From Anaeramoeba flamelloides (lineage: Eukaryota; Metamonada; Anaeramoebidae), in the NCBI GenBank assembly GCA_027625915.1, contig JANTQA010000026.1, positions 2,976,001-3,040,000 on the forward strand: a DNA stretch of 64,000 nucleotides, read 5' to 3'. The notes beneath the pieces are model-generated. The model was not told the origin of the DNA. It saw only the letters and a list, made by a program, of their open reading frames with translations, and did not search any database. The number at the start of each line of letters is the position of its first letter. The stretch's first letter is position 1. Below, one piece after another: positions 1-64,000 of the stretch. Made by a program: the position numbers and the translations under genes.

Positions 1-330
1 AATCAGAAGAAAATTATTTTTGATTTTTTGTAAAATTATCATCAAAAGGGAATTTAAAAAGTAGAAAATTTTAATACAAATTGATTCTATTGTAATTATT
101 TTAATATTTTGATACAAATTTTAATTTTGTATGATTCAAAACAATCCAAAAAAGGAATAATTTTAGTAACTCTATCAAAGTTGAGTATTTTTTTTTTGTT
201 TTGGGAGTAGACAAAATAATTAAAGGAATAATAATTCATAACTTGGTTAATTTGAAAACACTTTTGATTTTTTCAAAACATGGACAATTTTTTTCGTTAA
301 ATTTGCCCCCTTGAAACCAAGGAATTACAT

Positions 331-1019
331 AAACTATTTTTCAGTCAAAGGGGCCCAGTTGTAATGGTATAATACATGTGTTTAAAGGGTTTGCATAGAT
401 ATTAGAAGAAAATTTTTATTTTGGAAATTTTCAAAATTGAAATCATTTCTACACATTTTTGTTTTTTTTTTTCGATTTTTTTTTAAAAACGTCATTCATT
501 TGCAAAAAATTTTTTATTGCAAGATCAATAGTCACTTGGTCAAAACTTGTTATTCTAATGTCATTGAAACCATGTAAAGAATTGTTGAGAAATCATATTG
601 ATTTCTATTGGAATTCTATTTGATCTTGATATTTGTTTAATAAATGTGAAAAATTTTCACTTCATTTTCATTTCCTTTTTCAAATAGAGACCACAAATAC
701 CAACAAACTTTGTTTGGGGGCTTAATTTCTAAAAGAAAAGTATGGAAAATGAAGTGAAAAATGTTTGATATTTATTATTCAAATACCAGCTAAAGTTCAA
801 AACGAACATCGTTGTTTTTCTCAATAGGGCCCTAAGAATTTGAGTTTTTCAATTTTTAAGAAAAGCTATTGATTTATTAATATTCTTTCAGACATGTATC
901 AACAATTCTTTGATGTGTATTATTCTGTTTATTTCTTATTTATTCTTCAAAGGTCAATTATATAAAATAATTGATATTTGAAAAAAACGTTGGGCACCTT
1001 TGACTGAAACAGAGTTTAT
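331..1019. mobile_element. F2 short DNA element (MITE-like), 0.69 kb copy
   Basis: The left end reads taaactatttttcagtcaaa followed by ggggcccag, and the right end reads tgggcacctttgactgaaac followed by agagttta, so the ends are inverted repeats of about 28 bases. The same ends recur at 15329-15911, 27351-27886, 41934-42518 and 60776-61312. No coding capacity. The interior carries another recurring block (gatcaatagtcacttggt near 524), also found near 7498 and 25128 and inverted near 16730. Confidence 0.7.
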
Positions 1020-1682
1020 ATTTTAAGAATTTGAAAAGTTAAAATATCAAAAAATAATACTTTGGAACTTGAAAACTGAAATTATTATATTTAAAAAATA
1101 TCAAAAAAAGCAGGGAAAATTTATTTTAAGATATATTTATTCAAAAAAAATGCCACAAAACTACTTAAATTGTCAAAATCATTAAAAAAATTTATTGATT
1201 CTTGATAATAATTCAATTTGTATGTTATTCTTGTTTTATTCAAATTATAGGTATTAAATTATCGGATATCAATGTTGTCAGAAATTTTTTAGGATCAAAA
1301 ATTGGTGTTTATTATTTTCTTTTTAATTAAAAAAAATTTTTTTTATAACTTGTTTATTTTCAACAAATTTTTAAATAAAATTTTTTAAATATAACGATAT
1401 TTTGTTTGTTTAAAAAATCAATTATAGCCTTTCCACATTTTCAGTTTTTTATTGAAATTGGTCTTTAATTGTTTTCATCCAAAAAAAATACTCTTATTTT
1501 TCATTTTTTGGAAATATTCAAAAATATTTATTTTAAAATAAATATTTTTATAGTCATTGATCCAAACAGTATTACTATTGAACTGGATTTGATATTACCA
1601 ATTAAAGAATTCTCATACAAACTAAAATGATTTTTTATCAAATGCAAAGAAAAAATATCTCATTTTTTCGGAAATAGTTGAT

Positions 1683-1905
1683 ATATAAGCACTATTTTCC
1701 AGTCAATGGGGTTCAGTTATAAGATTCCAATTACTATATTGAAAATATATAGAATTGATATAAAAAATAAAATCAAGTTCACTCAAAGATGCCTAGCAAA
1801 AAATTAAAAATTAATTTTTTTTATAAAATCAACCAATAAAACATCGTTTAGAAATAAGAGAAATAATAAACTTGGGACCAGAGTTTCTATTTATAAAATA
1901 AATAC
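1683..1905. mobile_element. degenerate F2-like fragment
   Basis: Contains ttttccagtcaatggggttc near 1690, a second F2-end-like string (gttcactcaaagatgcc) near 1775 and a reverse-like end (cttgggaccagagttt) near 1871. The order is scrambled relative to intact copies, so this is an old or rearranged copy. Confidence 0.35.
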
Positions 1906-2735
1906 ATTAACACACCAAAATTTTGGTAAAAAATAAAAATAAAAAAAAAATTTGGACATAGTACAATTGAATATACCATGTATTATTTGTAACTTTCTTT
2001 GGATCATTCAAATAGTTTACAACATGGTTTTTCAGAGTAAACATATTCATTTTATAAAAAATTACAAAAAAATACATTTTCTAAACTTTATTTGAATTTT
2101 TTAACATTTATTTTTTCATTTGACTTTTATCATCAAAAAGAAAAAGAAAAAATTAAAAAAATAAATATTAAAAAAAAACAAGAAAAAAAAAAAAAACAAA
2201 TTGATTAAATTAGAAAAACTGATTCTGATCTAAAATTAAGTTTTAGTTTATAAAAGCAAAAACAAATTAATTATGGCAACAATCGTTCTCGAATAAATTT
2301 GTCATTTGTTTAAGAAATCATCAATAAATTTGATTTTTTAAGAAATTTTCAGCTTATCTTTCAGATTTGGGCTTTTTTTGATTTCTACATCCACTAAAAA
2401 TGCTAAAATTGATACATTTAGAATATTTAATGAGTATGCCAAAGTAATGCAGTTTTTAAACGTTATTCGACACTTTATATATTTGTCTTTCTAAGAGGAA
2501 TATATATACATAATTATAAGATTATTTTCAATTAGATCTAAATAATTGAATTTTTACTGGTTTTTGAAATTTCTGGGTTTTAGATTTGACAGTTACAGAC
2601 AATTTATTGAAACTCATTTTAAACATGGCTGAATTAATAATTCTATTTTTAGAATTATTTTTACCCTAGTCCAATAGAATTGATCTCTTCGAGTTTCATT
2701 TTTTTGTAAAAATAGTTGATTGATTGTTGTGAAAA

Positions 2736-5612
2736 ATGAGTGTATCACAGATTCTTTCTGACTCTCAACTATTCCCAATAAAAAAAAGCAGAGTTCTACC
2801 GACACCAAAAGCAAACAATAATCAAAATTCAATTGTTTTTCCTTCCGCTGATATATATAAAATACCACCAAAACTTGTTTTCCAGCCTCCAATAAGAAAA
2901 AAAACAAATAACAATACAAAAGCACAGTCTCTGAAAACTGGAAAAAACGAAAATCAAACTGTAAAAAAATTCCCAAAGGATGCAACCCAAAGAATTTTAA
3001 AACAATTCTCCAGGATCACTGAAAAGTATCAACAAGAAAAGAGAGAAAAAAAATCAAAAAAGGTTTATTATTCAAAAAAAAATCTTCCACCACTTTCTGC
3101 CTTTGAAATTGATCAAGTAGCTGATTCAAAAAATAGTACAGATCAAAATTTAAACTTAATAGACGGATGTAATAACAAAAAAAACATTAATAAAAAGAAA
3201 AATTTCGATCTTATAGAGAAAAATTTAGAAGAAGGCCATAATTCCCTTCATATATTTTTGTCTGGTTTTAATACAAGTCAAGAAAAAACAATAAAAATGG
3301 AAAAAGATAAAAAGAGCAAAATAGAAACCGAACAAGAAAACGAAAAAGAAAAAGAAAAAGAAAAAGAAAAAGAAATCGAAAGTGAAAGTAAAAATGAAAA
3401 TAAAAAAGAGAACGGAAATGAAAAAGAAAATGAAAAAGAAAATCAAAATAAAAAAGAACCTGAAAATGAAAATGAAAAAGAAAAAGAGAAAGAAATAGAA
3501 ATAGAGAAAATTAAATGGACACCAAGTGTAACTATCCCATGGGAACCTTTAAATTTTTCTATTAAGGAACCAACAAAATGGAAGCATGCGCCCAAAATTG
3601 CAAGAAAATTTTTGTCTACTGGTGGAGAATTTACTTATGATTTATTTTTTAATCCTTTAATAGTTTCAAAATTATTTCAAGAAACAAACGAAGGAAAAAG
3701 AGAAAAAAAACTTGATCTTCAAGTACTTAAATTATTATCCAAACAAAAGTTGTTATTAACCCAATTGGAAAGGCTAAAATCTTATATTTCAGTTCAGTAT
3801 GATTCTTTATTTGATAATTCTTACTTTCCAAGTTTTGGTAATTATAATAATATTCAAAACCCTTTTAAAAAAAATGTATCAAATCCATTATTTACTTCTG
3901 GCGGTATTAATAGAAACCATACAAACTCTCGGCAAACTACGAGCCAAACCAAACCGATAATAGATTTATCTAAGGGAAAAGTATTATCACCAGAAACAAT
4001 AATCATAAAAAATGAATCTTATTTCATTAATTCTAGAAAAAATTTTTCTACAATGAGGAAAAGGGGATTATCAGGAAATAATAATGAAATACAAGCAACC
4101 GATAATAATCAATGGGGAACAAAATTGAATAATAGCAGCAAGGGGGAGAATAGAAATGGTTATGATCAAAATAAGAAGAGTTGGGAATTGGGTAATAAAT
4201 TTGAAAACAAAAAGGATCCTTGGAATAGTGAGAAACAAAATGACAATTGGGGAAATGGGGAAACAAAATCTTATTATAATAAAGATAATTGGAATCGTAA
4301 TTCTCAGGATAGATTTGGAGGGGAAAACAATAACAAATGGGGTAATGATAATAAAACAATTGAAAAAAAAACCGATAGTTGGGGTGTCGGTAATAATAAA
4401 TCCGAAATAAATGATAGCTGGGGTGCTAATAAGAAATTCGAAAAAAATGATAATTGGGAAAGTGGCGAAAAAAAAAAATATTATAATAAAGATAATTGGA
4501 ATCAAAATTCTTCAGATAGATTTGGAGGAAAAAAAAATGACAGTTGGGGAAATGATAGTAATAAATTTGAGAAAAAATCTGATCCTTGGAGTAGTAACAA
4601 TAAATTTGAAAAAAAAGATAATTGGGGAAATGGAAAAAAAACTGATTATAAAAACAATAATTGGAGTAAAAATTCTTCGGATAGATTTGGAGAAAAAAAC
4701 AATTACAAATGGGGCAATGATAATAATAAATTTGAGAAAAAAGCCGATAGTTGGAGTAGTAAGAATAAATTCAAAAAAAACGAGAATTGGGGAAATGAAA
4801 AAAAAATTGATTATAAAAACAATAGTTGGAATAATAATTCTTCTGACAGATTTAGGGAGAAAAATAATGACAATTGGGGTAATGGTAATAAAAAAATTGA
4901 GAAAAAACCCGGTGTTTGGAGTGTTGGTAATCATAAATTTGAAAAAAACAATAATTGGGGAACCCGGAAAGAAAAATATTATAATAAAGATAATTGGAGT
5001 AAAAATTCTTCTGACAGATTTAGGGAGAAAAATAGTGATAGTTGGGGTAATAATAAATTTGAAAAAAATGATAATTGGAGCAGTGAGAATAAATTCGAAA
5101 AAAACGATAATTGGGGGAACAAAAAAAAAACTGATGATAATAAGGATAATTGGAATAATAACTCTTCAGACAGATCACGCCGTGGAAATAATTATAATTG
5201 GGGCAGTAATAAATTTGAAAAAAATGATAATTGGAGCAGTGTGAACAAATTCGAAAAAAAAAATAATTGGGGAAGCCGGAAAAAAAGATATTATAATAGA
5301 GATAATGGAAGTAAAAATTATTCAGATGGCTTTGGTGGTGGTGATAGTTGGGATAATAATAAATTTGAGAAAAAAAATAATAATTTTGAAGATAAAAACA
5401 AAAATAAATGGGATAATACGATGAAAAGCATAAAAATGGGTTACCCTAACGAAAGGGGAAGTAATCATAGAAGAGGTTTGCATCGAAGAAACGCACATAG
5501 GAGGAACTTGAATAGGAGAGACTCGCATAGGAAAAACACATATGGAATAAACTCACATAGAAAAGACACACATAGAAGAGACTCTAGAAATATCGAATTT
5601 GACAAAAATTGA
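2736..5612 (+). CDS. Asn/Lys-rich protein with about 15 Trp-Gly motifs
   Basis: Single-exon gene of 958 aa; the ATG at 2736 opens MSVSQILSDSQ and the stop is TGA. Family not recognised. Layout: N-terminal 200 aa basic and poorly conserved in look; residues about 200-258 a Lys/Glu/Asn run (KEKEKE type); 260-370 a more normal, possibly folded segment containing KWTPSVTIPWEPLNF and FTYDLFFNPLIV; 455-900 an imperfect tandem array of about seven units of 50-70 aa built from KFEKNDNWGN, DNWNxNSSDRFG and similar pieces; 905-950 a His-Arg block (HRRN, HRRD, HRKD). I count 15 WG dipeptides and many more Trp in Asn/Ser/Lys-rich context. Such WG/GW arrays are known as Argonaute-binding hooks, but that role is only inferred. 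It could simply be a disordered repeat protein. No signal peptide or membrane segment. Confidence 0.8.
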   Translation: MSVSQILSDSQLFPIKKSRVLPTPKANNNQNSIVFPSADIYKIPPKLVFQPPIRKKTNNNTKAQSLKTGKNENQTVKKFPKDATQRILKQFSRITEKYQQEKREKKSKKVYYSKKNLPPLSAFEIDQVADSKNSTDQNLNLIDGCNNKKNINKKKNFDLIEKNLEEGHNSLHIFLSGFNTSQEKTIKMEKDKKSKIETEQENEKEKEKEKEKEIESESKNENKKENGNEKENEKENQNKKEPENENEKEKEKEIEIEKIKWTPSVTIPWEPLNFSIKEPTKWKHAPKIARKFLSTGGEFTYDLFFNPLIVSKLFQETNEGKREKKLDLQVLKLLSKQKLLLTQLERLKSYISVQYDSLFDNSYFPSFGNYNNIQNPFKKNVSNPLFTSGGINRNHTNSRQTTSQTKPIIDLSKGKVLSPETIIIKNESYFINSRKNFSTMRKRGLSGNNNEIQATDNNQWGTKLNNSSKGENRNGYDQNKKSWELGNKFENKKDPWNSEKQNDNWGNGETKSYYNKDNWNRNSQDRFGGENNNKWGNDNKTIEKKTDSWGVGNNKSEINDSWGANKKFEKNDNWESGEKKKYYNKDNWNQNSSDRFGGKKNDSWGNDSNKFEKKSDPWSSNNKFEKKDNWGNGKKTDYKNNNWSKNSSDRFGEKNNYKWGNDNNKFEKKADSWSSKNKFKKNENWGNEKKIDYKNNSWNNNSSDRFREKNNDNWGNGNKKIEKKPGVWSVGNHKFEKNNNWGTRKEKYYNKDNWSKNSSDRFREKNSDSWGNNKFEKNDNWSSENKFEKNDNWGNKKKTDDNKDNWNNNSSDRSRRGNNYNWGSNKFEKNDNWSSVNKFEKKNNWGSRKKRYYNRDNGSKNYSDGFGGGDSWDNNKFEKKNNNFEDKNKNKWDNTMKSIKMGYPNERGSNHRRGLHRRNAHRRNLNRRDSHRKNTYGINSHRKDTHRRDSRNIEFDKN
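4100..5390 (+). repeat. degenerate coding tandem repeat (WG / SSDRFG units)
   Basis: The string encoding SSDRFG recurs near 4308, 4514, 4679, 4845, 5014, 5170 and 5322, giving spacings of about 150-205 bases. Units differ by codon-sized insertions and deletions and keep the frame, as expected for a repeat evolving under coding constraint. Confidence 0.7.
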
Positions 5613-6675
5613 CAACTACGGAATGTACGAATGTACATTTTATTTTTTAAATTCATTTTTAATCAATTTTTTTTATTTTTATCTTGATTTTATGAGCTAT
5701 ATATATCATACTGTTGAAATTCGGATTAAATTCTGATAAAAATTTGTTGAGTGAATAAATAAAATAAAAATCTCAAGTAGATTTTTTTACATTTTTTGTC
5801 AAAATTTTTTATTTGACAAAAATTTGATTTGTTTAATTTTGGTGTTTTTTATTTTTATATACTTTTTACTTTTTCCAAATTCCCTTTTGTAAGTGCTTGG
5901 GGGGATAAAATATATAAAAAAAAATAAATCATCATAAGAATTCGTCAAATTTTTCACAATTAGATCTTAAACAAACTGAACTTGTTCTGATTATTTCTTA
6001 AGCAAAATGAATTCAACTGGGGCGACTTGAAATTAACTAAAGTGATTTGAAACAAACTGAATCGTAGGGGGTTTATCTTTCCCTGTTATATATAAAGTTG
6101 ATACTTTGATTTGTTTAATTTTGTCAAAAGGTATCTTGCACTTAAAATTTTGCAAAAACAATATTTGAGAAACTTGCAAAAAATAAAAAAAAAAATTAAA
6201 ATAAAAGAGAAAAGTGAACCGACAAAAGAAAAACTTTGAAAAAAACTTTTTATTCTTAAAAAATGGGTTGTTTATATTTGTATGTATGTAAGTATGTATC
6301 TTCTCGTTAAAATTATGATTTAAAACTTAATAAAGTTACAAATTTTAATTTAATATATAGCCAAATATTTAGACATCTTTATTAAAACAAATTATGGTGT
6401 TGATCTAAAAAAAATGATTTAAAAGAAAATGATAAACGAACCTATTCAAGACCAGGGAACAAAAAATCAAAATTTAAAATGAGGTTTTTACTTTTTATGA
6501 TTTTTTTTTATTATTATTCTCCTATATTTCAGAGAACTAAAGTGAGTTTAAAAGACTTCTAATGACTGTAATTAAAAGGTTCTTTTGACTACTCTTTGAA
6601 TTAGGAGTCACAAATTTAGTCACTTCAAAACCCCCTCTTTAACTGGGTAAGAGCTCTTGAGTACTTAACCCTTAC

Positions 6676-6717
6676 CAATAAAGCCAACTCTCGTTCTTTT
6701 TCTTGATTTTCTTTCAT
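6676..6717 (-). CDS. short exon-like island MKENQEKERELALL
   Basis: An ATG at 6717 gives 14 codons ending exactly at a GTAAGG donor (phase 0). The peptide is charged and coding-like but too short to identify, and no matching acceptor exon was found. It lies just downstream of the KH-like island on the same strand, but the phases do not join. Confidence 0.15.
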
Positions 6718-6785
6718 AGTTTCAAAATTTATTTTTTTTCTTTCATTTTATAGAGTAATACTATAATTATGGAATATAAACTTAC

Positions 6786-6843
6786 CGACAATATAATTAG
6801 GATAAAAGACTCGAAAAACAATTTTATTTTCAGAAAGTTTCAT
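6786..6843 (-). CDS. possible first exon of a KH-domain protein
   Basis: ATG at 6843 opens MKLSENKIVFRVFYPNYIVG and the frame runs for 19 codons plus one base into a strong donor, G|GTAAGT. The pattern (I/V)-x-F-R-x-x-x-P-x-x-x-V-G resembles the first strand and helix of KH RNA-binding domains, which would continue with a GxxG loop in the next exon. I could not find that exon downstream on the minus strand, where the WG-repeat gene lies on the opposite strand. This may be a real first exon with a long intron, a fragment, or chance. Confidence 0.25.
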
Positions 6844-6894
6844 GGAGTGCCATAGAATGCTATAGAGTGCCTAGGATTTTACTTTTCAATTTAA

Positions 6895-6933
6895 GAAATA
6901 AACCGAAAATTTCTGAAATTTTCGGTTTATTTC
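6895..6933. repeat. perfect short hairpin
   Basis: gaaataaaccgaaaattt is followed after three bases by its exact reverse complement. The same core recurs in the larger palindrome at 7039-7115. Confidence 0.75.
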
Positions 6934-7038
6934 AAAAATTAAAAAAAACCTAACGGCAGTTTTCTTGGGGTTAACTGTTTTATTTGTTAAGTGTTCTAGG
7001 TTTTTCTTGAGGTTTTCTATTTTATTTGTGAAGTGTTC

Positions 7039-7115
7039 TAGGTTTTTTTTACTTTAGAAATAAACCGAAAATTTATGAAAATTTTTGGTTTATTTCTAAA
7101 GTAAAAAAAAACCTA
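7039..7115. repeat. 77-base palindrome related to the neighbouring hairpin
   Basis: Starts taggttttttttactttag and ends in its near-perfect reverse complement, with the aaataaaccgaaaattt core in the stem. The paired copies suggest a small foldback element or a recent local duplication. Confidence 0.7.
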
Positions 7116-7489
7116 ACGAAAATATACCGATTTTCTAAATAAACAGAAAACTCAAAAAAACTAACAGAATTTATCAAAAAATTAAAATGTTGGAGAAAAA
7201 TCATTGATTTTACTCAATTTTTTTTAGTTAAAAAAAAAAACCTAACTGAAAATAAAAATAATTTTCTTGAATCTCCTTACTTGAATAATAACAAAAATCA
7301 TAATAATTTATAAATAAATAGATTTTTTACAGAAATTTTTGGTTATTGTGTGATTTTATTGATTTTAATATTCGTAATCATTTTGATTTGTCAATAATTA
7401 TTTTAGATTACCAAAATAAGATATCATTTTTTCACCTTTTAGCTTTTTTTTTTTTTTTTCTTGTTTTTTTTAATTTTTTTTTTTTATTA

Positions 7490-8008
7490 TTGAAAGATCA
7501 AGAGCCACAAGGTAAAATAATGTTATTCTAAAGTTATTTAAACATTGATAATGATTTTTGAAAAATAATCTTGATTTCTATTGCAATTCTATTCGATCTT
7601 TGATCTTGATATTTGATTAATAAATGTGAAAAAATTTCACTGCATTTTCATTCCCTTTTTCAAATAGTGACCACAAAAAACCAACAAACTTCGTTTGGGG
7701 GCTTGATTTCTCTACGAAAAATAAAACTAATTGTAGAGAAATGATATTGATTTTTATTGGAATTTTTTTGATTTTCAATCAAAGATCAAAATGAACATTC
7801 TTTTTTTTTTTCAAAATTAACAAAAGAATTTACATTTTTCAATTTTTCAGAAAATATATAGATTGGTTACATTTGAAGAATCCATGAAGTTCTCAACTAT
7901 ACTAAGCGTGTATTATTTTACATATTTTTTTGTTAGCCGACAATAATAAAATAATAATTGATATTTGTAAAATTTTTTTTGGTACCTTTGATAGATTCAA
8001 AGTTTATA
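7490..8008. mobile_element. F2-like element, right part only
   Basis: The right end (ggtacctttgatagattcaa then agtttata) matches F2 ends. The interior shares gatcaagagccacaaggt and the ttgatcttgatatttg block with the copy at 331-1019. The left inverted repeat was not found. Confidence 0.45.
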
Positions 8009-8262
8009 TTCTTTAACCAAATCTAAATTAGATGAATTAAATTAAAAAAGTTTTTTAAAACCACTTTTGAAAAATATTTAGAAACCAGGAAGTAATTTGT
8101 TAATCAAAAAAAAAAAAAAATCAAATACAAGTTATTATATTCAGAATAAAAAATAAAATCTAGTAATTAAGAAGTAATTGTATCAAATTTCATATATAAG
8201 ATCAAGAAATGAATGATTTTTTGTTATTTTTTGAACAATTTTTTTAATTATTTTGGATTTCT

Positions 8263-8459
8263 ACAATCAGTTCCACTTTTAAGATACAAACTTTCAATTG
8301 TATTTAAGGAACAAAAAAAAATATAAAATTAATTCACAAAATTCAAATTCTAATAAAAAAATTTTAAAAAAAAAATTCCAAATTTTGTGCCTAAATTTGA
8401 GATTTTTTTGTACATTAAATTTCGTTGAGATTTAGTATCTTAAAAGTGGAACTGATTGT
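8263..8459. mobile_element. F3 palindromic short element, about 200 bp
   Basis: Left end acaatcagttccacttttaa with gatacaaac, right end its reverse complement (ttaaaagtggaactgattgt). Same ends as the cleaner copy at 50772-50966. Confidence 0.65.
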
Positions 8460-9460
8460 CATATAAATAGATATGTAACAACAGATATTATTTTGAAAAA
8501 TTATTTCTACATAAAGAAAATATATTGACGTTCCAATTATTTTTATCAAAAGGAAACAAAGCTAACCAGTCTTTGGGTTGTGATGTTGATGATTATCGAG
8601 TTAATCTTTGAAATTAAAAAATTCAAAAATTAGTTACTTTTGGAATGTTCTAAATATGAATCATAAAATACTGGAAATACTTTTATTTTGAGTTTCTATT
8701 TTTTGATTTGGAAAAGGAATTTAAAAAAAAAATTTCAAAATGAAACTTTTTTAATAGTGATCATTAGTAAAAAATGTAATAATTTATTTTGATTAATATT
8801 TATTATAGATTTTTTAGAATCATGTGAACCATGTTGTACTAATACCACCCCCACCCCCCAATTACAACATAATTTAATTATCTAGACAAATCAAGTGTGA
8901 TACTAATGCCTTAAACATTAATTAATTTTGGTGAAAGAAATGATCTTTGTGATTCAATTTCGAATAAACTGTGTTACTCAAAATTGGCATAATCTCATTA
9001 AACATTAAAATAATTTGAAGGGGGGCGTTATCGGTTTTCTTGTAGCAACGATGTTAGATAGAATATTAAATAAAAACATTAAATAAAAAAAAAACCTTGA
9101 AATAAAATGTTTAATAAATCTGAAGTTAAATCAAATATTTCTTGTGTTTAAAATGTTAAATATAATTTAAATTCAAGGATAAATAATAATCAAAATGTTG
9201 TATAAAATGTAAAATGTTAAATAAATCGGAAATATCCACAAATTTTGAATTTTTTCATTTTGCATTTTTTCAATAAAATGTGTTGTTTTTTTCTAATCAA
9301 TATCTATTTTGTCATGTGGAAAAAAAAAAAGTTTGAATATCCACAGCATACAAGATAAATTTTTTTTTTTTGAAATTCAAATAAAACTTTTCTCTCTAAT
9401 TTCAACATTTAAGTCGAAGCGGAATATTTGTTTATTAGTAATCAATTTATTTGAATAGAA

Positions 9461-9919
9461 ATGGAAGTTACGAATTATTGTATTGTAGATCCGATTATTC
9501 TGCTCAAGTAATTTATTTAACATTTTACCCTTTTTTAAGAGGAATAGTTTGTTTCATTTTGCCAGATTCCAATTTGATATGTGGCAAATAAAAAAAGGAT
9601 TTTATCAAATGATTCTTCATGAAATATTTGATGAGCCAGTAAATATCTTTTGAAATCATCTCTCTCTCTCTCTCTTTAGGTTTTTAAGATTGGTGTTCCC
9701 TTCCAAGTGACATAAATAAGGTTGGAAGGCAACCACAAATTTCCATATGTTTTGTTAGATGTGTGTAAATATACATGTTCTATATCATACTAAGAGATTC
9801 CCCAAAATGTTTAAAGTTTTTGATAATCTGTTTATCATCATTTTTGATTTTATTTCAGAATCATGAAAGCCACTTGGTGCATACAAATTTGCGATGATGA
9901 AATTAAAAGATTGAAATAA
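9461..9919 (+). CDS. possible tiny two-exon gene, 35 aa
   Basis: Exon 1 (9461-9507) starts with an ATG preceded in frame by a TGA and reads MEVTNYCIVDPIILL plus two bases, ending at a GTAATT donor. Exon 2 (9859-9919) follows a clean pyrimidine-rich acceptor (gattttatttcag) and supplies the missing base, then IMKATWCIQICDDEIKRLK and TAA. The phases match. A further 27-base in-phase exon after the tctctctctttag tract at about 9675-9701 is possible but its donor is weak. The product matches nothing I know; short length and AT-rich context leave chance open. Confidence 0.3.
9660..9675. repeat. (TC)n microsatellite
   Basis: A run of about eight TC dinucleotides, followed by tttag, so it could serve as an intron polypyrimidine tract. 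Confidence 0.8.
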
Positions 9920-10194
9920 ATTATAATAATTTTCAAGTCAAAATCCAAGATAATAAAATTAATAATTTCGATAAATATTACATTTTTTTTCTGTAGTCTG
10001 GTTCCCCGCTGAAAGTGTATTTTGTATATGAAATAAAGTATTGAATAACTTGATTTTTTATATTTGAGTGTTATTTCAAAAAATGTGAAAAAAAAATCTC
10101 GAATTTGATCAAGTAAATAATAAAAAATTAACAAATTTCTAATAAATTTTAAAAAATAAAATTTATGTATTAAAAAACGATAAAAATGTACAAG

Positions 10195-13100
10195 TTATGT
10201 TGGAAGGTTTTTTTTCTTTTTCTTTTTCCTTTTCCTTTTCCTTTCAATTTCACTCGAACTTGAAGTTTCACCTGAACTATTACTTGTAACTGAACTTTCA
10301 TTACCCTTTTCAATTCCTATTTTACCGGAATTTTTGTTTTCTTTATTATCTTGATTGGATATTTTCTGTTCTTTTTTCTTTCTTTTTTTGGTTATCTTGG
10401 ACTTTTTCCCTTTCCTTTTCATATCACTTGAACTTGAACTTGAACTTGAACTTGAACTTGGACTTGTACTAGAACTGGAACTGGAAATGGGACTGGAACT
10501 AGAACTGGAACCGGAACTTGAACTTGAACTTGTTCGTTCACTTGAAATTGAACTGTCGCTTATACTTAAACTTTTATTACCCCTTTCAATTCCTATTTTA
10601 CCGGTCTTTTTGTTTTCTTTATTATCTTGATTAGATATTTTCTTATTTTTTTTAATTTTCTTATTTCTTTTTATCTTTGAATTTTTATTTTTCCTTTTCC
10701 TTTCACTTTCACTTGAACTATCACTTGTAAATGAACTTTTATTACCCTTCCGAGTTCCTATTTTACTAGAATTTTTGTTTTCTTTATTATCTTGATTGAA
10801 AATTTTCTTTTCTTTTTTCTTTCTTTTTTTATTTGAATTTTCCTTTTTCTTGTTCCTTTTCATTTCACTTGAACTTGAACTTTCGCTTGAACTGGAACTT
10901 GTTCGTTCACTTGAAATTGAACTGTCACTTAGAATTGAACTTTTATTACCCTTTCCAATTTCTATTTTACTGGTCTTTTTGTTTTCTTTATTATTTTGAT
11001 TGAATATTTTCTTTTCTTTTGTTAAACTTTTTTTTCTAGTCTTTGACTTTTTATTTTTCCTTTCACTTGAACTTTCACTGTCACTGTTACTTGTACTTGA
11101 ACTTTTATTATCCTTTTCAATTTCTATTTTACTAGAATTTTTGTTTTCTTTATTATTTTGATTGGATATTTTCTTTTCTTTTTTTGAACTTTTTTTTTTT
11201 ATCTTTGAATTTTCCTTTTTATTTTTTCTTTCAATTTCACTTGAGCTTGAACTTGAACTTGAACTGTTACTTGCACCTGATCTTTTATTATCCTTTCCAA
11301 TTCCTATTTTACTAATATTTTTGTTTTCTTTATTATCTTGATTGGATATTTTCTGTTCTTTTTTCTTTCTTTTTTTAGTTATCTTGGACCTTTTCCTTTT
11401 CCTTTCGCTTTCACTTGAACTTGAACTGTCACTATTGCTTGTACTTGATCTTTTATTCCCCTTTTCAATTCCTATTTTACTAATATTTTTGTTTTCTTTA
11501 TTATCTTGATTGGATATTTTGTTTTCTTTTGTTGAACTATTTTTTTTAGTTTTCTTTTTCGTTTTATTTTTCCTTTCACTTGAACTTGAACTTGAACTTT
11601 CACCCTCACTTGTACTTGATCTTTTATTGTCCTTTTCAATTCCTATTTTACTAGTATTTTTGTTTTCTTTATTATCTTGATTGAATATTTTCTTTTTAGT
11701 TATATTTGCTTTTTTGGTTTTCTTGGACTTTTTCCTTTTCCTTTCACTTTCACTTTCGCTTAGGCTGGAACTTTTTTTTAAACTTTCATTATCACTTGTA
11801 CTTGAACTTTTATTATCCTTTTCAATTTCTATTTTACGGGAATTTTTGTTTTCTTTATTGTCTTGATTAGATATTTTCTTTTCTTTTTTCTTATTTCTTT
11901 TTATCTTTGACTTTTCATTTTTCATTTCACTTTCACTTTCACTTGAACTTGAACTTTCATTATCGCTTGTACTTGAACCTTTATTGTCCTTTTCAATTTC
12001 TATTTTACTAGTATTTTTGTTTTCTTTATTATCTTGATTGGATATTTTCTTTTTAGTTATCTTTGTTTTTTTGGTTTTCTTTGACTTTTTCCTTTTCCTT
12101 TCACTTTCACTTCCAATTTCACTTTCACTTGAACTTGAACTTTCGCCCTCACTTGTACTTGATCGTTTATTACCCTTTTCAATTCCTATTTTACTAATAT
12201 TTTTGTTTTCTTTATTATCTTGATTGGATATTTTCTTTTTAGTTATCTTTGTTTTTTTGGTTATCTTGGACTTTTTCCTTTTCCTTTCACTTTCAATTCC
12301 AATTTCACTTTCACTTGAACTTGAACTTTCACCCTCACTTGTACTTGATCTTTTATTGCCCTTTTCAATTCCTATTTTACTAGTATTTTTGTTTTCTTTA
12401 TTATCTTGATTGGATATTTTCTTTTTAGTTATATTTGTTTTTTTGGTTATCCTCGACTTCTTCCTTTTCCTTTCACTTTCACTTGAACTTTCACTTGAAC
12501 TTTCGCTTAAACTTGAATTTGTTCTTTTATTTTTAGTCGTGTTTTCTTTGCTTTTTTTTTTCTTTTTTGATTTTTTTTTGAGAGAACTTTTCGTTTTTTC
12601 ATTTTGATGTTCGTTACCTTGATCTTTCATTTCTAAACCTCCGTTTTCTTCTTCGTTCCGCTTTCCCTTGAACCCTTTCTTAAAAATTTGTTGATCTTTT
12701 TTTCTAATTTTTTGCTCATTTGTATTTTTCATTTGCAGTGATTTCTCTTCTTTGTTGTCTTCTTTTTTTTCGTTTTCTTTGGGTACAGCACTGTCTTTTT
12801 CTACAAAGATTTGTTTTAGGTTTTTTGAATTTGACATTGAGAAAGGCCTTTTACTTTGCAAATTATTCTCATTCAAATTTAATAGTCTGTTATCATTTTG
12901 GTTATTTGTATTCTTCTGTTTAACCCCAAGAGTGTTACCAATGCTTTTTTTGGTGTTTGTTTGTGGTTTGGCCTTTTCTTCATAAAAGAAATTAATGGTT
13001 TTTGAAAATTTAATAAGGTCTCTTTTTGGAATTTCTTGAAAGTTAATATACTTTGAGAGATTTAAAACACTTTTCCCTAGATTCGTTGCATTTGTTGCGA

Positions 13101-13725
13101 TACTATTTTCTGAACATAGGTATTGAGCTCTTTCCATAACTCTTTCAGCTAAGGTGTGGCTGTCTAATTTGGTTTGTGAATACTTTAATAATTCAATTAT
13201 TACTTTTTCAGATAATTTATTTAAGCAACCATAGCGCCGAAATATTTTGGTGTAATTCGCCAAAACAAATTTGAAAATCATTTTGTTCAGAGTTGGGGAA
13301 TTTAACGTTTTTGATTTGTTATAAAATTGAAGTGCGTTCTTTCGATTTATTTCACTTTTGATCCATTGAAAGCAAAGACGATCCAAATCAAAAGTTGAAA
13401 ATTGCTGGCTGATTACAAAGAGTTGAAAGACATTATTTTGATGAAGCTTAACTTTCCGTTTGTATACAAAATTTAAATAGTCTTCAAAGTGTTGAGGATC
13501 GATCGAATCAATTTTGATCTGAGTAATTACTTCATCAGATTTGTCTTTCATTTTTTGCTTCCAATTCTTTGGGTAGAGCAATTGTTCCCAAAATGACGAA
13601 GAGATTGAAAAGACTAATTTGTGGCAATAGTATACTCTTGGTTTTTTTCCAACATGAAATTCAATATCTGAGAACTTTTGTTGGTTTTTTAAAAGTTGGA
13701 TCAAAAAAGAAATTGTTGTTGTCAT
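10195..13725 (-). CDS. BTB/POZ protein with long Ser/Lys repeat tail
   Basis: Single exon. The open frame reaches back to a TTG at 13776, but the first ATG is at 13725 (MTTTISFLIQLL), giving 1176 aa. Residues about 6-115 are a BTB domain: the opening FSDIEFHVGKK, then YYCHKLVFSISSSFWEQLL, then FEDYLNFVYKRKV are the usual landmarks. Residues about 118-215 look like a BACK-type helical segment. BTB domains dimerise and often recruit Cullin-3, but with no Kelch or other substrate domain this is open. From about residue 430 the protein is 12 imperfect units of about 55-90 aa: KKISNQDNKENKN, then SKIGIEKGNK, then a Ser/Glu block, then a Lys/Arg block. The alternating acidic-serine and basic blocks resemble nucleolar Nopp140/Srp40-type tails, suggesting a nuclear phosphoprotein (inference). 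Confidence 0.85.
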   Translation of the reverse strand: MTTTISFLIQLLKNQQKFSDIEFHVGKKPRVYYCHKLVFSISSSFWEQLLYPKNWKQKMKDKSDEVITQIKIDSIDPQHFEDYLNFVYKRKVKLHQNNVFQLFVISQQFSTFDLDRLCFQWIKSEINRKNALQFYNKSKTLNSPTLNKMIFKFVLANYTKIFRRYGCLNKLSEKVIIELLKYSQTKLDSHTLAERVMERAQYLCSENSIATNATNLGKSVLNLSKYINFQEIPKRDLIKFSKTINFFYEEKAKPQTNTKKSIGNTLGVKQKNTNNQNDNRLLNLNENNLQSKRPFSMSNSKNLKQIFVEKDSAVPKENEKKEDNKEEKSLQMKNTNEQKIRKKDQQIFKKGFKGKRNEEENGGLEMKDQGNEHQNEKTKSSLKKKSKKKKKSKENTTKNKRTNSSLSESSSESSSESERKRKKSRITKKTNITKKKISNQDNKENKNTSKIGIEKGNKRSSTSEGESSSSSESEIGIESERKRKKSKITKKTKITKKKISNQDNKENKNISKIGIEKGNKRSSTSEGESSSSSESEIGSESERKRKKSKKTKKTKITKKKISNQDNKENKNTSKIEIEKDNKGSSTSDNESSSSSESESEMKNEKSKIKRNKKKEKKISNQDNKENKNSRKIEIEKDNKSSSTSDNESLKKSSSLSESESERKRKKSKKTKKANITKKKIFNQDNKENKNTSKIGIEKDNKRSSTSEGESSSSSSSERKNKTKKKTKKNSSTKENKISNQDNKENKNISKIGIEKGNKRSSTSNSDSSSSSESERKRKRSKITKKRKKKEQKISNQDNKENKNISKIGIGKDNKRSGASNSSSSSSSSSEIERKNKKENSKIKKKSSKKEKKISNQNNKENKNSSKIEIEKDNKSSSTSNSDSESSSERKNKKSKTRKKSLTKEKKIFNQNNKENKKTSKIEIGKGNKSSILSDSSISSERTSSSSSESSSSSEMKRNKKKENSNKKRKKKEKKIFNQDNKENKNSSKIGTRKGNKSSFTSDSSSESERKRKNKNSKIKRNKKIKKNKKISNQDNKENKKTGKIGIERGNKSLSISDSSISSERTSSSSSSGSSSSSSPISSSSSSTSPSSSSSSSSSSSDMKRKGKKSKITKKRKKKEQKISNQDNKENKNSGKIGIEKGNESSVTSNSSGETSSSSEIERKRKRKKKKKKNLPT
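10231..12420 (-). repeat. 12-unit coding tandem repeat in the BTB gene
   Basis: Units start at the sequence encoding (K)KISNQDNKENK. The two units covering 12038-12409 are exactly 186 bases (62 codons) each and nearly identical, so the array has been expanding recently at that end; units towards the C-terminus vary in length, mainly in the serine run. Confidence 0.8.
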
Positions 13726-15328
13726 TGAGGAAAAAATGAGAAAATGATTGATTGATTTTGAAAAGGTTTGTTTCAAACAGAGATAGAACTCTTTTGTTAA
13801 TCAAAAAAAACCTAGTTAATAATGAGACAGGGTTAAGGTTGAAGAAATGTTGTACATTTGAATTGTATTCTTTCAGTTAATTAGTTTGTTTTTTTTTTAA
13901 TTACCTAATTTATATGAAACCTTAATAGTAAAATCAGTAAATTTTTTTGGAGAAAAAGCCAATAAAAACGTTAACAGTGAAAGTGAAATTGAACAATTTT
14001 CACCATAGTGTTAATTGAAATAGATATGTTAAAAAATTTTCGGTTCCTTTTCCAAATTGTTTTTTTGTTAAATTGAGTTAGCAAACAATTTAATTGTAGT
14101 TTTTTGTTTCTTTTAGTCGAGAAAAATATGAAAATGGAAAGGAAAATTTAGTGAGAATGTTCCTTTATTTATAAATTCAAATATCAGTAAGATTTAAATT
14201 TACTACCTTCAGAATTTTGTCTTATACTCTGATTATTTTTCTGAATATTTTCATACTTGTTGACGATAGAATGAGTTAAGTTTCAATATATTACAAACCA
14301 AAAATATTTAATTTTATTTTACCAAAAGTTTTACTTTTTTCATTTTAAATTCAAAGGTTACCTTGAAAATATTGTGAAAACAATGTCCTATTATAAAAAT
14401 ACAATTCCATTTTATTTACATATATTATCGAATTTGAATTGTATATATATATATATATATATTTATGAATAAGATCTCAATATCCCATAAGATTAGAAGT
14501 AAAATTTTACTTTTATTTTTATTTTTATTTTTTTTCTAATGATCCAATCTAATTCAACAAAATTACCCACTATTTATCTAAAATTCTATATCTATTTACA
14601 TTTTTTTATCCCAGCTATAAAAATGGTTTGAGTAATGTTCAAGAATTTCTTTAATTATCTATTTTTGTGGGGGAAAGGTGGAATATATTATTTATCCCTT
14701 AATGACCGAAAATTCTTAATTAAAATTTAGTATAAAATCATATATTTCATTATTTTATGAAAGAGGCCAAAATATTCGACCAAGTAGATATAAAATGAAA
14801 TATATAACGATATTATATTTTTAATTAGAACTTTAAAGACCAGTTGAGTTCATAAATATCATTTTTTTTTTCACTATAAAGATTTGTATTTGAATTTTTC
14901 TTTTTGTTAATTTGATCACATTATTTTTGTTTTTTTTTATTAATTTAAAAGCTATTCAAGATCTTTTTTATACAATCCCAACCCAAGGCACCAATTCTAG
15001 AGTGTTAACCAAGTTCGAATATCAAATGAATTTATTTTAAGAAATGGTTCATCTAGTTTGCTTCAATTATTTTATCAGTGTTTATAACAATTTATTTCGT
15101 TTGGATGGCTTTTGCGAAGATCTAATAATAAATTAATTAAATTTGAAAATTTTAAGATTTTTTCAAAAACAACTTAAGTAATTCTTTAAATGGTTTATTA
15201 TCATTTAACCCCCCCTACAAACACATAATAAACTATAGCAAGAATAAGATGAACAGAAATATCTTAAAAAATGAACTTGAAAAAAGTAAAAAATATCAAC
15301 AATAAAAAGAATAAGTTGTATATTTATG

Positions 15329-15911
15329 TAAACAACATTTCACCCAAATGTTCCCATCCAAAAATGAAAAATTCACTTTTCTTACAAGAATAAATCAACA
15401 TATGATTGTTTAGAAATAATTTTATTAAAATCTTCTGATTAATTTTGATATTCGCAAAAGAAATACATGAACAATCATTAAAATCTCAGAAAAAAATACA
15501 ATTTTCAAAGAAATTTTTGGGCCACTTTCCTTGTAACGTTTCATGGATAATTTCTCAATATCTTTGGAAAATTAAAATTGTGCAGTATAAGATTTTTTAA
15601 TAGTAAATGTATTTATTTTAAAAGACATTTACTAGACGTCACTTTTCTGTAATGTTTTATTTTTTTTTCAAATACATTTTGTTTTTTCGAATGAACTTTT
15701 CATAAAAAAAAAAAAAGAAATCCAAAAGAAAAAAAAAGCAAAAAGTAAAGAATAAGAAAAAAAAAAGAAAAAAATTGGCTAAAATGAGAAAAAAAATCGG
15801 ATCTAAAAATTGAAAATTTATTTTGTGTATATTAATGAATTAAAATAAAAAGAAGATGTTCTAGATCTTCAATAAAACTCCGGACCTTTGACTAAAAGAA
15901 AGTTTATATTT
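15329..15911. mobile_element. F2 short DNA element
   Basis: Left end taaacaacatttcacccaaa with tgttcccat, right end actccggacctttgactaaa with agaaagttta: diverged F2 inverted ends, about 580 bp apart. No open frame of note. Confidence 0.6.
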
Positions 15912-15963
15912 GTTTCAAGATATAAACTTTGTTTCAGGTACAGGTAAAAAAATTTTTCACATA

Positions 15964-16447
15964 AAGTAGCGAAAAAAATACCAGACAAGAATTTTAATTG
16001 TGATTATTTGTAAAAAAATTTGTGTAATTTCATTTATTTACAATCAAATCCTTTTTTTAAGAATCAAACTTTTAAAATTATAACTCAATCACTTATTAGA
16101 TTGATGATTTATGAAATTAAACTGGTCCAAAACAACATTTAGCCAATCAAAAAACTCAGAATAAAAATTATCATTTTCCAAACTCTAGTAAAACTCAATA
16201 AAACTCAATATCTTTTTCAAAAAAATTTAATGTATTTAAGCTATCAAACAATTACTCGAGTATTCTAGAGACGCCTTACTTTTATGAACTTTAGGTAGGT
16301 TTATTACTAATCTCATAAAATAATTGATTATTTATAATAAGGATTTGATTGAAAATATTTGAAATTACACAAAAATTTTACTAATATTCACAATCAAAAA
16401 TCTAGTCCGGGATTTTTTTCATGTCCGGTATTTTTTTCCCTACTATA
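15964..16447. mobile_element. F4 short DNA element
   Basis: Left end gtagcgaaaaaaataccaga, right end tgtccggtatttttttccct with actata; inverted ends. The interior block ttatgaactttaggtaggtt matches copies at 20018-20485 and in the double copy at 30406-31459. Confidence 0.65.
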
Positions 16448-17489
16448 CCACTTATTTTTGATAATTATGCTTTGAAGAATAAAGTAACAAATAAAGAAGA
16501 ATTATACACATCAAATAATAGCTGATATATTTTACCCAATAAAACTAATAAATAAATAGATTTTCTGAAAAAATTGAAAAACTTAAATTCTTAGGCATTA
16601 TTGAAATAAACAACAATATTCATAATGATTTTATATTGAAGATCCAATGAAAATCCCAATAGAAATCAATATTATTTCTCTTTGATCGTTTTTTTTTTAT
16701 TTCAATAACTTTAGAATATTGTTTTTTTATCAAGAGACTATAAATCTTGCAATAATAAAAAAAATTGAGAAACTATAAAATTTGAAATAAAAAAAAAATG
16801 TAAAACTGTAAGATATCAAATTAAAAATGAAACAATTCAAAAAATTGACTTTTTGCTTTAGTAAAATTGGTAAATGTCAAATAAAATAATAATCTAAAAT
16901 AATTATGTTGAATTTCGTTTCTTTAATAATTCTCTATAAAAATTTTTCTATTTTTCAATTTTGAGTAAGGTTGTTAATTTAACCACAAAATAAGTGGTTA
17001 AAAATCTTGGAGGTAGTAGATATTGGTTCCTTTTGATGTTAAATACTAAAATAGTAAATTGTAAAAATTAATAAAACTCATCCCAAGAATCAACAATAAA
17101 ATTAATTGGGATTCAAAAAACCTAATGATTCTTTAAAAAGAAATTTATAATTATAATTATAATGGATTGCTAAATTCATCTTGTTGGGAGTGTTATTAGT
17201 CGTTTTTTATTAATTTAATAAATATAAAGAAAATTTATTTAATTTTTCTATTATTTCCCAAATTAAAAAAAAACATAGGCACTCTAGACATTCCACAAGA
17301 ATATTCTAATATAATAAAAAACCATAAATATTTATTTCTAACCCAAAAATATTTAATTTATCCTTCAAGTTCAATAATGTTAAAATTTAGGTAGGTTACA
17401 AACTGCTTATATCGATTTTATTATGTAAGAAATAAAAATTCAAAAAAAATTTGCCCTTTATTTTTAAAATATAAACAATAAGAAATTAG

Positions 17490-17719
17490 AAAAGATTGAT
17501 CCTTTTTTATGTTTCTACCCTTCCTATGAAAAAGATCGATTAATTTTTCAAAATAAACTAATAGAATTAAATCTTAATGAAATAATTGTAAACTGTGACA
17601 GTTCAAGACTATTTCCACTAATTAACAATTGTGAAACCTATGATTTTACGCTTAAATTTCTGAAAGGGAATTTAAGTATAAGAACATCTAGAATGTCAAT
17701 TACACTTCTCCCTCAATAA
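17490..17719 (+). CDS. possible terminal exon of an unknown gene
   Basis: After an attag acceptor an open frame without an early ATG runs 76 codons to TAA at 17717: it reads KIDPFLCFYPSYEKDRLIF, later EIIVNCDSSRLFPLINNCE and finally MSITLLPQ. Residue composition (Cys, Asp, Arg, Pro) looks more coding than the flanks, but there is no recognised domain and no upstream exon was identified. Chance open frames of this length are expected a few times in a window this AT-rich. Confidence 0.25.
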
Positions 17720-18292
17720 AAAAAAAAAAAAAAAAATAGTAAACTGTTCATTGTTTTAATTCTATATCTCTGATAAAATAGAGATAAAAAAAAAAAAAAA
17801 AAAATCTGGAATTAATAAAAAATAATAATAAAAAGCTTTTTTAGAGTCTAGTTGACATTAAAATAATAACGAGGAATTTTGTATTTTAGTTCAAAGAAAA
17901 ATCTATTAATATTTAAAATTTTTTTTTATATAAGATTTATTATCTTCAAAATTAAAAGTTCCTTCAATTAAAAATTAAATCTTATTTGTTGATCGATTAA
18001 GAAATTCAAAAATCTGATCTTAAAAATAATAAAGTAGTTTTAAAAAGGTTCTTAATATAGTACTGAAAAAAAGTTTTTCAGATAGTACTGGAAAATAGTA
18101 TTCTATTTAAGTTTAAGAACGGTGTTCTAGATACCTATGAAAGAACTTTTTTGTCACACTTTTTTAATAACGAAATTAAAGCCATTTATTATTTGACATT
18201 CAGAATTTTGTTCATAATTGACGATTTATATTCAATTTCTTTTTTATTCTTTCTTTGTATGTGTACGTGTTGTTTTTGTATTTATAACACTC

Positions 18293-18977
18293 TTATAATA
18301 CCGAAAGAATAAAAAATAATATAATGCCAAGAAATAAAAGCAAAGTATTTGCAAATTTATTTTGTGGTTGTTGATTCTCCTGATCGATTGTTTCCTCTCC
18401 AGAATCTAAATCAACTTCATTTGCACGATTTCTGATCCTTTGGTTTGTTGAGACTGAAAAATTTAAACCTGGGAAGACACCCATTTGCATACCAAAAATG
18501 CCTGTCGATATTTGAAAGTTTGGCCTCATAAATTGTTGATTCTGGGGATTGTTTTGTTCTTGTCTTTTCCTATGTCTCCGCGAGGGGCGGTTTCTTCTTG
18601 CTTTTGGTCTTTGTGGGACGCTTTTTTTTTCGGTTATTTCCTCTGTATCATTCTGATCATGATTGTTCTTGTGTTGGCTATTATTTTTTGTTGTTACATT
18701 GGGGGCTGTAGAATTTCCATAAACGGGGATAATGTCTTTGTCTTCTTGGAGATCATTTCCACATGTTGGGCATTTTGAATTCTCTCGATCAAAATGGTTT
18801 TTTAAACAAAACCAACAAAACAAATGCCCACAAACCGTTAGTACAGGTTCTGTTGCAAAATTATAACAAATTCCACATTGTCCAATTTCCTTCTTTTGTT
18901 TTTGTTTTTCTTTTTCTTTTTCTTTTTCGTTTTGTTGATTCTTTTGTTTTTCGTTTTTTATTTGTTGATTCTTTGTT

Positions 18978-19009
<32 letters not shown>

Positions 19010-19384
19010 GTTAAGATTAATTGTATCAATTAGATTTTCATTTGTGGTTTCGTTTTCTGTTGTTACTTTTTGTTCTTGTTGTTTTTTGGTTTGTAGATTT
19101 TGGAAAAATTGTTGGAATAATTCATAGTTCCTTTGAGCAGCATTTGAGCAAACTACGTGTAATTTGTTTTCTTTTTCTTCTTCTTGTTCTTTTTTGACTT
19201 TTTCTGTGATTTTTGAATTTTCAGGTTCTGGTTTAAAAGGCAATGAAAGTGGGATATTATTTCCTAAATAATAAAACCCATTTTTTAATTGTAAAGTTTT
19301 CCATGAATCATGTGCAACCAATTCGTATTTACCACAAATTGAACACCACTTTAATTCAAGAGAGAGGTCTTGAATAATTGACAT
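18293..19384 (-). CDS. tail-anchored RING-finger E3 ubiquitin ligase, RNF5/RNF185-like
   Basis: Single exon, 363 aa, ATG at 19384. A C3HC4 RING lies at residues 170-208: CGICYNFATEPVLTVCGHLF, then CWFCLKNHF and CPTCGNDL, the spacing and wording of the RNF5/RNF185 group, including the following DKDIIPVYG. The last about 18 residues (LLLFLGIILFFILSVL) are one hydrophobic segment ending at the C-terminus, so a tail anchor, in the family usually in the ER membrane, where these ligases act in ER-associated degradation. Compared with the about 180-aa animal proteins it has a long N-terminal part: residues 1-60 with a Cys pair (WCSICGKYE) and a folded look, then a Glu/Gln/Lys low-complexity linker (about 60-168). 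A basic Arg-rich stretch sits after the RING. The family call is firm, the substrate unknown. Confidence 0.85.
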
Positions 19385-20017
19385 TTTTTAAGGAAAATCT
19401 AAAAAGATTTTAAAAAAGTACTGAAAAACATAAAAATGAATTTATTAATTTTTGACAAAAAGTCTTTACTGGGGTTGTTCAAAAAGTAAAGAAGAAATTC
19501 CTTTTGAATTTCATTACTGATTAGTTAGTTTGTCCACTCAAAGAAAAAACTGTGTACAAACTCTAAAATTATTAAATTCCTTTTTTCAATTGCCAATTTG
19601 AATAGTTATGAAAAATAATTGCTGAAAATTCAAAAAATACTCATTTTTCTTGAGAAAGATTTACTGGTGAAAGGTTTTGGAAATCTAAAAATTGTAACTT
19701 CAGTTTTTAAACAAGATCTGTCAATGTAAATGATATTAAAAAGTTTAACAATAAGAATTAAGGAAATTCCAAATTTTCAGTTCTAATAATGCATAATTAA
19801 TTCATGATCCAATTAAGTACTACTCACATTTTATACTGTGTTGGAGACTGAAATAAAATGTATTAAAAAGAAAAAATGGTTTAAAAGAATGTCTATTAAG
19901 GAAAGTTAAAATATTGGTCCAACTTGTAGGGTTTTGTTTAGATTAGTGATAAATTATCAAAAAATTTATTGATCCAAAAAATTTGAGTAGTTTCAAAGAA
20001 AAATAACTAATTTTCTC

Positions 20018-20485
20018 TATAGTATTGAAAAAAATACCTGGAATGAAAAAAATCCCTGACAAGATTTGTAATTGTTAATATGAGTGAAATGATTGTGTAA
20101 TTGCTGAATCAATATCTTTTTTTTTAATATCAAACTATCAAAATTATAACTAGATCACTTATTAGAATGGTGATTAATTAAATTACACATGTTCAAAACA
20201 CTATTCAATCACAAAAAAGCCAGAATAAAAATTATGATGATCCAAAGCAATAGCAAACCTCTATCAAACTTTTTGGTCAGTTAAAATAATATAGATCTAT
20301 TTTCGTTTATCAAACAATTACTTGTGGATTCGACACCACTTAAATGGATTTTAGGTAGGTTTATTACAAGGTTCTTAAAAAATTTGGTAAGTTTTTAAAA
20401 AAGATTTGATTCTTTTGAAAAGAAATTATAAACTCAAATACATCAATTCAACTCATATTAACAATTAAAGGTCGTACCAGGGATT
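20018..20485. mobile_element. F4 short DNA element
   Basis: Left end tatagtattgaaaaaaatac is the best-preserved F4 terminus; the right end (gtcgtaccagggatt) is eroded. The interior matches the other F4 copies (caccacttaaatggatttta, ggtaggtttattac). Confidence 0.6.
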
Positions 20486-21867
20486 GAATCAACCTCGATT
20501 ATTTAGGAAATTCTCTAATATAGAACAAATTTTTGATAAAATTCTATATATATATTGATTTTATTATCCCAAATAATATTAGAATTAAAAAAATAAAAAT
20601 ACAAGATCTATCAGTCCTTCGAAATATTACTTAAAGGGGTTTTATTGTAACAATAATCACATTATCCAATCTCAAAAAAAAATCCAATAATTTTTTATTC
20701 AAAGATTTCTAAATTAATTTAATTTTATAAACTAGTTATTTTTATTACAAGGAAAAATCATTTTGAAAATTATTTCACAAAAAATTCAATTTTTAAATTT
20801 ATCTGTCAAATAAACAATACTTTATAAAAATCAAACGGTCTTTTTTGACAAATAAAAAAATTCAAAAGAAAATAAATTTTCAAAAAGATTATAATAAAAA
20901 TAATCTCTAAAACTCATAATCAAAAACAACGATAACAAAACAAATCTCTTTAAATATTATTTTAACTTTGGAATATTTCAAAGATAAGAGGAATTATTAA
21001 ATATTGAAGAAACACTAAAAATAGAAAATGAGTGAATAGATTTCTTTGTACTTTAAAAAAAAAAAGTACTTACTTTACTGAACAACTAATTAAAGACAAT
21101 AAACGAACTCAAACATTGTTCTCTCTACAAAAATAATAAATTGTTTCCAAACAGAGTGAAACAAATTAAAAAATTTAAATTGGGGCTGATTTAATAGATT
21201 CATATCTTGTGTTTTTTTTTCAATACTATACTCATTTTTTACCTCTGACTTCCATAACTTTTTTCTTTATATTTAAATCATTACCATCAACTCTAGAATA
21301 TTTTCAGATAAAACTGAAAAAAAAAAAAAAAATTGAAACCTGTTTGGGCTTTCAAACCTTTTCAAGGTAAATTATATATTCAATTATGAAAATAATTTTA
21401 CTGAATTACAATTTTTTTGAAAAAAAAACCTTTGATATCAACCTGGTAGAGATTTCTTGACTCGGCATTCTTTTAAGACAATAAATTTAAATTTTATCAT
21501 GAAAGTGAATCTAGAGGAAATAGAATTTGGATATTCTCTAAGGGGTTAGAAACTCAATATTAATTGTTATGATAGGGTAATAGTACATTTAATTTTACAA
21601 AGATCCATTAAGTTTGATAAACAGGCCCCTTTATCAACTTTTGGAAAATGAGTTTTCATTTTAAAAAGAATTCATTTTTGATAATTATTGTTTAATATAA
21701 ATTTTTGATATTTTTTTATTTGGAAATCGTTATAAACTCAATTCCATAATAAATGGTCCATGTTACATTTGAATTTTGAATTTATTTTGTATTGTTTTGA
21801 ATTTTTTCCCCTCACAATGAAAAGTTTGCAAATAAATCATTTTTTCTCTTTTTTATTTTTTCAACAG

Positions 21868-22009
21868 TGTTTTGTTAAAATGGAAAATGAAAATGAAAAA
21901 TTGGTGGGAAGTAACAGATGAATTAATGAAAAAATTGGTTTCAAATATGAAAAAGAGATTATATTTAATTATTCAAATGGAAGAAGAATTGAGAAATGGG
22001 TTTTATTAA
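21868..22009 (+). CDS. possible terminal exon, Trp/Lys-rich, unknown
   Basis: A strong acceptor (about 25 pyrimidines ending in caacag at 21867) is followed by one base and 46 codons ending in TAA. It begins VLLKWKMKMKNWWEVTDELM and ends with LIIQMEEELRNGFY. The splice signal and composition are coding-like. No upstream exon with a phase-2 donor was found between here and the RING gene. Confidence 0.3.
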
Positions 22010-22371
22010 TATTTTAAATTTTCTATTTTTTATTTAATGCTTCTTTTAAAATAAATTATCCAATTTTTTTAAATGTTTTTTTTATTTCTTTTTCTTTTAT
22101 TTTTGAACAAAAAATAAATATCTCTTGAGTATATAACTGAATATTAAAATCGAAATTTTTATATTATAATAGATAATTTCAATCATTAAAAATATTATTC
22201 TTTAAAATTTGATTTTTAATGGGAAAATGATTTTGAAATGGGGTTTATATGGATAAATAAATCGAAATATTTTAAAAAAAAGTTAATATTTTTCTGAAAT
22301 TACACGTTTGATAATTTCTTGATAGTTTGCATAGCAAGTTTAAATATGAACTTTTGTAAAAAATAGAATTT

Positions 22372-22508
22372 TTACAAATTTAGAGAAATAGAAAGAGTTG
22401 AATTATTTTGCTCAAATTCGGTAATTTTAGTAAAAGAAATCCTTGTTTTGATACTTAAGCTCAGAGGGGGTTCAATATAAAATTGTTTGGAACATACCCA
22501 TACTTTTT
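22372..22508 (-). CDS. possible terminal exon, unknown
   Basis: After a tataatccag acceptor the frame reads KVWVCSKQFYIEPPLSL and continues through IKTRISFTKITEFEQ to TAA. Coding-like composition, no recognised family, no confirmed upstream exon. The same frame is also open upstream of the acceptor for about 20 codons. Confidence 0.2.
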
Positions 22509-22905
22509 CTGGATTATAATTTTTTAAAAAATTGAAAGATTGATAGTTACCGAACGATTTTATGAATTAAATTATTATTATTTTATTAATAAAATCATAG
22601 AGTATATTTACTATTACCAAAATTTGGATAAATGTATGTAACTCTTATTTTATCTGTAAAATTTTAAAATCTCTATTTTTCATAATGTTCATATTAAAAC
22701 TTGTATAATGATGAATTTTATGAATTGTTAATGCGCTTTTTTTATTCAATATCTTCGAATAAGATTTATTTTTAAATGATAAAATCCCATCTTTGTTTTT
22801 GTCATACAAAAACTCGTCTATTGTTTCATTATCTTTTATTTTTACTCTTCTTTTTATTTCATCTACTTTTGATTTCTTTATTATTTATATCATATATATA
22901 TATAT

Positions 22906-24402
22906 ATATATATATCCCTTAGCACCCCGGATTTGCCTAAATTTCATCAAGTTTTTTAAATTAGATTTAAATTTATATTGATCTACTAATATATTAATTT
23001 TCTTATTTGTCTTTAATCCAGATTTGAATTATAATAAAAAGTCAAAATAGTTCAAAGATAAAGTAGTTAAGTTATTGATTTTTTTTTTGAAATTGGAAAA
23101 CAAAATAATAATTATTCATTTTTACATTTTTTTTAAAGATTTTTTTTTTTATTTTATTTTTTTAAATCAGAAATTTTATTACAATAATAGTAATTCAAAA
23201 CTCAACAAGTTGATTTATTAATAATAACCACCAAAAAAATTTTGCTAATTTTATTATAAAAAAAATAAATAAAAAAATAAATTACTTTGAAATTTAATTT
23301 TTTTTTAGAAAAAATTTCAATAAATATCCAATTAAGAGAAAAATAAAATTTATTTCTTTAGGTCAAAATTAAATTTTTAATATGAATAATTTTATAGAAC
23401 TTTTATTTAAACAATAGATAATAATTGAAAATCAAAAAAAAAAAAAAAATTGTAAAATAATTTCAATTTATTAAATTGGAATAAAACAAATATAAATTAC
23501 TTTTTAATCGATAAAATATTTATACCTAAATTTAAAATAAAAATAACTCTTAAATATTATTCCAATATAATAAAATAATCTCTGAAACCAAATTTTTTTT
23601 ATTTCATTTTGTTATTGGTAAAAAATTTGAATAATATATTTGCGATATTTGGATTTTTCCTTAATAAATTAATCCAGATCTTGTTAAATTAGTTCTGATA
23701 TATGGTCTCTAATTCAAGAATATTGTTTATTTTATGTCTAGATTTGAAAAAGTCAAAAATTAAAAAAATGTAAAAAATAAAAAAAAAATCAAATATTAAT
23801 CTGACTCGAACTATTGGCCAAATCATTTAAAATTGAAAAAAAATCTTGTTGAAAAAATTGTAAAATTTAGCAATGTTAAAAAATTTGATTTTTTTTTCTA
23901 ATTTAATTTATATTTTTTTTTATTTTTAAATTATTTAGAATCTAATATAGATATTGATATTGAATAGTAATCAGTTGATAAAACAAAATATCTATGTGAT
24001 GTTATAATAACTTCTATAATATATAAATTATTTAATCAAGCATTTTAGGCAATTTTTGGGTGCAAAGGGACCCAAAAAATTTCCAGTAAAGTATGATGTG
24101 TTTTAAATGTTAAAACTAAGAGGTTTTTGAAGTCTCGGCAAACTTTTCAAAAAAAAAAAAAAATTATTTTGACAAAATTTGGATTCAAATAATAAAATCA
24201 CAATAACCAAAAAAAAATTCCCAATGTTGAAAATTTTTTTTCAAATTATTTTTTTATTTTAACTATACAATTTTTAATTATAAAATTGTCTTTCTAAGAT
24301 AATTGTTTATTAATTCTATACCTTATTATCCTTTGATAACATTTCAAATTAAAAATTTTGTTTGAAATGTTTTTAGGTTATTTGGGGTGCTAAGGGATAT
24401 AT
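22906..24402. mobile_element. F1 DNA element, 1.5 kb, no transposase
   Basis: Ends are inverted: left atatatcccttagcacccc, right its complement (ggggtgctaagggatatat). A second copy of the whole 1.5 kb lies at 40297-41811 and aligns throughout by eye. Inserted in an (AT)n tract, consistent with a TA target. No open frame that could be a transposase, so non-autonomous. Confidence 0.75.
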
Positions 24403-24403
24403 A

Positions 24404-24945
24404 CCAATTCAAAATTTTCAACACACCAAAAGTTGATTTGTGAAAACAAAAACTTATTTAATCAATTCAAAAAGAAATACCCAATTAGAACGATTAGATA
24501 ATTGAAATTTTAAAAATTGTTTATAAATTACAATACGCACAAAATAAAAAATAAATAATTATCAATACTAATAAATTATTGGTGTGTCAAAAATTTTGGA
24601 GAGAGCAAAACAAAAAAATATATTGGTAAATTTGTTTAAATTCTATTCGGACTATTGATCGATAAATGGTTAAATACTACCAACTAATTTTATGTGCGTT
24701 CTTCTATTTGGAACAACTCAACTTTGACATAATATCAATTGTTGAAAAAATTATTGATGGAACGAAACAAGTTAGGTAATTCAAAAAATGAAATGAAAAC
24801 TTTATAAACTAAAATTAGAAAAAATGATTTTCATATTTGACAAAAATCAAAATTATTTCCGATTTCAATGAAATTATATTATAGTGATTCTTTGTAACAT
24901 TTTAGCTGTATGGAAAATTTTGAATTTTAGTTTATATAAATATAT
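24404..24945. mobile_element. F5 short DNA element, about 540 bp
   Basis: Left end ccaattcaaaattttcaaca, right end ctgtatggaaaattttgaat: inverted ends. Copies at 45588-46127 and, lacking the left end, 38640-39030 share ttggtgtgtcaaaaattttg. It abuts the right end of F1 within a few bases. Confidence 0.7.
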
Positions 24946-26088
24946 AATATTGTCCATTAAGTGGATATCAATTGTATTGTGTGAATTCTAAGTATTTATA
25001 GGGTTTGAATCAATATAATTTTTTTTTTTTTATTTATCAATACAAATCATTTTTTCATTTTTATTGCTTTTTTTAAGTTTTTTTTTGATACCTTAATTCA
25101 ATTTACAATTTTTTTTTATGGACAAGATTTAGAGTCACTTGGTTAAAAGGTGTTATTTAAAAGTTATTGAAACATTAAAAATGATTGTAGAAAAATCAAA
25201 TTAATATCTATTGGAATTTTCTTTGGATCTTGAATTCAAGATCAAAATAGATTTTGTTGTTTTTCTTTCAATAGATGACTCAAAAATTTATTTTTAAAAT
25301 TTTTTTAAGAAAATATATTGATAGATTAAATTTACTTCAGGTCTATATCAAATATTCTCTTATATGTATTAAACTTCTTCTATTTTATTTATTCTTAAAA
25401 AGTTCAATTTCCAAAGTAATTGATGGCTTTAACTTTTTTAGGCTACTTTGGCAGAAATTAGGTTTATTAATAGATTTATATTTTGATAAAACAAAATGGT
25501 AGTATAATTAATAAATGAATTATAATTTAAATTTTTCTTTTTTTTTATCACTTTAAAATTTCTCGGTCATTTGTTTTAATTCACTTAAAAAAATGATATA
25601 TTATATCCTAAAGAGACTCTATTGTTAATACTCTTTGTGTTTATTATTATGATTCCTCTCTTCCGAACTTTTAATTTAGAATGATAAAGAAATACAAATA
25701 ATCCCATAAGTTCTACAGTTTGGGATTCTATCATGGAAACGAAAAAGTTTACTTATCAATCAGAAATATTGTTTCAAGTTTAAATTTTATAAATATAAAA
25801 AAGAAAATAAATAATAATTTTTCATTTTATTTTTAATATTCCTTTATATTTTTTTTCCAAGAGTAAAGTATAACAATTGATCAAAACTTATATCGCTACT
25901 ACTTTTATCTTGAAAAAAAAAAACTATATAAGAAATCTACGAATAAAAATCGTGTAAAGTTCAAAAAAATGGTTGGCTGAAAATTGATCCTAAATCTTTT
26001 TCTTTAAAATGATAAGTATTATTTAAGGTGATAAGTATTATTTATTTTTGATAAAATTTGGTTTTTTAAAGCCGAATGATCCGTAATT

Positions 26089-29000
26089 TCAGTTCTTTTG
26101 AAGGTCCAATATTTTTTCGTTCTCTAAATCGGTAAAAAGTTTTTGTTCTTTATTGTGGTTGTGTTTAAGGTGAGAATATAATTTCGAAATTATTTGTTTT
26201 AATTGCTTGTTTTCATTTACGATTTTCATTTTATCTTCATTTTTTTTTTCATAATCCATATATTTTTTTTGGTAATATTCTTCCAAATCTAACAATTTTT
26301 TCCTATTTTTCGTATTTTGAGTTCTCGATTTGGAAGTAAGCTTTACAATGTGCTCATCACGAATAAGCTTCATATTTTCAATTACTTTCACAAGTGAATT
26401 GAGATCTTTAATTAAATCCATTTCATATTTGATTTTATCTAATCCTCTTGACTTATTTTTCATGGATTCAATGATTTGATCTATTTTGTTTTGTTCTTCG
26501 TAATCATCTAATGGATTTATTAAAAAAAAAAAAAAAAAAAAGGAATAATAATAAAGAGAAAAATAGAATATTAAAAATAATGGAAAAAAGAGGGTTTGGT
26601 TGATTTCGAAAAATTGAGATTTGAAATTAATTTAGTATTTGTTGAATTGTTTGAATATAATAGAAATGAAAAAATTGCTCGTTTCTGAGCTGTTCTTACC
26701 AATAACAAATGTTTGTGAATATTCACTCCCTGTGTTTATTTTCGTTTCGCTTACTGAAGATGTTAATAGTGTTGTTTCATCAAGTGATTTTACTTTTTTA
26801 TCTTTCTTTGATTTTTTTTCTTTTTTTTCTTTTTTTGTTTTTTTTGCTTTTTTTGATTTATGTGATTTTTTTGATTTTTTTTCTTTTTCATTTTCGGTTG
26901 TAAAATCAGAATTATTAGATGTGTTGTGTGATGTTATTGATGTTTCATCACTAATTTTTACCTTTAAAAGACTAGAATCTATTTTATTCGGTTCTTCAAG
27001 TTCACTATTATCCATTACTGTTCTTTTTTTAAAAATTACTTGAATATGGGGCTTGTCTCCAACAGAGATCAATGTACAATAAAGCCACAATGGATTATAT
27101 TCTCCAAATTGATCCATTCCATCCCAGGGAACAGTTAATAACCCGTCTTTAGTTTTCATTATGTTGCCAACTGCTATTTTTATTGCTGTTTGGGTGTCGC
27201 AATTATAAACGCTTTGTGTTTCTTTTTAATTGAATTTTTTTTTTTTTTAATTTTTTATTTAGAGAAAAATAATGGGGATTAATATTAAGAGCACCAATTT
27301 TTTAATCACAAAGTCTGGATTTCTAAATATAAAATAAATAATTTTTCTATTAAACTTTTTTTCAGTCATAGTAGCCCAGTTTTATTGAAGAAATAGAACA
27401 TATTCCATGAGTTTAATTCAAGGTTCTTCTCAAAAAAAAATTTCAAGTTTTGGATCAGATCATTTTTTCTAATTTAGTCAAATTTTTTTTTTTTTTTTTT
27501 TCTTATTCTTTTTTTTTTATAAAGCCAATTTGATATAAAAAATTTAAAAAACTCAAAATTAACATTCAGAAAATTGAATCTTTGTATTTTTTTAAAAATC
27601 CATACATTTATATTAAAAAATCTTCTTGAGTACAATAAATAATTTTCCAAAGAAAGCGAGAAATTTTGCATTAAAGTTCTAATCAAAGTATATCAAAAAA
27701 ATTTTTGTGGCATTTTATTTTTTTTTTTGAAATTTTGAGTTTGTTCAAGTATTTCTTATATGAATATCAACTCTATTGTAGTCTTAATTATTTCTCTTAT
27801 TTCTAGTCAATCGGGTGTTGGTTTATTCTAAAAAAAAAGTGAATTTTTCATTTTTAGGTAAGTAACTCTGGGTGAAATAGTGTTTATTTTAAATAATAAT
27901 AATATTAATAATATTATTAATAATCAAGACCCTATATGTTTATTATCTCTAGTGGATAACAAAGCTATTTTTGAGTCTTTTTAAAAACATCTAAATATAA
28001 GTTTGGGATTTTGGAATGTGTTGTAGAGTGCTTTCGGGTGATGTCAAGTACCTTGGTTTTCCAGAATTCAAAAGAATAGAGTAAAATCAATGATTTTTAC
28101 TCTATTATTTTAAACCCTGGAAAAGCGAAAGGCTATTTTCTTTTAAATTAAAAAATAAAAAAAAAAATGAAGGGTGGTTTTCTGATGATTTTCTGTTTTG
28201 TTCTGAAAATATATCCATTTCCATAATAAACATAAAACTCAAGAATATCTAACAAGAAATTAGAATAATTAAAAACTCATCCCTTAAATTGCGATAAAAA
28301 AAAAAAAATTAAGTTTTGATAAATATAAATCAATTTATTCAAAAAAATACTTCAGGTTTTAATATTTTTATGATTTTAGAACGTTTTATTTACTTTTTTT
28401 ATTTTTTTTTCATTTATTCCAATTTGCCTGATGTTGAATTGTAATTTAAAACTAAAATATATCAATACAAATAATAAAAAGTTTGGATATTAAAGAAAAT
28501 TGTATCCTTTAAATTAATTTCTTTTGGGCATAGTTTGTAAAAAATAAACAAACCACATTTACTTTTGGTTCTCCATAATCAATTCAAATAACAAATGAAA
28601 TTCCGTTACATTTTAAAGTGTGATCAAATAGTTATTATTCTTAAATTATCAATTATTTTTTTGCTAATTCTATATTTTATTTGAAGCGTATTGAAAAGAA
28701 TATCATGGGATTTATTTGCTTAATTGATTCACAAATTATCAAAAAAATCAAGATTTAAAAATTAAAAGATTAAAAAGATGGATAAAATACTCTTTTATTA
28801 TCGTCAATTCCACCTTGAAGGCACAAACCCACAGTGGATGTTAAGGTACAATAAAATCGCAAATTAAAGCACATTTTTTTGAATTTTTTTTACACAGTTT
28901 ATTTAACTAGAACTTGGAAAATGTGATTAATTTGGGGTTTTTGTGTGCCTTGCATTCCACTGGGGGTTTGTGCCTTAAAAGTAGAACTGGCTGTTCAAAA

Positions 29001-32000
29001 AAATAAATAGGGTCAATAAAAACTTTTCAGGTATATAATTTCAACAAAATTTGGGGATACATAAAATTAATTCCAAATTAAGGCACATTGTTTGCAAAAA
29101 TTTTTACTCCAGTTTATCTTGCCAATATCTGAATTCTTGTGTATTCAATTAGGAATTATTTTTATGCATTAAAATTAGTTTAAAGTTTGCACCTTAAAAG
29201 TTGCACTGGCTGTAAAATGTTCAAACATAATGTCAGAATTTACTACTAAAATTGAATAAATAAAATGAATATTTTATCGAAAAGTTCAATGCGGAAGCTT
29301 AATTAAATCTCTAGGGATATCATTTCTATTTATTTTTGTCAATTTTCTGTTTTCTAACAAGCAACAATTAGTCAAATATTTTTGTGTAAGATTAAAATTA
29401 AAATTTTCATATAGTAACTTGAAAATAACATTAATTTTAAAAATTACTGAAATAATAATAATAATAATAATATATACGCCATTTATTAATAAATAAGATC
29501 TAACACCAGTGTTAATTCGATTTTGAGTGGTGTGGGTAATTTATTCAGCTTGTTCATATTTACTTACATGGAAAACTGATAACTTGAAAGGCAATAAAAG
29601 TTTAAAGTAAATTATTTCATGATTCAGAAGGCAAAATAAGTGATCAAATCATTATTTTACTGTTAAAAAGATAGATTTAAAATTTTTCTTCATTAGATCC
29701 TTTCTGTAATTATTCCAATTGTATTCTTCAAAATACCCTTTAAAAATGCGATTAATGGATTTTTTTAAATTTTTTCTGTAATCAAATGTATAAAATTATT
29801 TACTTTAAGCTTTTATTATCTTTCAATTTATCACTTTTAATGTAAGTAATCCGAAAATGCTAAATAAATTGGGTTTATTGTGACTAATTTTGTTTGTATT
29901 TTCATTTCCTGTCCTGAAAGAAAGATTACGAATTGATATATATATATATATATAGATAGATAGATAGATATATAAATTTATTACAACCAAAACCAAAAGA
30001 TTGAAACTTTTTTCACCAATATAAAATAAAACAAATTTCTCTTTAAAAAATTTCCTGTTAGAAAATCTTGTTTAAAAAAGGTATCTTTTTTTTAGGAATT
30101 CGGGCAAATAAGAGGAATTAAAAACTCCTCCGTTAAATAATAAAAAAAAAAAAAAAATGAAATAATTCATTTTTATTGAAAGTAAAAATGATAACAACAC
30201 TCTTTTAAAGTTGTTAGTATGTTTGTGGTAGTTATTTGAAGGTACACTGAATTGAAAAATTAATTTTTCAAAGTTTTCATTTTATCTTTTTCGAGAAAAA
30301 GTTAAAAATCATCTGTTTTGAAAATAGATCCTTCAAGACTTGATTTTAAAACATAAAATAATAACAAAATCAAATTTACTTTTTTTAAAAAAGCCGAAAT
30401 TATTATATAGTATTGAAAAAAATGCCGGACACGAAAATAATCACTGATAAGATTTTCAATTGTTAATATTAGGAAAATTATTGTCTAAATTCAAATATTT
30501 ACAATCAAATCCTTTTTATAAATAACCTAAATTTTTTATGAACTTGGTAATAAACCTGCCTAAAGTTCATTAAAGTGGGGTGCCTCTAGAATACTCATTT
30601 AATTGTTTGATAACCCAAAGTAGATCTAATTTATTTTGAAAAACCATCGTATTTTATAGATTTTTTTCTCAATTTGTAAAATGATAATTTTTATTCTTAG
30701 TTTTTTGATTGATTGAATGGTGTTTTGAGCTGGTGTAATTTAATTAATTCTCATTCTAATAAGTAAATAGCTTTGTTTTTCAATATTCAATTCTTAAAAA
30801 AAAAGGATTTGATTGTAAATAAAAGAAATTAGAAAACAATTTTCCTAATATTCAAAATTAGAAATCTTGTCACAGATTATTTTCAGGTTCTGTATTTTTT
30901 TCAATACTATACACCAAATTTTCATTTGAGTTAAAAATAATTTATTTTAGTGAAAAAAATACAGAACCTGAAAATAATCTGTGACAAGATTTCTAATTTT
31001 GAATATTAGGAAAATTGCAGAGCAATTGCAAATATTTGAAATTAAAGTCTTTTTTTTTAAGAATTGAATATTGAAAAACAAAGCTATTTACTTATTAGAA
31101 TGAGAATTAATTAAATTACACCAGCTCAAAACACCATTCAATCAATCAAAAAACTAAGAATAAAAATTATCATTTTACAAATTGAGAAAAAAATCTATAA
31201 AATACGATGGTTTTTCAAAATAAATTAGATCTACTTTGGGTTATCAAACAATTAAATGAGTATTCTAGAGGCACCCCACTTTAATGAACTTTAGGCAGGT
31301 TTATTACCAAGTTCATAAAAAATTTAGGTAAGTTATAAAAACGATTTGATTTTAAAATAAAAGAAATTGATTAAGCAATTCCAGCAATTTCACTAATATT
31401 AGCAATTAAAAATCTTGTCCTGGATTATTTTCATAACAGGTATTTTTTTCAAAACCCTAAATGTTTTTTTCTCCAAATTAAATTAACTTTAATGATGGGA
31501 AAGGTGCAAATTTCAAAATATTAATACATTTCCAAAGAAAGAACAAGAGGAAAAGGAAAAGATAAAAAGTAATATATTTGTGTGTAGTCCTTTTGCTGTT
31601 AAAAAAAGCAAACAAACAATAATCAAAAAGATTTTTTTCGAAAAAAAGATAAGAATAGTTTTTGAAATTGATGAGTTAAAAAAAATGTGTGTCGAAAAGT
31701 TTAAATTCATGTTAGCAAAATACAAAAGCAAGTTGCTTTTTCGTTATAGAAGGCCTAAACATTAGACGATCAAAGAAACCAACAATAAACCCTAAGTAAA
31801 TAGGGTTCTGATTTCTTCAAGACCAATTATTTAAATATAAATTCTAAAAATGAAGGATCAAATTGGAAAATTTTTGTCAAAAAAAAGAGTGAATTTTTGA
31901 GAAAATTTTTATCACAATAAAAAATGGAACAAAAATTACAAAAAAATTTGAACAAATTGCCATCGTAATTTATAATTTACTTAAAACAGATAAGGAGTTT

Positions 32001-32668
32001 ACTTTCAAAATTGATTTGAACTTAGGTATACTATTCGAGTAGTGAATTGGATGTTGCCTTGGAACAAGAAGAAAAAAAAACGGATTATATATTGAAACAT
32101 GGATTATAGGCTTTTGGCATGCATTATTTTGATTACCGTATGTAAAATAGATAATCAATTTTTTCTAATCTTTAAGGAATAAATATTTTATTTATTTTTC
32201 TTGATTTTTTAAAAAAAATTATTTCCAAGGTTTTCAAAAGACTTGAAAGAAAATGAACAAAATACCAGAGACAAAGCAGAAAATCATTTCAAAAATCATA
32301 AACTTTCATAAAAAAAATATACTCTTTTAAAATACGACCGAGGTCCGAACTCTTCTCAAGTAAATTAATAGTGGAAAATTCTTTCACCTGAATAAATCTT
32401 TGAGATAAAAAAAAAGAATAAGAAAAGAAAATCAAAAAGAACTTAAAACCAATAATAACTTACTCTGTGAGATGCGGCCAGGTTTGTGGTTCTTAAACAA
32501 ATGATCTTTACCAACCCATCCTATTTCTGGAAGTAGTTTTGAGGTAAAGTCAATAATTGTACCTTCTCCATTTAAAACTGCTGCTGGAAGCTTGGAGTTT
32601 TCGAGTCTTTTTAAATATTTTTTATAGTGCCTTTTTTTAATGTTATGACTATTTGAAGAATTTCCCAT
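26089..32668 (-). CDS. PAS-domain protein with Lys-rich linker and coiled coil, 3 exons
   Basis: Exon 1 32668-32464, exon 2 27221-26700, exon 3 26507-26089; introns of 5242 and 192 bases, both GT-AG (donors A|GTAAGT and G|GTAAGA). Phases match (68 codons+1; 2+520; the last 419) and the total is 1146 bases, 381 aa. Exon 1 starts MGNSSNSHNIKKRHYKK and carries the first half of a PAS fold (KLPAAVLNGEGTIIDFTSKL, then LLPEIGWVGKDHLF); exon 2 opens with the second half (TQSVYNCDTQTAIKIAVGNI, later NPLWLYCTLISVGDKPHIQV, IFKKR). Then a Lys/Ser linker (KKSKKSHKSKKAKK) and, in exon 3, a coiled coil (LEEYYQKKYMDYEKK, ENKQLKQIISKLY). PAS folds sense ligands or mediate pairing; no kinase or other output domain follows, so it may act through the coiled coil. 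The exon 1 to exon 2 join is inferred from phase and domain continuity, not from transcripts. Confidence 0.7.
27351..27886. mobile_element. F2 element inside the PAS intron
   Basis: Left end taaactttttttcagtcata with gtagcccag, right end actctgggtgaaatagtgtt: F2 ends 535 bp apart. The interior resembles the copies at 41934-42518 and 60776-61312 (gaagaaatagaacatattcc). Confidence 0.65.
28801..28996. mobile_element. F3 short element inside the PAS intron
   Basis: Left tcaattccaccttgaaggca with caaac, right gtttgtgccttaaaagtaga with actggctgt; palindromic ends as in the 50772-50966 copy. Confidence 0.6.
29020..29214. mobile_element. F3 short element, left end eroded
   Basis: The right end (agtttgcaccttaaaagttg then cactggctgta) is clear; the left only keeps tttcaacaaaatttggggat. 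It follows the previous F3 copy within 25 bases. Confidence 0.45.
29937..29974. repeat. (TA)n then (GATA)n microsatellite
   Basis: About nine TA repeats run into about four GATA repeats and back to TA, within the PAS intron. Confidence 0.85.
30406..31459. mobile_element. two F4 elements head to head, forming a 0.8 kb palindrome
   Basis: The left copy (30406-30912) and right copy (about 30945-31459) are near-perfect reverse complements: ctttaggcaggtttattacc at 31290 matches ggtaataaacctgcctaaag at 30546, and cagaacctgaaaataatctg at 30962 matches its complement near 30880. Arms of at least 400 bases face each other across about 50 bases of unique spacer. Both outer ends keep F4 termini. Lies wholly inside the first PAS intron. 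Confidence 0.8.
31504..31765 (+). CDS. possible orphan exon, 3' end inside an F6 element
   Basis: Plus-strand frame opening after gatgggaaag: it reads CKFQNINTFPKKEQEEKEK, later IFVCSPFAVKKSK and RIVFEIDELKKMCVEKF, then stops at TAG 31763. The last about 16 codons (from roughly 31712) lie in sequence shared with F6 copies, so the present stop would be supplied by the element. It sits antisense inside the PAS intron. No upstream exon or recognised domain; might be a decayed gene piece. Confidence 0.25.
31712..32150. mobile_element. F6 short DNA element, left end eroded
   Basis: The right end gcattattttgattaccgta matches the inverted end of the copy at 36035-36513. The interior atcaaagaaaccaacaataa and gtgaattggatgttgccttg recur there in reverse. 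Inside the PAS intron. Confidence 0.6.
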
Positions 32669-32755
32669 TGTAAAAATTAAAAATTGTTAGAAAGAATTGA
32701 TTGAAAGTAATAAGAAAAATTGATTTAAAAAAAAATGAAAATTATATTTTGTAAA

Positions 32756-32893
32756 ATGGAAAAAGGAATCAAGTTTTTTTACACAGACAGTGTTGCAAAG
32801 AAAAGACTTTTACATCCCTCAAATAAAGTTACAAAAATTAATTCTCATAAAAATAAAAGAGAAAAAGTATCTAGTGAACCAAACAGCAATTGA
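32756..32893 (+). CDS. small open frame divergent from the PAS gene, 45 aa
   Basis: ATG at 32756, 87 bases from the PAS start and pointing away from it: MEKGIKFFYTDSVAKKRLL, ending SSEPNSN and TGA. Composition is coding-like and the divergent placement suggests a shared promoter, but a second frame over the same bases is also open, so chance is possible. An alternative is a first exon ending at GTATCT near 32868. No family recognised. Confidence 0.25.
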   Translation: MEKGIKFFYTDSVAKKRLLHPSNKVTKINSHKNKREKVSSEPNSN

Positions 32894-33608
32894 TGAGACC
32901 TTTCCAAGAGTCTTCCTGTTAATATAAATCCCAAAAAAAAAACACTTTTAAATAAAAAATAAAAGGATTTTCTTTCTGGTTATTTACCTAAAACGGAAAG
33001 CTTTTTTTCTCACCTCAAGACAAACAAGAAGAGTAAAAGAATTTGCCATTTGTTTATTGATAAACAAAAGTAGATTCAATCCTAAAATCCCAAACAGTTG
33101 AACAATACTGATCACAAAAATCACCTAGCCTTCAATGTTTTAATATGATTTAGACCCCAGATCTTCAAAAAATCACGTTTCTAAAAACTATTGACAAATT
33201 CACAATCAAAAAATTCTTTTAGTAGTAAACAGGGTTTTGGATTCCTTTAACAAGAACGGGTCTAAATAGATTTGAAATTTACCTGAAAGGGTAAAAAATT
33301 TATAAAATCTAGTTGAAAAAATAAATTTAAATACCCAAAATTTTCTTTCAACTGAACAAAAAACCCTTAAAATGAAATTGGAAAAATTATCAAATACAGC
33401 AATTATAAAAGCGTCTTCCTAATCATACCTTTTTTGTATTACCAAGGTAATTAACTCTAATTTTTTTTTCAAAAAGTTAGCACTCTAATTTGAAGTATAA
33501 ATGGGAAACAATTTTCCCTTCCTTTTCCATCTTTTTTCTTTTTTAAATTTAGAACTCAAAGAAGAGGGGGAGTTGTAATCTGTGGTTTCGATCTCTATGG
33601 AATGAAAA

Positions 33609-33773
33609 ATGGCAAATGAAAAGGAACTGAAATTTTTTCCTCTTTTGACTTCCGATACTAGTAGAGTAATTATTTACACAAGGTTACAATTAAACCCGAT
33701 AAGTAGCAACGTTTATCAACTTTTGAGAAAGGAGTTATCATTTTTAAAAAGAAATTCTATTTTTCCACAATAA
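33609..33773 (+). CDS. small open frame, 54 aa
   Basis: ATG at 33609, preceded in frame by TGA; MANEKELKFFPLLTSDTSR, then VIIYTRLQLNPISSNVYQLL, ending RNSIFPQ and TAA. Balanced composition for this genome. The nucleotide block tttatcaacttttgagaaag recurs with changes near 21632, where the frame is not kept, which argues for a repeat rather than a gene. Confidence 0.25.
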   Translation: MANEKELKFFPLLTSDTSRVIIYTRLQLNPISSNVYQLLRKELSFLKRNSIFPQ

Positions 33774-35409
33774 ATATTTAGAATCAGTCAAAAAGATCTT
33801 GATTCTTTTTTGTACGGATTTTGGATCAAAGAAAGAAAAAGAAAAATTTGCCAAACTTTTTTATTTTTCAGAAATCTCACTTTTCGTTCTTTTTGAGAGT
33901 TTTTATCAACAACTAACATTGTAAACTTTCATCTTACTTGAAAAATTCAAGAAAAATATTTCAAATATTAGAGACTTGGTGCTGCAACAAAATAGATCAT
34001 TTCTGGTTTTTACAAATAATTTATAAATTTCTTGAAATTTCAATAATTAAGCAATATTCTTTTTCAAATACCCAGAGTATCGTAACAATAAATTGTTTAG
34101 TCTTAAAATAAGTTTGAGAAATGATATTTTTTTTTAGAATTCGTCAGTGAAATTAGTTTTCTTTGTAAGATAATCTGGAAAAAATGAGTGAAATAATAGT
34201 AAAAACATAATGGTAAATTTAATCTTTGTCGTATTTATAACAATGAAACAATTAAAATTGGATGATTAATTTTTGATTAAACAGTATCACATTAAAAATT
34301 ATTTCGGTTATAAGGGTAATTTTCCAGGTTTTTCAAAATTCGTATTTTGGGTAAATTTTTAATTTGCTTAGTTGGTGTATTTATCGGATTTTTTTGTTTC
34401 AACAAAAAGGAAAAATTGAATATGAATCCGTTCTTTGAATCAAAAAATTATATTTTTACAAGTTTAAAATAATTATTGTAATTTGTTTAATTTAAGTAGA
34501 TTTTTTATTCTGGGTAAATTTAAAGTTTGTGGTATTATTTTGAAAGAGTACTTTTGCCCACTTACATTCCAATTAATAAGATTTCTTTCTTCTTTCAAAT
34601 AAAATAATTTTTTTTCAAATAATTGGAAATGAGTTAGATTTTGAACTTTTTCCAAAATGAGAAAAATGGATCATACATTTAATATCCAAAACTCTTCTCA
34701 AAAATAGTATTTTAATCGTCTTTTTGATTTAAAATTAATCGATCAAAATTTTCCTTTCGCTTCCCAGAAAAACGATTTTTTAAAATAAGTAACTTTTCAA
34801 ATTTGTAATTCTTATAAATAAGCTTAAATTATTAATTTACTTTTTTGAATTGGAATTTTGATGATTTATCTTAATTCTTGAAAGTTATGTTTTTTTACAG
34901 AAAAATCAATGAAAATTTTGATCATTTTGATTTGGCAATTAACAGCAAGTTAGGTTTTTTTGAACTCGGACCTTTTCACAGGTTTTCATTTTTAAGGTGT
35001 GATAAAATTTTGGAATTTCCCATTAAATCTCTTTTGTATTTTTTTGGTTTAGTAGTTTATTGATTTTAAATTGATCGAGTTTTTAAATTTTTTGTCAAAA
35101 ATAACAATTTAATCTCTCTTTTATCTGAGTAATTCTCTTTTAAAATATATTTAAAGAGTACTATTTCTTGACTAAATGTTGTTGTTTTTCTTTTCTTTCT
35201 ACATTAAGCAAATCTTTTAATTCATATCTTAGTTAATAGATAAAAGTCAAATACTTTGGATAGTTTTACCAATATATTGTAGACCTAAAGCAATTTATAA
35301 AATAATCTCTCAGACTCAAAGTTCAACTTCTCATCAACATTCAGGAAAAAAGATTATATCGAACATAAATAAATTGAATACTTTTCAAGTAACCATTGTG
35401 GAAAAAAAC

Positions 35410-35835
35410 GAAAAAGGGAAAAAAAGTGAAACATGGTTTTTCATTGGGAACGTTAATAAAGACTGAAAATTCCACGTAAGATCAATTTATAAAAGTATAA
35501 ATAAATAAATAAAGACAAAATGAAGTATTTAGGACAATATAAGTTTTTTTAATACTATCTTTTGGTATGGGTTTTCTTTGATTGCTCAATTATTAAAAAT
35601 TTGTTCAAAAAATTGACTATTTTTGAGATATCCAAAACCACATCAACAATTTCGATATGAAAGTAGATCTAAATTGTGTTTGTTGGGTTGATTGAAAATA
35701 ATACAATGGTTTATTATTTGAAATTAATTGGTTTCTTCTTTTTATTGATCTTATTTTTCATTTTCAGTAATATTCCTGATTAAAAGCTGTTTTTCATTTT
35801 TTTCCCAAACTATAAGGTTTTGTCAACTTAAAAAA
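35410..35835. mobile_element. F7 short DNA element
   Basis: Starts with gtgaaacatggtttttcatt and shares aatttcgatatgaaagtaga and ttggtttcttctttttattg with the copy at 45072-45587; its right end is weaker. Confidence 0.55.
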
Positions 35836-36034
35836 TAGTTCTTTTCATAAAATTTATATTCCAACCAAAAAAATTAAAACTCATTTTCTATTGAAAAACA
35901 AAGAAAAACTAATATTATTAAAATTCCAGTCGTCTTTTTAATATCTATTATCAGAAAGGACGTATTGTTTTTAAAAACAAGATCCATTTTTTACTTTTTC
36001 AAAAAGTTTAAAATCTCACTTATTTTCGAATTAC

Positions 36035-36513
36035 AGTGATCAAAATAAAGCGTGCAAAAAGACTATAATCCGTGTTTCAAAATATTATCCATGCTTTTTT
36101 TTATTCTTGTACCAAGGCAACATCCAATCTACTAACAAATAATATACTTAAGTTCAAATCAATTTTGAAAGTAAAGGTCTGGTTATTTTCAGTAAAATTT
36201 AAATTATTCATGCAAATAGTTGAAAATTTTCCATAATTCACTCAATTTGATTTGGATTTTTTTGTTTATTAAAATTTTTACAAAAAATTTTACTCTCTTT
36301 TTTGTGATAAATTTTACAATTTGATCCTTCATTTTTAGAATTTCTTTTTAAATAATAGAACTTTAAGAAACCAATAACATATTTATTTAGGGGTTATTAT
36401 TGGTTTCTTTGATTGGTTAATGTATTGGTGAACTATAACAAAAAAGCACGCTTTTTATTTTGAAAAACGCATTATAAATTTTTACATGGGGTTATTTTGA
36501 CTACAGTAATTCA
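36035..36513. mobile_element. F6 short DNA element, both ends present
   Basis: Left ttacagtgatcaaaataaag, right ggttattttgactacagtaa: inverted ends of about 20 bases that resemble Tc1/mariner-type termini beginning TACAGT. No open frame. Confidence 0.65.
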
Positions 36514-36769
36514 GAAAAAATTATTTTAATTGAAGAAAATTGAAATAATATTTTTGTGATTGGAGAGTCTAAAAAACCCCACTTAACAATAAAATTATCT
36601 TTTTTTAAAATAATTTCCCAGAAAAAAACTGCTTAATTCCAAAAAAATTAACACTAATTATTTGAAACTTGTAAAACAATCATTACCTTATTCACCACAT
36701 TTGTATATATAAGGAGTAAGTATATTTAACCAAATTTTGAGTGCTAAGTTTATAACAAATTGCAAATCC

Positions 36770-37060
36770 ACAAGATCTTTTATTAACAATAAATATATAT
36801 TTCAAAAATAGAGAAATTTTTAATAAAATTTTTATCTTCAAAAAAAACTGAAAAAAATTTCAACAATTTTCATTCCTAATTTAAAATTTACTTCAAAAAA
36901 TCAAGGAGTTTACCTTTAAAATTGATTTAAGCTTAAATCAATTAGGGAGTGAATTGTTTGTTACATTGGAACAGAAGAAAAAAAAATCACCGATTTTAAT
37001 ATGAAACACTGGTTTTAGTGTTGTATATGCATTATTTTGATCACTCTATTTAATATTCGA
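36770..37060. mobile_element. F6 element, partial copy
   Basis: Shares ggagtttacctttaaaattg and catattaattttgatcactc-like end (gcattattttgatcactcta) with the 31712-32150 copy. The far end is missing. Confidence 0.5.
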
Positions 37061-37792
37061 AAGATATAAACATTAAAAACATGTTTTTTATAAATTTCTC
37101 AGAAAACATGGTCTATTTCTTTCTTTTGCGATATTCTGATCGATTAAAACAATTTTAAAAAGTATTCTATGAAACTTACAAATTTGTTCAAAGTCACAGA
37201 CTGGACAATTAAAAATAAAATGTTAAGGCTTTACAACAAGATACAAAATAATCTTTTTACCCAATTTAAGTACTATAAACCTTAATGAAAAGCAAACCAA
37301 AAAAATTTCAAAATACATTTTCTCTTGTAAGAAAAAAAATTCAAATTTGGGGAGTTTTGAGTTAACAAGAATTAACATTAAAAAGAGAAGAGAGAGAAAA
37401 TTCTGTCACAATCTTAAGTTTTGTTTCAAGAAAGAATATCTTCAATTTGTTTAAAGAATAATTAGTTAAAATTCCAGACAATAGCAATTTATTAACGGAT
37501 TTGTTTGAAAGTAGGTCGAAGAATTAAAAAGCTGATTTATGATCACAATTTTTGCAACTCATAAAAAAACGTTCATACATTTGAGAGTCAAAAAACATCG
37601 AAAAATTAAAAAAAAAAATTAACGTTAAAAAACACGAAAAAAGAAAAAAGAAAAAATAGTTTTTTCATTTAATGAAAGAACAAATAAACAAACAAAAGAA
37701 AAAAAAAATTTGTTTGAAGGAAAAAGAAAAAAGGAACGTTTCAAAAAAAAGTTTGGTTATTTTTTTCTTGAATCCAAAAATCGTGGATAAAA

Positions 37793-38218
37793 TTAGTTGT
37801 CAAGGTTGGAAATGATCTGATAGGTATCTTTTTTTTTGAGATCAAAAGTATTCATTTTTGTACTAAAGCGGATGTCTGGGAGCGAATCACCTCGTACACC
37901 TCTTTTGTTTAAATATTCAACAACCTCTTCGAGATTACTAAAAGAAAGGTAATCGTTTTGTAAAAGCTGGGAAGTTTCCTCTGGCTTGATTGTGGTTTGA
38001 ATTCGATCGTTATAATTTGTTTGGGGATCGAAAACAGAAAATTTTACTTCTGGTAAATTATTCAGTTTTGTAAATTTGACCACTGGTTCGTCTTTCTTTT
38101 CTGGAACGTCTTTGTTTGGATAGATCTTTTTGGTACTTTCATTAATAGATCCATATTTGAGAACTAAATTTCGAAATTCTTTCTTTTGATCTTTGTTTGG
38201 TTTTTGTGGCGTTTCCAT
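37793..38218 (-). CDS. 141-aa protein of unknown function
   Basis: ATG at 38218 (METPQKPNKDQKKEFRN) to TGA/TAA at 37793; no intron needed. Charged, soluble, without signal peptide, membrane segment or low-complexity runs, unusual for this window. Central part VVKFTKLNNLPEVKFSVFD, then DRIQTTIKPEETSQ; the C-terminal half SNLEEVVEYLNKRGVRGDSL could form a short helical unit. I do not recognise a family. The balanced composition and good ATG context make a real gene likely. An upstream piece at 38448-38520 (ITDEYIDNFILG, then a GTAAGT donor) could be a 5' exon, but no acceptor near 38218 fits. Confidence 0.6.
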   Translation of the reverse strand: METPQKPNKDQKKEFRNLVLKYGSINESTKKIYPNKDVPEKKDEPVVKFTKLNNLPEVKFSVFDPQTNYNDRIQTTIKPEETSQLLQNDYLSFSNLEEVVEYLNKRGVRGDSLPDIRFSTKMNTFDLKKKDTYQIISNLDN

Positions 38219-38639
38219 TTTGAGTATAAAAAAAAAAAAATTTAATATACAATGATAAAAAATGATAGACCTGAACTTTACAAATTGGAAATTTAATTAT
38301 TTCAAGTGAATTCTTTTTGGTCCTGAAAAGAATTTTTTTTTGCCTCATAAATTTCCATTCGAGATGCCTATTAAAAAGATCATTTTATTTTGATTTTTTT
38401 TTAAGGTTTAGGTTCCTATTCCTGATTTCATTCAGAACCACAGGGTAACTTACCCCCAAAATGAAATTATCAATATATTCATCTGTTATTTTCAGATATT
38501 GAAAAGAAAGAATAATACAATACATTTGTGTGCCAATAAATTCAAATTTGAATTCAAATTCCAATTTTTGAGAAAAAAATTGTATGAAAAATATCAAATT
38601 AGAAATATTTACTAATTTGAAGGTTACCAAAAGTTTATG

Positions 38640-39030
38640 AATTAACAATACAACTAAACATAAAAATAAATAATTATTAATCTTAATAAAAAAGGGTGTG
38701 TTAAAAATTTTGGAGTCGTAGAATATGATAATATATTGGTAAATGTGTTAAAATGACTAAAATTAGTATCTTAGCATCGGTAAGATACCCACAACTAATT
38801 ATATTTTGTAGTACTCTATTTATAGGAACCTAACTTTAACATAATATAAACCTCGTAACAATTATTCAAAAAATTTTTGTGATCGAATATTTACGATTAC
38901 AAAATTAAAAAAAAAAAAAGACTGACTTGATAAATATTTCCAAACCAAAAATTATCTCCAATTTGAATGAAATTGTATTATTGTGGCTGTTTGGGACATT
39001 TTAGCTGTGTGGAAAATTTTGAATTTTAGT
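38640..39030. mobile_element. F5 element, left end missing
   Basis: Shares gtgtgttaaaaattttggag and ctgtgtggaaaattttgaat with the intact F5 copies. Confidence 0.6.
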
Positions 39031-40296
39031 TTAAATTTGGAAAAAAGAAAAATAGTATACATTTTCATTTTCTACTTGAAGATATTTATTTTTTCTATTT
39101 GTTACAATATATTACATTGAGTAAAAAAATTATATTTGATAAATTAACCCAAATTGTGTTAGATTTCATAATTCAATATATTTAAAATTGTTATTCTTGT
39201 TCTATTCTTTATTTAACTTCAATACATATCTAACATCTAAAAAATAATAAAAAAAAATACTCATTAATATCTCAAAAAGACACCATGAGAAATACTTCAA
39301 AACCTGTATAAATGAATCTCAAATCAAGTGTAAAATATATTAAAATTTGAGATATTCAATCACGAGTGATAAGTTTTACTAAAAAATATCTTTTTTTTTT
39401 TTATTTTTTAATTAATGGTCAATTCATTTACTTTGGGTTTGTTCATACCCAAGAAATTACTTGAAACCTAAATGGATATTATTAAATTACCCTTCTTTTT
39501 ATTGAAAAAATCCAAATATCAAAAAAAAAAAAAATTGGGAGTATTTCATTACTAAAAAATTAAATTAAAAAAAAAAAAGTTAAAAAAATAATCACAATTC
39601 CAAAAAATACAAATTGAAAAAAAAAACAATAATAGTTTCTGGTTTTGCAAATACATTGGTTAACTTTCTTCAAGATAAAATACATTATTACTTTCAGTAC
39701 ACAGTCAATTTAATTTGATTTAAGATAATTTGTATTTATTTTGTAACCCTCTATATTTGATAAAGTAAGGATTTTGTAACATCATTGAAAAAAAAAAACT
39801 TATTTAAGAGAAAAGAAAAAAATATTAAAAAAAATCTTTGAGATCTCAAAAAGAGTCAAAAAGTGACCGTTCAAAACTAACATAGTTTTTTTCAAAATTA
39901 TTTACACCATTCTAATTGGAAACTGTGTGTTATTCTTGACGTCTTTTTCTAAAAATTTTATGTAGTTTTTTCATTGTAGATTGTTGGAGATCGATCATGC
40001 TTCGCTTACTGGATAACTTTTGATTATTTGAAGAACTCATAAAAATTACAAAATGCAATTTTAGATCCATTTTATAGAATTATTGTTAACGATAATGATT
40101 CAAAATTTAAAGAGTAATTACATTATTGATAACATTTCAAAAAAAAAAAAAAAGTTCATATTTATTTATTGTTTTTAATTAAAGGGGGGTGAGCCATAAA
40201 AAATTACTTATATATGATTATGTTTTTTATTACTTTAAGAAAGCAACTGAAAAATTATTTATTTTTTTTTGTTTATTTGTTTAATATTATATATAT

Positions 40297-41811
40297 ATAT
40301 ATATCCCTTAGTACTTCGGATTTGCCGAAATTTCATCAAGTTTTATATAAAAGATTTAAAATGTATTGATGTACTAATAAATTTATTTTCTCATTTGTTA
40401 TGAATCCAGATTTTCATTATATCAAAAAGTCAATTTTTTTCAAAGATAAAGTAGTTATGCTCTTGTATTTTTTTTTTATTTTTGGAAAAATAAATAATAA
40501 TTATTCATTTTTACATTTACTTTAAAGATTTTTATTTTTTTTTTATTTTTTTAAATCATAAATTTTATTACAATAATAGTAATTCAAAACTTAAAACATT
40601 ATTTATTAATAATAACAATCTAATAATGTTGTTTATTATATGATAAAATAAATAAATAAAAAAAATATTACTGATAAAATTTCATTTTGATTTTAAATAT
40701 ATTTTTAATAAATAAAAACTTAAGAGAAAAATGAAATTCTTTTTTTGAGTTCAAAAGTAAAAGTTTAAAACGAATAATTTTTACAAAACATATAATTCAA
40801 TAAATAGAAAACACTTGAAAAAACAAAAAAACAAAGAAAATGTAAAAAAAGTTCATTTATTACATTGAAATTAAACCAGTAAAAACGCGGTTTAATAGAT
40901 AAAATACACAACACAAAATTTAAAAAAATTCAAAAAAAAAATATCTTTTATATATTATTCAAAGATAATACAATAATCATTGAAAATAAGATTTTTTTTT
41001 ATAAATTTTCTTATTAGTATAGTTTGAAAAAATATATCTGAAAAATTTGTATTTTCAATCTAAATTAATCCAGATCTTGGAAAATAATTTTTGACTTATT
41101 TTTTATTATACAATATTATTATTTATTTTATGTATAGATTTTAAAAAGTCAAAAATTAAAAAATAGAGAAAAATTAAAAAAAAATCAATTATTAATCAGA
41201 ATAGAACTATTGACCAAATCATTTGAATTTGAAATAAAACAATTCTTATTAAAAAAATTTCCAAAAGATTCAATTAAAAAAAAATACTATTTTTTTTTCC
41301 AATTTAATTTATATTTTTTTTTATTTTTAAATTATTTAGAATCAAATATAAATATTGTTATTAAATTGTAATCAACATATAAAAAAAATTTTCTTTGTGA
41401 TGACAAAATATCCTTTTTTATGAATAAACTATTTAATCAAGTATTATACGCAATATTGGGGTGAATTGGACCCATAAATAATTTCCAGTAAGTGTGATGC
41501 GTTTTAAAGGTTAAAACTAAGAAGTTTTTGATGTCTAGACAAACTTTTCAAAAAAAAAAAAAATTGTTTTTTGACAAAATTTGTATACAAAAATAAAATC
41601 ACAATAACCAATAAAAATTTTTCAAATGTTAAAAAAAATTTTTCAAGTTCTTTTTTTAATATATGTAACTATACAATTTTTAATTAAATAATTTTATTTC
41701 TAAGATGATTTTTTATAAATTCTATATCTGAGAAATCCTTTTATAATAATTCGAATTAAAATTTTTCTTTTGAAGGCAATTGGGATATTTGGGGTTTTAA
41801 GAGATATATGA
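40297..41811. mobile_element. F1 DNA element, second copy
   Basis: Left end tatatcccttagtacttcgg, right end ggggttttaagagatatatg; less well-preserved inverted ends than the copy at 22906-24402, with which it is collinear across 1.5 kb. Also flanked by an (AT)n run. No transposase frame. Confidence 0.7.
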
Positions 41812-41933
41812 AGGAATGAAACTAAATTGAATTGATAAACATTATGAAAAATCTTCAAAAACAAAATTGTACCTTTTAACGTGGTTATGTATTACATATG
41901 AGAGTTTATCGATATGGTATAAAGGGGTATAAA

Positions 41934-42518
41934 TAAACTCTTTTTCAGTCAAAGGTGACTATTTTTATTGAAGAAATAAAACATATTCTATGAGTTCAAT
42001 TCATTATTCTTCTCAAAAAAAATTTACAATTTTTAGATCAAAATAATTTTATCTAATTTTTAAATGTTTTTTTTTTCTTTTTCTTATTCTTTTTCTTTTT
42101 TTTCGATTTATTCAATTTTTTTTCTTCTTTTCTTTTTTATTTAAAAAGTCAATTTGAAAAAAAAAAAAAATTGTTTGAAACTCCAAATTAACACACAGAA
42201 AAATGAGTTCTTGTATTTTCTTTTAAAAATTCATACATTTAAAATTCAAAATAATATTGTCAACAATTTTAATTTCCTAAAGAAATTGAGAAATTTTCCA
42301 AAAGAGAAATTCCAATGAAATGGTACCAAAAAAAATTTTTACAAGATTTATTTTTTTCTCAAATTTATAGTTTCTCCAGGTATTTCTTTTATGAATCTCA
42401 ACCCTCTTCCTTAGTTTATTATTTCTCTTATTTCTAACCAAACGTACTAAAAATAATTCTTAAAAAAAAAGTGAATTTTTCATTTTTGGCTGGGCACCTT
42501 TGAGTGAAATGGAGTTTA
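41934..42518. mobile_element. F2 short DNA element, best-preserved ends
   Basis: Left aaactctttttcagtcaaag with gtgac, right ggctgggcacctttgagtga with aatggagttta. The interior aagaaataaaacatattcta matches 27351 and 55188 copies. Confidence 0.7.
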
Positions 42519-43693
42519 CTTCTCTTTTAAAAGATAACTATTTTACTTGGAAAGGATTTACTTTTTATTGTTTTCATAAATGCCCATTACTAACAATCAC
42601 AGGAGTATGAATCAATGATCAAGAAAACAAATAGTAATATTGATTTTTTGTTTGAATTAGCAAAATATTTAAGTTATGTGAACTGAACTGATTTTAATAG
42701 TAAAAAGATCTTGACCCACAATAAACCAATAATACTTTGTTATTATTGTTGATAATATTTTATACGGAATTCTATCACTAAAATTGATTGTAAGCATAAT
42801 GTGAGATGTATTATCGCAAATAATGTTTGGCTCTTGTTCATGTTCAGTTGATCAAAACCAATTAATTTGAAATAAATAAACTTTGAAAATTTTTTTTCGA
42901 CATTTTCATTTTTATTGATAGTTTTTGTTGTTTTCCCTGATTGTCCAACACGTTTATTATGGGTTATATAGTTGATAGGGTGATCATATTTTTAAAATTG
43001 TATCAAAAGGAATTTTTTCTAAAATACGTTAATTATGTTTTGAATGACATATATACATATGATTATATATTAAAAAAAATCAAGTGTAATGTGAAAAAAA
43101 AAAAAAATTCTAAAAGTAGAACATTAATCTTTATAAATTAATTTTTAAATAATAATAGGATTATTTAAATATAATTTTTATATGATTAGTTCTCTATGAA
43201 ATATTATTTCAAACAATAAATAAAAAAATAAATAAAAATAAAAATAAAGGAATAGAATTAGTAATTATTATTATTTTGAGTTCAAAAAAAAATTCATTTT
43301 GGAAGAATAAAAATAAATTAAAATTGTATTTTATGAAATCAGTTTTTTTTTTTTTAAAGTTTGGAAAATAAAAAAGAACAAATTTTTTTGTATGACATTA
43401 ATTTTTACCTTTGCGTTAAATATGTAATTTAATTTTAATTTTCTTTATTTTTTATTCGAAAGTTTTTTTTGTAGGACATTTTTTTCACTTTTTAAATCTA
43501 TAAGGATTATATTTTTTTAAAAAAATAATATAAAATTAGAAATAAAGTAAAAGGAATATAAGTATATTAAAAACCTTAAATTTCAAAATGGGGATATATT
43601 CACAAAATTAATAAATTAATAAATTAATAAATCAATAAAAAGGTAAAAATGTATGAAGAATTCAAAAAAAAAACACCTGTTTTTTAAATATAT

Positions 43694-46600
43694 TTATTTT
43701 GCTAAATATCCTCATTGTAAACAAAATAGAAAAAAAGAATGAAAAAACATAATAAATGAATAAAGTGAGGTGATAATAATATATTTACCTTGAATGTCCA
43801 TTTTAAATCTTTGACTTTGCTCCTTAAAATTTTGCTTGATTGTTTCAATCTCCATTTTTAACATTATTACTGATTCTTCTGAATCTTCAAGCTTTTGTTT
43901 TAAAATTGAAATAGACCCATCATTAATTCTCTCATTTTTTTGAAAATCATCATTTTCCATTTCAAGTTTGATTATTGCTTTTTTATATCTTTCATTTTCG
44001 TTTTTTAATTTGGTATTTATCCCTTCCAATTCTTGAATTCTGTTATTATTACTATTACTTAACGACATAAGTTTATTCTAGAAAATAAATCAAAAAAAAA
44101 AGAATAATAAAATAAAAGAATGAATATTGTCCAAATATAAATTCATATAATTTAATAATAAAATTTAATTAGAGGTATTTAAATATTTTAATTTTATAAT
44201 ATTTCAAGCTAAATGTTCATTTTTGAATTTGGATAGGATGAGAAAAGCTTTGCTCAAATTAAAAATTTTGGCAAAAATTTGTAAATTTTATCATTTTATA
44301 TTGTAATCTCTTAACTCAACATTCTTTAAAGTCAATAAATATTAAGTTAAATATAAAAGCAATCTGGAGTGATCGTAAATTTTAGATAGACCTTAATAAT
44401 TGTTAAGCTAAATTTTTATAGACTGATTATTTTTGTTCTCTTTCTCTGAAAATAGTTGGATTTTCAATATATTTTCAATATGTGTAAAATAATTTGAAAA
44501 AAAAATCTCTAAAGTTAATTATTTAATTTTTTATAAAAATTGAGTTTTTTGGCTAACTAATATCCATTTCAATTCAAATTTTTTCAAGATATTTTTTGAT
44601 TTAGAAGTCTTCAGGTTGATGAATCCAGGTTAGATTTGTCACGAAATGCTGATTTTTTTCTGAAATTCTGAGATTGTTTACGAAAACAGTTTATCATTTT
44701 TAATTGATAAGATCAACTTTTTTACAAAAATAATATCGATTTTGTCTAGACATTTATACCAAGGGAAAACTAAACAGATTTTTTTTCAATTGCAACATAA
44801 TTTAATTTTAAATATTTTCATTGTATTAGCACATTCTTTAATGAAAAAATTCTTAATTTCATTCTAAAATTATGCAAATAATTTTTTTTTATTTTTGATA
44901 AATAAAAAAATAAAAGAACTTACAAATTACCTTGTTTTTATTTGTAAACCCTGATGTTAATATTGATGAATTAAATATTTGAATACCTAGAGGTTCTAGA
45001 ATAGATGTAATATGAAAATAAAATAAATGGATAAAAAAACAAAAGATTTGTGTATGAAATAAACTAACAGTTCTGGAAAAAAAGTGAAACAGGGAAAAAA
45101 AAAGGGAATCGTAGTTTTTAATTGGGAACATTAATAGAATCACAGAAGCCTGAAAACAAAAAGTAAGATCAATTAAAAAAAAAATAAATAAATAAATAAA
45201 GACAAAATGAAGGATTCAATACAATAACAGTTTTTTTTTAATACTATCCTTTAGGTATGAGTTTTTCTTTGATTGGTTGATCAATTATTAAAAATTTGTT
45301 GAAAAACTTGACTATTTTTGTGATCTCCATACTCACTTGAACAATTTCGATATGAAAGTAGATTTAAATTGTGTTTGTTGGTTTGATTGTGAATAATATA
45401 ATGGATTATTATTTGAAGTTTAATTGGTTTCATATTTTAATTGATTTTACTTTTCATTTTCAGGTTTCTGTGATTTCTGTGATTTCTGTGATTTCTGTGA
45501 TTTCTGTGATTCCATTAATGACTCCCAATGAAAAATCGTGTTAAACTTTTTTTCCCTGTTTCCCTTTTTTTCTCAAACAGCAAACTCCAATTCAAAATTT
45601 TTAACACAACAAAATTCGATTTGTGAAAAAAAAAATCTAATTTAATCAATTTTCAAGAAAAAATACCCAATTAGAACCATTCACTAAATGGAATATTAAC
45701 AATTGTTTATAAATTACAATACTCACAAAACAAAAAATAAAAAATTATTAATACTAATAAATTATTGGTGTGTCAAAAATTTTGGAGAGGGCAAAACAAA
45801 AAAAAATGTGAATTGGATAATTTATAAAAATTCTATTAGGAATATTAATCGATCAAATGGTTAGACACCACCAACTAATTTTATTTGAGTTCTTTTATTT
45901 TAAAAGATACAACTTTAACATAATATCAATCTTCGAAAAAATTATTGATCGAACAAAACAAGATTATGTAATTTAAAAAAAATGAAATGAAAATTTTAAA
46001 AATAAAAGATGAAAAAAATCATTTTCATATTTTACAAAAATTAAAATTATTTCCAATTTGAATGAAATCTGTAGTATTGTGATTCATTGGAACTGTTTTA
46101 ACTGTGTAGAAAATTTTGAATTTTAGTTTAATTTATTTTAACGAAAACACATCTCCTCATAGTTTGTGTAACCCCCTTGACGAATTAAAACCATTACAAG
46201 TATTTAGATTATTATATTTCTAAAATCAAAGCGTTACATAGACAATCGTTGATAGATTTTGTTTTTTTAATTTTTTGTAACAAAACCCATGTTTTATTAT
46301 TAATGATTTATCAAAGAAAACATTCAATTGCTCCATTTTTCTACTGCTTATAAATTTCACCGAATTTAACAATTTTTTAATCACTCTCTTTTTATAAAAA
46401 ATATCATGTAATAATTTAAAAGCCATTTAGAAGAAATTGATTGAAAATTAAATAAATCTTGAAATTATTAGATATTTTATTCTTCTGCTTCATAAGTCAA
46501 GCAGAAAAAAAGAGATACTTTAATTTTCATTAATCGGTATTTAAAAAGCAAAGGCTTTTTTCTCTTTTAAATTTCCATGCTTTCTGTATTTAATAAACCT

Positions 46601-48581
46601 TTATTCTCTATTATTTTGGGACATTAATATCTTGTACTTTATTAAAATATTTTAAAAAGTATTTGGCTTTAATTCAAAAATTAAATTAATTTCTCAAGAG
46701 ATAGTCTTTTGTCAAATATTATTCAAAGTTATAAAATATGTTGGTTTGTTTATAATCAGTTATACAATTTCTCAAATTTGTTAGAAAAACCATTTTTCAT
46801 ACTTTTAAAAAAAATTGAGAATTGAAAATTTTTAAAATTTTACAGTGAGAGTTCAGAATATTTTTTTTGGATCGAAAGATCCAATCTTTTTATAAAAAAT
46901 TATAAAAGAAATTTGTTTATTTTTTCGGATTTTAGTGTTTTGTAAACTGAAATTTACCCCAGTGGATAATTGCCACCATCTCTATTTATCAGCTCAATTT
47001 TTGATTTTTAAAACCAGAGTTAAATAATTTAATGAGTATTTATCAAAAATTTGGTTGTTTACTTTCTTGATTATTTTTGAATCATCTGTGAATCAAATTC
47101 TAATTTACTTTTAGGGAATTAATTGTTATTCTAAAGTGGTGTAAATAACTCATTTTGACGACCTTTAAACCATTACAAAAATTTAACTCTTGCTTTTTTT
47201 TTCAGTCTTGGGTATAGGAATTCAGATACATGAACACGCATATTCTCTGAAGAACAAAATAATTTGTGTTTTTTTTTCAGACTTAGGTATTGGAAGACAT
47301 GATAGTTCAGAATGCTTGGTTCAGATTTAAATTGATTTTTGAGGTTAGATCTTGGATTAATGTAAATGGTTTCAAAATACTTATTATATTTTGTTTCAAA
47401 TATTTCATAAATTACAATATTTTTGTGAGAAAAATGATTTATTGTTTTATAATTCAAAAAATGATCTTTTTCTCTCATTTTTTTTGTCAAAAAATAACAA
47501 TTTAATCTTTCAATATCTTCAAAATTCTTTTTTAATATTTATTTCAATAACCCTATATTATATATGCTGTTGTCATCTTATTTGAATGTTTCTTTTCTTT
47601 CTACATTCAGCCAATCTTTTTTACAAGAGGTTAAAATTTTCGTAATGGGTTAAAGTTAAAAACACCATTTAGTTGTACCACTCTTTTATTATTTTTTTTT
47701 TTAATAGTCTATTTGCTGTTTTAATTTGTCCTTTAATACTATAATATGTTTAACATAACAATACAGTTCGTAATGTTCTTAATAGTATCAAAATATCATG
47801 AAAAGAAAACTGTTTTAAAAAACACTATTCTTTTCGGAAATGACTTAGGCTTATTTGTTTTCTATTTTATTTAGACAATCTTAATTTCTTTAATTGAATG
47901 GTTCATGAATTAAAAATACGTTGGAACACAAATTTTACTGAAAAATGAATTGGAATTGTCGAGTAAGTCCGAGTAGAAAGCATTCTCATAAAATGGTAAT
48001 CTGGGAAATATTTTTCTTTTCTTTTGTTTTCTTTTTTGATTCAAAAAACAAAAACTTGTAAAAATAGCAATAATTACTTTGATTGAAAAAGAAATGAGAG
48101 GTTTTTTTTTACAAAGCTACAACCAAAAGCAAATTTAACATCAAAATTCTTTTCAAAAAGATCGCAACAAAGGTGATTTTCCATGTATTTTTCTTTATAA
48201 AAATAAAAAAAGGATTATTTTGGTTGCATTAATTTGTTGTTGGATTAATCAAAAAAATAAAATTTAATTTTGGTACAAAGTCTATTTAAGAAATTCAAAC
48301 CACTCAAGTGAACAATAAATAAGTTAAGGAAAAGAGAAAAAAAAAAAAATTAATAAAAAGAAATTTACTTTCATTGTGAGAAATTGATCCTCTAGCCTTT
48401 GGTATTGATTATCTGAATCATCAAGTTGTTTTTTATTTATCTCCAATTCATTTTCGAGTTCTTTTTCGAGCATTTGTGAAGTTTCTTGATAATCAGTAAA
48501 TTCTTCATTGAGCTCTTCGAAATTTTCCTTCCAGTATTTAATTTCTTCGTCTTTGTTTGAAAATTTAGGTGTTTCGCTCAT
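43694..48581 (-). CDS. NudE/NDEL1-like dynein regulator, spliced
   Basis: Exon 1 48581-48369 (71 codons), exon 2 44077-43789, probable last exon 43710-43694; introns of 4291 and 78 bases, GT-AG. Exon 1 reads MSETPKFSNKDEEIKYWKEN, then FEELNEEFTDYQETSQMLEK, ELENELE, the conserved NudE/NDEL1 N-terminal coiled coil (YWK...EL..E..EFQE.S...E.ELE.QLE). Exon 2 joins in phase 0 and reads IQELEGINTKLKNENERYKK, AIIKLEMENDDFQKNER, later SISILKQKLEDSEESVIMLK, matching the second half of the coiled coil (IRELE.ANDDLER...SLEDFE.RL). NudE proteins bind Lis1 and dynein in nuclear and organelle transport. The third exon (GYLAK) is the least sure; the protein would be about 172 aa, short but close to yeast Ndl1. 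No membrane segment. Confidence 0.75.
45072..45587. mobile_element. F7 DNA element with expanded right terminus
   Basis: Left end gtgaaacagggaaaaaaaaa and, further in, attgggaacattaatagaat; the right end is its complement (tccattaatgactcccaatg, ccctgtttccc). The left arm continues with cacagaagcctgaaaa, whose complement on the right is interrupted by the tandem repeat at 45465-45512. Confidence 0.65.
45465..45512. repeat. 10-base tandem repeat, about 5 copies (TTTCTGTGAT)
   Basis: Perfect head-to-tail copies located exactly where the F7 right inverted repeat has one unit on the left side, so the array is a local expansion within a transposon end. Confidence 0.85.
45588..46127. mobile_element. 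F5 short DNA element
   Basis: Left ccaattcaaaatttttaaca, right ctgtgtagaaaattttgaat. Directly abuts F7, just as the other complete F5 copy abuts F1. Confidence 0.7.
46226..46426 (-). CDS. small open frame in the NudE intron, 66 aa
   Basis: ATG at 46426 (MAFKLLHDIFYKKRVIKK), through FISSRKMEQLNVFF and KHGFCYKKLKK to TGA. Same strand as NudE. Basic and coding-like in codon choice but no recognised family; it may be chance, a nested gene, or a decayed piece. Confidence 0.25.
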   Translation of the reverse strand: MAFKLLHDIFYKKRVIKKLLNSVKFISSRKMEQLNVFFDKSLIIKHGFCYKKLKKQNLSTIVYVTL

Positions 48582-51376
48582 TTTTGAAAATGTTCTTAAT
48601 TTAAAGCAATTGTTCTGAACTAAAGTAAAATATAAAAAAATGAAAGTCAAAGTGTATCTCCTTTCTTAAAAAATAACCTTTTAAAAGTCATAAACAATAT
48701 TTTGTTAAGGGTTTAGAATCTACAAAGGAGAAGTCTAATATTAAAGTATATCGTTATTGGATAAAAATCACATTAGTAGGCCATGATTCAAATGTCTCTA
48801 AAAATCGATTGTATCAAGTAGTACTATTTTTCTGATCAGCATCAATTAAAAATGAATTATTGTATTAGTAAAAATTCCAAGAATTTCAGGAAAAAATCTA
48901 CATTTTGCAACAAATTTAAAGCTGAACAATCAATTTCCTGACTCCAAATTTGCAAAATGTCTGTTTTTATATTTGTCCTGAAATACATACGAGTTGATAA
49001 AAAATTCGATTGTTTAAAAAATTAAATAATTAACAAAAAGAATAATTTTGTCAAATTATTTCTCACATATTGGTAAATATATTGATGCTACAATTATATT
49101 TATAAAAAGAAAACACAAATTATCAGTCTTCGAGTTTATATGTTGATTATTATTGATTTAATATTTAAAATTAAAAATTTATAAAAATAATAGTAACTGT
49201 TGGAAGTTCTATATATGAATTATCACCTACTGGAATACTATTATTTGTTTTTCTTTTTTTTTTAGAATTGGTAATAGGAATTTAAACAAAAATTAGTAAA
49301 ATAAATAATTTTTAATTGTAATCATTAGTAAAAGAATGTAATAATTTATGGTGTAAAAATACTTGGAATACATTTTTTCAGGGTCACACAAACCATGTGA
49401 AACATGAAGTGTTAAAATTATTATAATGAATTGTTACATACTTCAATTATAGTTGAAAATAATGCGAGGATAACCCCTTTATAATCTATATCTTTAACCT
49501 TTGTCTTTAATATCAAAAAAATATTTTTTTTCTTGGTTACAGCTATTTACTTGAAAATTTATATTTTAATTGAACTGTTTTTTTTTTTTTTTATTTTTGA
49601 TAAAATGATAGGAATAAAAAATTTAAACTGAAAGTTCACATATTCGACCCTCTTTTTAAAAGTAAAACAAAAAACCAAAAGAATTCAATATGATTTTTTA
49701 TAAAATTATTTTAACTATTTCAGTAACCTTCGAATAATATATATTTACTTAATGACTGTAAAGAACTTACAATAAAAAAAAAATTAGACAATAATCATGT
49801 ATTAAAAAAAAATCGAAAGAAAAGAAAAAAGCGAAAAAATGATTTAAATTTTGGAATTTCTTCAATTAAAACTTTTTGGGATATCTATTTAAAAACTTAA
49901 AAAACATTTCATTAATGTTTTGTAACTGGACTAATAATTTTGGTAAAATTTTTTGAATCAAGAATCAATTACAATTTCTTTTGGAAAAATTTAGAAGTAG
50001 TTATTCATTTTGGTTTTGAAGAAATATATATGAAAAAAGAATTTTGAAAACAAATCTGTAAAGAAAATGTTTTGTTGAATAGTAATAGTTAGGAATTGAG
50101 TGAGAAATCCAAGGTTATAAAATATTAGTTTCATCCAAATTAAGAAGATAAAGGAAACAAATCTTCAAAAACTAGGGGTTGGTAGATTTTTAATATATTC
50201 TTGATTTTTCAACAAATTCAATTTAGAAAGGTGATCTCTTGTGTTTGGTCTTCAAAAAGAAAATATTTTTTTATAAATATACACTTTTATGTGTTTATTT
50301 TTTTTTGGTTTACTTTTTGATTAATTTCAAACATTCGTATAAACAAATTTTTAGGTCCAAAACCAAATTTAATAAAAACCAAAAATTTAATTAACAAAAT
50401 ATGTTCAAAAAATTAAAAAAATGAAAGATTCAACTCTGATTTACTTTTACTCTTTTCACAAATAAAACAGTTGGGAATGATATTTTGGTTTCAAAGTTTC
50501 AATATCTTATAGCTCTCAAAAAATCATTTTTCAGTAATGTACAGACAATTAAAAATTTTCAAAATAGTAATATGTACTTACTTCCTTAAATTACTAATTT
50601 CCCTTTGAGAATTACCAACTTTACTGATTTATTTGAATTCTTGGGTGGTTTTTTTTTTACAGAAAGTTGAATGAAAATTTTGATCTTTTTATTTTACAAT
50701 TAACAGCAAAGGGTTTGTTCAACAATTTTAAATCGAGTAAAACTAATTTTGCGAACCGGATTCAACTAATACAGTCAGTTCCACTTCTAAGGCACAAACT
50801 TTGAACAAAATTTGAGGTACAATAATAATCTCAAATTAAACTACAGAATTCAGATTCTATTAAAATAAATTGTGTAAAAAAAAATTCCAAATTTTGTGTC
50901 TTATTTGAGATTTTTTTCTGCCTTAAATTTTGTTCAAAGTTTGTGCCATAGAAGTGGAACTGACTGTACTTTGAAATAGTGTGAACACCAAAATAGGATT
51001 TCTTCTTATATATTCAACATCATTTCAAAATATAAAAGGTTTTAGTGAAAGGGTATCAATCGGTTTCCCGATAAAGTCGAAAAAAAGTGAGCCAATAGGA
51101 TTTAAAAATGATTTAAATTTTTACTTGAATTATTTGAGAAAATTTTTTAAAAGTTTTTCAATCAATAAATAAGTTTTTAATTGCCACAATCAACCCAAAA
51201 ATGAAATATTCTGACTTTTCTTCAATTCAAAACGTTAAGATCACTTTTGTTGGTTACTGTATTGTGTTTTGATCATACAGAAATTAAATTAGGATAAAAT
51301 ATAAATCAGATATACCAATTATTTTTTTGTATTTTTTTTTTAAAAAGAGGAAAATTTTTCTTTTAATCAATACAAA
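48582..51376. other. non-coding stretch before the sulfatase-like gene
   Basis: Contains an old repeat (49050-49430) similar to 8480-8880, a fragment near 50660 similar to 34890, and the F3 element at 50772-50966. The frame at 50981-51172 starts just outside F3 and has no recognisable product. Confidence 0.55.
50772..50966. mobile_element. F3 palindromic element with TA target duplication
   Basis: Left cagtcagttccacttctaag with gcacaaactttg, right an almost perfect complement (agaagtggaactgactg). Flanked by TA on both sides, as for Tc1/mariner-type insertions. 195 bp, no coding capacity. Confidence 0.8.
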
Positions 51377-54106
51377 ATGGATCAAACAAGAAAAGAACCT
51401 TTTTCTAAATTTAAAAGCTTCATTAATCTAATGGCTATTGAGTCACTCGTTATTCTTCTTTTTCTTTATTTGTTTTCGCCCACCTCAAACATCACAACTT
51501 ATTTTTTATTAGTTTTGCTTAAAGCTGTGTTTGCATTCTTATTTTTGTATCGAGGTCTAAACAATTATGGGGTTTTAAAGATCAAAATAAAGGCGAATTT
51601 TGCTTGGGCTTTTGAAATTGTTGTTTCAATTATTATTGCGATTGTAATCTTTTTTGTCTCAGTACTTTTTCATTTTTTCTTTATCGACACAAAGATTAAT
51701 AAAAATTTTACATTTTGGGATGAACAAGAAAACTCAAAAGGCTTGCTTGTAAAACTGAATAAAGGAGTATGGTGGCTCGTTGTATGTCCAATACTTTATT
51801 CATTTGCTTTCATTATACAAGAATTTGTAATGCGTTCAATTTGCCTTGAAAGTCTTTTAAAAAAAACTTTAAAGGCTATTTCCAATGAGCAACGATCGAA
51901 AAGGATTCACAAAAAGAGAAAAACGACAGCAATTAGATTCTTGGTGGGTTCCGTTGGCAAATATTTCAAAAATAATCAGAATCAGTTCCTCTTAATTTTC
52001 TTGATTCAATTTTGTGCAAGCTGGATCAGTACCTTTGCCAACATTCCTATTCTCATTTTAGATCTTGGTCTGCAGAATTCTATCATAATCATTTGTAAAA
52101 GCATCTTATTAGTATTTTCAATCGATTTAATTTCTTCTTCATATTATTTGGTGTTTGGGAATTATTTTTGTTCGGCTTTTATCAAAATTGCACTTTATTT
52201 GTATTTTCGGGGAATCCAATTGATACTATTAAAATTTTCTTTTCTCTTTCAAATTAGTTATTTGGTCGTGGTCTCAATTTTAATATTACAATTACAGAAC
52301 TTGATCTCGTTTATGAATATTAAAAACGAAAAGTCTTTTAATACAGCATTTGTTTGCAAAATTTTTCACAAATTAAAATTAATTGATATCAAAAAGAAAA
52401 CCAAACATAAAAAAATTGTTAAACAAGAACAAGAAGAATTTAGATCCAAAATTGTAAAAAAACATAAACTGGAAGAAGAAAAAGTAGAGAGGAAGTCAGG
52501 AGGAGAAGAACAAGAAGAAGAAGAAGAAGAAGAAGAAGGAAAAAAAAAAAACTATTTAAAAAATAAAGAAATAGATAACAAAATACAATATGAACAAAAT
52601 AATTTAAATGACAACATCGAAGAAAATAAGGTTTTAAAACAAAACAAAATTGATAATGGGAATAGACTCTTGAAAATCTTAACAAACAAAAACAACCAAG
52701 TGAAATTATCGAGTTTGTGTATTATTTTTTTGATCTTGCTAATATTGATTATAATCATCGTTCCGTTTTTGTACTATTATTCCTATTGGTATCCTTATGA
52801 TTTAAATGAAAATGGGCATTGTGATTCAAATTCCTTTATAACAATACATAATAATGATGAGAGTCACCATATTAATGATGATCGGAATGAGAATAATGAA
52901 TTAATTCAAATAACAAAATGTCAAGGAAAGATTACCATCGAAGAAAGAGAATATTTTTCAAAAGGAAAATATACAATTCGATCAAGAATAAAAAATGCTC
53001 GTAAAATAGCTCTCGACAATAACCAAGAAAATGATCGAAGGGTTGTATATGTTATATGTTCGGGATATTTTGGAAAAGTAATTGAGATCTATCCGCTTAT
53101 TCCCAAACTTGAAACTCAGAAATTAACTAAAAAACAAACAATAATCGATAACAATGATCAAACATTCCATCCAAACATTTTAACTTTAGTCTTCGATGGC
53201 GCAAGTCGGAAAAGCTATTTAGAAAATCTTCAAAAAACGAAAAAAATGATCCAGAATTTGGAAAAAGATCACCATTTAAAATCTTGGTCTTTTGATGGGT
53301 ACCGTACCTTTTCAAAGGCATCAGCAAAAAACCAAAGGCCCATGTTTAGTGGCCAAAGCGATAAAATAAGGCCCGACAATGGGAGATGGATTTGGAATTT
53401 TTATAAAGACAAACTGAACTATATAACTACGGTTATTGACCAAACATGTAAAGATAACGATTCTGTCCAAAACAGCTTTGGCTTTAATATTGGGAAATTA
53501 AAGAATGAAGTTTCTTTTGATCATAGGGTCATTGTCCCATTTTGCGAGAAAAAATGGAACCCCTTTGCAAACAATAAGCCTCATTGTCTATATGGGCAAT
53601 ATGGGCATAATATTATTTTTAGTAATATTAAAAGAATTTTCAATCTGAAGAATTATAATAAATTTTCCAAATTCATAATTTCTTATTTTTATGAATCACA
53701 CGAAACTTCTCAAAAGGTTTTAAAAACAATAGATGCTGATTTGGCCCAGTTTATTTACAAGTTTTACCAAACAAAGGAAAGTCAATACACAATCATTTTA
53801 TTATTATCTGATCACGGAATCCATTATGGTGCCAATTCTCATATTCATCATAAATTCCCTATTTTTGAATTAATTATCCCGAATGAAACCTTAGATCATA
53901 TGGCCGGGATAGATGAACATTTATCAGAAAATTTGCATACAAAGTTTAATGTCTATGATATATATTACACTTTGAAGCATTTTGGTATTTATCCAAAGCA
54001 AATAGAAATTTCCAGAAAATTCGATAGCTTGCTCAATTTTATCCCTGAACGGTCATGTAGAGATACATTCATGCAAGATGAGTATTGTGTAGCTTGGAAA
54101 AAATAA
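51377..54106 (+). CDS. multi-pass membrane protein: CPBP-like domain fused to sulfatase-like (DUF229) domain
   Basis: Single exon, 909 aa, ATG at 51377. Residues 1-310 hold about seven to eight hydrophobic segments. Within them IIQEFVMRSICLESLL (147-162) resembles the EExxxR motif of CPBP/CAAX-type intramembrane proteases, ISTFANIPIL (217-226) the F-A-x-x-H-x-P motif, and YLVFGNYFCSAFIKIAL (257-273) the final GSLWAPILAHAL-like motif; the key Glu and both His are replaced (Gln148, Asn222, Lys270), so it would be a non-catalytic relative (inference). Residues 340-440 are a charged Glu/Lys linker, 446-468 another membrane segment. Residues 550-905 are a sulfatase/alkaline-phosphatase-superfamily domain of the DUF229 type: TLVFDGASRKSYLENL (metal Asp607, candidate nucleophile Ser610), FYESHE, and LLLSDHGIHYG (810-818). 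Likely faces the lumen or outside. Substrate unknown. Confidence 0.7.
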   Translation: MDQTRKEPFSKFKSFINLMAIESLVILLFLYLFSPTSNITTYFLLVLLKAVFAFLFLYRGLNNYGVLKIKIKANFAWAFEIVVSIIIAIVIFFVSVLFHFFFIDTKINKNFTFWDEQENSKGLLVKLNKGVWWLVVCPILYSFAFIIQEFVMRSICLESLLKKTLKAISNEQRSKRIHKKRKTTAIRFLVGSVGKYFKNNQNQFLLIFLIQFCASWISTFANIPILILDLGLQNSIIIICKSILLVFSIDLISSSYYLVFGNYFCSAFIKIALYLYFRGIQLILLKFSFLFQISYLVVVSILILQLQNLISFMNIKNEKSFNTAFVCKIFHKLKLIDIKKKTKHKKIVKQEQEEFRSKIVKKHKLEEEKVERKSGGEEQEEEEEEEEGKKKNYLKNKEIDNKIQYEQNNLNDNIEENKVLKQNKIDNGNRLLKILTNKNNQVKLSSLCIIFLILLILIIIIVPFLYYYSYWYPYDLNENGHCDSNSFITIHNNDESHHINDDRNENNELIQITKCQGKITIEEREYFSKGKYTIRSRIKNARKIALDNNQENDRRVVYVICSGYFGKVIEIYPLIPKLETQKLTKKQTIIDNNDQTFHPNILTLVFDGASRKSYLENLQKTKKMIQNLEKDHHLKSWSFDGYRTFSKASAKNQRPMFSGQSDKIRPDNGRWIWNFYKDKLNYITTVIDQTCKDNDSVQNSFGFNIGKLKNEVSFDHRVIVPFCEKKWNPFANNKPHCLYGQYGHNIIFSNIKRIFNLKNYNKFSKFIISYFYESHETSQKVLKTIDADLAQFIYKFYQTKESQYTIILLLSDHGIHYGANSHIHHKFPIFELIIPNETLDHMAGIDEHLSENLHTKFNVYDIYYTLKHFGIYPKQIEISRKFDSLLNFIPERSCRDTFMQDEYCVAWKK

Positions 54107-55411
54107 TGTTATTGTTTTTAATTTTTAATGTAAAAAAAAAAAAAAAATGCAAAGATTAATTGATTTTGGGAAAGGGTTTAAATCTGTTATGTTTTTTTTA
54201 AAAAAAAGGTAGGCTTTGTTCTTGAAATTGGTCTATTAACACCAGAAATGAAATGCACATAAACAAGAAAAAGATAGTGAACTTTTTCTTGAGAATCATT
54301 TGTAAAAATTACACAAAACAGAAAACTTTTTCAGAAATGAATTTTTCCATTGCTTTTTTTTTTTTTTTTTTGGACAAGTATATTTAATTGGAGGTGACTT
54401 TCTAAAATTCAAAATATTGAGTTAAAATCAAGATTTAATTAATTTGATCTTTCATTTAAAAAAGGAAAAAAAAATCCATAAATCAATTAATAAAAGAAGA
54501 AAAGAAAGGTATGTGGAAAAGAAAGGAAAAAATAAACTAAAATTTCAATTTCGAAAAGAAAAAAAAATAAAACACAAGGAAAAAGAATCAGAAAGAAAAG
54601 AAAAAAAAAGGAAAAACAAAAAAAAAAAATTGAATCTGGTTTTTACTTCACAATTGTAAATATGGAATGTTGCGAAAAATAGAGTTTTTACACTAATGTT
54701 TTACTTTTTATTTTTTATTCATAAATAAAAGTACCTTATATATTGTTATTTTTGTTCTTTTCTTTAAATTATTTTAGTTAAAAGTGTAAAGGAGTTATTT
54801 AACCTCAATATTTTATTCACTTTCATAAATATTAACAAATTCAATCTAATGTTACAATTGTATAAAAATTGATTATGGGTTTGTTGACAATTTATCAAAA
54901 TAATTTAATTTATTCTCCTGATAAGTAAAGAACATAATATATTCATTATTAATCTTTTTAATATTTCTTGATTATTATTAAATTTAACTGAGTCAGAAAT
55001 AAAAATATCACCGACCCTAAATAGTGTATAATTTATCTTTTTTCTTTTTCTTTTTCTTTTTTTTTTTTTGATCATATAAACCTTACCATACTGAAATGTG
55101 CCAAATAAATCAAAATTGAAAAAAATATCTACAAAAATATTTGGAGGGCGTTTTTATAAATTTATAAACATCATCCTGTAATATACCTAAACTCTTTTTC
55201 AGTCAAATGGTCCCAGTTTTATTGAAGAAAGAAAATATATTCCATGAGTTTAATTCATTACTCTTCTCAAAATAAAATTTCGAAGATTTTGATCAAAATT
55301 ATTTTTCCTCATTTTGTAAATGTTTTTTCTTTTTGTTTTTTGCTTTTTGCTTTTTTTTTTTTTTTTTTTTCTTCTTTTCTTTTTATATTTTTTTTTTTAA
55401 AAATTAACTAG
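54107..55411. other. stretch between the sulfatase-like gene and the kinase exon
   Basis: No kinase coding sequence found. A Lys-rich open frame (54444-54659) is an A-rich artefact in appearance. From 55188 to about 55400 there is a truncated F2 element that ends just before the kinase exon acceptor. Confidence 0.6.
55188..55400. mobile_element. F2 element, left part only
   Basis: taaactctttttcagtcaaa with tggtcccag and gaaaatatattccatgagtt match F2; the right end is absent, replaced by poly-T and the acceptor of the NDR exon. Confidence 0.6.
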
Positions 55412-55746
55412 GAAAAAATAATGTTGAAGAAATTCAAAACCACCCATTTTTCAACGATATTGATTGGAATAAAATAGAAAAAAGGGAATTAACACCACCA
55501 ACTGTACCCATGATCGAAAGTGAGATAGATACCCGAAATTTTGATGAATTCTCTGATAAATTTTCTGATAAAGAAGAACAATATTTACAGAATGAAAATA
55601 CATTTCAACAAGAAAGCAAAAACAAAAACAAAAACGAAAACGAAAACGAAATGGAAAGGCACCAAACCAAAATATTTTTAGGGTATACATACAAAAGAGC
55701 AAAATTGCAAACACCGGACACTTTTATTGGCCAACAATTAAAATAA
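55412..55746 (+). CDS. C-terminal exon of an NDR/LATS-type AGC kinase (orphan)
   Basis: Begins after an attaactag acceptor with two bases completing a codon, then KNNVEEIQNHPFFNDIDWNK, the end of an AGC kinase domain, followed by IEKRELTPPTVPMIESEIDT and RNFDEF, the AGC tail, a Lys/Asn/Glu low-complexity insert, and KIFLGYTYKRAKLQTPDTF, the hydrophobic motif whose Thr is phosphorylated by Hippo-type kinases in NDR1/2. The wording (IDDTSNFDEF, VFxNYTYKRFEGL in animal NDR) fits NDR/LATS best. 110 codons and TAA at 55746. The catalytic domain is not found in the 1.3 kb upstream, nor anywhere else on the plus strand. Either a very distant upstream part exists, with the sulfatase-like gene inside the intron, or this is a stranded fragment. 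Confidence 0.65.
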
Positions 55747-56526
55747 ATGCAAACAAAGTCAAACAAAACAATTAGAAAGAAATGGAATTAAGGGACCAGT
55801 ACTCTACGAAAACACGACAAAAAATTCAAATATTTTATTGATGATGTTCGTTAATTACAAATTTTGTATATGTGGAGTATCAAAAAATTCTGATCCGATC
55901 AGAAACCTCAGAAAAGATATTTTTTTGATTAATATCATTTTTTTTTTTTCATTATTTACTGAAAAAACAAAATTCTTTAATTGATTTTATTTCTTACATT
56001 ATAAAAATTTTTTACCCTTTTTTATTAATATTTCCATGACTATACAATAACATGATTTTTATGATAATAAAAATTAATATAAATATTATTTTTCTTTTTT
56101 GTGATAATTCTTTTGGTTAACCAAAAAATTGATTTATTCAACATATTGAAAAATATTAGTATTATTTTAATAAGAATAGTCTTAACTGGTTTATTATCAA
56201 ATTTCAAATTTTGTCAAATCTCATAATTGATCAAATTAAATTTTTTCGGATTTTTGAAGAGTTTCTCGATTATTTTCATTAGTATGAAAGTTTTTAAGGG
56301 TTTTTTATTATTGTGAGAGGAAAAATCAAATAGAATATTTTGTGATTAATGGTGTTTGATTTTTGAAATTGTAGAAAATTCAAAAAATTGAAATCATCAA
56401 TACAAAATATTTTTAAAAATTTGTTCAAAACACCAATTTTAACAACAAAATTTTAGTGGAAAATTTTTACCCCTCAAATTAAGTAAAACAGTGCTGTTGG
56501 TTCTTAATAATTTTTAAAAAAAAACC

Positions 56527-56592
56527 TAACATACAATCAAAACTAATCAGATCTAACCTAACCGACCTAACCTAACCTAACGCTAACCCTAA
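56527..56592. repeat. interstitial telomere-like CCTAA repeats
   Basis: aacctaaccgacctaaccta followed by acctaacgctaaccctaa: about seven CCTAA/CTAAC units, some degenerate, with one CCCTAA. On the other strand this is TTAGG, a telomere-type motif. Confidence 0.6.
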
Positions 56593-56625
56593 ATATAATG
56601 ATCAACAATAATACCAAGCAACAAA

Positions 56626-56660
56626 ATGAAATGAAATAAAATAAAATGAAATGAAGCGAA
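56626..56660. repeat. 5-base minisatellite (AAATG/AAATA)
   Basis: aaatgaaatgaaataaaata followed by aaatgaaatgaag; about six units. Confidence 0.7.
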
Positions 56661-56988
56661 ATTCAAAATTTAAAAAGTAAATAAATTTAATAAAATTCAG
56701 TTCAAATTTCTTTATAATTTTTTGAAATGTTTTGGTAATCAAAAGAAATTCAATTAATAATCCAAAAAAGACAAATATAAATCAAATTTTAATTAAACTT
56801 TTAAATATTTTCGTTGATTGAGGTGTTCAAATAAATGATAAAATTACTGTTGAATTTAGTGTTTTGATTTCTTATTTGATTTAAATAATCATTTGAAATT
56901 TGAAGATTTTTGATTAAAAGCATTATTATTCAGAAATATAGGGAAAGTTATTTTTGGATTTTAACAAATCTTGAAAAAGTTTTTTTGT

Positions 56989-57667
56989 TTAATTTTTTGA
57001 GTTGTTACTAAATCGAGAAAATTTATTGTTTTGTTGTCCTCTTCCTCTTCCTCTGCCTCTTTGTTGACCTCTGCCTCTTTGTTGGCCTCTTCCTCTTCCT
57101 CTTCCTCTGCCTCTGCCTCTGCCTCTGCCTCTGCCTCTTTGTTGGCCTCTTCCTCTTCCACCTCTTCCTCTTCTTCTTGGTGGATCTCGTTTACGTCGAT
57201 CTGTTCTACTTCTGACACGTACTAATTTTCTATGAATAGCACAACTAACACAAAGGTTTGATTTCATGTATGTTTTTGGAAGTTCATATTCTATTTGTCG
57301 ATTAATTTTTGGGTTTTATTCGTTTTATTGGGTTGATTAGATTTTTTAGGTTAGAGAAACAAATCAAAAGAATTTTTTTTTGTTGTTTTTTTTGTTTTTT
57401 TTTTTCAAAAAAAAAAAAAATCTAAAAATCAAAAAAAAAAGAATAAAGTAAAATGCAAAAAAAGAAAAAGAGTTATTTTTACTTACCAACATAAACACTT
57501 GAGTTAGAGATATCTCTAATGGAGGTGTTGTCAACGATATTTTGCACATTGAATCTTTTGATTGCTTTATCTTTTGGAACTGCTCGGTAACAATTGTCAC
57601 ATCTTACAAACTTTGTGTGACCACGTCCTTTTTTTCCACGGCCATTATTTCTTCTTTTTTTTGTCAT
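56989..57667 (-). CDS. RPS26: 40S ribosomal protein eS26 with Arg-Gly tail, 2 exons
   Basis: Exon 1 57667-57487, intron 57486-57291 (196 bases, GTAAGT donor, aaatag acceptor), exon 2 57290-56989; the codon is split 1+2 and the total is 483 bases, 160 aa. Exon 1 [20 protein letters not shown], then [19 protein letters not shown]; exon 2 opens [20 protein letters not shown]. The four zinc Cys fall at 23, 26, 74 and 77, exactly as in human eS26. eS26 lines the mRNA exit channel of the small subunit. The family normally ends near residue 115; here residues 99-160 are an Arg-Gly/Gln tail ([14 protein letters not shown]) ending [10 protein letters not shown]. The tail is encoded by a CCTCTG/CCTCTT hexamer array. 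RG tails can bind RNA and be arginine-methylated, but that is inference. Confidence 0.92.
57036..57170 (-). repeat. hexanucleotide array encoding the eS26 Arg-Gly tail
   Basis: Repeated cctctg, cctctt and cctcttcctcttcctc units, in multiples of six bases so the eS26 frame is kept. In another frame the array gives a Glu/Ala run, which is an artefact. Confidence 0.8.
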
Positions 57668-58183
57668 TTTTAATAAGGTTTTCTGTGAATTTCTTTTGAT
57701 CGTAAAGGAAAAAAAAATGAAAACTCTTTTTGTGAAAAGGATTCGTGAAATAATCCGTTATTCAAGAGGTTTTTAATGATTAATAAATACGTTTAGAGAA
57801 ATAAATCTACAACTTGAGGTTTTGGAGAGGGAAATAATACTTTTCAACAAAGCAAATAATGAGAAAACTGAAAGTTCAAATATAAATCGGTCAAAATTTC
57901 AATTTTAGTAGTTCTTTTTATCAATTCTGAAATATTATTTTGGGTTCTTAGATCATCCATCCAATCAACTTGTATCTAATAAAAAAGTACCAAATAGATA
58001 ATTTGAGATTGTACAAATCGATTTAATTTCTTTGAAACTTTATTGTTGTTAAATGGAACAATTAATCAGAGTTAAAATTTTTTCCCATTAATTATCCAAA
58101 TACCCAACAGATTTAAAAATCATACATAATAATATATTGCATCTTAAAAATTGAGTAAACTATCTTTATTTTTTATTACAGGT

Positions 58184-58306
58184 TCAAAAATCTGTGTTAC
58201 AAGCACAAGACCTTTGTTTCATATTACATATACGATATTTTTCTTCTACTTGTTCAAATATAAAATATAATTTAGTGTCCAATTGAGCATCAAAGAGTAA
58301 ACCCAT
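58184..58306 (-). CDS. small open frame, 40 aa, Cys-containing
   Basis: ATG at 58306 with an in-frame TGA shortly upstream: MGLLFDAQLDTKLYFIFEQV, then EEKYRICNMKQRSCACNTDF and TGA. Coding-like composition, no acceptor just upstream, so a short gene or a first exon ending at GTATAT (within the EEKYR codons). No family recognised. Confidence 0.25.
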   Translation of the reverse strand: MGLLFDAQLDTKLYFIFEQVEEKYRICNMKQRSCACNTDF

Positions 58307-58487
58307 TTTGAAGATAAATCATTGGTATTATCATTAAATTTTAAATAATGAATCAATTGACCGAAAATTTTTTATAATTTTCTCATTATTTTGGAAATTT
58401 AAGGGTCATATCAATAAATTCTTCATAATCAATTCAAATACTATCCTTTATTTTTTATTCAGGTTAAATCAATCTTTTAGAGTCTTT

Positions 58488-58913
58488 CCAAGTCTACCAT
58501 AAAATTTTAAATGAAACAGATTTGAGTTTTCTATTCTGATTTTCTATTTTCAAAAAATTCGGAAATAATAGCTATTATTCAAAAAAAAAATTCAATAAAT
58601 GAGCTATTATTCAAATTTTGAAACATCAAAAAAAAAATTTTGAAGATTCATGAAGCAGTGTAAAATATTTTTCAAAAAGGGTAAATTTTTAAAGATCTGT
58701 CAATATTGATATTTTTTTGGGCTCTTTTAGACCAATAATTTTTAAGTTTCATGGGATCTTGAATTTTTTTTTTGATGTTTCAAAATTTGAATAATAGCTC
58801 ATTTATTGAATTTTTTTTTTGAATAATAGCTATTATTTCCGAATTTTTTGAAAATAGAAAATCAGAATAGAAAAATTAATTGTATTTTATTTAAAATTTT
58901 ATGGTAGCCTTGG
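58488..58913. repeat. F8 foldback element with arms of about 150 bp
   Basis: ccaagtctaccataaaattt at the left is mirrored by aaattttatggtagccttgg at the right, and the stem continues through ttcggaaataatagctatta and gagctattattcaaattttg to tgtttcaaaatttgaataat on the far side. Loop about 110 bases. No copy elsewhere in the window was seen. Confidence 0.75.
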
Positions 58914-59312
58914 AACGGCTGTATCTGCAGGTATATATGAAGTATCTTTTTGGTGAAAATACCAGTGTTTATTAGTTTTTTTTTTTGTTATCTTTTACTA
59001 TCAGTGTACTACAAAATCGTAATCAAGAGTATTATTGATTGAAGTAGAAATTATTTTTATTAGGTTTTGAAAAGAAAAGTACAAATAATTCTGCTAAACA
59101 AAAGGCTAATTGGATACATGTCTTCTAAACTACAGTTCTATAATTTGATACATGGCATTTTCGAACAGAATAAAATATCAAAAATAAAAAAATACCATTT
59201 TTTGTAAAAATAATGTATTTTGAATAATCGGATAAAAGATCTTAACCTTAATAAATAAAAAAAATAATAGCCCAGATAATGTATGTTTGGAATTCATTGG
59301 AAACATAACGCC

Positions 59313-59314
<2 letters not shown>

Positions 59315-59345
<31 letters not shown>
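59315..59345. repeat. (AT)n microsatellite
   Basis: About 15 AT units. Further (AT)n runs occur near 59409-59423 and 59964-59984, and elsewhere at 14441, 22889 and 40289. Confidence 0.85.
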
Positions 59346-59348
<3 letters not shown>

Positions 59349-59565
59349 AGGTAGTACAACTTTTTGTTTTAAATTCATGAAAGACTTATAAAATCCCGTT
59401 TTCGATTTATATATATATATATATTACGTTTCATTCTTTGTTTCATTTGTTTTTTTTTGAAAAAGTCCTTGAATTCTTTCAAAATCATACTTTTCATTTC
59501 TCAGGTGGGAAAAAATGCAAACGAAAAAACTTACAAACAAAGAATAAAAACAATTATATACTTAC

Positions 59566-59622
59566 AGGAAGTAATTGCCTTAAAATTCTTCTCAAATAAT
59601 GTTTGAATTCGCGATTTTCCAT
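59566..59622 (-). CDS. possible first exon MENREFKHYLRRILRQLLP
   Basis: ATG at 59622, immediately preceded in frame by TAA, gives 19 codons that end exactly at a strong GTAAGT donor (phase 0). The peptide is an amphipathic, basic helix-like segment. No second exon was identified; the next minus-strand coding sequence is eS26, which has its own start. Confidence 0.3.
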
Positions 59623-60775
59623 TTAAGTGGTGGTTTTTGTATATAAAACCTTGAAAATAGTTTGGTTTTCTATTTTGATATCACAAGAGTAATAAAAAGT
59701 ATGTTTTAGGTTTAAAACCCTTGCAAATTGTAAACTCTTTAAACATTTAGGAAAAGAAACACGTTTTTTTTTATTAAAAAATTACTAATTGGGGAAGAAA
59801 AATGGTCAAATATTAACTTTTTTACCAATTCCAAATTAGATTAGACAATATATTTTTTTTTATGTTTCGATTACTTATACATATCAGACAAATGAATTTT
59901 ATGAGTCCCTCATGTGTGCAAAACCCGTTTAACAAAATCAAAAAAAAAACATATTTCTGGTTTAGATATATATATATATATATATCAATGGTTATCTGGA
60001 AAATTGATTATTTTATTTGAGAAAACTAAATTTTTTTATAATTTGACAAAGAATAAAACAATATATTTTCTTAGGGGGATACCCATCATATTAAAAAAAT
60101 CAAACAATTTTTGGATTAAAGATTGAATTCGAATGAACAAAAATAATAAGAATAATATCTTTGATATTATTCAACATAAAGACTCATTATTCATTTTACC
60201 ATTGGTGAATGATAAATAAAAATTGTCATTCTCGAACAAAATTTTTAAAAACAAAAAAAAAAAAAGGTTTAGAAATGTGGAAAGTACCATCAAGTGTCAC
60301 ATAGTGTAGTAGGGTGCTGATATTTTCCAGAATCTAAAAGAATAGCAAAAAATCAATAATTAAACTTAATTCTTTTAAATGTTGGAAAATATAAGACACG
60401 CAGGAGAAAATTAATTATTTCTTTTCGAAAACAAAAAAAACAAAAAAAACAAAAAAAAAAAAAAATAATTATTTTTTTTTTCAGCTTTTTTTTATTTTGA
60501 TCAATTTTTCTTTAAGTGTTCTTTTATCTGGATAATTATAATAATAATAATTTTCTTTCAAGGATTCATGATAATTATAAGTTCCAAAAATTACAAATTG
60601 TTTTTATTTATTTTTTTTTTTTTTAAAGTTTCACAAAACTATTTTTGACAAATTTTTTGTTCGAGATACCGACTTGGTAGTATAAACCAAGCCCGAATAC
60701 TAATACTACCACTGCCTCCAATATAAAATCAACCAAATTGCTTAATAATCTATTACACATTTAATTGTGTTTTAG

Positions 60776-61312
60776 TTAAAAATATACCCCATTTCACTCA
60801 AAGTACCCAGCCAAAAAACAAAAATTTGATTATTTTTTTTAAGAATCAGCCAAACTCCGATTTTTTAGAAATAAGAGTGATAATAAATATCAGATTATAG
60901 TTGAGATTCATCAAAGAAATACTTGAACAAACCTTAAATTTCAAAAAAAAAAAAATGTTAAAATAATTTTTTGGGCTTCATTGATTGGAAAGTCTCGTGC
61001 AAAATTTCTCAATTTCTTTAAAAAGTTAAAATTGTTTACAATAAGATTTTTCAATGTTTAATGTATGAATTTTAAATCCAATTTCAAAGTCTCAATTTTC
61101 TTAATGTTAATTTAGAGTTTCAGTGGATTTTTTTTTCAAATTTACTATTGAAAAAAAAAAAAAAAGAAAAACAAAAAAAATTTACAAAATGAGAAAAAAT
61201 TATTTTGATTTAAAAATTGAAAATTAATTTTGAGAAGAATAATGAATTAAACTCTTCGAAAATATTTTCTTTCTTGAATAAAACTGGGCCCCTTTGTCTG
61301 AAAAAGAGTTTA
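60776..61312. mobile_element. F2 short DNA element
   Basis: Left end accccatttcactcaaagta with cccagcc, right end aaaactgggcccctttgtct with gaaaaagagttta. Same arrangement as 41934-42518 but inverted. Confidence 0.7.
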
Positions 61313-61848
61313 GATAAAAACAAAAGGTTTACATTTATCTCATACCAAATTTAAAATGATGATAATATTTATTCTGTTAATCATATTGTACTATAATTGT
61401 TTTTTTTTCGCAGGGTATTAATTAAACGATCGTTTTTGCTTTATGGTTATCCTTTCTCTATCATATTTCTGAAATAATGTATTAACATACATTTATAAAT
61501 CAAGAAAAAGAAAAATCAAAAAGGAATAAAGAAAAAGATTAAAATATATTTAAAATAGGTATTATTTTCTGAATTTATTTTTTTTCTGGTAATTAATATT
61601 GTTTCTATGTTTCTTAATTTTTATTAATTCAATTTGGTCGATCTATATTTGGTGATGGAAGTATTGTTTATTCTTTCTTTATTTTATAATAATTAAAAAA
61701 ACAAATGAAAATGATTTCAGAAATAATTATAAAAAACAATTTTTTAAAATAAAGATATGAAAGTAAAGTAAAGGAAAATGTAAAGAAAACAAAAAAAAAA
61801 AAAAAAAAAGAAAGAATATGGATTTTAAAAAAGTTCAATTTAAATATT

Positions 61849-62475
61849 TTAATCCACATCTCTGCTAACTTGTGGTGGAGGAGCGATACCAGATTGAGCA
61901 CGTTTTGACATTATAATTTGATCTACTCTTAAAATTGTAATAGCAACGTTCAAAGCTAATCTCATACTCCAATAACGGGTTTGGTATAAGTCAAAAACGT
62001 TTTTTTTAACCATATCACAAATTCCTTCATTGATAACATCAACACCAGAGTTTTTCTTACCTTCTTCGTGAGAGGAATATAAGTTAGAAATTAATTCTGT
62101 TGCTCTCATTCCAGCATTCAAGGCTAAATTTCTTGGAACTACTTCTAAGCCTTCAGCAAATTTTTTGATTGCGTACTGGTCCATACCTGGTGATTTTTCT
62201 CCGAATTTTTGAATGTGTCTTGACATTTCAATTTCAAAGGCACCACCTCCTGCTAATAATCTTCCATCTTTACAAAGTGCTCTATATGAATTTACACCAT
62301 CATCAATGGCTCTTTCAATATCATCAGCAACATTTTTTGTAGCTGCTCTAACAATTATTGTTGCAAGTTTTGATTTATTTTTTTTTGATTGTTCAAAAAT
62401 TGTTATTTTTGTTCCTCCAATTAATTCAACTCTAACAGATCCACATGTTCCAATTTCTTTTTCAGATGGGATTAT
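61849..62475 (-). CDS. CCT8: chaperonin CCT subunit theta, last exon (5' part outside window)
   Basis: Terminal exon of 208 codons starting after an attattag acceptor in phase 0: IIPSEKEIGTCGSVRVELIG, then GTKITIFEQ, VRAATKNVADDIERAIDDGV, LCKDGRLLAGGGAFEIE, GMDQYAIKKFAEGLEVVPRN, and WSMRLALNVAITILRVDQII followed by MSKRAQSGIAPPP. These are the apical-to-equatorial return and C-terminal equatorial ATPase segments of group II chaperonins; the QYAIKKFAE and LRVDQIIM wording points to theta. CCT folds actin and tubulin in the cytosol as an eight-subunit double ring. About 330 N-terminal residues are missing and would lie to the right; no exon of theirs was recognised up to 64000, so the intron is at least 1.5 kb. 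Confidence 0.92.
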   Translation of the reverse strand: MIPSEKEIGTCGSVRVELIGGTKITIFEQSKKNKSKLATIIVRAATKNVADDIERAIDDGVNSYRALCKDGRLLAGGGAFEIEMSRHIQKFGEKSPGMDQYAIKKFAEGLEVVPRNLALNAGMRATELISNLYSSHEEGKKNSGVDVINEGICDMVKKNVFDLYQTRYWSMRLALNVAITILRVDQIIMSKRAQSGIAPPPQVSRDVD

Positions 62476-64000
62476 CTAATAATTAAAAAAAAATGTTATA
62501 AAGTTATAAGAATAATAATGAGAAATAATTTTTTTAATTTTTAATTTTATTTCAAAAAAAAGCAATATTATGAAATCAAAGGAGAAAAAAAAAATTAAAA
62601 AAAATAAGAACCAAATCAAAGAAAAAAGTTATTAATTGGAACAATTGTTATTTTTATAAAGCTATTTTTTAACAAAAAAAAAATGTTACAAAAATATGAC
62701 TATTTTAATGAAATATATTTAAAAAAATTGTATTTCATACTCTATGAAAAACGATGAATAACAAAGTATTGTTATAAAAAATATTTTTTTTTTAGAATCA
62801 TTTAGTAATGTAAAAATTATGATTAAATTCTATTTTATTTATTATAAAGTATTTTTCAAAAATTCACCAAAATTAAATTGATCATTATTAAGCTGGATAA
62901 TTTATCTTATATAAGTGAGTTGATGATTTTAAACAGAAATTGTTACAATGGAAAAATGAAAAAAGAAAAAAGGTTCGGATTGAAATTTCAAATATTTGTA
63001 TTGTTACAGTTGCAACCAAAACTTAGAGATTAAAAATTTCTTTCAAATTCAATTTTGACACCAATTTTGGTCGTTAGGCATGTTTTATCCCAAAGAATAT
63101 TCTCAAAAAAATGTTTTTATTGTGTCTGTATTTAATAAAAAATAATTATACTTGTTAACTTTGATATTTTTTTACAATATTAAAAATTAAATGTTATTTT
63201 TTTTGCATCCAGAAAAAATTGTTAAAGATTTAGTTTTAAAAACACTTTATCTGTTAAATAAAGAATTGTAAAGGGACTAAATTCGTAACTTCTAATTCAA
63301 AGAGTGAATAAAAACACGCTCATTAGATGAATTTTAAACTTAATTTTAGTTTTCTAAAATAAGTGTTTTTTTTTAGTATTCAACATCTTTTGATTTATAT
63401 TAGATATCAAAAGTTGTTGCTTTCTGAATATATTTTTTCTTAATGTAAATAATGTTTATTAAAAATTCAAATATCTGTAAAATTAAATTTTGACAAAATA
63501 AATTTGGCCAAAAATAATGGTAATTCATTAAAAATTAATAGGTTAGTTTATTGTATCGTAAATCTAATTTTTCAAAAAGAAATACTTTTTAATTCGGATC
63601 AATTTTGAGAATCATCTTAAATTGGAATTTATAAACATTCTTAGACTTTCATTGATGATTTAGTGTGTTTCAATTTTTTCTCAATTTCCAAAATTTTGAG
63701 TTGATTGTTTTGTTTAAGGAGTGAAAATATATGTCAAATTTAAAATTGTATTTATCAGTCTTTTAAATTTTCAATTTATTAAATTTAGAACATTCTACAA
63801 TTGAATACTTTAACTTAAAAATATTAATGTGATATATGTGTGGAATTTTAATCTCTAAATATGTTGAATTAATTTTAAAAAATCAATCTTTTTTTTTTTT
63901 TTCTAGTTTCTATGTTTCTCTAATAATTTACAATTCAATTATATTTGCATTAATTAATTTGTGTTTTAGTTACGATTTCTTCTGCAAATTAAATTTTTTT
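62476..64000 (-). other. intron of the CCT-theta gene, open at the window edge
   Basis: Very AT-rich with no repeated element that I can match to F1-F8 and no chaperonin coding sequence. Presumed intron between the last exon and exons beyond 64000. Confidence 0.6.

Follow-up and report, generated by a model that had tools for sequence, protein, structure and literature searches.

A five-gene family in Anaeramoeba flamelloides joins a multi-helix membrane module, plausibly a former CPBP protease, to a DUF229 domain

Does one reading frame of Anaeramoeba flamelloides encode a membrane protease of the CPBP type that has lost its catalytic residues and been joined to a lumenal hydrolase? The question arises at positions 51377 to 54106 of a 64,000-nucleotide stretch of DNA (here the window, meaning the whole stretch analysed), for which an earlier note had proposed such a fusion. 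The window belongs to a 254-Mb assembly of 76 contigs, and its GC content ranges from 17 to 28% in 2-kb steps. Genes of eukaryotic kind include those for a putatively Rce1-like protein (L024), for APH-1, and for a TCP-1/cpn60 C terminus.

Several other features of the window were recorded. A BTB-domain ORF (10198-13776, minus strand) carries tandem repeats with periods of 165 to 357 in its Ser/Lys-rich part, and a 165-base tandem repeat of 5.8 copies (4391-5326) lies within a 958-aa ORF rich in Asn, Lys, and Trp. A RING-finger ORF with a hydrophobic C-terminal tail (18296-19384, minus strand) presumably resembles a tail-anchored E3 ligase. About 400 bases before the ORF studied here, an inverted repeat (50770-50968) has 56-nt arms that are 91% complementary and 87 nt apart; it produced 90 rows of matches, counting both strands, from the 40 of 3,463 first-look candidates that were scored, the best others being about 90% identical, and by these matches it is a MITE-like repeat family.

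One open frame and its four paralogs

The plus strand holds a single ATG-to-TAA ORF of 909 codons, encoding 909 aa (protein P0001), with the following parts:

51377..54106, plus strand: whole ORF, 909 aa; N-terminal module, linker, TM9, and DUF229 domain
51377..52312, plus strand: N-terminal module, residues 1-312, about eight predicted TM helices (hydropathy averaged over five paralogs)
52295..52714, plus strand: K/E-rich linker, residues 307-446 (33 of them basic, 26 acidic); probably in the cytosol
52715..52771, plus strand: TM9, residues 447-465, predicted anchor of the DUF229 domain (averaged hydropathy)
52817..54097, plus strand: DUF229 domain, residues 481-907 (PF02995 match), with eight Cys invariant in the five paralogs

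A search with the whole of P0001 returned four paralogs in the same genome: L002 (813 aa), L003 (833 aa), L004 (825 aa), and L005 (849 aa). The order of parts is identical in all five proteins, and each is encoded by one open frame at its own locus, on five contigs in total. The claim that a membrane module and a DUF229 domain share one frame was thereby borne out, and the arrangement is kept as a five-gene family. A read-through of two adjacent genes, or a false join in the assembly, would find a foothold in the low-complexity junction and in nothing else; the paralogs, each with an open frame on its own contig, contradict it. Since four paralogs have the same layout, chance read-through or misassembly appears very unlikely, and we give it practically no weight.

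A tree was built from the 12 DUF229 proteins that the genome yielded, and all five fused genes fell into one clade (support 97/96). Under midpoint rooting, in a tree for which the program warned of long branches, the next branch to this clade was the following gene:

L007:379-2508, plus strand: DUF229 gene, 142.6 bits, best of five proteins scanned together

Of the seven DUF229 genes outside the clade, L007 has, by eye, a multi-TM N terminus of its own, different from that of P0001, and L010 to L013 have one hydrophobic stretch at the start, unlike the fused five. The simplest reading of the five-gene clade would be one fusion event followed by duplication.

Searches of the genome with the whole of P0001, and with three of the five N-terminal modules, found no free-standing gene for the module; these searches did not join exons. 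Relatives of the fusion numbered zero among 310 pattern stretches of viral contigs and zero among 168 pattern stretches of prokaryotic genome contigs, and the literature search found no paper combining CAAX protease, sulfatase, and domain fusion. The fusion architecture is real, is known so far from this genome alone, and is unpublished as far as the literature search shows.

The DUF229 domain and its active site

Residues 481 to 907 matched PF02995 with an E value of 2.7e-16 (59.8 bits, cut-off 25), confirming the DUF229 assignment that had been made. The paralogs L002 and L005 scored 84.1 and 79 bits in hmmscan; L003 and L004 had no PF02995 match there, yet the genome search scored them at 28.7 and 27.6 bits. 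The general Sulfatase model stayed below its cut-off in P0001 (13.7 versus 25); a PDB search with the domain gave a sulfatase as the best match, at an E value of 0.098. The DGxS and SDHG motifs that had been reported are present (FDGAS from residue 606 and SDHG from 811), and the candidate active-site residues, together with the two paralogs that have lost them, are as follows:

53195..53197, plus strand: D607 of FDGAS, probable metal ligand, by comparison with residues of LtaS, EptA, and YejM (PMC7576196, in excerpt)
53321..53323, plus strand: S649, candidate nucleophile (SxxNQ), by spacing
53699..53701, plus strand: H775, kept in P0001, L002, L005, and L007; Phe in L003 and L004
53810..53815, plus strand: D812-H813 of SDHG, probable metal ligands, by motif and spacing
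53849..53851, plus strand: H825, 12 residues after H813, a spacing as in EptA and MCR-1
L003:1498-3996, minus strand: paralog with DUF229 active-site residues lost, frame open
L004:1498-3972, minus strand: paralog with DUF229 active-site residues lost, frame open

The excerpted source gives the same spacing of 12 for His453 and His465 of EptA and for His251 and His263 of MCR-1 (PMC7576196). All six positions (D607, S649, H775, D812, H813, and H825, or their equivalents) are kept in P0001, L002, and L005, which are probably metal-dependent phospho-/sulfo-hydrolases or transferases. In L003 and L004, the first five are replaced by S, T/V, F, E, and D/E, and the last His is kept; these two are probably binding or regulatory pseudo-enzymes. 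Identity between L003 and L004 is 71% and 64% for the two halves, with dN/dS values of 0.30 and 0.22 (a simple count, rough for the second half, where dS is 1.06). Both halves of these paralogs are constrained despite the active-site losses.

One could suppose that the whole protein is a non-enzymatic scaffold for signalling or adhesion, with the hydrolase fold acting as a binding module in all members. The loss of active-site residues in two of the five would suit such a scaffold and their retention in the other three would not, and we hold it to be improbable. The eight invariant cysteines, together with two to five sequons in the DUF229 part of each protein, fit a lumenal domain.

The N-terminal module and its possible CPBP kinship

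Hydropathy averaged over the family predicted helices at residues 15-33, 42-62, 85-103, and 127-147 (TM1 to TM4) and at 208-226, 242-260, 267-285, and 288-306 (TM5 to TM8). When each paralog was taken alone at a stricter threshold, between 6 and 8 helices preceded the linker, and L005, with eight, did not have entirely the same set; the charged linker itself varies from 88 to 140 residues. Among the presumed cytosolic parts, loop 2 has a net positive charge in all five paralogs, loop 4 in four (it is neutral in L005), and the linker in four (the exception, L003, has 21 basic and 24 acidic residues). Only in P0001 is the N terminus net positive, so the predicted topology depends on the linker and on loops 2 and 4. 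A single-sequence AlphaFold model (pLDDT 54.2, pTM 0.27) was too poor to judge fold or topology. The five paralogs all agree at 11 module positions, of which E149, N262, and K270 alone have a charged or amide side chain. BLAST with the L005 module matched none of the other four modules, so the homology of this module to the others rests on its position before a homologous DUF229 domain.

The motif strings behind the CPBP proposal are in place in the P0001 translation: QEFVMR at 148-153, FANIP at 220-224, and FGNYFCSAFIKIAL at 260-273. We place the CPBP equivalents as follows:

51818..51835, plus strand: motif-1 equivalent QEFVMR, residues 148-153, where TM4 ends; E149 shared by all five paralogs
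52016..52030, plus strand: putative motif-2 equivalent ASWIS, residues 214-218, in TM5, with no His (register inferred from L002 and L005)
52160..52186, plus strand: N262-x7-K270 as the motif-3 equivalent, N262 ahead of TM7 and K270 within it; all five paralogs have both residues, with Lys replacing the CPBP His

FANIP had been named second in the motif order; the putative register sets the motif-2 equivalent at 214-218, four residues upstream of FANIP. The statement that the catalytic Glu and His were replaced holds for the motif-3 His, now Lys, but in motif 1 just the first Glu is changed (Q148) and E149 is kept. Within the EExxxR pattern, EE occurs in two paralogs (L002 and L005) and Arg in two, and the pattern is complete only in L005 (EEILMRG). 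L002 and L005, the two paralogs without a long TM4-TM5 loop, each carry Asn at EE+34. By eye, no His occupies the aligned motif-2 position in P0001, L003, or L004; L003 has one His two residues away from it. Where CPBPs have the motif-3 His, every one of the five paralogs has Lys, the residue four positions on, where HxxxN has its Asn, is Y, M, F, F, or I, and no His is invariant anywhere in the module across the five. For MmRce1, we take the catalytic set to be E140, H173, H227, and N231; the residues of P0001 equated with these are Q148, S218 (in the putative register), K270, and Y274, all four of them changed. Judging by these alignments, the CPBP protease residues are missing from the module, whatever its origin.

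An active, if unusual, protease might still be argued for at least L005, given that both Glu residues are kept there and in L002 and that L005 keeps the Arg too. The Asn at the motif-2 position of these very two paralogs, the Lys in place of the motif-3 His, the replaced Asn of HxxxN, and the want of any invariant His all speak against proteolysis, which we consider very improbable.

If the module is not a working protease, is it nevertheless derived from one? For comparison, we assembled 103 CPBP references in total: 75 that passed the length filter among the best 80 of 95 loci from bacteria and an archaeon, 24 of 30 further loci from 15 genomes, and four proteins of this genome. The ORF filters demanded motif-1 patterns, so the conservation of motif 1 in this set is by construction. 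The motif-2 His stands 34 residues after the first Glu in 77 of the 100 sequences that have both residues, and the residue eight before the motif-3 His is Ser, Asn, or Thr in 95 of 102. In L002 and L005, the Lys is found at +89 and +87, with an Asn eight residues before it. The Rce1-like L024 of this genome has His at +34 and +86 (GNVLSCIIPH); in the CPBP gene L038, the His of motif 3 is at +87 and that of motif 2 at +41 instead of +34. CPBP proteins carry motif 2 in TM5. The key residues of the module fall within or adjacent to TM4, TM5, and TM7 (by averaged hydropathy; single paralogs have 6 to 8 helices), and an excerpted source places CPBP motifs in TM4 and TM7 (PMC11980579).

The spacing agrees less well farther along the chain. 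From the +34 position to the Lys we counted 53 residues in L005 and 55 in L002, while the distance from motif 2 to motif 3 in CPBP proteins is 33 in 74 of 99 sequences and at most 52 (in two of them); the CPBP-based reading is slightly weakened by these distances. From EE to Lys, the distance is 122 in P0001 and 108 in both L003 and L004, 19 to 35 residues more than in L002 and L005.

The profile evidence is confined to motif 1. The match to PF02517 that the earlier note's proposal implied was not obtained: hmmscan gave none for the module of P0001 or of any of the four paralogs (cut-off 22.4 bits), and a genome-wide profile search returned 19 PF02517 places, none of which is one of the five fusion genes. 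(Many of the 19, a set to which L023 to L037 belong, are by eye bacterial-type, with sequences such as EIIFRGFFQ and an apparent exon border at the EE motif.) Aligned with hhalign, the profile of the five modules matched the 103 CPBPs with P values of 0.0082 (full length) and 0.0038 (core) and the first 79 with P values of 0.01 and 0.005. Each time the match spans just 24 columns and sets QEFVMR on EExxFR, and forcing a longer alignment gave low confidence outside motif 1. Reversed CPBP profiles, used as a control, gave P values of 0.14 and 0.32. Columns were also shuffled with gaps and helix/loop state preserved, one version preserving hydropathy class as well; these shuffles attained the real score in 1 and 8 of 500 cases (core) and in 3 and 5 of 500 (full length). 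A first shuffle control was dropped; in it, shuffles reached scores of up to 147, and 167 to 184 of 400 did at least as well as the real profile, the probable cause being that gap patterns had been left free.

Narrower comparisons were weaker. The five-sequence profile against the two Rce1-like proteins alone gave a P value of 0.18. Tested singly against the 79-sequence set, L005 gave P values of 0.0059 and 0.006, which rose to 0.037 and 0.019 with the wider set; P0001 gave 0.32 and 0.40, and L002 gave 0.023 (not at motif 1) and 0.6. In hmmsearch, the numbers of shuffles per 1,000 that scored as well as the real sequence were 677 (P0001), 787 (L002), 343 (L003), 14 (L004), and 63 (L005) with the core profile and 641, 118, 933, 552, and 214, in the same order, with the full profile. 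A PDB sequence search with the module returned zero matches; a profile of true CPBPs likewise missed Rce1 in the PDB, so this search is an insensitive test. With the whole family as query, the best PDB matches were of coiled-coil kind and fell on the linker. Furthermore, CPBP had been picked after the motif was seen, and independent evidence can thus come from the paralogs alone.

These results leave CPBP ancestry of the module plausible and unproven, and we rate it slightly better than an even chance. The dead protease proposed for this locus stands as to its missing catalytic residues, given CPBP kinship; the kinship itself is plausible, its profile support being marginal and limited to motif 1. 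A serious but less probable alternative, to which we assign somewhat under an even chance, is that the module is a multi-helix domain unrelated to CPBP, in which EE/QE and N-x7-K arose by chance or convergence, and which would still be a TM part of the EptA/LtaS/YejM kind. Such a domain would explain why Pfam and the insensitive PDB search gave no match, why the single sequences gave negative or weak results, and why the spacing to Lys lies beyond the range of 99 CPBPs; the post hoc nature of the motif agreement also favours it. It accounts poorly for the motif-1 register with its shuffle outcome, for an Asn at +34 in L002 and L005 alike, and for key residues in or beside TM4, TM5, and TM7.

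A possible history and the known systems

Our working account is that of a DUF229 protein with a noncatalytic N-terminal module, probably once of CPBP/Rce1 type, that positions the lumenal domain; taken as a whole, we put it just short of even. The ancestor would have been a type II DUF229 protein with a cytosolic N terminus, one TM anchor, and a lumenal domain of the alkaline phosphatase superfamily. Its N terminus would then have acquired a module of about eight helices, probably an intramembrane protease of the CPBP/Rce1 type, whose Glu/His catalytic cluster was lost and gave way to the invariant Glu-Asn-Lys set. No longer proteolytic, the module would hold and position the lumenal domain at the membrane and would probably bind a lipid-anchored or membrane substrate of that domain, a role also proposed for the TM portions of EptA, LtaS, and YejM. 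By the same analogy, it may deliver or scaffold the hydrolase. In L003 and L004, binding would have been kept and catalysis lost. A more specific version, which we think rather unlikely, is that the dead Rce1-type module with a buried Glu-Asn-Lys set is a lipid-binding or regulatory TM part, making L003 and L004 double pseudo-enzymes, maybe sensors of lipids or anchored proteins.

Should the module prove to be related to CPBP, it would be another CPBP fold turned scaffold, fused to the enzyme it serves, so that its partner is known at once. On the same condition, DUF229, a family of unknown function according to Pfam, would be placed in a membrane setting, which would hint at a lipid-linked or membrane substrate. 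Among the five paralogs there are also natural forms that retain the hydrolase active site and others that lack it, useful as test material.

Among known systems, APH-1 and the staphylococcal proteins LnsB and SpdC are described, in excerpts of PMC6588880 and PMC7387801, as having a CPBP fold or being CPBP-like and are held there to be non-proteases, APH-1 having QExxR; in the same excerpts they are not joined to a lumenal hydrolase, unlike P0001. This genome has APH-1 (PF06105) matches at three separate loci (L122 to L124), from which gamma-secretase-type complexes seem likely in this organism. With CPBP/Rce1 proteins (PF02517), the module shares some eight TM helices, as predicted by averaged hydropathy, the motif-1 register, and, in L002 and L005, an Asn where motif 2 would fall by spacing; it differs in having no catalytic residues, no significant Pfam match, and a longer distance from motif 2 to motif 3.

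With the DUF229 family (PF02995), P0001 has its C-terminal domain in common. LtaS has a five-TM domain, and in EptA-type enzymes the junction between the TM and extracytoplasmic domains is short. Compared with YejM, EptA, and LtaS, the fused family has about eight TM helices rather than five, a long charged linker, and the additional TM9; moreover, it is eukaryotic, and its domain is DUF229, while the domains there belong to other families. As described in an excerpt of PMC7576196, YejM/PbgA, EptA/MCR-1, and LtaS share with it a multi-TM N terminus and an extracytoplasmic alkaline phosphatase superfamily domain on one chain, the ligand-like residues of P0001 are also common to this group, and the His-His spacing of 12 to EptA and MCR-1. 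The same excerpt gives YejM and EptA a 5-TM domain and reports that YejM without it loses about 97% of its phosphatase activity (PMC7576196). The plan of a multi-TM part followed by an alkaline phosphatase superfamily domain is already known, and the family described here is a variant of it with a plausible but unproven pseudo-CPBP part.
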